Shown here piece by piece: positions 1 to 26,212 of a stretch of 26,212 nucleotides of DNA (position 1 is its first letter; each line of letters opens with the position of its first letter). The notes under the pieces were generated by a model, which saw nothing but the letters and a program-made list of their open reading frames with translations, made no database searches and was not told the origin of the DNA. The translations under genes and the position numbers were made by a program. Source of the stretch: a virus. The stretch lies in the IMG/VR virus record IMGVR_UViG_3300005935_000111, positions 1 to 26,212 of that record; one strand, 5' to 3'.

Positions 1-138
1 CCCGTCTATTCGGACGACATATTTTGTCTTGTCGTTCATTACTCCCTCTTTGCCACTTTTGCCGTTGTGTTTCCATTTTTTATAAGTGTTTGTTAAATAC
101 TCCGCCCCGCCGTCAGTTTTGTGGTGATATAGTTTCAT
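1..138 (-). CDS. Small hypothetical phage protein (C-terminus beyond window)
   Basis: An open leftward frame runs from an ATG at 138 to the window edge, giving at least 46 residues that begin MKLYHHKTDGG and end VVRIDG at the edge. It is Lys/Tyr/Gly-rich with no recognisable domain. It lies just downstream of the repeated hairpin at 147-199 and is the last visible gene of the leftward series. The start context is A/T-rich without a Shine-Dalgarno sequence, as for its neighbours. Function unknown; the reading frame is short, so the call rests on position and start context. Confidence 0.5.
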   Translation of the reverse strand, partial: MKLYHHKTDGGAEYLTNTYKKWKHNGKSGKEGVMNDKTKYVVRIDG

Positions 139-146
139 AATGGTTA

Positions 147-199
147 TTATTTATTAGCTTAACCGCAGTTATAAGAAAAGCGGTCAAGTCAATAAATAA
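147..199 (-). repeat. Intergenic hairpin repeat, copy 1
   Basis: Near-identical to 377-430. The outer arms TTATTTATT/AATAAATAA and the inner arms CTTGACCGC/GCGGTTAAG (minus-strand reading) make a roughly 20-bp hairpin with a 13-nt loop (TTTTCTTATAACT). Read as minus-strand RNA it has one A-C mismatch and two G-U pairs. Read on the plus strand it has two A-C mismatches, so it folds better in the direction the flanking genes are transcribed. It lies exactly between the stop of the 200-367 gene and the start of the 1-138 gene. It could be a processing site, a weak terminator or a promoter-bearing repeat. Confidence 0.75.
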
Positions 200-367
200 T
201 TATTCAGTTTCAATATAAGAGTTATAACAGTCAATTCTATTTACTATTTTTGTTTCGTCCATATCCTCTCCGCTTTTTATTGTCGCTTCAAACATTTTAT
301 AAATCCAATTACTTAATGGCGTTGACATTTTGCCATAATCGTTATGTTCAAAATATACAATATCCAT
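200..367 (-). CDS. Small hypothetical protein, 55 aa
   Basis: An ATG at 367 opens a 55-residue frame (MDIVYFEHNDYGKMST... ending YIETE) with a TAA stop at 200-202. It is acidic and has no recognised motif. It is flanked on both sides by the repeated hairpins (147-199 and 377-430), and its start lies 10 nt from the second one. Compact spacing and the shared start context support a real gene. Function unknown. Confidence 0.55.
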   Translation of the reverse strand: MDIVYFEHNDYGKMSTPLSNWIYKMFEATIKSGEDMDETKIVNRIDCYNSYIETE

Positions 368-376
368 TTTATTGTA

Positions 377-430
377 TTATTTATTAGCTTAACCGCAATT
401 TATAAGAAAAGCGGTCAAGTCAATAAATAA
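377..430 (-). repeat. Intergenic hairpin repeat, copy 2
   Basis: Second copy of the hairpin at 147-199. The two arms are identical and the loop differs (TTTTCTTATAAATT, one base longer). It lies between the stop of the 443-634 gene and the start of the 200-367 gene. Conservation of the arms with divergence limited to the loop suggests that the fold is what is kept. Confidence 0.75.
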
Positions 431-442
431 AATTATCAAGTA

Positions 443-634
443 TTAGTTATTAGTGTTTTTTTTAATAATTGCTTTTCTAAACTTATCAGCGTAAAAGTTT
501 TGATTGTCTGTTTCAAAATATTTGATAAGTTTATTAGTGATATTAGTAATAGCGTCAACCTGTTCAGGCGTGGCCTCTTGGAGCTGTTCGCCTAAAATGT
601 TGGCTATTGCTTCGTAGTGTTGGCGTGAGAACAT
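443..634 (-). CDS. Small hypothetical phage protein, 63 aa
   Basis: A 63-aa leftward frame beginning MFSRQHYEAIANILGEQLQE. The opening resembles small phage accessory proteins starting M-F-[ST]-R-x-H-Y-x-A-I-A, but I know of no assigned function. The protein is predicted to be mostly helical, with a Lys-rich C-terminus. The start is preceded by CATATAAAACT, shared with the upstream gene starting at 823, and there is no Shine-Dalgarno sequence. Confidence 0.65.
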   Translation of the reverse strand: MFSRQHYEAIANILGEQLQEATPEQVDAITNITNKLIKYFETDNQNFYADKFRKAIIKKNTNN

Positions 635-652
635 AGTTTTATATGTTATTTA

Positions 653-823
653 TTAAATTGTAAGATTTTTTTTGAGCCATTTTTCAGTTGATAATGGAGA
701 ATATTTTAGCGGGTCTTTGCCATTTTTAAAACATTTCCAACAGATAATAGCTAATGGTGATTTTTCTTTTCCGCAGAGAATACAATTTTTTGTATGTCTT
801 GCTTTTTGTTCTATTGTTGACAT
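653..823 (-). CDS. Small zinc-ribbon protein, 56 aa
   Basis: I place the start at the ATG at 823 (MSTIEQKARHTKNCILCGKE...). The frame extends up to an ATG at 880, but that longer version would translate a repeat also found upstream of another gene (1261-1286). The 823 ATG also has the same CATAAAACT-ATG leader as the next gene. Two CxxC knuckles (CILC at about residues 14-17 and CWKC at about 28-31) suggest a zinc ribbon. The rest is basic. It is probably a small nucleic-acid- or protein-binding accessory factor; the exact role is unknown. Confidence 0.6.
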   Translation of the reverse strand: MSTIEQKARHTKNCILCGKEKSPLAIICWKCFKNGKDPLKYSPLSTEKWLKKNLTI

Positions 824-846
824 AGTTTTATGATTATTATTGAAAG

Positions 847-872
847 GGGCGGAGTTCCCGTCCTTTGATAAT
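847..872 (-). repeat. Upstream element GGGCGGAGTT..., copy 1
   Basis: A 26-bp element differing by one base from 1261-1286. On the minus strand it can form a hairpin, GGACGG-GAACT-CCGCCC, with one A-C mismatch. Both copies lie upstream of leftward genes (starts at 823 and 1212), so a regulatory or RNA role is likely. This copy would be read as protein only if the 880 start of the neighbouring gene were used. Confidence 0.65.
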
Positions 873-894
873 TTATCCATTTTAATTAATTAAA

Positions 895-1212
895 TTAGTT
901 AATGATAATCGGAGTTGATTTTATTTCATAAACAGTTATCCAGTCCTGTTGATACCAGTTTTCAACGGGAGCGTGTGAATAATCAGAGTTTTTGAAGCAA
1001 TAGATAAAGCCAATGTGTTGCGAGTGATTGTCTTTGTCGTCAATGTAGATTTTTGCTTTTTTACATTGATTATAGTTTTCTTTTAAAAACTCCTTAACTT
1101 CTTTGATAGTTTTAAAAGTTTTTGTGTTTTTATCAAATGTTTGATATTTTTCTTTTTTGTTGTTTATGGCCTTGCTTGTCTTTATGATAAGCACTTCATA
1201 ATATTTTTTCAT
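895..1212 (-). CDS. Hypothetical protein, 105 aa
   Basis: A leftward frame beginning MKKYYEVLIIKTSKA and ending YEIKSTPIIIN. It is Lys-rich with alternating predicted strands and a helix (about residues 35-50). It has a Tyr/Trp-rich C-terminal half and no recognised domain. It is the second gene transcribed in the leftward block. A TTGACA hexamer lies upstream at about 1241-1246 (minus), although a well-spaced -10 is not obvious. Function unknown. Confidence 0.65.
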   Translation of the reverse strand: MKKYYEVLIIKTSKAINNKKEKYQTFDKNTKTFKTIKEVKEFLKENYNQCKKAKIYIDDKDNHSQHIGFIYCFKNSDYSHAPVENWYQQDWITVYEIKSTPIIIN

Positions 1213-1260
1213 AAAAGGTATGTTTTATAAAATGAATAAATTGTCAAAAAGCAGAAAAAT

Positions 1261-1286
1261 GGGCGGAGTTTCCGTCCTTTGATAAT
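1261..1286 (-). repeat. Upstream element GGGCGGAGTT..., copy 2
   Basis: Matches 847-872 at 25 of 26 positions and lies between the 1312-1479 gene and the start of the 895-1212 gene. A flanking stretch just inside it, containing TTGACAAT next to CTGC and a T-run, recurs in degenerate form at about 1508-1540 upstream of the 1312-1479 gene. This suggests a shared leftward regulatory cassette. Confidence 0.65.
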
Positions 1287-1311
1287 CCAGCCACCTGTGT
1301 TATTAGAGTGT

Positions 1312-1479
1312 TTAATTATGTTGTAATTCTCTTTTAATTATCCACCAGTAAGGAGTATTAAAATAATCAGCTATATCTTGATATTGTTCGTCTGATAATT
1401 TTTTTGGGTTATAATTTAATTTTATATGATTTTTAGCTTTTTCTATATTTTTTGTGATAGTATTCGGTAGATTATTCAT
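1312..1479 (-). CDS. Small hypothetical protein, 55 aa
   Basis: An ATG at 1479 opens a 55-residue frame (MNNLPNTITKNIEKAKNHIK... ending IKRELQHN) with a TAA stop at 1312-1314. It is basic with a helical N-terminal half, an acidic SDEQYQDI segment, then an aromatic YWW motif. No domain recognised. It is the first gene downstream of the leftward promoter near 1705-1733. Confidence 0.5.
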   Translation of the reverse strand: MNNLPNTITKNIEKAKNHIKLNYNPKKLSDEQYQDIADYFNTPYWWIIKRELQHN

Positions 1480-1584
1480 AATCTTTTATCTTTCTAAAAA
1501 GTGGTTGGATTGTCAAAGGGCAGAAAAACAGAGTTTCAGAGTTAAAAAGCATTTATCAATTCATTATATAATACGGCGGGAGCG

Positions 1585-1634
1585 GACAAGCCACAAAATA
1601 AACGGGGTTAAATCGTGTTATTTTGTGGCTTGTC
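1585..1634 (-). promoter_or_regulatory. 17-bp perfect inverted repeat in leftward leader
   Basis: The arms GACAAGCCACAAAATAA (1585-1601) and TTATTTTGTGGCTTGTC (1618-1634) are perfect complements around a 16-nt loop. The structure lies in the leader of the leftward transcript. No U-tract follows it in the leftward direction, so it is not a standard terminator. Part of its downstream arm (minus-strand TTGTCCGC) can pair instead with GCGGACAA at 1655-1662, giving mutually exclusive folds. A 7-codon minus-strand frame at 1618-1641 (MTRQATK, stop) overlaps one arm. Attenuation is an inference. Confidence 0.6.
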
Positions 1635-1704
1635 TTGTCATTTTAATTAAGCCATTGTCCGCTTGTCTGTTGGTTTATCGGTTCTTGGCTTGATTACTGC
1701 TTTC

Positions 1705-1733
1705 ATTATATCAAAAAAGAAGCTATAAGTCAA
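1705..1733 (-). promoter_or_regulatory. Leftward sigma-70-type promoter
   Basis: On the minus strand: -35 TTGACT (1728-1733), 17-nt spacer, -10 TATAAT (1705-1710), with TGA forming an extended -10. Transcription would start near 1698 and run through the inverted repeat into the small leftward genes. It is the best match to consensus on this strand in the window. Confidence 0.7.
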
Positions 1734-1734
1734 T

Positions 1735-1937
1735 AGTGTAACGGGGGATAACTTATGAATAAATCAATAAAATAGCTAAAATTAGCTAAAAGTAATTAAA
1801 TTAAATCTAAAATTAAGATATAAGAGTTTTTGATTATTGAGTTGATAGTTTATACCCTTTCGTCAATAGAATTGTTTATATCGCAATTCTGGGCGTTGCT
1901 TTTTAGCTAAAATTAAAACTTATGTTATAATTTTAAT
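1735..1937. other. AT-rich intergenic region with GCTAAAA repeats
   Basis: No gene seen. It contains GGGGGATAA (1744-1752; the complement TTATCCCCC is a partial DnaA-box match) and AGCTAAAA-type repeats near 1769-1790 and 1903-1912. Related copies occur near 2293-2312. The rest is A/T-rich without coding potential. It might be a replication or transcription control region between the divergent gene blocks, but nothing here proves an origin. Confidence 0.35.
1923..1931 (+). promoter_or_regulatory. Extended -10 promoter TGTTATAAT for HNH remnant
   Basis: The sequence CTTATGTTATAATTTTAAT matches two other sites in the window (6497-6505 and 14191-14199). No good -35 is seen. The predicted transcription start coincides with the ATG at 1938, which would make the downstream frame leaderless. 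Confidence 0.5.
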
Positions 1938-2212
1938 ATGATATACAATAAGGGACAATTTTTTATATGGTCAAATTCAGAAGAGTTTAAGAGTAAAGAG
2001 TATTAAGAGAAGAGATAAAGAGTAAAAGAGTTGATTTTATTGCTTGTTATCATTATACTTGCCAGAGATGTTATCGTGTTTTTGACTTATCAAAATTAAG
2101 AATACATCATATAAATAAATTAAAAAATGGTAATAATTCAAATAATTTAATGGTGGTCTGTAATGTTTGTCATAGATTTTTACATCAAGATATAAATATA
2201 AGATTATTTTAA
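1938..2212 (+). pseudogene. Frameshifted HNH endonuclease remnant
   Basis: The frame from ATG 1938 reads MIYNKGQFFIWSNSEEFKSK and stops at 2004-2006. From about 2003, in another frame, the sequence reads a clear HNH core up to the TAA at 2210-2212: CYHYTCQRC, then LRIHHINKLKNG, NNLMVVC and NVCHRFLH. The pattern CxxC...HHIN...N...CxxCH is that of zinc-finger HNH nucleases of mobile endonuclease genes. A net one-base shift near 2000-2030 joins the two parts. It is most simply a decayed homing endonuclease; programmed frameshifting or a sequencing error are alternatives. Only about 90 codons remain. Confidence 0.7.
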
Positions 2213-2224
2213 TTGTATATACAA
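2213..2224. promoter_or_regulatory. 12-bp palindrome TTGTATATACAA
   Basis: A perfect palindrome just after the HNH remnant and upstream of the next rightward promoter region. Its size and symmetry fit a dimeric repressor operator, but no second copy was seen, so it may be fortuitous in AT-rich DNA. Confidence 0.25.
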
Positions 2225-2567
2225 GGCAGGTTATTAGTCATATACTCTTATAATATACATTAAGAGATGCTATTTTATTGTATAAGATGAATAATGGCTA
2301 AAATAAGCTAAAACATAGCAGGGGACGGCGGGGGTATGGAATGGCAAGGGGGGGAGTGGTTCGTTTTGGGTGGTAAGAAATCGTGTATAATACTATATAT
2401 GAACCTCATCCGCGTATTTTACTCCACTACCCCTCCTTCTACCCTCCTTCTATCTTCTTTCTACCCCTCCTTCTATCCCCTCTATCCCCTTCCTTAAACC
2501 AGTAAGTGGTAAGTGTAATAGGAATCCCATATTCCAAAAAATAAAATTTTAAAATTTTGGGGGGGGG
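2225..2567. other. Non-coding region with G-rich and pyrimidine tracts
   Basis: No gene seen. A G-rich stretch (about 2322-2363, with runs of 4, 5 and 7 G) is followed by a pyrimidine tract (about 2406-2495) of imperfect CTACCCCTCCTTCTA repeats. A run of nine G (2559-2567) directly abuts the -35 of the next promoter. Such tracts can form quadruplex or triplex structures and are prone to slippage. The 32-codon frame within the pyrimidine tract is low-complexity and not credited. Confidence 0.5.
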
Positions 2568-2597
2568 TTGACAAGTTAAATAACTATAGGATATAAT
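2568..2597 (+). promoter_or_regulatory. Consensus sigma-70 promoter
   Basis: -35 TTGACA (2568-2573), 18-nt spacer, -10 TATAAT (2592-2597). Both hexamers are perfect consensus. The predicted start near 2604 is followed at once by a hairpin, GTTCT-TTAT-AGAAC (2608-2621), which may protect the 5' end. This is the best rightward promoter in the window, driving 2649-2978 and possibly more. Confidence 0.8.
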
Positions 2598-2632
2598 GTT
2601 TATAGTAGTTCTTTATAGAACAGTGTCAAGTT

Positions 2633-2638
2633 AAGGAG
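2633..2638 (+). promoter_or_regulatory. Shine-Dalgarno AAGGAG, rare in this window
   Basis: AAGGAG lies 10 nt before the ATG at 2649. Nearly all other genes here lack such a site (a partial AAGGA precedes 5598), so this gene is probably translated by a different, more efficient route. Confidence 0.65.
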
Positions 2639-2648
2639 AAGTTAAGTT

Positions 2649-2978
2649 ATGTCAAAGTTAAGTCCATTTATCGTTTTAAAACGAAAAATTGTAGAAATTC
2701 AATATGATATACAAAGATATTATATTGGTAAAGTATTAACGATTATAGATGCCTCTATTGCTGATAAAGAACAAAGGAAAGGTATCAAAGATTTAATACA
2801 CGAAGCATTTAGTGCCAAACATTATTATAATTATAGTTTATGGGATATGATAATGCAGTTTGGTAAAGATTATTGTCCAGATGTAGATTGTAAAAGAGAA
2901 ATCTTTTTTGGAAATCCAAAGGGAGATATAGTAGAACAAACACCAACACCACCAGATTATTTTAAGGATTGCGAATAA
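2649..2978 (+). CDS. Hypothetical protein, 109 aa
   Basis: A rightward gene with its own consensus promoter and a proper Shine-Dalgarno sequence, so it is probably well expressed early. The protein begins MSKLSPFIVLKRKIVEIQYD. It has two predicted helices in the first 60 residues, a Tyr-rich middle (KHYYNYSLWDM) and two nearby cysteines (CPDVDC) before an acidic/Pro tail. I do not recognise the family. The position behind a strong promoter at the start of the rightward arm suggests an early regulatory or host-takeover role, which is inference. Confidence 0.7.
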   Translation: MSKLSPFIVLKRKIVEIQYDIQRYYIGKVLTIIDASIADKEQRKGIKDLIHEAFSAKHYYNYSLWDMIMQFGKDYCPDVDCKREIFFGNPKGDIVEQTPTPPDYFKDCE

Positions 2979-3023
2979 ATAATTAATTATTTGACGCTGT
3001 TTTATAGAGAATTATTTAGATTA

Positions 3024-3306
3024 TATAGTTCATTAAAATGTTAGGAGATATGACTAAACAACCCTTAGTAACTTCCTTGAGGGAGCGAAAAGCAATCGTT
3101 GGTTATGCGATAAGGTGCGTGCAAAAGTAAAACTATGGGGATAACCCATAGCGGTGATGGACAAATGTCTGAACCACTGTCAGCATGGCACGAGTAGGTG
3201 CATGACATTAAGATTACTTTAATTATATGCCAGTAGTAACCCACCGAAAGTTGTAGGTTAGCCTTTAGCGAGTGAATCCTACCTCCTAATATTTTAGTGA
3301 ATTATG
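3024..3306 (+). ncRNA. Large structured RNA candidate, 24-bp closing helix
   Basis: Positions 3024-3047 pair with 3283-3306 over 24 consecutive base pairs (mostly Watson-Crick, a few G-U). Inside are several helices: 3062-3067/3078-3083 (CCCTTA/TGAGGG); 3095-3098/3108-3111; 3133-3139/3145-3151 (CTATGGG/CCCATAG, loop GATAA); 3152-3156/3175-3179; 3184-3191/3198-3204 (bulged, loop GAGTAG); and GTAGG/CCTAC near 3253-3282. The stretch is less AT-rich than its surroundings and has no open frame. A weak promoter (TTGACG 2991-2996, TATTTA 3013-3018) would start transcription near 3025, at the helix edge. I could not match it to a group I/II intron, tmRNA or RNase P core. Confidence 0.7.
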
Positions 3307-3318
3307 ATAGAGTGAAAT

Positions 3319-3528
3319 ATGATAGAAGGCAATTATAAGTTTAAAATTTGGAAAAAAGCTGACATATATTTTGCCAAATGTTTTAAGGATGAAAAAAAAT
3401 TAGGGATAACTGATGGAGAAACAGAAGAAGAAATCTTTGAGATGATAGCTGATTTCTATATGTCAGTTGATGATGTAAAAGTATCTGGCTGGAGCAAATT
3501 CTGGCATCGTATTCTTAAATTATCTTGA
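3319..3528 (+). CDS. HicB-like small protein, 69 aa
   Basis: The frame starts MIEGNYKFKIWKKADIYFAK and contains GITDGETEEEIFEMIADFY. This is the strand-strand-helix pattern of the partial RNase H-like fold in HicB antitoxins and their relatives (Y-F/V-A, then G-x-T-E-E-E-x-x-x-M/N-I). HicB proteins bind and neutralise HicA mRNA interferases, but no HicA-like gene is adjacent and there is no C-terminal DNA-binding domain. It is therefore an orphan HicB-fold protein and could act as an antitoxin against a host system. It lies 12 nt after the large structured RNA. It ends with one of the few TGA stops here. Confidence 0.6.
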   Translation: MIEGNYKFKIWKKADIYFAKCFKDEKKLGITDGETEEEIFEMIADFYMSVDDVKVSGWSKFWHRILKLS

Positions 3529-3540
3529 AATTAAAATTAT

Positions 3541-4164
3541 ATGGGAAGATTAATAGGATTTAAAGTTTCAGAAGAAACTAAAATAAAAATAAGTAATTCA
3601 CATAAAGGTAAAAAACAATCAGAAGAACATAAAAGAAAAATTGCTCAAGCTAATAAAGGACAAAAAAGAAGTGAAGAAACGAGACAGAAAATGAGTAAAA
3701 TTGCTAAAAATAAAGGATTTGGTAAATGGGGTAAAAATAAAATAGTATCAGAAAAAACTAAACAAAAATTAAGAAAAGCAAGAAAAGGACAAAAACCTAC
3801 TTTAGGGTTTAAACATTCAGAAGAAACAAAAAGAAAAATAAGTAAAACACAAATGGGAGAAAAAAGTCATTTTTGGCAAGGTGGAATTACTTTAGAAAAT
3901 AAAATAATAAGAGGAAATATTGAATTTAGATTATGGAGAGAATCTGTATTTGCTCGTGATAATTGGGCTTGTCAAAAATGTAAAGTTAAAGGCGGTAAAT
4001 TACATCCTCATCATATTAAAAATTTTGCTCAATTTGAAGAATTAAGATTTGCTATAGATAACGGAATTACACTTTGTGAAAAATGTCATATGGAATTCCA
4101 TAAAATATATGGTCGTAAAGATAATAATATAGAACAGTTAGTTTCTTCTGGCATAAAGTATTAA
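3541..4164 (+). CDS. NUMOD3-HNH homing endonuclease, 207 aa
   Basis: The N-terminal half (about residues 9-110) is a series of NUMOD3-type repeats (SEETKxKIS...GKK, SEEHKRKIA...GQK, SEETKRKIS), known DNA-binding modules of phage homing endonucleases. The C-terminal half is an HNH nuclease: CQKC near residues 144-147, HPHHIKNF near 155-162, and LCEKCHMEFHK near 178-188. Such enzymes cut a recipient allele so that the element is copied into it. It starts at the ATG 12 nt after the HicB-like gene. No intron boundaries are evident, so it appears free-standing. AT-rich codon use suggests a selfish insertion. Confidence 0.9.
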   Translation: MGRLIGFKVSEETKIKISNSHKGKKQSEEHKRKIAQANKGQKRSEETRQKMSKIAKNKGFGKWGKNKIVSEKTKQKLRKARKGQKPTLGFKHSEETKRKISKTQMGEKSHFWQGGITLENKIIRGNIEFRLWRESVFARDNWACQKCKVKGGKLHPHHIKNFAQFEELRFAIDNGITLCEKCHMEFHKIYGRKDNNIEQLVSSGIKY

Positions 4165-4171
4165 GATTAAA

Positions 4172-4297
4172 ATGACCAAAAAACTACAAAAACTGATGGT
4201 TAAATATGGTTTAACAGTCAAGGATTTACCTGCTTTTCCTCCTAAAGTTACTGATTTAGAAAAACTGATAAAACTTATAGGAGAAGCTAAAAGATAA
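4172..4297 (+). CDS. Small hypothetical protein, 41 aa
   Basis: An ATG at 4172 opens a 41-residue frame (MTKKLQKLMVKYGLTVKDLP... ending IGEAKR, TAA 4295-4297). It is basic, with two predicted helices around a Pro-rich turn (LPAFPP). It starts 7 nt after the NUMOD3-HNH stop and runs into the structured RNA beginning at 4296. No family recognised. Its C-terminus overlaps the RNA's closing helix by two bases. Confidence 0.45.
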   Translation: MTKKLQKLMVKYGLTVKDLPAFPPKVTDLEKLIKLIGEAKR

Positions 4298-4422
4298 TTG
4301 GTTATTAACAGTTGGTTTTCTGAAACCAAACAGATTTCCAAATAAAAATTGGTAGAGGATAGTATCAGAAGCGACCGTTAGGACGCAGCTCAGTATTATC
4401 CTCCAGCTGTTAATACCTAATT
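4296..4422 (+). ncRNA. Structured RNA candidate before second NUMOD3-HNH gene
   Basis: A long bulged closing helix pairs TTAACAGTTGG (4305-4315) with CCAGCTGTTAA (4403-4413). It extends outward through TA/TA, GG/CC and AATT/AATT to 4296 and 4422, with single-base bulges at 4302 and 4418. Inside, GAGGATAGTA (4355-4364) pairs with TATTATCCTC (4394-4403) and encloses a hairpin, GCG-A-CC-GTTA-GG-A-CGC (4371-4386). There is no open frame. It lies directly upstream of a NUMOD3-HNH gene. Not recognised as a known class. Confidence 0.6.
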
Positions 4423-4449
4423 GGAAATTAGTTATTAAACTATAATTTT

Positions 4450-4935
4450 ATGAAACCAGGACCAAAACCAGGATTTATAATGTCAGAGGAACATAAACGA
4501 AAAATAAGCATAACTAAAAGTGGTGTGCCAGTTTCTGACGCACATAAAGAGAAATTAAGAATAGCAGCCACTGGTCAAATATTTACTGAAGAGCGTAAAA
4601 GAAATATATCAAACAGTAGGGTTGGAGCAGATAATCCAATGTGGAAAGGTGGTAGAATCATTAAAAGAGGTGGATATATTTACATCAATATTGGAAAGAA
4701 TAAAATGATTATGGAACATAGATTTGTTGTTGAAAAGATATTTGGTAGAAAACTAAAGAAAACTGAGATTATACATCACATTAATGGAATTACAAATGAT
4801 AATAGAGAGTGTAATCTGTATTATTTTAGACTTAATTGTGCTCATTTAAGGTTTCATAGATATTGTAAAAAAATTGGTATTAATTTTAGAAAATTATTAG
4901 AGAGTAATTTAAAAATATATACCTTTAGCAACTAA
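4450..4935 (+). CDS. Second NUMOD3-HNH endonuclease, 161 aa
   Basis: NUMOD3 repeats (MSEEHKRKIS, VSDAHKEKLR, TEERKRNIS) occupy about residues 11-58. A GADNPMWKGG linker then leads to an HNH_3-type core: MEHRFVVEKIFGR near 91-103, HHINGITNDNRECNL near 109-123, and a terminal RFHRYCK. The core lacks the zinc knuckles of the 3541-4164 enzyme, so the two are different HNH subtypes sharing NUMOD3 modules. It is probably a free-standing homing endonuclease. A structured RNA lies on each side (4296-4422 and 4936-5012). Confidence 0.88.
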   Translation: MKPGPKPGFIMSEEHKRKISITKSGVPVSDAHKEKLRIAATGQIFTEERKRNISNSRVGADNPMWKGGRIIKRGGYIYINIGKNKMIMEHRFVVEKIFGRKLKKTEIIHHINGITNDNRECNLYYFRLNCAHLRFHRYCKKIGINFRKLLESNLKIYTFSN

Positions 4936-5012
4936 TTAATTCTTTAGTTCCTCGCAAGAGGATGTCCATTGTATAATTGTTCCCAACTTCGTGTTGGGGA
5001 CTGAAGAATTAA
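4936..5012 (+). ncRNA. Compact three-way-junction RNA before HU-like gene
   Basis: A 13-bp closing helix, TTAATTCTTTAGT (4936-4948) with ACTGAAGAATTAA (5000-5012), encloses two hairpins. The first is TCCTC-GCAA-GAGGA (4949-4962), a GNRA tetraloop. The second is TTCCCAAC with GTTGGGG (4980-4999), loop TTCGT. The element begins one base after the endonuclease stop and ends one base before the ATG at 5014, so it forms the whole intergenic leader. It could control translation of the HU-like protein or be part of the mobile unit carrying the endonuclease. Confidence 0.65.
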
Positions 5013-5013
5013 T

Positions 5014-5340
5014 ATGACAAAAAAAACTATGCCTAGAAAACTTTATAGATTAAGCCCTTCACAAAAGAATGCGTTGTTTAGTAAGATAGCGATTGAAGGC
5101 GGTATAAGCAGTTTAGAAGAGGTTCAAAAGATTTATTATGGCATGGTCAGGGTAATTGGCAGAGAACTCAAGAAACATGGCATAGTGGTTCTTCCTGATT
5201 GGGGGAGATTTAAGATACTTGAACAAAAAGAAAGGAGATATGGGCATATTGTAACTAAAGAAGTTAAGACTGCTCCTGCCTGTAAAATTGTTAAGTATGT
5301 GCCAGATCAAAAGCTTAAGGAATTTGTTAAAAATTTATAA
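5014..5340 (+). CDS. HU/IHF-like DNA-binding protein, 108 aa
   Basis: Resembles the bacterial HU/IHF fold. A helical N-terminal half (SLEEVQKIYYGMVRVIGREL, about residues 30-50) is followed by the signature turn HGIVVLPDWGRFKILEQKERR (about 55-75), matching G-x-V-x-L-P-x-x-G-x-F...R. A Val/Lys-rich arm region then leads to YVPDQKLKEFVKNL, the equivalent of the terminal F-x-P-x-x-x-L-K-x-x-V-N. These proteins bend DNA as dimers. In phages they serve replication, packaging or nucleoid organisation. The structured leader 4936-5012 directly abuts the start. Confidence 0.85.
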   Translation: MTKKTMPRKLYRLSPSQKNALFSKIAIEGGISSLEEVQKIYYGMVRVIGRELKKHGIVVLPDWGRFKILEQKERRYGHIVTKEVKTAPACKIVKYVPDQKLKEFVKNL

Positions 5341-5347
5341 ATAGTAT

Positions 5348-5515
5348 ATGAGTATTGATAAAAAGGAAAAAAAAGATACACCCAAGCGCGAAAGACAGCA
5401 TTGTGAAGTATATAGCAGAGTTGTAGGTTACATCAGACCGATTAGTGCTTGGAATCCTGGCAAACAAGCTGAATATGAGGATCGCAAAGTATTTAAAATA
5501 AAGAAAACTACTTAA
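5348..5515 (+). CDS. Stand-alone NrdD C-terminal glycyl-radical domain, 55 aa
   Basis: A short frame from ATG 5348 reads, near residues 19-47, CEVYSRVVGYIRPISAWNPG followed by KQAEYEDRKVF. This matches the C-terminal glycyl-radical segment of anaerobic ribonucleotide reductase of the kind ending EVYSRVVGYxRPV..WN.GK..EF..R; the Gly in RVVGY is the radical position. The catalytic ten-stranded barrel domain is absent, and no reductase gene lies nearby. A separate radical-domain protein recalls GrcA/YfiD, which replaces a damaged glycyl-radical domain of pyruvate formate-lyase. Whether this one complements host NrdD is inference. It follows the HU-like gene by 7 nt. Confidence 0.75.
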   Translation: MSIDKKEKKDTPKRERQHCEVYSRVVGYIRPISAWNPGKQAEYEDRKVFKIKKTT

Positions 5516-5519
5516 TTGT

Positions 5520-5579
5520 ACTTTAAAAAATTAATGCCAAGCATAAATGGCTTAAATCGCATGTAGTTGCGTTAGAAGT
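5520..5579 (+). ncRNA. Possible small branched RNA leader
   Basis: A 7-bp helix ACTTTAA (5520-5526) with TTAGAAGT (5572-5579, one bulged G) encloses two hairpins. The first is TTAA-T-GCCA...TGGC-TTAA (5531-5555) and the second is CGCA-TGTAGT-TGCG (5558-5571). The architecture resembles 4936-5012. It sits in the leader of the 5598 gene, upstream of a partial Shine-Dalgarno AAGGA. Individual helices are short, so this is less certain than its neighbours. Confidence 0.45.
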
Positions 5580-5597
5580 CCTAGAAGGAATAAATTT

Positions 5598-6404
5598 ATG
5601 CTTAAAAATAATTTCGAAGTTGAAATTTTAGTCAATGGCAAACCAGTTAAGGAATATCATAAGGATGGCAAAGTTTTTATAGAAGGCAAAAAAATATCCA
5701 AATATAGCATTAGAATTAGGAATAATTCTAGCAGGCGCATATTGGCCGTTCCTACTGTTGACGGTCTTTCTGTTTTAAATGGCAAGACAGCGTCATATGA
5801 TTCAACTGGTTATATCATAGACAAATATAATTCAATTACAATTGATGGATGGCGCCGAAGCGATAAAGAAGTGAATGAATTTTACTTTTCGTTTACTGAA
5901 GATTCATACGCTGAAATGAAGGGCGAAGGTAGAAATCAGGGTGTTATAGGAGTAGCTATATTTTATGAAAAAGAGAATGAACATCTTGAAACTAAATATA
6001 AATATACTTTTGATCGATTTGATCGAGAAGGTACTCCGTATTATCCGCCAACTACTCCATTGCCACATATACCTCCTTATATTTATAATGAAAAAATATT
6101 ATGTGTAGCTGATTGTAATGAAACATTATTTACTTATACTACTGATAATGTTTCAAATTGTTCTTGTGAAGTAAGTAATAAAGATATCAAACAAGATGTT
6201 GGAACTGGATGGGGAGATAGTAAACGCAGTGAAGTAACTCAAGTCAGTTTTAAAAGAGAACCTGGTACTGTAGCTGTATTTGAGATTTTTTATAATACGC
6301 GTGAAGAATTAGATAAAATTGGAATAGATTTTAATAAGAGACCAACTTATGTAAATGAACCTAAATCTTTTCCAAACGAGTATTGTGAACCCCCTCGCAA
6401 GTAA
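5598..6404 (+). CDS. Conserved protein of unknown function, 268 aa
   Basis: The central region (about residues 45-135) carries the pattern RRILAVPTVDGLSVLNGKTA, then GYIIDKYNSITIDGWRRS, VNEFYFSF..SYAEMKG and GVIGVAIF. I recognise this as a widespread bacterial and viral family of predicted beta-sandwich proteins without assigned function. The C-terminal part adds DVGTGWGDSKRSEVTQVSFK and a Pro-rich tail, also typical of that family. No signal peptide or membrane segment is seen. It is terminated by the hairpin at 6454-6479. It could be a virion or accessory surface protein, but nothing in the sequence decides this. Confidence 0.7.
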   Translation: MLKNNFEVEILVNGKPVKEYHKDGKVFIEGKKISKYSIRIRNNSSRRILAVPTVDGLSVLNGKTASYDSTGYIIDKYNSITIDGWRRSDKEVNEFYFSFTEDSYAEMKGEGRNQGVIGVAIFYEKENEHLETKYKYTFDRFDREGTPYYPPTTPLPHIPPYIYNEKILCVADCNETLFTYTTDNVSNCSCEVSNKDIKQDVGTGWGDSKRSEVTQVSFKREPGTVAVFEIFYNTREELDKIGIDFNKRPTYVNEPKSFPNEYCEPPRK

Positions 6405-6453
6405 ATAAAAAAATAATCGCTTGGTATTAATTTTTAAAGTATATTTTTTAGAA

Positions 6454-6479
6454 AATAGGTTAATAGCCTATTTTTTTTT
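6454..6479 (+). terminator. Rho-independent terminator
   Basis: AATAGG (6454-6459) pairs with CCTATT (6467-6472), extendable by A-T pairs, with loop TTAATAG, followed by a run of nine T (6471-6479). It ends the accessory transcript just before the promoter of the packaging/head operon. Confidence 0.8.
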
Positions 6480-6505
6480 GTAAAGTGATGAACTTGTGTT
6501 ATAAT
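6478..6505 (+). promoter_or_regulatory. Promoter of packaging/head operon
   Basis: -35 TTGTAA (6478-6483), 16-nt spacer, extended -10 TGT-TATAAT (6497-6505). The block ACTTGTGTTATAAT is also found upstream of the gene at 14219 and, with one change, upstream of 1938. It directly follows a terminator, as expected for an operon boundary. Confidence 0.75.
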
Positions 6506-6556
6506 TGAATTAATATTTTAACTTTTGAGGTAAAATTTACTTAATTTTTTAAATTT

Positions 6557-7084
6557 ATGGCTAAAAAAACTCTAAAAAATGAAAAAGTTGTTCAAAATGA
6601 GGAAGCAAACTCATTAAATGAGATAAAAAGTGATTTAGACAGAGGATTTGAGGATGTACAGAATCGTAAGCGACAGTTGAATTCTAAGAAAATAATCAAT
6701 GAGAATAAATTGGAAGAAACTAGACAAGAGATATTGAAATCTTTGATGGGTACTTTATCTGATTTTGGCGTGGACTTGAATGATATAAATTCTATTGGTC
6801 AGTTCATACAGCGTTTACAGGAACAGAATCCTGATATGGCTGAATTATTTGAAATCGCTTTTAAGGGTTTGACTACAAAAGAATTTGGAGAAGAACCTGT
6901 GGAACAATCTATTCCTTCAGAGGGATTAATGGGAAATAAATATGGCAATTTAATTAATGATGTTATGCAACCAAAAGGGGAAACTCCTTTAGCGACTCCT
7001 GTTCCTGCTAATTTATCGCCTGCTCCACAGCTTGGTGGCGCGCCATTGGAAGCTGAACCGCCACTGCAATTTCCAATTAGATAA
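6557..7084 (+). CDS. Hypothetical protein, first gene of packaging operon, 175 aa
   Basis: The N-terminal 70 residues are charged and helical (likely coiled coil: SLNEIKSDLDRGFEDVQNRK). A middle segment follows (LMGTLSDFGVDLNDINSIGQ, then FIQRLQEQNPDMAELFEIAF). The C-terminal 50 residues are Pro/Ala-rich and disordered (TPLATPVPANLSPAPQLGG). I do not recognise a family. The position directly upstream of TerS suggests a packaging or virion-assembly role. The leader of about 50 nt has no Shine-Dalgarno sequence. Confidence 0.75.
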   Translation: MAKKTLKNEKVVQNEEANSLNEIKSDLDRGFEDVQNRKRQLNSKKIINENKLEETRQEILKSLMGTLSDFGVDLNDINSIGQFIQRLQEQNPDMAELFEIAFKGLTTKEFGEEPVEQSIPSEGLMGNKYGNLINDVMQPKGETPLATPVPANLSPAPQLGGAPLEAEPPLQFPIR

Positions 7085-7101
7085 AATATATAATATAAAT
7101 T

Positions 7102-7734
7102 ATGAAATTGTATAAAAAGGAGTATGAAGATGTTTATACTTCTAAGAATGTTTTAAAAAAATGTAAATTTAAACACATAACAACTGACAATGGAATTCCA
7201 ATAGATGAATATTTAAAGTTATTTAAAAAAACTTTTAAAAAACTTGAAAAGAACTTTTTTGATGATTTGATTAAAATAGTATGGCTTGGAAAAAGATTTT
7301 GCTATTATGAATATTGTAAAAATAAATATAATAATAATGGAAGATTTTTAGATTATTCTTATGGAATATTTTTACGTACATATGTTGGATTTGAAAGTAA
7401 GATTCTAAATGGAATAAAATATTTTATCGTTTCTTACTTTGATGATTTTTTTCCAGATTTTGATAAAAAGAATCCATTCAAAGAAAAATTTAAATATCCT
7501 TATAAATATATGAATTTTGAGTGTTTGATTTTGGTTTATCAGATGCCAGAGAGATTAGAACTTTTAGAACATGGTGAAAAGAAAAGAATGAGTTATATAA
7601 AATTTGTTGATTTTGTAATCAATTATGTTAAGTGCCATAATGATGAAGTTGGTTTAGAGGAATATTATGTTACTTTTCTTTTTTATCTTGATTTGATGTT
7701 TATAAAAGTTAAAGGATATAAAAGAAAAAAATAA
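7102..7734 (+). CDS. Hypothetical Lys/Tyr/Phe-rich protein, 210 aa
   Basis: A frame of 210 codons, very rich in Lys, Tyr and Phe (FKHITTDNGIPIDEYLKLFK, CYYEYCKNKYNNN), with more AT-rich codons than the flanking packaging genes. No known domain is visible. Hydrophobic stretches (GIKYFIVSYFDDFF, FLFYLDLMFI) look like buried helices rather than clear membrane spans. It is squeezed between the operon's first gene (18 nt) and terS (1 nt), so it is co-transcribed. The composition suggests a later insertion between conserved genes. Confidence 0.7.
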   Translation: MKLYKKEYEDVYTSKNVLKKCKFKHITTDNGIPIDEYLKLFKKTFKKLEKNFFDDLIKIVWLGKRFCYYEYCKNKYNNNGRFLDYSYGIFLRTYVGFESKILNGIKYFIVSYFDDFFPDFDKKNPFKEKFKYPYKYMNFECLILVYQMPERLELLEHGEKKRMSYIKFVDFVINYVKCHNDEVGLEEYYVTFLFYLDLMFIKVKGYKRKK

Positions 7735-7735
7735 T

Positions 7736-8275
7736 ATGAAAGAACAAAAAAAATTAAAGCCTGTAACATTTTTAAAGGGTCACTATAATTATTATCGTGA
7801 TAATAAATTTCAACAAAATCTTCTTTTAAAAGCATTACAGATAACGACTGATCCAAATGAATTAAAAAAAATGATTGGGGTTAAGAGGGTTGCTGATGTT
7901 TATCGCACTTTAGATAAATTGGCTATTAGAAGGGAATATCATGAGGCGTTGGTGGCTGCTGGAATTGACTTGGATACGATTGTGGCTGGTATTAAGGATG
8001 TTGCTGATAATGCTTCTCCAGCCATTAAATTGCAAGCTTGGCAGACTTTGATGAAATCTCTTGGTCTTGATAGGTATGAAGAAAGTTCAGATGATAAAGC
8101 AAAGGGTTGGGAAGATATATTAATTCAGACGATAGATGAAAATGAAAAAAAAGGATTGCCAGAACCAAAAAATATTAAAGTAGCTGATTATGAAGTAATA
8201 GAACCTGAAATGCCAGAAGAAGAGAAAAAGAAACAGGAAGAAGAAGAAAAAATTGGTAAAGAATTATATGAATAA
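7736..8275 (+). CDS. terS: Terminase small subunit (TerS), 179 aa
   Basis: The N-terminal half has small helices typical of TerS DNA-recognition domains (FQQNLLLKALQITTDPNELK, GVKRVADVYRTLDKL). The oligomerisation-like segment ALVAAGIDLDTIVAGIKDVA ahead of KLQAWQTLMKSLGLD is the best-conserved part of phage TerS relatives. The C-terminus is acidic/Lys-rich (EEEKKKQEEEEK), probably contacting TerL. TerS recognises viral DNA and stimulates the TerL ATPase. Its stop overlaps the terL start by 8 nt, implying coupled translation. Confidence 0.82.
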   Translation: MKEQKKLKPVTFLKGHYNYYRDNKFQQNLLLKALQITTDPNELKKMIGVKRVADVYRTLDKLAIRREYHEALVAAGIDLDTIVAGIKDVADNASPAIKLQAWQTLMKSLGLDRYEESSDDKAKGWEDILIQTIDENEKKGLPEPKNIKVADYEVIEPEMPEEEKKKQEEEEKIGKELYE

Positions 8276-11200
8276 TAAATATGATGAAAAAAAGTTATTT
8301 GAGAATTTAAAAGATCCTAAAAAATATTTAGAAAATTTTTGTAAAATAAAAACCAAGAAGGGTGGACTTCGTCCGTTCATTTTAAATGAAGCTCAAAAAG
8401 ATATATTCAATACAATTAAGAATCATAATCGTGTGATGATCTGCAAGGCTCGCCAAATTGGATTTTGTTTTCATCCATATACAAAAATATTAACTAGTGA
8501 ACTTAGGTGGAAAAAAATAGTTGATTTAAAAGTTGGTAATAAAATAATTGCTAGTGATGAAAGTGTTAATGGTGGTAGAGGTTCATCAAGAAAAATGAGA
8601 ACTGCTATTATTGAAGGTAAATCAGAGGTTTATGAATATTCGATTAAATTAAAAATGGATGATGGTAGAGATTTGATATTAACACCAAGTCATAGAATGT
8701 TATGTAAGGTAAGAGGTGCTGTTCATACTCAATGGAGAAAGGCAAAAGATATTAGAATTAATGATGAAATAAGATATATAACTAAAATATGGGATGATAA
8801 TAATAATTATGAAGATGGATGGATTAGTGGAATAATAGATGGAGAAGGATGTCTTAGAACAAAGAAAAATGCTGGAACAGAATTAACAATTAGTCAAATT
8901 GATGGTTATGTATGGGATAGAATCTTAAAATATTTTGGAGATAATAATTATTCATATAGAGTAGAGGTTGATAAAAGGTTATCTGGTACTAGTAGTAAAT
9001 ATGGAAGTAAACCAGTAAATAAACTTGTTCTTAATAAAATGGATGAATTGTTTTATTTAATTGGTAAAGTACGACCATCAAGATTTATTGATAGACATTG
9101 GTGGGAGGATAAGAAATATCCAAATAATGGTTGGTTAAAAGTAAGTAGTATTGAATTACTTCCAAGACAAAGAATGATAGATTTGCAAACATCAGAAGGT
9201 ACATATATAGCAAATGGATTTGTTTCTCATAATTCTACGGCAATCACTGGCTACTTCTATCATAGTACAATTATGAATCCTGGAACCACCACTGCTTTGA
9301 TTGGTTATAATAGTGATTTGGTTTCTGAATTATTAGATAAGGTAAAAACATTTTATAGAACTACTCCGCCGTCTATAAGGCCAACTATTAGATATAATTC
9401 TAAATATGAAATTAGTTTTCCAAAGACGGATTCTAAGATAATGATTTTACCTTCATCAGAGAATGTTGGTAGTGGATATACTTTGAATAATTGCTTGTTG
9501 ACTGAACTTCCAAAAATTGAAAAAGCAGAAGAAAAGATGGCTTCGTTATTTCCTGCTGTTCCTTTAAATGGTAAGTTTGTAATTGAAAGTTCACCGAAAG
9601 GACAAGGTAATCTATACCATCGAATGTGGATGACTGATAATGAATGGGTAAAGAAAAAATATGGTTGGTGGTGGGGATATTGTTTAGATGATGAAACAGA
9701 AATTTTAACTGTAAAAGGTTGGAAAAATAGAAAAGATTTTAATATTGGCGATAAACATTTTACTGTTAATTTGAAAACAAAAAAATTAGAAATTAAAAAG
9801 GCAACAGATAAATTTGAATATGATTATGAAGGTAATATGGCGCATTTTGAAAGTCATAATTTAGACATGTTAGTGACTCCGAATCATAAATGTATTTATC
9901 AACGTTATCATAGTTATAATGGTAGTAAGGACTGGAAAGATAATTGGATGTTAAAAATGGCTAGTGAATTTAATACTAATGATGTGATACCAGTTTCTAC
10001 AATGGGTTGGCATAAAAATAAGGTAAAAAAGTATACTGATGAATTTGTTGAATTAATTGGTTGGGTTATAACAGAAGCAAGTTATGAAAGATATTTAATA
10101 TATATATATCAGAATGTTGGTAAAAATTTAGATAGAATAGAAAATTTGTGTAAAATATTAGGATTAAAATATACAAGATACATAAGGAAAAATAGAAATT
10201 CTGGCGAGATTAGGATACATTCACAATCAACAAAAAATATTAGAAAAGTTTTATCAAAAAGTAAAGAATTACCTTTAAAATTTATTTTAAGTTTGACTTA
10301 TGGTCAAATGGTTCTATTACAAAAAACAATGATAGAAGGAGATGGTTGGAATGACGGTGGTGGGGGAAGTTTTGTGCAAAAAGATAAAGATGTTTCTAAT
10401 AATTTTCAGATATTAACTACTTTAATAGGAAATACATCTAGAATAAAGCAAAATAAAAGTGAGGATAAATGTTATATTGTTAAGATTAAAAATGCTGAAA
10501 CGGCGCGAAAATTTTCTATAAAAAATAAAAGATATAATGGAAAAGTTTGGTGTCCTACTAATGATAATGGAACTATAGTTATTAGAAGGAATGGTAAAGT
10601 GATGATAACTGGTCAGAGCAAAGAAGAAATAAATCAGATTAAAAATGAAATTAATAATCCTCAAATTTTTGCTCAAGAATACGAAATGGAATTTCTTGCT
10701 TCTGGACGTTCAGTTTTTGACCAAAATGTAATTAAAAAACAGAGAAAAAATGTTTTGGAAGTTGGTGATAAAGTTAAATTAGATGATGGTACTGAATTTA
10801 TAGTTTATGAAGAAGATGGATTTATATTTTATGAACCAATAGATAAAAATGGCTTATATATATTTGGATGCGATTCAGCAGAAGGCGTAGAAGGTGGAGA
10901 TTATTCAACTGCTATTGTGTGGAATAGAAAAACAGGGAATCAAGCTGCCATGTATCGCGATCAGATTGCGACAGATAGATTTGGTGAGTTATTGGATAAG
11001 TGGGGACGAAGATTTAATAATGCTTTGATGGTGGTTGAACATAATTCGTGCGGACTGACTGTTATACTTACTTTGAAGAAATTGGTATATCCGTCAATGT
11101 ATTTTCGTCCTACTAAAGTTGAATCAATTAGTTCCAGTTATACTGATAAATTAGGATGGCGGACAACAGGAGCTAACAAACAGAATTTAATTGATGATTA

Positions 11201-11429
11201 TGCTCAAGTATTGCGAGATGATGGATTGATAATTCATAGTAAGATTTTGTTGGATGAAATGTCAGTATTCATTTATGATGATAATAATAATATGAAGCCA
11301 CAGCCAGGATTTCATGATGATACGATTATGGGCGCGGCTATTGGATTCCAAGGATTCAAGATAATGTATGGTGGAAAGTTAGAACAGTTAGATTATGAAA
11401 ATTATATGCCTAAAAGTTTTGCTTATTAA
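8268..11429 (+). CDS. terL: Terminase large subunit with two inteins, 1053 aa precursor
   Basis: TerL packages DNA into the procapsid using an N-terminal ATPase and cuts concatemers with a C-terminal RNase H-like nuclease. Removing the two inteins (8466-9233 and 9681-10616) leaves an extein of about 485 residues. The Walker A-like ARQIGF-S is rebuilt across the first junction. Then come LLTELPK as the Walker B region (Thr where Asp is common) and ESSPKGQGN as the coupling motif. The nuclease acids are in IFGCDSAEG, VVEHN and FHDDTIM. I chose ATG 8268, which overlaps the terS stop, rather than an in-frame TTG at 8253. Confidence 0.95.
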   Translation: MNNKYDEKKLFENLKDPKKYLENFCKIKTKKGGLRPFILNEAQKDIFNTIKNHNRVMICKARQIGFCFHPYTKILTSELRWKKIVDLKVGNKIIASDESVNGGRGSSRKMRTAIIEGKSEVYEYSIKLKMDDGRDLILTPSHRMLCKVRGAVHTQWRKAKDIRINDEIRYITKIWDDNNNYEDGWISGIIDGEGCLRTKKNAGTELTISQIDGYVWDRILKYFGDNNYSYRVEVDKRLSGTSSKYGSKPVNKLVLNKMDELFYLIGKVRPSRFIDRHWWEDKKYPNNGWLKVSSIELLPRQRMIDLQTSEGTYIANGFVSHNSTAITGYFYHSTIMNPGTTTALIGYNSDLVSELLDKVKTFYRTTPPSIRPTIRYNSKYEISFPKTDSKIMILPSSENVGSGYTLNNCLLTELPKIEKAEEKMASLFPAVPLNGKFVIESSPKGQGNLYHRMWMTDNEWVKKKYGWWWGYCLDDETEILTVKGWKNRKDFNIGDKHFTVNLKTKKLEIKKATDKFEYDYEGNMAHFESHNLDMLVTPNHKCIYQRYHSYNGSKDWKDNWMLKMASEFNTNDVIPVSTMGWHKNKVKKYTDEFVELIGWVITEASYERYLIYIYQNVGKNLDRIENLCKILGLKYTRYIRKNRNSGEIRIHSQSTKNIRKVLSKSKELPLKFILSLTYGQMVLLQKTMIEGDGWNDGGGGSFVQKDKDVSNNFQILTTLIGNTSRIKQNKSEDKCYIVKIKNAETARKFSIKNKRYNGKVWCPTNDNGTIVIRRNGKVMITGQSKEEINQIKNEINNPQIFAQEYEMEFLASGRSVFDQNVIKKQRKNVLEVGDKVKLDDGTEFIVYEEDGFIFYEPIDKNGLYIFGCDSAEGVEGGDYSTAIVWNRKTGNQAAMYRDQIATDRFGELLDKWGRRFNNALMVVEHNSCGLTVILTLKKLVYPSMYFRPTKVESISSSYTDKLGWRTTGANKQNLIDDYAQVLRDDGLIIHSKILLDEMSVFIYDDNNNMKPQPGFHDDTIMGAAIGFQGFKIMYGGKLEQLDYENYMPKSFAY
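8466..9233 (+). mobile_element. Intein 1 in TerL (Walker A site), 256 aa
   Basis: Begins with Cys (CFHPYTKILTSELRWKKI, block A) and carries RDLILTPSHRML (block B). It has one clear LAGLIDADG motif (ISGIIDGEGCL, about intein residues 120-130) and ends TSEGTYIANGFVSHN, followed by extein Ser. Splicing joins RQIGF to STAITG, restoring the ATP-binding loop. The insertion point inside an essential active-site motif is classical for inteins. Only one LAGLIDADG motif is obvious in the endonuclease part, so homing competence is uncertain. The splicing residues look intact. Confidence 0.93.
9681..10616 (+). mobile_element. Intein 2 in TerL, 312 aa, ending in Gln
   Basis: Begins CLDDETEILTVKGWKNRKDF (block A) and has LDMLVTPNHKCIY (block B). 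Two DOD motifs follow: LIGWVITEAS (degenerate, Ala for Gly) and MIEGDGW. It ends RNGKVMITGQ before extein Ser (SKEEINQIKNEI). The terminal Gly-Gln replaces the usual His-Asn. Gln-ending inteins are known and can cyclise, but the missing penultimate His may slow splicing. The flanking extein reads WWWGY then SKEEI, a normal TerL sequence across the junction. Confidence 0.9.
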
Positions 11430-11451
11430 TAAAAATAAATAAATAAAATAT

Positions 11452-13515
11452 ATGGCAGCTGAAACTTATACATCAGGAATGTATGGTAATAAAGAAGTAA
11501 ACATGATGAAAAAATTTAATTTGCAGGTTGATGATGCAAGGAATTATTTTGTTGCGATTACTAAACCTCGTCTTGATCGTTCTTATAAACTCTATATTGC
11601 TGATAATACTGATAGGGCAAAAGAAATAGATCCATGGCAAGCTAATATTGCCGTGCCATATATTCAAGGCGTGATAGAAACTTTAAAGCCTAGAATTTTA
11701 GATGCTCGTCCAGATTTTTCAGTTCAGGGTAGGAATAAAGATGACCAGCCGAAAGCTACTAGGATTCAATCGTTGGGTGACTTTACGTGGGAAATAGCTG
11801 AAGGTGATAAGACCGCAGAATTAGTATCTAGTTCATCATTAATTTATGGAACAGCTTTTTTGCAGGTTAGTTGGAAGAAAGATGTTAGAACCCATAAATT
11901 TTTACAAACCAAAGATTTGTCTAAAAAGAAATATGTTTGGAAAGAAAAGGAACAGGTTTTTTATGATGCTCCTTATGTTGAATGGGTAGATAATTATTCT
12001 CTTTGGTATGATTGGCACAATGTTGACAGAGAAAGCAAACAGTATTGGTTTAAGCGTAGAATTTTGACTGGCGTTGAAATTAAAAGGCGTTATAATATGG
12101 CTGATAAAAAAAGATTAGCAATGGCGCTGGAAAAGCCAGGAGGAGATTTGACAAATTATGGTTCAGTCAGGACACAAGTTAAACTTGACCATGAAAAGAT
12201 TACTAAAGGAGCTGATTATAAAAGTAGTGTGACGGGATTGACAAATGAAACTTATCAAGCTAATGCTGATCCTGATTTAAAGATGTATGAAGTTTTTGAG
12301 TGGACTCGTCCATTTGATGATGCTTATGCGGTAATAGTAAATGGGGTACCAATTTTAAAAGGCGGTTTTATTCCTATGATTTATGATTTTAAGGAAACAA
12401 CATTTATTGAAATTCCTTATTTGAGAATACCTGGAGAGTTTGAGGGTTATGGCATTCCAATGATTTTGGAAAATCCTCAAATAATGCTTAATATGATTAA
12501 GAATCAGAGATTGGATGCCACTACTTTAAATATTCATAAAATGTGGGTGGTTAATCCATTGGCGAATATTGATAAGAAAGATTTGGTGACTCGACCATTT
12601 GGTATAATTTATTCAACCGATCCTAATGGTGCCAGAGAAATTCAGATGTCTGATATTAAGCCTAGTGCTTATAAGGAAGAAGAATCATTAAAGAGTGACA
12701 TGAGATATGGTTCTGGTGTTGATGATTTTTCAATGGGTATTGGTGGATCATCTGGAAGTGCGACTGAAACTAGACACTTGCGCGAATCAACATTAGAACG
12801 TGTTAGATTATATGTTAATCATTTGGGTGAAGGTTATGGTAAAGTATTACGTTATTGGATTTCTATGTATAGTCAATTTTGGACAAAGGAAATGATTATA
12901 AGGATTACTGGTGAAAATGGAACTGTAGAATTTCCGATAATTGAGAAGGATGATTTGAAAGGTGAATTTGATATTAAGGCTACAGTGATTCCATCTATTG
13001 CTGGACAGAATGATGTTAAGAAAAAACAAGATATGGATTTGTTTCAGTTATTGGTTGAAATGGAATTTATTGATCCTGAGAAACTTACTGCTAAAATGTT
13101 ACATGATTGGAATTGGGATCTTCAGTCGATCAAAAGAACAGAAGAACCTCAAATGCAAGGAATGCCAGGAATGATGCCAGGAGAAATGCCACCTGGAGGC
13201 ATGATGCCAGGAGGTATACCGCCTGCTGGAGTACCGCCAACTGGAGGAAAAGGTGTGCCAAATAAAATTGCTAAGGAAGCTTTGGCTATGCTTGGCGCTG
13301 GCGCTGGAACTCCATCTCCTTTTGGAGAGGCTGGCATGCCGATTAATTTATTACAGGCAGGAGCACCACCTACGGCAAGAGGAATTCCTGCGCCTAAGAC
13401 TACTAATCCAAGGGGGATGAATCGTGGTGGAAAAATTAATACTAATATATCTCAAAAAGCACCTAATGGAATTGAAGCGCAGTTGAATCAACAATCAAAA
13501 AATATTCAAAGATAA
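11452..13515 (+). CDS. Portal protein, 687 aa
   Basis: Follows terL by 22 nt, the standard place for the portal, and has the length of P22-like portals. The N-terminal region reads YIQGVIETLKPRILDARPDF, typical of the wing/stem-proximal part of phage portals. Later it has PYLRIPGEFEGYGIPMILEN, then MLNMIKNQRLDATTLNIHKM and TETRHLRESTLERV, matching the long clip/stem helices. The C-terminal 130 residues are a Met/Pro/Gly-rich repeat (PGMMPGEMPPGGMMPGG) likely disordered inside the capsid. The portal forms the dodecameric DNA gate. No Shine-Dalgarno sequence; AAAATAT precedes ATG. Confidence 0.92.
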   Translation: MAAETYTSGMYGNKEVNMMKKFNLQVDDARNYFVAITKPRLDRSYKLYIADNTDRAKEIDPWQANIAVPYIQGVIETLKPRILDARPDFSVQGRNKDDQPKATRIQSLGDFTWEIAEGDKTAELVSSSSLIYGTAFLQVSWKKDVRTHKFLQTKDLSKKKYVWKEKEQVFYDAPYVEWVDNYSLWYDWHNVDRESKQYWFKRRILTGVEIKRRYNMADKKRLAMALEKPGGDLTNYGSVRTQVKLDHEKITKGADYKSSVTGLTNETYQANADPDLKMYEVFEWTRPFDDAYAVIVNGVPILKGGFIPMIYDFKETTFIEIPYLRIPGEFEGYGIPMILENPQIMLNMIKNQRLDATTLNIHKMWVVNPLANIDKKDLVTRPFGIIYSTDPNGAREIQMSDIKPSAYKEEESLKSDMRYGSGVDDFSMGIGGSSGSATETRHLRESTLERVRLYVNHLGEGYGKVLRYWISMYSQFWTKEMIIRITGENGTVEFPIIEKDDLKGEFDIKATVIPSIAGQNDVKKKQDMDLFQLLVEMEFIDPEKLTAKMLHDWNWDLQSIKRTEEPQMQGMPGMMPGEMPPGGMMPGGIPPAGVPPTGGKGVPNKIAKEALAMLGAGAGTPSPFGEAGMPINLLQAGAPPTARGIPAPKTTNPRGMNRGGKINTNISQKAPNGIEAQLNQQSKNIQR

Positions 13516-13529
13516 ATAACTAGAAAAAT

Positions 13530-13820
13530 ATGGCAACCTCTAAAACAAAGAATAGTTGGGTAAAACGTTTTTTAAAAAAAGCTAAAGATGTTACTAGTTC
13601 TAAAATGGTTCTTCCCCAAAGGGGATATTATGCAGTAAGAGATTGGACTAGAAAGGAAAAATTAATTTCCAAAAAAGCACATGAAAATACAAAGAAAAAA
13701 TATGGTGTTGAAAGTGTTAAAGGAGGAATTGGAAAACAGGCATTTGCCGAAATGAAAGCTAAAGAAATACATCGATTGAAAAAAATACTTAAAAAACAAA
13801 AGGAAGAAGCTAAAAATTAG
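13530..13820 (+). CDS. Small basic head-region protein, 96 aa
   Basis: Very Lys-rich throughout, with a helical C-terminus (AEMKAKEIHRLKKILKKQKE) and a short conserved-looking core (LPQRGYYAVRDWTRKEKLIS). It lies 14 nt after the portal gene and is co-oriented with the capsid genes. Strong positive charge suggests DNA contact inside the head. No family recognised. Confidence 0.7.
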   Translation: MATSKTKNSWVKRFLKKAKDVTSSKMVLPQRGYYAVRDWTRKEKLISKKAHENTKKKYGVESVKGGIGKQAFAEMKAKEIHRLKKILKKQKEEAKN

Positions 13821-13843
13821 AGATAAATAATAAATAAAAAATT

Positions 13844-14179
13844 ATGAAAAAAGAAACAAAACTAAAAAAAGAAGAAAAAAAAGAAGAAAAAAAAGAAGAG
13901 AGAGTAATCATTCCAATAGGAGAAATGACTAAAGATATTATGGAAGATTTATTGGTTGAATTGTCTTATTCTGTCTATTGGCCAGCAATTATGAGTTATT
14001 TTGAAGGCAGAAGAATATATGTAAGGGATGGAATAGCAAGCGTTGATCCATTTAAAGAACCCACTTTGGTAGCCAGATATCAAGGAAATTTACAGAGTTT
14101 AAATGATTTGTCAGATGCTATTGAAGTAATTAAAAAAGATAGAAAAAAAGCAGAAGAAAATGAGAATGATAAACAATAG
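13844..14179 (+). CDS. Hypothetical head-region protein, 111 aa
   Basis: A Lys/Glu-only leader (about residues 1-20) precedes a compact domain: EMTKDIMEDLLVELSYSVYW, then YFEGRRIYVRDGIASVDPFK. A charged helical tail (EVIKKDRKKAEENEN) follows. Not recognised. The position between portal and scaffold is where head-completion, decoration or protease genes often lie, but no protease or completion motif is seen. Confidence 0.7.
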   Translation: MKKETKLKKEEKKEEKKEERVIIPIGEMTKDIMEDLLVELSYSVYWPAIMSYFEGRRIYVRDGIASVDPFKEPTLVARYQGNLQSLNDLSDAIEVIKKDRKKAEENENDKQ

Positions 14180-14190
14180 ATTGATACTTG

Positions 14191-14199
14191 TGTTATAAT
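14191..14199 (+). promoter_or_regulatory. Extended -10 promoter TGTTATAAT
   Basis: ACTTGTGTTATAAT repeats the operon promoter at 6497-6505 base for base over this block. No usable -35 was seen at 16-18 nt, so activity would rely on the TGn element. It would start transcription about 13-15 nt before the ATG at 14219. Confidence 0.5.
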
Positions 14200-14218
14200 A
14201 ATTAAGTAATATAAACAC

Positions 14219-14377
14219 ATGCCTTATCCAGGAGTTTCAAAATCTAAAGAAAGTAAGATGGAACGTTGTGTTGCTAAAGTAAAAGCAAGTGGAGATAATG
14301 TGAATCCCTATGCTGTTTGTTTTTCTTCTATAATGGGAAAAACATTACATAAGAGAAAGAAAAAAGCTGAAAAATAA
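14219..14377 (+). CDS. Small phage protein with MERC motif, 52 aa
   Basis: Reads MPYPGVSKSKESKMERCVAK, then VKASGDNVNPYAVCFSSIMG. The pattern K-M-E-R-C-V-x-x-V...N/A-x-A-x-C-x-S-S-I occurs in many tiny phage and virus proteins of unknown role, often near structural genes. It has a Lys-rich tail. It is preceded by its own extended -10 element (14191-14199). Stop at 14375-14377, 9 nt before the next gene. Confidence 0.7.
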   Translation: MPYPGVSKSKESKMERCVAKVKASGDNVNPYAVCFSSIMGKTLHKRKKKAEK

Positions 14378-14386
14378 GTTAAATAT

Positions 14387-14695
14387 ATGCCAAATAACAA
14401 AGAAAAAAGAAAAATTCTTGACAATGTATTGGGCAAAATAAAAATGCATGATGCTGGGATAAAACGTAATAAAATAGAAGATATGCCTGAGATGGCAAGT
14501 AAATCTCGCATTAATTATCCATCGCTTTATTTGAATGTAAAACAAGCTCCAGAGTTAAAGGGAAGTGATGTGCATGATGGTATTACTTTAGTTATTAAGG
14601 GAAAAGTTATATCTCATTCAGTGGATGAAAATATTAATAGTGATTCTAGAGAAACATTTGATATTCAAATTAATAAGATTGGTATAATTAAGTAA
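14387..14695 (+). CDS. Capsid-staple-like small protein, 102 aa
   Basis: The N-terminal 40 residues are basic (KEKRKILDNVLGKIKMHDAG), followed by YPSLYLNVKQAPELKGSDVH, then ITLVIKGKVISHS and a terminal FDIQINKIG. The Y-P-S-L-x-L...P-E-L...L-x-x-x-G-K-V pattern of a small beta-barrel resembles the phage capsid staple family, which clamps capsomers on the mature head. This is from memory of the pattern, not an alignment; the alternative is an unrelated head-decoration protein. The location between portal and scaffold fits. Confidence 0.55.
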   Translation: MPNNKEKRKILDNVLGKIKMHDAGIKRNKIEDMPEMASKSRINYPSLYLNVKQAPELKGSDVHDGITLVIKGKVISHSVDENINSDSRETFDIQINKIGIIK

Positions 14696-14702
14696 TAAAT
14701 AT

Positions 14703-14957
14703 ATGACAAATAATGAACCACTTCATACACTTGGTGTTAAAACTACTGCTGATTCATTAGGTGAAGGCAGGCTTAAAGTTGGTATGGGTAGGAGAAAAAA
14801 AAGAAGAGTTCTTAATAAAGTTTTAGACGGAGTTGGTACTGGTAATCGTAGAGCTGGCAATCCGAGAACAGATGCTGAAAGACGAATTCGTCATAAAAAA
14901 CTATATGGTACTTTAGATGATTTTCCTAAAAAACGAAGGTTTGCTAATCAAATATAG
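14703..14957 (+). CDS. Small basic phage protein, 84 aa
   Basis: Arg/Lys-rich (GMGRRKKRRVLNK; GNPRTDAERRIRHKKLYGT). The segment N-P-R-T-x-x-E-R-x-x-R-H-K-x-L-Y-G is reminiscent of small basic phage head-region proteins. No enzymatic motif. It starts 7 nt after the previous gene. Probably virion DNA-associated; function unknown. Confidence 0.65.
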   Translation: MTNNEPLHTLGVKTTADSLGEGRLKVGMGRRKKRRVLNKVLDGVGTGNRRAGNPRTDAERRIRHKKLYGTLDDFPKKRRFANQI

Positions 14958-14979
14958 ATAATGTTTAAATAATAAATAT

Positions 14980-15375
14980 ATGGCATTAAAAGATAGAAAA
15001 CGACAATTAGTTAGGGATAGGGTAAAACTATCACAACCTGCTTTAATAGGAGCAAAACAAACAAGAAGATTAGGAGGAGAATCAGACTTCTCTTTATCTG
15101 CTGCTGTTAAAAAACTTCCACCAAGAGTTTCAAACAAAACTCTAGCAAGTAAAGCAGAATTATTAAAGGCTAGTAAGGCTAGTAGAAGACCAGGTTTACC
15201 AAAAATACTACAACCAATAACAAGAAGACCACCAGAATCACCAATACCAACTAGATCAGACCCTGGTGGAAGGACTATTGATAATTCAAAACAGCGAAAA
15301 AGAAAAAGACAAACAGTAAGAGAAAGATTAAGCAGTTTAACTGGATCTGAATCATTTGGTTTAAAAAGAAATTAG
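14980..15375 (+). CDS. Basic low-complexity protein, 131 aa
   Basis: Arg/Lys/Pro/Ser-rich throughout (LKASKASRRPGLPKILQPIT, then RRPPESPIPTRSDPGG), predicted disordered, ending RERLSSLTGSESFGLKRN. No domain recognised. It continues the unusual run of small basic genes between portal and scaffold. It may be an internal head protein neutralising DNA charge. Confidence 0.6.
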   Translation: MALKDRKRQLVRDRVKLSQPALIGAKQTRRLGGESDFSLSAAVKKLPPRVSNKTLASKAELLKASKASRRPGLPKILQPITRRPPESPIPTRSDPGGRTIDNSKQRKRKRQTVRERLSSLTGSESFGLKRN

Positions 15376-15398
15376 TAAATAAAGAATAATATATAATT

Positions 15399-15629
15399 AT
15401 GAATTTAAAAAAAGTAAAACGTCCTTCTTCTCAAGCTAAAAAAGTTTCTGAAGCCATCAAAAAATTGGGTAAAAAGAAAAATGAAGTTAAAGAAGGGGTT
15501 GATTTGTCTAAAATGGCTCAAAAGCTTTTTAAAAGAAAGTCGAAGCAAGAACAAGAAGAACAAGAAGAACAAGAAGAACAAGAAGAACAAGAAGAACAAG
15601 AGGAAGAGGAAACAAATGATGAAGAATAA
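15399..15629 (+). CDS. Lys-rich protein with EQE tandem-repeat tail, 76 aa
   Basis: A basic N-terminal half (KKVKRPSSQAKKVSEAIKKL) is joined to an acidic tail of repeated Glu-Glu-Gln units encoded by a 9-bp tandem repeat (about 15546-15603, CAAGAAGAA). The opposite charges of the two halves suggest a self-complementary or DNA-mimic protein. The repeat is likely length-variable. It lies just upstream of the scaffold gene. Function unknown. Confidence 0.6.
   Translation: MNLKKVKRPSSQAKKVSEAIKKLGKKKNEVKEGVDLSKMAQKLFKRKSKQEQEEQEEQEEQEEQEEQEEEETNDEE
15546..15603 (+). repeat. 9-bp tandem repeat (CAAGAAGAA) coding EQE tail
   Basis: About six consecutive near-perfect 9-bp units keep the reading frame, so gain or loss of units changes the tail by three residues without a frameshift. 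Confidence 0.8.
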
Positions 15630-15657
15630 TTTTGAAGGAAACCTTAAGGTCTTTTAA

Positions 15658-15677
15658 AATTATTGATTTTAATAATT
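15658..15677 (+). promoter_or_regulatory. AU hairpin in scaffold gene leader
   Basis: AATTATT (15658-15664) pairs with AATAATT (15671-15677) around GATTTT, 18 nt before the scaffold ATG. A smaller AAGG-AAA-CCTT hairpin lies at 15635-15645. Role unknown; it is one of several hairpin leaders in this arm. Confidence 0.4.
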
Positions 15678-15694
15678 AATTATGAAATAAATTT

Positions 15695-16612
15695 ATGCCA
15701 GAAGAAAACAAAAATGGGTCCGCAATTGCTCCTGAAAATGAAGCAAACAAAGCGGGTAGCCCTGATAATCTTATTCAAAAAGAGGCTGATCCTAATCTAG
15801 GCGGAGAAACAGGGGAATCAGCGGCAACAACACCGCCCAAAGATGAAAAAAGTAAAGAAGATGATAAAGACAAAGATGATAAAGGCGCTAAAGACGCTGA
15901 AGCTAAAGAGGAAATGGTGCCTATATCTCAATATGAAAATTTAGAAGAGAAACTTGGCGAACAAGGGAACGAATTGGGAGAGTATAGAGATTTTTATGAA
16001 AAAATTTCTCCTTTCCTTGATAAAGTTGATGAACAGCCTGATTTAGTGAAAGCTATAATGGCTAATAAAATTACTCCCGAGTTAGTCGAGTCTGTTTTGA
16101 AAGGAAAGGTTTCTACTAAAGAAGCCGAAACTGTTACCGAAGCTCATAAAAAAGTTAAAGAACAATTAGGTAAAAAGGAATATGATAAAACTTCTCCTGA
16201 GGATATCGAAAATATGGTTTCAGAAAAGGTGAAAGAAGGTGTTAGTGAAGCAAAAAAAGAATTTGATAAAGGTTTAAATAGTGTCAAAGAAGATGCTGAA
16301 TCTGATAAGTTTGAGCGTCAATTAACTGCTTTTATTGAAAAGACTCCTGATTATGCTGATTATGCAGAGGATATCCAAAAATGGTTTGGTAAGAATCCAA
16401 CTCAGTATGATATTAAAATTGCTTATGATGTGGTTAAGGGTCAAGTCTTGGCTGATAAAGTTGCTAAAGATGCTACCGAAGCTGATGGTGAAGCTGGCAA
16501 AGATATTGCTGGCAATGCTGCTGGCGGTGGTTCTCAAACAGCTGGTGTTATTGAAGATAAGAAGTTAGTTGATGAGTTGATTGCTGATAAAGCAAATCCT
16601 AATGTTTTTTAA
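15695..16612 (+). CDS. Scaffolding protein, 305 aa
   Basis: Placed directly before the capsid gene. It is highly acidic and largely helical: a disordered N-terminus (DEKSKEDDKDKDDKGAKDAE), then coiled-coil-like segments (EMVPISQYENLEEKLGEQGN; VTEAHKKVKEQLGKKE; MVSEKVKEGVSEAKKEFDK). It ends in a Gly/Ala linker and a helix (KLVDELIADKANPNVF), the usual capsid-binding C-terminus. Scaffolds template procapsid assembly and leave before DNA entry. No protease motif is seen. The call rests on position, composition and length. Confidence 0.82.
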   Translation: MPEENKNGSAIAPENEANKAGSPDNLIQKEADPNLGGETGESAATTPPKDEKSKEDDKDKDDKGAKDAEAKEEMVPISQYENLEEKLGEQGNELGEYRDFYEKISPFLDKVDEQPDLVKAIMANKITPELVESVLKGKVSTKEAETVTEAHKKVKEQLGKKEYDKTSPEDIENMVSEKVKEGVSEAKKEFDKGLNSVKEDAESDKFERQLTAFIEKTPDYADYAEDIQKWFGKNPTQYDIKIAYDVVKGQVLADKVAKDATEADGEAGKDIAGNAAGGGSQTAGVIEDKKLVDELIADKANPNVF

Positions 16613-16650
16613 ATTTTGTTTGTGGGTATTCGTAACGCACATTTAAAAAA
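16605..16650 (+). promoter_or_regulatory. Hairpin leader before major capsid gene
   Basis: TTTTTTAAA (16605-16613) is complementary to TTTAAAAAA (16642-16650). Between them, TGTG-G-GT (16621-16627) pairs with AC-G-CACA (16635-16641) around ATTCGTA. The left arm includes the scaffold stop codon. No trailing U-run follows, so it is not a simple terminator. It may stabilise or separate the capsid mRNA. Confidence 0.45.
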
Positions 16651-16669
16651 TAACTAAATTGTTAAATAT

Positions 16670-17923
16670 ATGGCAGAATATCCATATCACAGTGAACCTA
16701 CCCATGATCGTGGTTCGCTTGTTACTGCTGCACGTACTACCGCTGTATCAAAAGCTGAAGGTAAGTTAAAGTTAGATGTTGTAGATAAGATACATCTTTT
16801 GGAACCTGCCAAGCATCCATTAACTACTTTATTGACTCAGGTTGGTAAGGTATACGATGGTAAGGCTTGGACTGGAACAGGAATGCGAAAAGCATCCTGT
16901 GGAAATCCAGAATTTGGTTGGCTTGAAGATTACTATGGCGGAAGATACGCTAAAGTTAATGCCGTTTATGGTGTTGGTGACCCAGTTACTATTACTGTAA
17001 GTGGTGCTGGTGCAAGTTCGGCTCATATTTTCACTATTGGAGATATGATCATGAATGCTAGAACTGGTGAGAGAATGTCAGTTGCTACTGTCGCTGTTGG
17101 TGGTGTAACTGAAATTACTGCTAATCGTTCTATAGGTACAACTGCTGCGGCTGCTGGTCTTATTGGTGATGGCTTGTACATCATTGGTAATATCAATGAA
17201 GAAAATGCTACAGCAAGGAACGTTAATACAACTCGTTCCGCAAAACAAACCAATTTTACTCAAATTTTTAGACGCACAATTGCACTTTCTCGAACTGAAA
17301 TGAAGTCTGATGTGTATGGTGAGAAAGACCTTTCATATCTTAGAGCAAAATTGGGTACAGAACATTTACTAGATATTGAGAGAGCCTTTATTTGGGGTGA
17401 AAAAAATGATGGAACTGGTACCAATGGCCTTCCTGAACGTAATACTGGTGGTGTCCTCGAATTTATTGAGGGAAGCCAGGCTTACATTCAGAACGTAGGC
17501 GGCATATTAACTGCTCCTGATTTCAACACATTTTTGCGTGAAGGTTTCACTTATGGTGATACTGAAAAGCTATTTATGTGTGGTGGTGTTGTATTACAGG
17601 CTATTAATGAATTTGCTAGAGGTCAAATCCAAATGAAACCTCTTGCAAAGAGTTATGGCATGCAAATACAGGAATACACAACATCATTCGGTAAGATTAA
17701 TTTAGTCCATAATCCTCTATTTGTTGAAGATTATTCTGGCTATGGATTCTTGCTTGACATGAATTGTTTCAGATACAGGTACATGAATGAAAGTGATACT
17801 CACTTGAATACAAACATTCAAATTCCTGGAACTGATGGTATTGTTGATGAATACTTGACTGAATGTGGATTGGAAAGAAAGGAACCAGGCAGATGTGCTC
17901 TCTTAAAAGGAGTGACAGCCTAG
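16670..17923 (+). CDS. Major capsid protein, SU10/DUF5309 type, 417 aa
   Basis: Recognised as the SU10 major-capsid (DUF5309) family. The N-terminal RGSLVTAARTTAVSKAEGKL and KIHLLEPAKHPLTTLLTQVG are followed by a beta-rich insertion (about residues 95-185) and NFTQIFRRTIALSRTEMKSD. Next come LLDIERAFIWGEK, a C-terminal NVGGILTAPDFNTFLREGF and the closing GIVDEYLTECGLERKEPGRC. It forms the HK97-fold icosahedral shell. Length and order are typical of the family. Ends with TAG. It is flanked upstream by the scaffold and downstream by a free-standing HNH gene. Confidence 0.95.
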   Translation: MAEYPYHSEPTHDRGSLVTAARTTAVSKAEGKLKLDVVDKIHLLEPAKHPLTTLLTQVGKVYDGKAWTGTGMRKASCGNPEFGWLEDYYGGRYAKVNAVYGVGDPVTITVSGAGASSAHIFTIGDMIMNARTGERMSVATVAVGGVTEITANRSIGTTAAAAGLIGDGLYIIGNINEENATARNVNTTRSAKQTNFTQIFRRTIALSRTEMKSDVYGEKDLSYLRAKLGTEHLLDIERAFIWGEKNDGTGTNGLPERNTGGVLEFIEGSQAYIQNVGGILTAPDFNTFLREGFTYGDTEKLFMCGGVVLQAINEFARGQIQMKPLAKSYGMQIQEYTTSFGKINLVHNPLFVEDYSGYGFLLDMNCFRYRYMNESDTHLNTNIQIPGTDGIVDEYLTECGLERKEPGRCALLKGVTA

Positions 17924-17925
17924 GG

Positions 17926-17955
17926 TTGTACACTTCTTGAGTAATGTGATATACT
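17926..17955 (+). promoter_or_regulatory. Promoter overlapping hairpin arm of HNH gene
   Basis: -35 TTGTAC (17926-17931), 18-nt spacer, extended -10 TGA-TATACT (17947-17955). The predicted start, near 17962, falls at the end of the left arm of the hairpin 17952-17979. Confidence 0.6.
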
Positions 17956-17979
17956 TATTAAGTTAATTCTTAATAAGTA
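17952..17979 (+). promoter_or_regulatory. 11-bp hairpin abutting HNH start codon
   Basis: TACTTATTAAG (17952-17962) and CTTAATAAGTA (17969-17979) pair perfectly around TTAATT, ending 5 nt before the ATG at 17985. Read-through capsid mRNA would carry the full hairpin. Transcripts from the local promoter would lack the left arm. Confidence 0.7.
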
Positions 17980-17984
17980 ATCAT

Positions 17985-18446
17985 ATGAAAATTAGATGCA
18001 CAAAATGTTCTTTACTTCTTCCTGCTGAATCTTTTTATAATGATAAAAAGAAAGATAATGGTAAAAATTCGTGGTGTAAGACATGTTTTAGTAAAAACGT
18101 GAATGATCGCTATAAAACTCCTAAGGGCAGATATACAACCTTGAAAAAGGATGCTAAAGCTCGTGGGATATCATTTTCTATTACTTTTGAGGAATATAAT
18201 GGAATTAGGAAAGATAATTGTGACTATTGTGGCGCTAAAGTGACTAATGCTGCTGGAATAGATCGCTTAGATAATTCTAAGGGATACGAAATCGGCAATG
18301 TTATAGCATGTTGCAAATGGTGTAACTATGCTAAGGGAACTTGGTCTGCAAGAGCGTTTTATGAAAAATGCTCATTGGTAGTTAAAAACTTTCCAAAACA
18401 ATACAGGGAAAAAGGAGTAAAGTATACAGATGATTTAAAGCGTTAA
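17985..18446 (+). CDS. Free-standing HNH endonuclease, 153 aa
   Basis: An N-terminal zinc ribbon (CTKC near residues 4-7, CKTC near 32-35) is followed by a basic segment and an HNH variant core (about residues 78-120). That core holds CDYCGAKVTNAAGIDRLDN, GYEIGNVIACC and KWCNYAKG. In this subtype IDRxD...GYxxxNVxxxCxxCNxxK replaces the canonical first His. It resembles phage homing endonucleases sitting next to conserved genes, here right after the major capsid gene. It has its own promoter and hairpin leader, unlike the neighbouring structural genes. Confidence 0.88.
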   Translation: MKIRCTKCSLLLPAESFYNDKKKDNGKNSWCKTCFSKNVNDRYKTPKGRYTTLKKDAKARGISFSITFEEYNGIRKDNCDYCGAKVTNAAGIDRLDNSKGYEIGNVIACCKWCNYAKGTWSARAFYEKCSLVVKNFPKQYREKGVKYTDDLKR

Positions 18447-18450
18447 AACT

Positions 18451-18561
18451 TTAGATATATCCTTCAGGGCGGTGGGATATTAAAAATCACCGCCCTCTGG
18501 GAGTATGACTCCTAGTCCCACATGTCCTTGGGTAAATGGACTGTCTGGGTTGTCCCCAGAC
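18451..18561 (+). ncRNA. Structured leader RNA, copy 1
   Basis: Hairpin A is GGGCGGTG/CACCGCCC (18467-18474/18488-18495). Hairpin B is GGGAG/CTCCT (18499-18503/18509-18513). Hairpin C is GTCC/GGAC (18524-18527/18538-18541) with loop TTGGGTAAAT. Hairpin D, GTCTGGG/CCCAGAC (18543-18549/18555-18561), is present only in this copy. Copy 2 at 19303-19389 keeps the order, linker lengths and loop bases while the A, B and C stems change with compensation. ATCC before hairpin A can pair with GGAT in its loop in both copies. It lies in the leader of the 18585 gene. Not a riboswitch class I recognise. Confidence 0.8.
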
Positions 18562-18584
18562 CTAAAGAAATAACTATTAAATAT

Positions 18585-19298
18585 ATGGGAAAATCTATGG
18601 AATCTGCAATAATGCAGGATTTACTAAGCGGAACAAAGGCAGCAATGCATGTTGCCAATGGAGATGTTGCTATTCGTTTAAAATATAAGGGTAGCGGTAC
18701 TGTTACGACTGTAGTTGTTGATACTAATCAAGATATTACTTTGACTTCTTCTGATGGTGGTACTGAAGAATTCTTGTTTGCTGATTTTATTACTATGGGA
18801 TCGTTAGTTGATGCGATTAGTGGCAGTAATTATTGGGAAGCTAAGTTGCTTGATGCTTTAAGGGCAGATTTAACTGCTGGTAATCCAATGGTTGATGATG
18901 CTGGTCTTACTATTACTGCTGATGGTTATTATGATTGTCTGATTGATACTAATGTTGCATTATCATTAACTTATCGTTGTACTTACGACCGTAATGTTGG
19001 TGCTGAAGTTCCTGGTGGAAATCATCGGGTAGCATTGAAAGAATTCACTTATTGGGCAACTTTAGGTAATGCTTCTGTTAATGATGTTCAAGTATGGGAA
19101 TATGATCGTCAGAATAATACTGAAAATCAGATTTTTCAGGCGCTTTCTGTAACTGATAATACTGAAACTTCTAATTTTGCTGGTGGTCATGGTGAACTTT
19201 CAGCTGGTTTCAATAATGATATAATTGTCAGAATTGTTGATGATACTTCATTAGCTGATGCTGGCGCTTATCTACAAGTACGGTACATTAGAGAATAA
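18585..19298 (+). CDS. Virion protein paralog 1, 237 aa
   Basis: I use the ATG at 18585 (MGKSMESAIMQDLLSGTKAA). An in-frame ATG at 18522 would translate part of the structured leader, and the 18585 start aligns with the paralog at 19415. The beta-rich sequence contains VDTNQDITLTSSDGGTEEFL (nearly identical in the paralog), then FADFITMGSLVDAI, LVDALRADLTA-like, TYRCTYDRN and the closing VRIVDDTSLADAGAYLQVRY. The position after the capsid gene suggests a decoration, head-tail connector or tail protein; the family is not identified. Confidence 0.72.
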   Translation: MGKSMESAIMQDLLSGTKAAMHVANGDVAIRLKYKGSGTVTTVVVDTNQDITLTSSDGGTEEFLFADFITMGSLVDAISGSNYWEAKLLDALRADLTAGNPMVDDAGLTITADGYYDCLIDTNVALSLTYRCTYDRNVGAEVPGGNHRVALKEFTYWATLGNASVNDVQVWEYDRQNNTENQIFQALSVTDNTETSNFAGGHGELSAGFNNDIIVRIVDDTSLADAGAYLQVRYIRE

Positions 19299-19302
19299 AC
19301 AA

Positions 19303-19389
19303 TAGATATCCTTCAAAGGGCTGGGATGCTAAAATCAGCCCTTTCTGTAGGTTTAACTTACGGTCCGAAAAAGCCACGGGTAATTGGCT
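19303..19389 (+). ncRNA. Structured leader RNA, copy 2
   Basis: Hairpin A is AAAGGGCTG/CAGCCCTTT (19315-19323/19336-19344). Hairpin B is GTAGG/CTTAC (19347-19351/19357-19361). Hairpin C is AGCC/GGCT (19372-19375/19386-19389) with loop ACGGGTAATT. The B loop (5 nt), the B-C linker (10 nt) and the C loop (10 nt) are the same lengths as in copy 1. Shared unpaired bases include ATCCTTCA before A, GGAT and TAAAA in loop A, and GTCC after B. It precedes the second paralog. Confidence 0.8.
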
Positions 19390-19414
19390 GGTTTAATTAA
19401 TAGAATAGAAAAAT

Positions 19415-20152
19415 ATGGGTTCTCTAAATTCAATAAAACTAAGAAACGCATTAAAGTCTGGAATGACTGAGGTTCATGTAGCTGATACTCCTGTCGCTAT
19501 TCGAATGAAATATATTGGCAAGGGTTCAGTTACTGGCGCTCAAATAGCAGTTGATACTGACCAAGATATTACTTTAATTACTTCTGATGGTGGTACTGAA
19601 GAATTCTTGTTTGCTGATTTTCTTACCATGGGAGCTTTGGCTGAGGCTATCAATAATAGTATGTATTGGAATGCTGAATTAGTTGATGCTCTTCGATCAG
19701 ACTTAACGGCTACTTCGCCATTCGTTGATGACCTTACAACTGATCCAACTGGCGCTGGTTATTATGAAGCTTACATTGATACTGATATTTCAAAGCGTTT
19801 AACTTATAGATGCGCTTATAACCGAAATCCAAATGGTGAGAATGGAGTTGATTCATCTAGGGCAAAAGGCGCTCATCGAGTAAGTTTGATAGGATTTACT
19901 TACTATTGTAATAATGGCGGTGATGAAATTAATGGTGTTCAGGTTTGGGAATATAATCCTGTGCTTCAGACTGAAACTCAGGTTTATCAGGCGATTGGTA
20001 TAGATTCTGTTTCAACTACTGTTAACTTTGCTGGTGGAGAAGGTGTAATTACCTCTGATTGGGGTAATGATTTGATTGTTCGAATTCAAGATACAGCTGG
20101 TACTTTAGCTGATGCAGGTCTTATATTAGAAGTTTCTTACGAACGAGAATAA
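19415..20152 (+). CDS. Virion protein paralog 2, 245 aa
   Basis: Paralog of 18585-19298 along its whole length. Shared blocks include VAIRMKYIGKGSVTG, VDTDQDITLITSDGGTEEFL, FADFLTMGALAEAI, LVDALRSDLTA, LTYRCAYNRN, HRVSLIGFTYY, VQVWEYN and a C-terminal LIVRIQDTAGTLADAGLILE. Two extra short insertions (NGENGVDSS and DLTTDPTGAG) distinguish it. Tandem duplication with divergence suggests two positions in one structure, or antigenic/host-range diversification. It is followed by a clear terminator. Confidence 0.75.
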   Translation: MGSLNSIKLRNALKSGMTEVHVADTPVAIRMKYIGKGSVTGAQIAVDTDQDITLITSDGGTEEFLFADFLTMGALAEAINNSMYWNAELVDALRSDLTATSPFVDDLTTDPTGAGYYEAYIDTDISKRLTYRCAYNRNPNGENGVDSSRAKGAHRVSLIGFTYYCNNGGDEINGVQVWEYNPVLQTETQVYQAIGIDSVSTTVNFAGGEGVITSDWGNDLIVRIQDTAGTLADAGLILEVSYERE

Positions 20153-20163
20153 AATACTAAATT

Positions 20164-20186
20164 GGGAAGTGAAAACTTCCCTTTTT
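20164..20186 (+). terminator. Rho-independent terminator
   Basis: GGGAAGT (20164-20170) and ACTTCCC (20175-20181) form a 7-bp stem with a GAAA loop, followed by five T. It ends the capsid/paralog transcript. Confidence 0.85.
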
Positions 20187-20214
20187 GGGACATAATAAAT
20201 AATGAAAAAAAATT

Positions 20215-20823
20215 ATGAAGTTTATAAGCAAGAACAATAAATTGTGTGTTGTTTTAAAACCAGGTATACCAGCGGAACCAATAACTGGTCGACAAGCTGT
20301 TCCTGGACTTTATATTAGATTTGAAGAAGGAATTGTAAATATTAAAGATGAGGATGTAGTTGAAAGAATGAAGAATCATTTAGGATTTGGTAGTGATTTT
20401 GTAATATTAGAAGAAGAGAAAAAAGATCCTTTTGCTGAAACCAGAGTTTCAGCAGAACCTGAACATAATATTTTGGAATTAGAAGGCGGACTTGTTAAAA
20501 AAAATGTTAATCCAAAACCTAGAGTTACTTTCACATCTCAACAGAAGAAAATTATAAAGGAAATGGTTAAAGAAGAGGGTGTAAAATTAGCTAAAGAAAT
20601 AGCTCCTGAATTGGCAAAAGAAATGCTTAAGAATATAATTAAAGAAAAGAATAAGGATAAGATAGAGTTAACTGATAGTAATTTGGAATCTCCTAAGGTT
20701 TCTCTATATGGGGATGAGGAAGTAGCACAAGAAAAGCCAAAAGGAAGAGGCAGACCGCCTATTATAAAACCTACTGAAGATAATCCTGTTGAAACAACAC
20801 AAAACGACACAACTAAAGAATAA
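20215..20823 (+). CDS. Hypothetical protein with AT-hook-like C-terminus, 202 aa
   Basis: The N-terminal domain reads LCVVLKPGIPAEPITGRQAV, then PGLYIRFEEGIVNIKDEDVV, resembling small phage proteins with a gp-like compact beta fold ending in a helix (ERMKNHLGFGSDF). The middle is a charged helix (QKKIIKEMVKEEGVKLAKEI). The C-terminus has KPKGRGRPPIIKP, an AT-hook-like DNA minor-groove motif. It lies after the terminator and before the adhesin-like gene. Function unknown; a virion or DNA-bound role is possible. Confidence 0.65.
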   Translation: MKFISKNNKLCVVLKPGIPAEPITGRQAVPGLYIRFEEGIVNIKDEDVVERMKNHLGFGSDFVILEEEKKDPFAETRVSAEPEHNILELEGGLVKKNVNPKPRVTFTSQQKKIIKEMVKEEGVKLAKEIAPELAKEMLKNIIKEKNKDKIELTDSNLESPKVSLYGDEEVAQEKPKGRGRPPIIKPTEDNPVETTQNDTTKE

Positions 20824-20835
20824 TTAAATTAGTAT

Positions 20836-21942
20836 ATGGCACATCAGAGATTGGTGGACGAACAATACCACTTTTTCTATGACCCAACGCGGTATGGTTA
20901 TGATAATAATGATTTTTTTCAGTCATCATCTGCGACTTTTCCAATTGTGATTCCTAGTGGGAAAATTAGATTTAGTTCCTGTAGAGTAAATACGCTTGGT
21001 TCGTATATGATGGGATATTTTACTTTTAAGTTTACTATTCCAACTGAGCCAACTGTTGGAGATGCCCGTATTTTTGGAATTTTTAGCAGAGCATACGGAA
21101 ATCGACACGCTGCGTATTTTTATATTCAGGAAACCAATTTCTATACCAGAACATATGGTGACATTGATGGCATCCCAGAACAAAATACCATTACTTGGAA
21201 TGCTAATTGGACTAATACTCCGACTGAGTTTGAGATTAGATGGTGGATTGATAAAGTTGAGTTTTGGATTGGAAATGGAGCTGATAAGGTAAGAGTTGCT
21301 AAACATCATAATACTGACAGAATTCCAAAATTAGAATTAGTACCATTATATATATATAATGGTGGTGCTGATAATATGGATTTGACTTACCTTAATATTG
21401 CTAATGTTAGGAAATGGTCTACTGGAAATGTAAATTGGTATTCTTCTACTTCATCTACAAGCAGTTCTACGAGTTCTAGCACTTCAAGTTCAAGCAGTTC
21501 TACAAGTTCTAGCACTAGTTCGTCTACTTCAAGTTCAAGTAGTTCTACAAGTTCTAGCACTAGTTCGTCTACTTCAAGTTCAAGTAGTTCTACAAGTTCT
21601 AGCACTAGTTCGTCTACTTCAAGTTCAAGCAGTTCTACAAGTTCTAGCACTAGTTCGTCCACTTCAAGTTCGACTTCTTCTAGCACTAGTTCGTCAACTT
21701 CAAGTTCGACTTCAAGTTCTAGTAGTTCTACAAGTTCAAGCACTAGTAGTTCTACTTCAAGTTCTTGCAGTTCTACAAGTTCTAGCACTAGTTCGTCAAC
21801 TTCAAGTTCGACATCTTCAAGTTCAAGTTCGACTTCTTCTAGCACTAGTTCGTCTACTTCAAGTTCGACATCTTCTAGTACTTCAAGTTCAAGCAGTTCT
21901 ACAAGTTCAAGTACTTCTAGTTCAACTTCGTTGATTGCATAA
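20836..21942 (+). CDS. Adhesin-like virion protein with Ser/Thr tract, 368 aa
   Basis: Residues 1 to about 200 form a beta-rich domain (YMMGYFTFKFTIPTEPTVGD, FEIRWWIDKVEFWIGNG, then LELVPLYIYNGGADNMDLTY). It has the look of a concanavalin-A-like lectin/jelly-roll fold that binds glycans. About 160 residues of almost pure Ser and Thr follow, ending SLIA. The tract is encoded with mixed Ser codons and a 45-bp period. There is no signal peptide, as expected for a virion protein. The mucin-like tract is a candidate for O-glycosylation by the cassette downstream. Lectin assignment is from fold-like pattern only. Confidence 0.65.
   Translation: MAHQRLVDEQYHFFYDPTRYGYDNNDFFQSSSATFPIVIPSGKIRFSSCRVNTLGSYMMGYFTFKFTIPTEPTVGDARIFGIFSRAYGNRHAAYFYIQETNFYTRTYGDIDGIPEQNTITWNANWTNTPTEFEIRWWIDKVEFWIGNGADKVRVAKHHNTDRIPKLELVPLYIYNGGADNMDLTYLNIANVRKWSTGNVNWYSSTSSTSSSTSSSTSSSSSSTSSSTSSSTSSSSSSTSSSTSSSTSSSSSSTSSSTSSSTSSSSSSTSSSTSSSTSSSTSSSTSSSTSSSTSSSSSSTSSSTSSSTSSSCSSTSSSTSSSTSSSTSSSSSSTSSSTSSSTSSSTSSSTSSSSSSTSSSTSSSTSLIA
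21441..21930 (+). repeat. Ser/Thr-coding tandem repeats, about 45-bp period
   Basis: The unit AGTTCTAGCACTAGTTCG plus the following CTACTTCAAGTTCAAGTAGT and a short tail to CTACA is repeated with few changes from about 21505 to 21655. It becomes more irregular after that. The frame is kept throughout. The open minus-strand frame over this region is a by-product of the repeat. Confidence 0.85.
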
Positions 21943-21949
21943 AGATATT

Positions 21950-21977
21950 AATAAGGGAGGGGAAACTCTTCCTTATT
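21950..21977 (+). promoter_or_regulatory. Hairpin before small membrane-protein gene
   Basis: AATAAGG (21950-21956) pairs with CCTTATT (21971-21977), with GAG/CTC and a GGGAAA loop inside. It lies 7 nt after the adhesin-like gene stop. No full U-tract follows, so it is a weak terminator or leader hairpin. Confidence 0.5.
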
Positions 21978-22002
21978 GAGAAAAATAATAATTAATAAAT
22001 TT

Positions 22003-22206
22003 ATGACAAAAATAGATCTGGGCATTTATTTTTTAACTGCCTTAAGTATTGTCGCAATTGTCGTACTTTCGGTATTGGAAAAAGAATTATCTATACTTGT
22101 TCCAACACTTACTTGTTTGATTGGTATTATTGTTGGTAAACAAGGACCAGCAATAGAACAAGCTATAAGAATAAAAATAATGAAGGTTGCTGAACCTAAA
22201 GAATAA
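22003..22206 (+). CDS. Small two-TM membrane protein (holin-like), 67 aa
   Basis: I use ATG 22003 (MTKIDLGIYFLTALSIVAIV); an upstream in-frame TTG at 21976 falls in the hairpin. Two hydrophobic segments (about residues 5-23 and 29-45) are joined by a short charged turn (LEKELS). A basic, amphipathic tail follows (IRIKIMKVAEPKE). Size and topology fit phage holins or other small inner-membrane proteins. No lysis enzyme is adjacent, so holin is only a suggestion. Confidence 0.6.
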   Translation: MTKIDLGIYFLTALSIVAIVVLSVLEKELSILVPTLTCLIGIIVGKQGPAIEQAIRIKIMKVAEPKE

Positions 22207-22215
22207 AAATTAATA

Positions 22216-22266
22216 AATCGTGGGTGACAGAATGAAGACTCTGTGGAATGTGTTTTTCCCACGATT
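22216..22266 (+). promoter_or_regulatory. Structured leader before GT4-like gene
   Basis: AATCGTGGG (22216-22224) pairs perfectly with CCCACGATT (22258-22266). It encloses a second hairpin, ACAGA/TCTGT (22227-22231/22240-22244). It lies 9 nt after the membrane-protein stop and 47 nt before the next ATG. Could be a processing or stability element. Confidence 0.55.
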
Positions 22267-22313
22267 GACATATTTTCATGGAGTTTTCATTTTTTTATGA
22301 ATAAAGTAATATT

Positions 22314-23747
22314 ATGAAATTAGATGAAGTAATAAAAAAGGCAAAAGAATTGAATAGCTTTTTTCTTACTATGACTATTAGAGATAGGAGTAAAACTGAG
22401 AATGATCTTACTCATTATTTCTTTAAACGAGAATTTGATCGAGATGATATAATTCCTTCTCTTGATGAATCTGTTAGGTTGTTAGATATCCATTCAGAAA
22501 AGCCAGTAGATGTAATAATACCGCCAAAGATAGTAGAGAAAAAGAAACCATTAAAAATTGCTATTATAAGTCATTTTAATTCAATGCCTGCATCATATAG
22601 TCCTGCACGTGCAACTAGAAATCAAATTAAAATACTTAAAGAACATGGACATGATGTTACTATTTTTTTGAGAGAAGATTCAAAATTAACAGAAGAAGAT
22701 TTAGGTTGTAAGATATTGAAGATAATGCCTAAGTTTAAGAGAGAGAAAATGGTTGTTAATGAGGAAATTAAGAATAAGTTAATTGATATGTTTAGGAAAG
22801 TATTGCCTGAATTTGATATTGCGATAACCCACGATTTTTATATTCAGGATACTGTTACATATTCTGAGGCGATTCGTCAGTGTAAAGTTGATATACCTTG
22901 GTTGCATTTCGCGCGTTCTGGTATAGGACATGATATGGATTTTTCTATGCCCAATGCTAAATTTGTTTATTTGAATTATTCTGATGTCGGTCATTTTGCT
23001 AAGGCTATTAAAGTGAAACCAGAACAGTGTAGAACAGTATTTAATGAGAAAGAACCTGCTTATATGTTTGGTTGGCATCCAGTTACTAAGATGATAGTTG
23101 ATAAGTATAAATTATGGGATAGGGATATTATTCAGACATATCCTGTTTGTACAACTAGACTCGATGCAAAAGGGATTAATTCAATTATTAAAATATTTGT
23201 TGAATTAAAAAGATTGGGTAAAAAAGTTGCTCTTATAATTCCAAATGCTAATGGTAGGAAAAGAGTAGAGGAAATAAAAGCTAAACAAAGAATGGCAAAA
23301 GATTTAGGATTGAATGAAGATGAGTTTATTTTTACTAGTTTGTTGGCTGATGAGGAATATCAAATAGCAAGTGAGGTTAGTAATCAAACATGTTGTGAAC
23401 TGATGCAAATTTCTAATTTATTTGTATTTCCAACTATTGCGGAAGTGGGACCTAATATTATATTAGAGGCATCTATGACAAAAAATCTTGTTGTTATAAA
23501 TAGTGATCTAAAATTATTATATGATTTTGTTGAAGATGGTTCATATTTAGAATATCCATTTACTAGTAATAGAAGTTTACATTTTAAAGGTAGAGATAGT
23601 AAGTCGTTGAATGAATTAGCTAAAAAAATTATTAATGAATTAGATAATAATAAAATTGATAAACAATTTAGAAGAGTATGGAGAAATCATAATGCTGAAG
23701 CAATATATAAAATGTTAGAAAGTATACTTTACGAAGATATAAAATAA
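22314..23747 (+). CDS. GT4-like glycosyltransferase, 477 aa
   Basis: A 75-residue N-terminal extension with unknown role precedes a GT-B-type glycosyltransferase. The N-terminal Rossmann start is KIAIISHFNSMPASYSPARA (about residues 80-100). The nucleotide-sugar half has TRLDAKGINSIIKIF, VALIIPNANG and LFVFPTIAEVGPNIILEASM (about 369-390), matching the GT4 signature that ends in E-x7-E. It is predicted to add a sugar from an activated donor in the cytoplasm. It lies directly upstream of the GT2-kinase-methyltransferase fusion (4-nt gap), so the two form one cassette. Confidence 0.85.
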   Translation: MKLDEVIKKAKELNSFFLTMTIRDRSKTENDLTHYFFKREFDRDDIIPSLDESVRLLDIHSEKPVDVIIPPKIVEKKKPLKIAIISHFNSMPASYSPARATRNQIKILKEHGHDVTIFLREDSKLTEEDLGCKILKIMPKFKREKMVVNEEIKNKLIDMFRKVLPEFDIAITHDFYIQDTVTYSEAIRQCKVDIPWLHFARSGIGHDMDFSMPNAKFVYLNYSDVGHFAKAIKVKPEQCRTVFNEKEPAYMFGWHPVTKMIVDKYKLWDRDIIQTYPVCTTRLDAKGINSIIKIFVELKRLGKKVALIIPNANGRKRVEEIKAKQRMAKDLGLNEDEFIFTSLLADEEYQIASEVSNQTCCELMQISNLFVFPTIAEVGPNIILEASMTKNLVVINSDLKLLYDFVEDGSYLEYPFTSNRSLHFKGRDSKSLNELAKKIINELDNNKIDKQFRRVWRNHNAEAIYKMLESILYEDIK

Positions 23748-23751
23748 AATT

Positions 23752-25815
23752 ATGAATAAAACATTGCCAAAGTTAAAACCAGTATTTATTCTTTTAACTA
23801 CTTATAATAGGATTAATCTTTTAAAAAGAACTATTGATTTAATAAATCAGAGGACATTCTATCCATTTCGTATATTAGTTATTGATAATAATTCTAGTGA
23901 TGGAACTGATAGATATTTGAGATATTCTAAAACATTGGGAAAAATATTTGATAGTATAATATTGCCAGAGAATATTGGACAGTCTAAAGCATTAAATATA
24001 GGATTTCAAGAAATAGAAAAATGGGAAAATGGAGAAGATAGACCAACTAGACCAAGTAATCAATACTTTGTTACCTCAAATGATGATTTATATCCGCCAA
24101 TGTTGGGACAAGATAATTGTTGGCTTACACAAATGATTGATATATTAAAAAGACATGAATTAGAATATGGCGGAATTTGCATGCGAATCCAACGTTTAGC
24201 TAGAACAGAAATAGATGAGGCAACAGAGGTGATTCCATGTTTTAAGGGATTTCCATCAGTTTTTAGATTATTAAAGATATCGGATTTTAAACAACTTGGT
24301 GATCGTCCATTCGGCAGATTACAAAAATGGGATTCTAATTCTACTGCTGATAAGATGAAACTTCAACTTAAAAAGAAATTTGGTTTTACAACTCACATTT
24401 ACGCTGATCATTCTGGCTTTATGATTGATAATAAAGGGTTTCCTAAAGGGACTGACACTTTTACTGTTGCCGTAAATAAGCTTAATGAAAGGAATGACAA
24501 ACCTTATCCAGACATCGATCCTCTTACAAATATTCCAACCAAAGTAAATCATGGTTGCGACAAAGCAGAACAAGATAAAAGAGATGAATACGCTGAATTA
24601 CAAAAACAATCTGATGCTATACATCAAAAAGGAAAAATTATTGAAGTTTTACATAAAAATGGTCGTTCAACTACTACTAAGATAGATATTAATGGAACAC
24701 TGGCCGTAAAAAAAGTTTTCAATCAATCTAATTATTTTGAAAATGATAAGTTAGCCAATGAGTTATTTAAAGATTTCAAATGGATGACTGGTTTTATTGA
24801 TAGTGGCTTTGATTATTTTATTAAACCATTTTTTAATGAAGAGACTCGTTTAGATAAATATACAAAAGGGCAAACTCAAGAATGGAAAGATATGATTGCT
24901 GGTAAGGTTCTTGGTGCTATTCTTGATATGTATATGATTGGTTATAGTCATAGAGACATACATACTAAGAATATTTTTATTCAAGATGATGATATTAAGA
25001 TAATTGATTTTGAATATTTAAAGGAAAGACCGTATTATGATAGGGTATTTTTAGAGACATATGATATTGTTGGCAGGGGCATGTCATCTCCAGGTATGGC
25101 TCAAAATATGTGTTATACAAAATATGAATCAACATCTATATGGCAGTGTCTTGGTGTTGATATTCACGAAGCAATGTTAAAATTAATAGATAATGTTAGT
25201 GAAGAATTGTTTAAGGTATCTGGAACATTTAAAGCATTGGATGGTGAACATTCTAGGAATAAAGGAAAATCTTACAGTTCATTTGATTCGCCACATTTTA
25301 AAATAGATGATGCGCAAAGAGATACTCAAAAGCGGTTAGAAAATTTTAATATTTCTGTAAGAGATATAGCTGATAAGACGGTATTAGATTTGGGTTCTAA
25401 TGTTGGCGGTATCTTATTGGGATTAGAAAAATATAAACCACTTAACTGTCTTGGTGTAGAATACTTACAGAGCCATGTTGATGTTGCTAACAAAATAGTT
25501 ACCATAGAGAACTTTAATAACTTTAATTTTATATGTAAGGATATTGATGAAATAAAATTACCAGTTAGTACATTTGATGTTGTTTTTGCTTTATCAATTA
25601 ATAAGCACGTTAAAGATGAAAATAAATTGTATGAGTTATTGGGTGTTTTAACTAGTGAGAAGTTATATTTTGAAGGTAATGATGGTACCGATAAAGATGA
25701 TGTTATAAAAAAGTTAAAAGATGCTGGGTTTAAGAACGTAGAATATTTAGGTGTATGTGATGATGATATAAAATCATCTAATAATATAAGACCATTATTT
25801 ATAGCTAACAAATAA
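23752..25815 (+). CDS. GT2 glycosyltransferase-kinase-methyltransferase fusion, 687 aa
   Basis: Three domains in one frame. Residues 8 to about 240 are a GT2 glycosyltransferase (FILLTTYNR; VIDNNSSDGT; SNDDLYPP, a DxD-like metal site). About 305-470 is a small-molecule/lipopolysaccharide-kinase-like domain, with YSHRDIHTKNIFIQ as catalytic loop (D near 401) and KIIDFEYL as the metal-binding motif. About 520-687 is a class I SAM methyltransferase (TVLDLGSNVGG motif I; GVEYL; FDVVFALSINKHV). A kinase-methyltransferase pair recalls WbdD, which caps O-antigen chains. Here a transferase is fused in front. It probably modifies surface or virion glycans. Confidence 0.82.
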   Translation: MNKTLPKLKPVFILLTTYNRINLLKRTIDLINQRTFYPFRILVIDNNSSDGTDRYLRYSKTLGKIFDSIILPENIGQSKALNIGFQEIEKWENGEDRPTRPSNQYFVTSNDDLYPPMLGQDNCWLTQMIDILKRHELEYGGICMRIQRLARTEIDEATEVIPCFKGFPSVFRLLKISDFKQLGDRPFGRLQKWDSNSTADKMKLQLKKKFGFTTHIYADHSGFMIDNKGFPKGTDTFTVAVNKLNERNDKPYPDIDPLTNIPTKVNHGCDKAEQDKRDEYAELQKQSDAIHQKGKIIEVLHKNGRSTTTKIDINGTLAVKKVFNQSNYFENDKLANELFKDFKWMTGFIDSGFDYFIKPFFNEETRLDKYTKGQTQEWKDMIAGKVLGAILDMYMIGYSHRDIHTKNIFIQDDDIKIIDFEYLKERPYYDRVFLETYDIVGRGMSSPGMAQNMCYTKYESTSIWQCLGVDIHEAMLKLIDNVSEELFKVSGTFKALDGEHSRNKGKSYSSFDSPHFKIDDAQRDTQKRLENFNISVRDIADKTVLDLGSNVGGILLGLEKYKPLNCLGVEYLQSHVDVANKIVTIENFNNFNFICKDIDEIKLPVSTFDVVFALSINKHVKDENKLYELLGVLTSEKLYFEGNDGTDKDDVIKKLKDAGFKNVEYLGVCDDDIKSSNNIRPLFIANK

Positions 25816-25819
25816 AAGT

Positions 25820-26212
25820 ATGATTGATCCATATATGAAATTATTAGATATTAAGGTATTAACAGATGATTTTTTGTATAGTTGTGATAATATCAATATT
25901 TTGGAATGGGGTTGTGGTGGTAGTACGCTTTATTTTCCAAAATTATTAACTGATAATAATATAAAATTTATTTGGGATTCTATTGAGAATAATATTGAAT
26001 GGTATAATAAAATTAAAAATTTAAATAAATTTAATAATGTTAATTTATATCTTGAACGAAAGAAATGGGAATATATTAATAAACCACTCAAGTTTAATAA
26101 GAAATATGATTTTATACTTGTAGATGGTAGACATAGATCTCAATGTTTAATTCTTGGTAAGAAATTATTAAAACAAAGTGGTATTATGTATTTACATGAT
26201 TCGCATAGGCCA
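25820..26212 (+). CDS. SAM-dependent methyltransferase, 3' end outside window
   Basis: An ATG at 25820 opens at least 131 codons to the window edge. Motif I is ILEWGCGGSTLYFPKL (about residues 27-42). It is followed by FIWDSIENNIEWYNKI, then YDFILVDGRHRSQCLILGKK and GIMYLHDSHRP. This is the Rossmann-fold methyltransferase pattern seen next to capsule/O-antigen and phage glycosyltransferase genes. Substrate unknown. It starts 4 nt after the fusion gene, so it belongs to the same cassette. Confidence 0.78.
   Translation, partial: MIDPYMKLLDIKVLTDDFLYSCDNINILEWGCGGSTLYFPKLLTDNNIKFIWDSIENNIEWYNKIKNLNKFNNVNLYLERKKWEYINKPLKFNKKYDFILVDGRHRSQCLILGKKLLKQSGIMYLHDSHRP

Follow-up and report, generated by a model that had tools for sequence, protein, structure and literature searches.

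A conserved double-pseudoknot leader RNA upstream of a gene family that follows the major capsid gene in phages of probable Patescibacteria

Head-gene region and the two leader copies

The window, by which we mean the whole stretch of DNA analysed, is a virus record of 26,212 bases that contains the head-gene region of an SU10-related phage. The gene order is terminase, portal, a scaffold-like gene, the major capsid gene, an HNH endonuclease gene and two paralogs of 237 and 245 codons, each with its own leader directly 5'. The features are listed in order of position.

16670..17923, plus strand: SU10-like major capsid protein gene (Pfam PF17236, E 2e-48), upstream of the leader
17985..18446, plus strand: HNH / endonuclease VII-type free-standing endonuclease gene (PHROGs 1035 and 3118), at the 5' edge of leader 1
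18457..18541, plus strand: leader RNA copy 1, core of pseudoknot 1, hairpin B and pseudoknot 2 (covariance model R1, 74.3 bits; hand annotation checked against the sequence)
18457..18496, plus strand: copy 1 pseudoknot 1, from pseudoknot search and sequence layout (S1a ATATCC 18457-18462, L1 TTC, stem A 18466-18474, S1b GGATAT 18475-18480, L3 TAAAAAT, stem A' 18488-18496)
18497..18516, plus strand: copy 1 hairpin B, which abuts both pseudoknots directly
18517..18541, plus strand: copy 1 pseudoknot 2 (S2a CCCA 18517-18520, stem C 18524-18528, S2b TGGG 18529-18532, L3' TAAA, stem C' 18537-18541)
18543..18561, plus strand: copy 1 extra hairpin GTCTGGG/CCCAGAC after pseudoknot 2, from the sequence
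18585..19298, plus strand: gene 1, probable virion or decoration-type protein (237 aa, pI 4.3; start by homology)
19307..19389, plus strand: leader RNA copy 2, core of pseudoknot 1, hairpin B and pseudoknot 2 (R1, 79.4 bits)
19307..19344, plus strand: copy 2 pseudoknot 1 (S1a TATCC 19307-19311, L1 TTC, stem A AAAGGGCTG 19315-19323, S1b GGATG 19324-19328, L3 CTAAAAT, stem A' 19336-19344)
19345..19363, plus strand: copy 2 hairpin B, CTGTAGG/CTTACGG
19364..19389, plus strand: copy 2 pseudoknot 2 (S2a TCCG 19364-19367, stem C AGCCA 19372-19376, S2b CGGG 19377-19380, L3' TAAT, stem C' 19385-19389)
19415..20152, plus strand: gene 2, paralog of gene 1 (245 aa, about 50% identity to gene 1)
20164..20181, plus strand: terminator-like hairpin closing the module after the last paralog, found by scan (equivalents lie 3' of the gene in relatives)

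A listed ATG at 18522 falls within leader 1 and is not the start of gene 1, which homology puts at 18585. Intein-type domains (LAGLIDADG and intein splicing) occur in the terminase gene (8253-11429), probably as two insertions. A second record, L035 (IMGVR_UViG_3300031227_000360), is 100% identical to the window over the aligned parts (window 8829-16931), with the stretch 15060-15228 aligned twice.

A sequence-only reading of this region had described two copies of three successive hairpins with compensatory base changes. Stem A is present where that reading had placed it, as GGGCGGTG/CACCGCCC in copy 1 and AAAGGGCTG/CAGCCCTTT in copy 2, and stems B (GGGAG/CTCCT to GTAGG/CTTAC) and C (GTCC/GGAC to AGCC/GGCT) read as described, with B loops of 5 nt and C loops of 10 nt in both copies. 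The ATCC/GGAT pairing that it proposed also exists and links the loop of A to the 5' flank. Its extent had been understated: copy 1 pairs over 6 bp (ATATCC/GGATAT), copy 2 over 5 bp (TATCC/GGATG). Hairpin B likewise has 7 bp in both copies, more than was noted, and stem C belongs to a second pseudoknot that had gone unseen (CCCA/TGGG in copy 1, TCCG/CGGG in copy 2). The top pair of stem C in copy 1 is U-U. The extra hairpin at 18543..18561 recurs in a subset of relatives (e.g. L030 and L033) and is missing in copy 2; CTTTAG (18449-18454) could pair with CTAAAG (18562-18567), a closing helix that is found in copy 1 only.

A search for H-type pseudoknots scores copy 1 at 39.0 and copy 2 at 33.5, against 10-26 in dinucleotide shuffles; thus the two folds are not due to chance. 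A covariance model, R1, which was built from 20 leaders including both window copies and describes the nested stems only, finds the two leaders with E of about 1e-22, and the next-best place in the window scores 7.9 bits.

A family of leaders in related phages

Searches with the gene 2 protein alone returned no relatives, including none among 50,697 annotated phages, and the way in was the capsid gene. A capsid protein search gave ten loci at 61-100% identity, and a capsid protein alignment extended these to 44 viral loci and nine loci in metagenome-assembled genomes (MAGs). Whenever a member of the paralog family comes next after the capsid gene, a leader of like kind occupies the gap 5' of the first such gene. 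We annotated 31 intact copies on 27 phage contigs, each checked to read exactly from the sequence, and all lie upstream of this one gene family after the SU10-like capsid gene.

In the core, two H-type pseudoknots flank a hairpin, with essentially no linkers in between. In pseudoknot 1, S1a (4-6 nt) pairs with S1b; L1 is mostly 3 nt (UAC, UUC, UCG), stem A is mostly 9 bp and usually topped by U-A and G-C pairs, and L3 is AUAAAU-like. Hairpin B varies in size, from a tetraloop hairpin of 12 nt (CCCC GCAA GGGG) to a branched domain of 86 nt in L118. Pseudoknot 2 has S2a (CCCG or UCCG), L1' (ACAA or AUUA), stem C (mostly 5 bp), S2b (CGGG), which pairs with S2a, L3' (UNAU) and then C'. Its nucleotides CCCGA...ACGGGUNAU are conserved beyond what pairing requires and include unpaired bases. 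The leaders are intergenic and begin 6-81 nt past the upstream stop, barring insertion of an endonuclease gene, and the tail from C' to the start codon is 15-67 nt long (48% A, 35% U, 8% G). In eight loci (L046, L048, L081, L092, L095, L104, L028 and L117) a further hairpin lies directly 5' of S1a (e.g. GACATC/GATGTC, GGCAT/ATGCC, CCTAA/TTAGG) and appears to covary.

Covariation and the selected strand

Compensatory changes between the two window copies had been taken as a sign of selection on the fold, and the covariation of the homologs strongly supports this, pseudoknots included. Cases in which related phages no longer pair the stems would have refuted the proposal; these were sought and none was found, as the fold is kept in all 31 intact leaders. 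In an ordinary MAFFT alignment of 20 members that was not guided by structure (A5), 95.3% of pair cells form standard pairs, against 67.5% in shuffled alignments and no more than 45% when slid. The same alignment shows two-sided changes in 27 of 30 pairs, and its covariation score is 0.717 against 0.204. Pseudoknot 1 is the best pseudoknot in nearly every leader in the search with shuffles.

Exchanging 3' strands between sequences destroys pairing: full pairing of own versus swapped strands is 97% versus 2% for A, 71% versus 10% for S1 and 80% versus 24% for C. The mean complementary run between a leader's own flank and its own loop is 4.58, against 3.38 when swapped, a value reached in none of 20,000 permutations, and the result holds when the GUCC/GGAC group is cut to one member. 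S1 occurs in 23 distinct pairings (e.g. AUAUCC/GGAUAU, AAAUCG/CGAUUU, AUUCUC/GAGAAU and GCCC/GGGC). S2 is nearly invariant, and its support comes mainly from changes of CCCG/CGGG to CCCA/UGGG, UCCG/CGGA and CCCC/GGGG. On a tree of the downstream proteins we infer 27 two-sided changes in S1, 87 in A, 4 in S2 and 33 in C. Because the stems used in the strand-exchange, tree and G-U/A-C analyses had been picked for their pairing, the argument rests on the MAFFT-based and swap controls. Across the leaders G-U pairs outnumber A-C by 64 to 6, and thus the plus-strand RNA is the selected molecule.

Linkage to one gene family

Over 506 kb, R1 gives 33 matches. All 31 leaders are among them, 11 of which were outside the training set; the other two are the interrupted L072 leader and one duplicate record, and nothing unrelated was found. 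In phage contigs of 65-98 kb the only copies are those 5' of a gene of the paralog family, and in 107 related cellular genomes the model finds nothing except in the phage contig of the MAG with L118. Weak matches of 13-15 bits were dropped since they lie inside coding-size frames of 201-541 codons.

No Rfam 15 family matches the window or the leaders at the curated thresholds, and among ten relatives the only Rfam 15 match is to RF00028, a group I intron that lies away from the leaders at 4734-4962 of L117. The 224 candidate RNAs of Weinberg et al. 2017 are families that reportedly entered Rfam. A strict pattern for pseudoknot 1 (ATCCTTCA...GGGAT..TAAAA) over viral contigs hits 25 loci, none with the fold. 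In the open literature on phage pseudoknot leaders, tandem pseudoknots at capsid genes and phage structured RNAs the element is undescribed; subscription papers were not covered.

The copies follow the gene. Two paralogs with two leaders occur in the window, L027, L048 and L117, which bears out the suggestion that the leader was copied along with its gene and maintained afterwards. In L071 and L091 only the first of two paralogs has a leader, the second following about 34-38 nt later, and L031 has neither a gene of the family nor a leader. From these patterns, the leader travels with the gene and one leader may precede two genes. What we observe is an RNA fold conserved on the plus strand and linked exclusively to one gene family; we name it the double-pseudoknot leader and infer from the linkage that it is an intercistronic RNA acting in cis on that gene.

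A long hairpin of a different kind, GCTCTGCTCTGACT...GCCAG...AGTAAGAGCGGA, is conserved in distant, MAG-borne relatives without a gene of the paralog family (L119, L120, L122 and L126), where it lies between the capsid gene and the one that follows.

Endonuclease genes at the leader

An HNH gene ends just 5' of the leader in the window, L046, L082 and L100. In L072 an HNH endonuclease gene interrupts the leader within stem A' (L072:4370-4990), so that the stem reads CAC, the HNH gene bounded by an inverted repeat, and then CTCTCC. Joined, the two halves would pair at all nine positions with GGAGGGGTG (one G-U). A perfect 18-bp inverted repeat, AGAAGGAGCTAGATCTCT / AGAGATCTAGCTCCTTCT, joins both halves and forms a helix in the predicted fold, with hairpin B and pseudoknot 2 intact. 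The arrangement resembles endonuclease genes borne in helices of self-splicing introns. In L033, L034, L048, L072, L100, L110 and L117 the major capsid gene itself lies in blocks separated by introns or inteins.

Downstream protein, translation context and hosts

The downstream gene had been called a virion gene. It invariably follows the major capsid gene and its product has a beta-rich predicted fold, which makes a structural virion protein likely; proof by structure is lacking, as structure searches with the protein gave no confident match. Complete members are acidic (pI 4.1-5.3).

Nearly all genes of the window and its relatives lack a Shine-Dalgarno motif, and none precedes the leader-bearing genes. 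Since the whole phage group lacks the motif, we rejected the leader as a specific substitute for it. Many starts in these phages are preceded by A/U-rich stretches with AUUAAUUA. The mean unpaired probability around the start is 0.544, equal to that of other genes (0.544), so the leader is not a switch that hides the start. We also rejected readthrough from the TAG of the capsid gene into the leader, as the frame closes soon (L029 sequence). The leader does not qualify as an intrinsic terminator, because across the family neither pseudoknot is followed by a U run; a terminator scan within the leaders flagged only stem C of copy 2. Elsewhere in these phages, an extended -10-like motif (TGnTAnnnT) lies shortly 5' of the portal ATG in L046, L048, L095, L096, L099 and others, suggesting leaderless messages.

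One leader-bearing phage contig is binned in a MAG of 0.5 Mb whose relatives have genomes of 0.4-1.0 Mb, and distant capsid relatives occur in Parcubacteria, Nomurabacteria and Magasanikbacteria MAGs. Thus the hosts are probably Patescibacteria, an assignment that rests on one MAG contig and on distant relatives in Parcubacteria-type MAGs. RNase J scores above the cut-off in 30 of 31 genomes around the MAG that holds the family member, and RNase E/G was found in none of the 31. With RNase J present and RNase E/G absent, a processed messenger is probably threatened by decay that starts at its 5' end.

Possible functions of the leader

Everything beyond a conserved RNA linked to one gene is inference. 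The earlier suggestion of a translation control or stability element fits the evidence, with the mechanism itself inferred. HNH genes sit repeatedly at or in the leader, as would be expected of a DNA-level element (a recombination, nicking or homing-endonuclease site) or of mere inheritance after duplication without RNA function; the strand-specific excess of G-U over A-C (64:6) and the very many compensated changes contradict this, and we give it practically no credence. A metabolite riboswitch is also extremely improbable. Riboswitches commonly have pseudoknots and conserved loop bases, but here no Rfam family matches, a virion gene would be an unusual target and there is no evident expression platform, the start being unsequestered and no U run following the knots. 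A compact fold adjoining head genes recalls packaging or assembly RNAs such as the pRNA of phi29, and an RNA of this type could be encoded beside the gene by chance, freed by processing and active in trans. However, copy number tracks the gene (usually an own copy per paralog, none in L031), as cis action predicts, which makes a trans-acting RNA very unlikely.

That the leader recruits or positions ribosomes, or insulates its gene from ribosomes ending upstream, would suit phages whose leader-bearing genes have no Shine-Dalgarno motif and whose leaders lie only a few to tens of nucleotides past the upstream stop. We nevertheless consider such a translation enhancer improbable, given that nearly all genes without the motif manage without a leader, start accessibility is ordinary, the spacing to the start varies and the second paralogs of L071 and L091 have no leader. 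A translational operator is the main rival to the reading that we favour, even if it too seems unlikely. A phage or host RNA-binding protein would recognise pseudoknot 2 (and 1), spread over or act on the A/U-rich stretch before the start codon, and repress or time translation, as T4 gp32 does at its own leader. The layout matches that of T4 gene 32, where an unstructured, UUAA-containing stretch rich in A+U comes after a coaxial pseudoknot (PMC3014915); the tails of the present leaders are 83% A/U with 8% G, and pseudoknot 2 has conserved unpaired bases. Against this, the downstream gene probably encodes a structural protein and not one that binds RNA or DNA, the acidity of the product makes direct autogenous binding unlikely, the distance from knot to start varies from 15 to 67 nt, and UUAAUUAA stretches also occur 5' of other, leaderless genes in the same phages.

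We favour a 5' stability barrier over a protein-bound operator, tentatively and with confidence that stays short of even, in the absence of transcript data and with resistance to RNase J being inferred. The preference rests on the presence of RNase J in 30 of 31 genomes, the absence of RNase E/G from all 31, and the finding that RNase J1 is stopped mechanically by a knotted RNA of viral origin (PMC5760640). The capsid transcript would be cut upstream of the leader, and RNase J, the 5'-to-3' exonuclease of the host, could be halted by the tandem knots on reaching the 5' edge of either pseudoknot. What remains would be a long-lived messenger for the downstream structural gene, its 3' end presumably closed by the terminator-like hairpin, and the amount of the downstream protein could then be set independently of capsid protein. 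A single leader before both paralogs, as in L071 and L091, is what one protected dicistronic messenger would allow. Several points speak against a barrier: conservation of pseudoknot 2 beyond pairing suggests a binding partner and not a bare obstacle, the assignment of the hosts is thinly based, a barrier could in principle serve any gene but is found at one only, and the fold is unlike the flaviviral ring with its three-way junction. The full claim, that a DNA phage of Patescibacteria has in its tandem pseudoknots a bacterial counterpart of viral exonuclease-resistant RNAs and that mechanically stopping RNase J sets the dose of a virion protein, is one we regard as possible though doubtful.

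Significance and comparison with known systems

Starting from two copies on one contig, the analysis arrives at a new and clear-cut RNA family whose covariation is unusually strong and includes two pseudoknots. Structured phage leaders with pseudoknots are rarely documented. The element marks a group of phages of probable Patescibacteria, in which little is known of gene control, and it is small and self-contained, so that one in vitro assay and one reporter could separate an RNase J barrier from an operator.

The tandem pseudoknots of the STAXI motif (RF01728) are likewise found in bacterial DNA and also near mobile elements (PMC2864571). STAXI, however, repeats a pseudoknot unit two or three times near DNA-handling genes of Enterobacteriales, and the leaders do not match RF01728. 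The fold of the ribosomal protein S15 (rpsO) operator involves the ribosome-binding site, whereas the start codon lies 15-67 nt outside the fold of the new leader. Both are pseudoknots in an mRNA, that of rpsO being part of a translational operator (mentioned in PMC3014915).

Flaviviral exonuclease-resistant RNAs (xrRNAs) are, like the leader, compact pseudoknotted RNAs, placed 5' of a stretch that they protect or, for the leader, would protect, and one of them stops bacterial RNase J1 (PMC5760640). They belong to RNA viruses and form a ring around the 5' end; the leader consists of serial H-type knots in a DNA phage, and its resistance is untested. The defining three-way junction with a threaded 5' end is not met, as the leader is serial and has no obligatory junction.

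The gene 32 leaders of T4, T2 and RB69 are alike in having a coaxial H-type pseudoknot, then an open A/U-rich stretch containing UUAA, then the start (PMC3014915). Thus one hallmark of the T4-type operator, an H-type pseudoknot 5' of an A/U-rich start region, is met. The other, a position before the gene of a single-stranded DNA-binding protein, is not: the gene 32 leader is bound by the product of that gene, while the new leader precedes an acidic, probably structural family after the major capsid gene. The gene 32 leader also has one pseudoknot, compared with two pseudoknots and a hairpin in the double-pseudoknot leader. A 2010 review considered the T4 gene 32 knot possibly the sole viral example in translational autoregulation (PMC3014915). 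In general kind, the double-pseudoknot leader meets the description of a phage cis-regulatory structured leader RNA, a conserved fold with covariation that is linked to one downstream gene.
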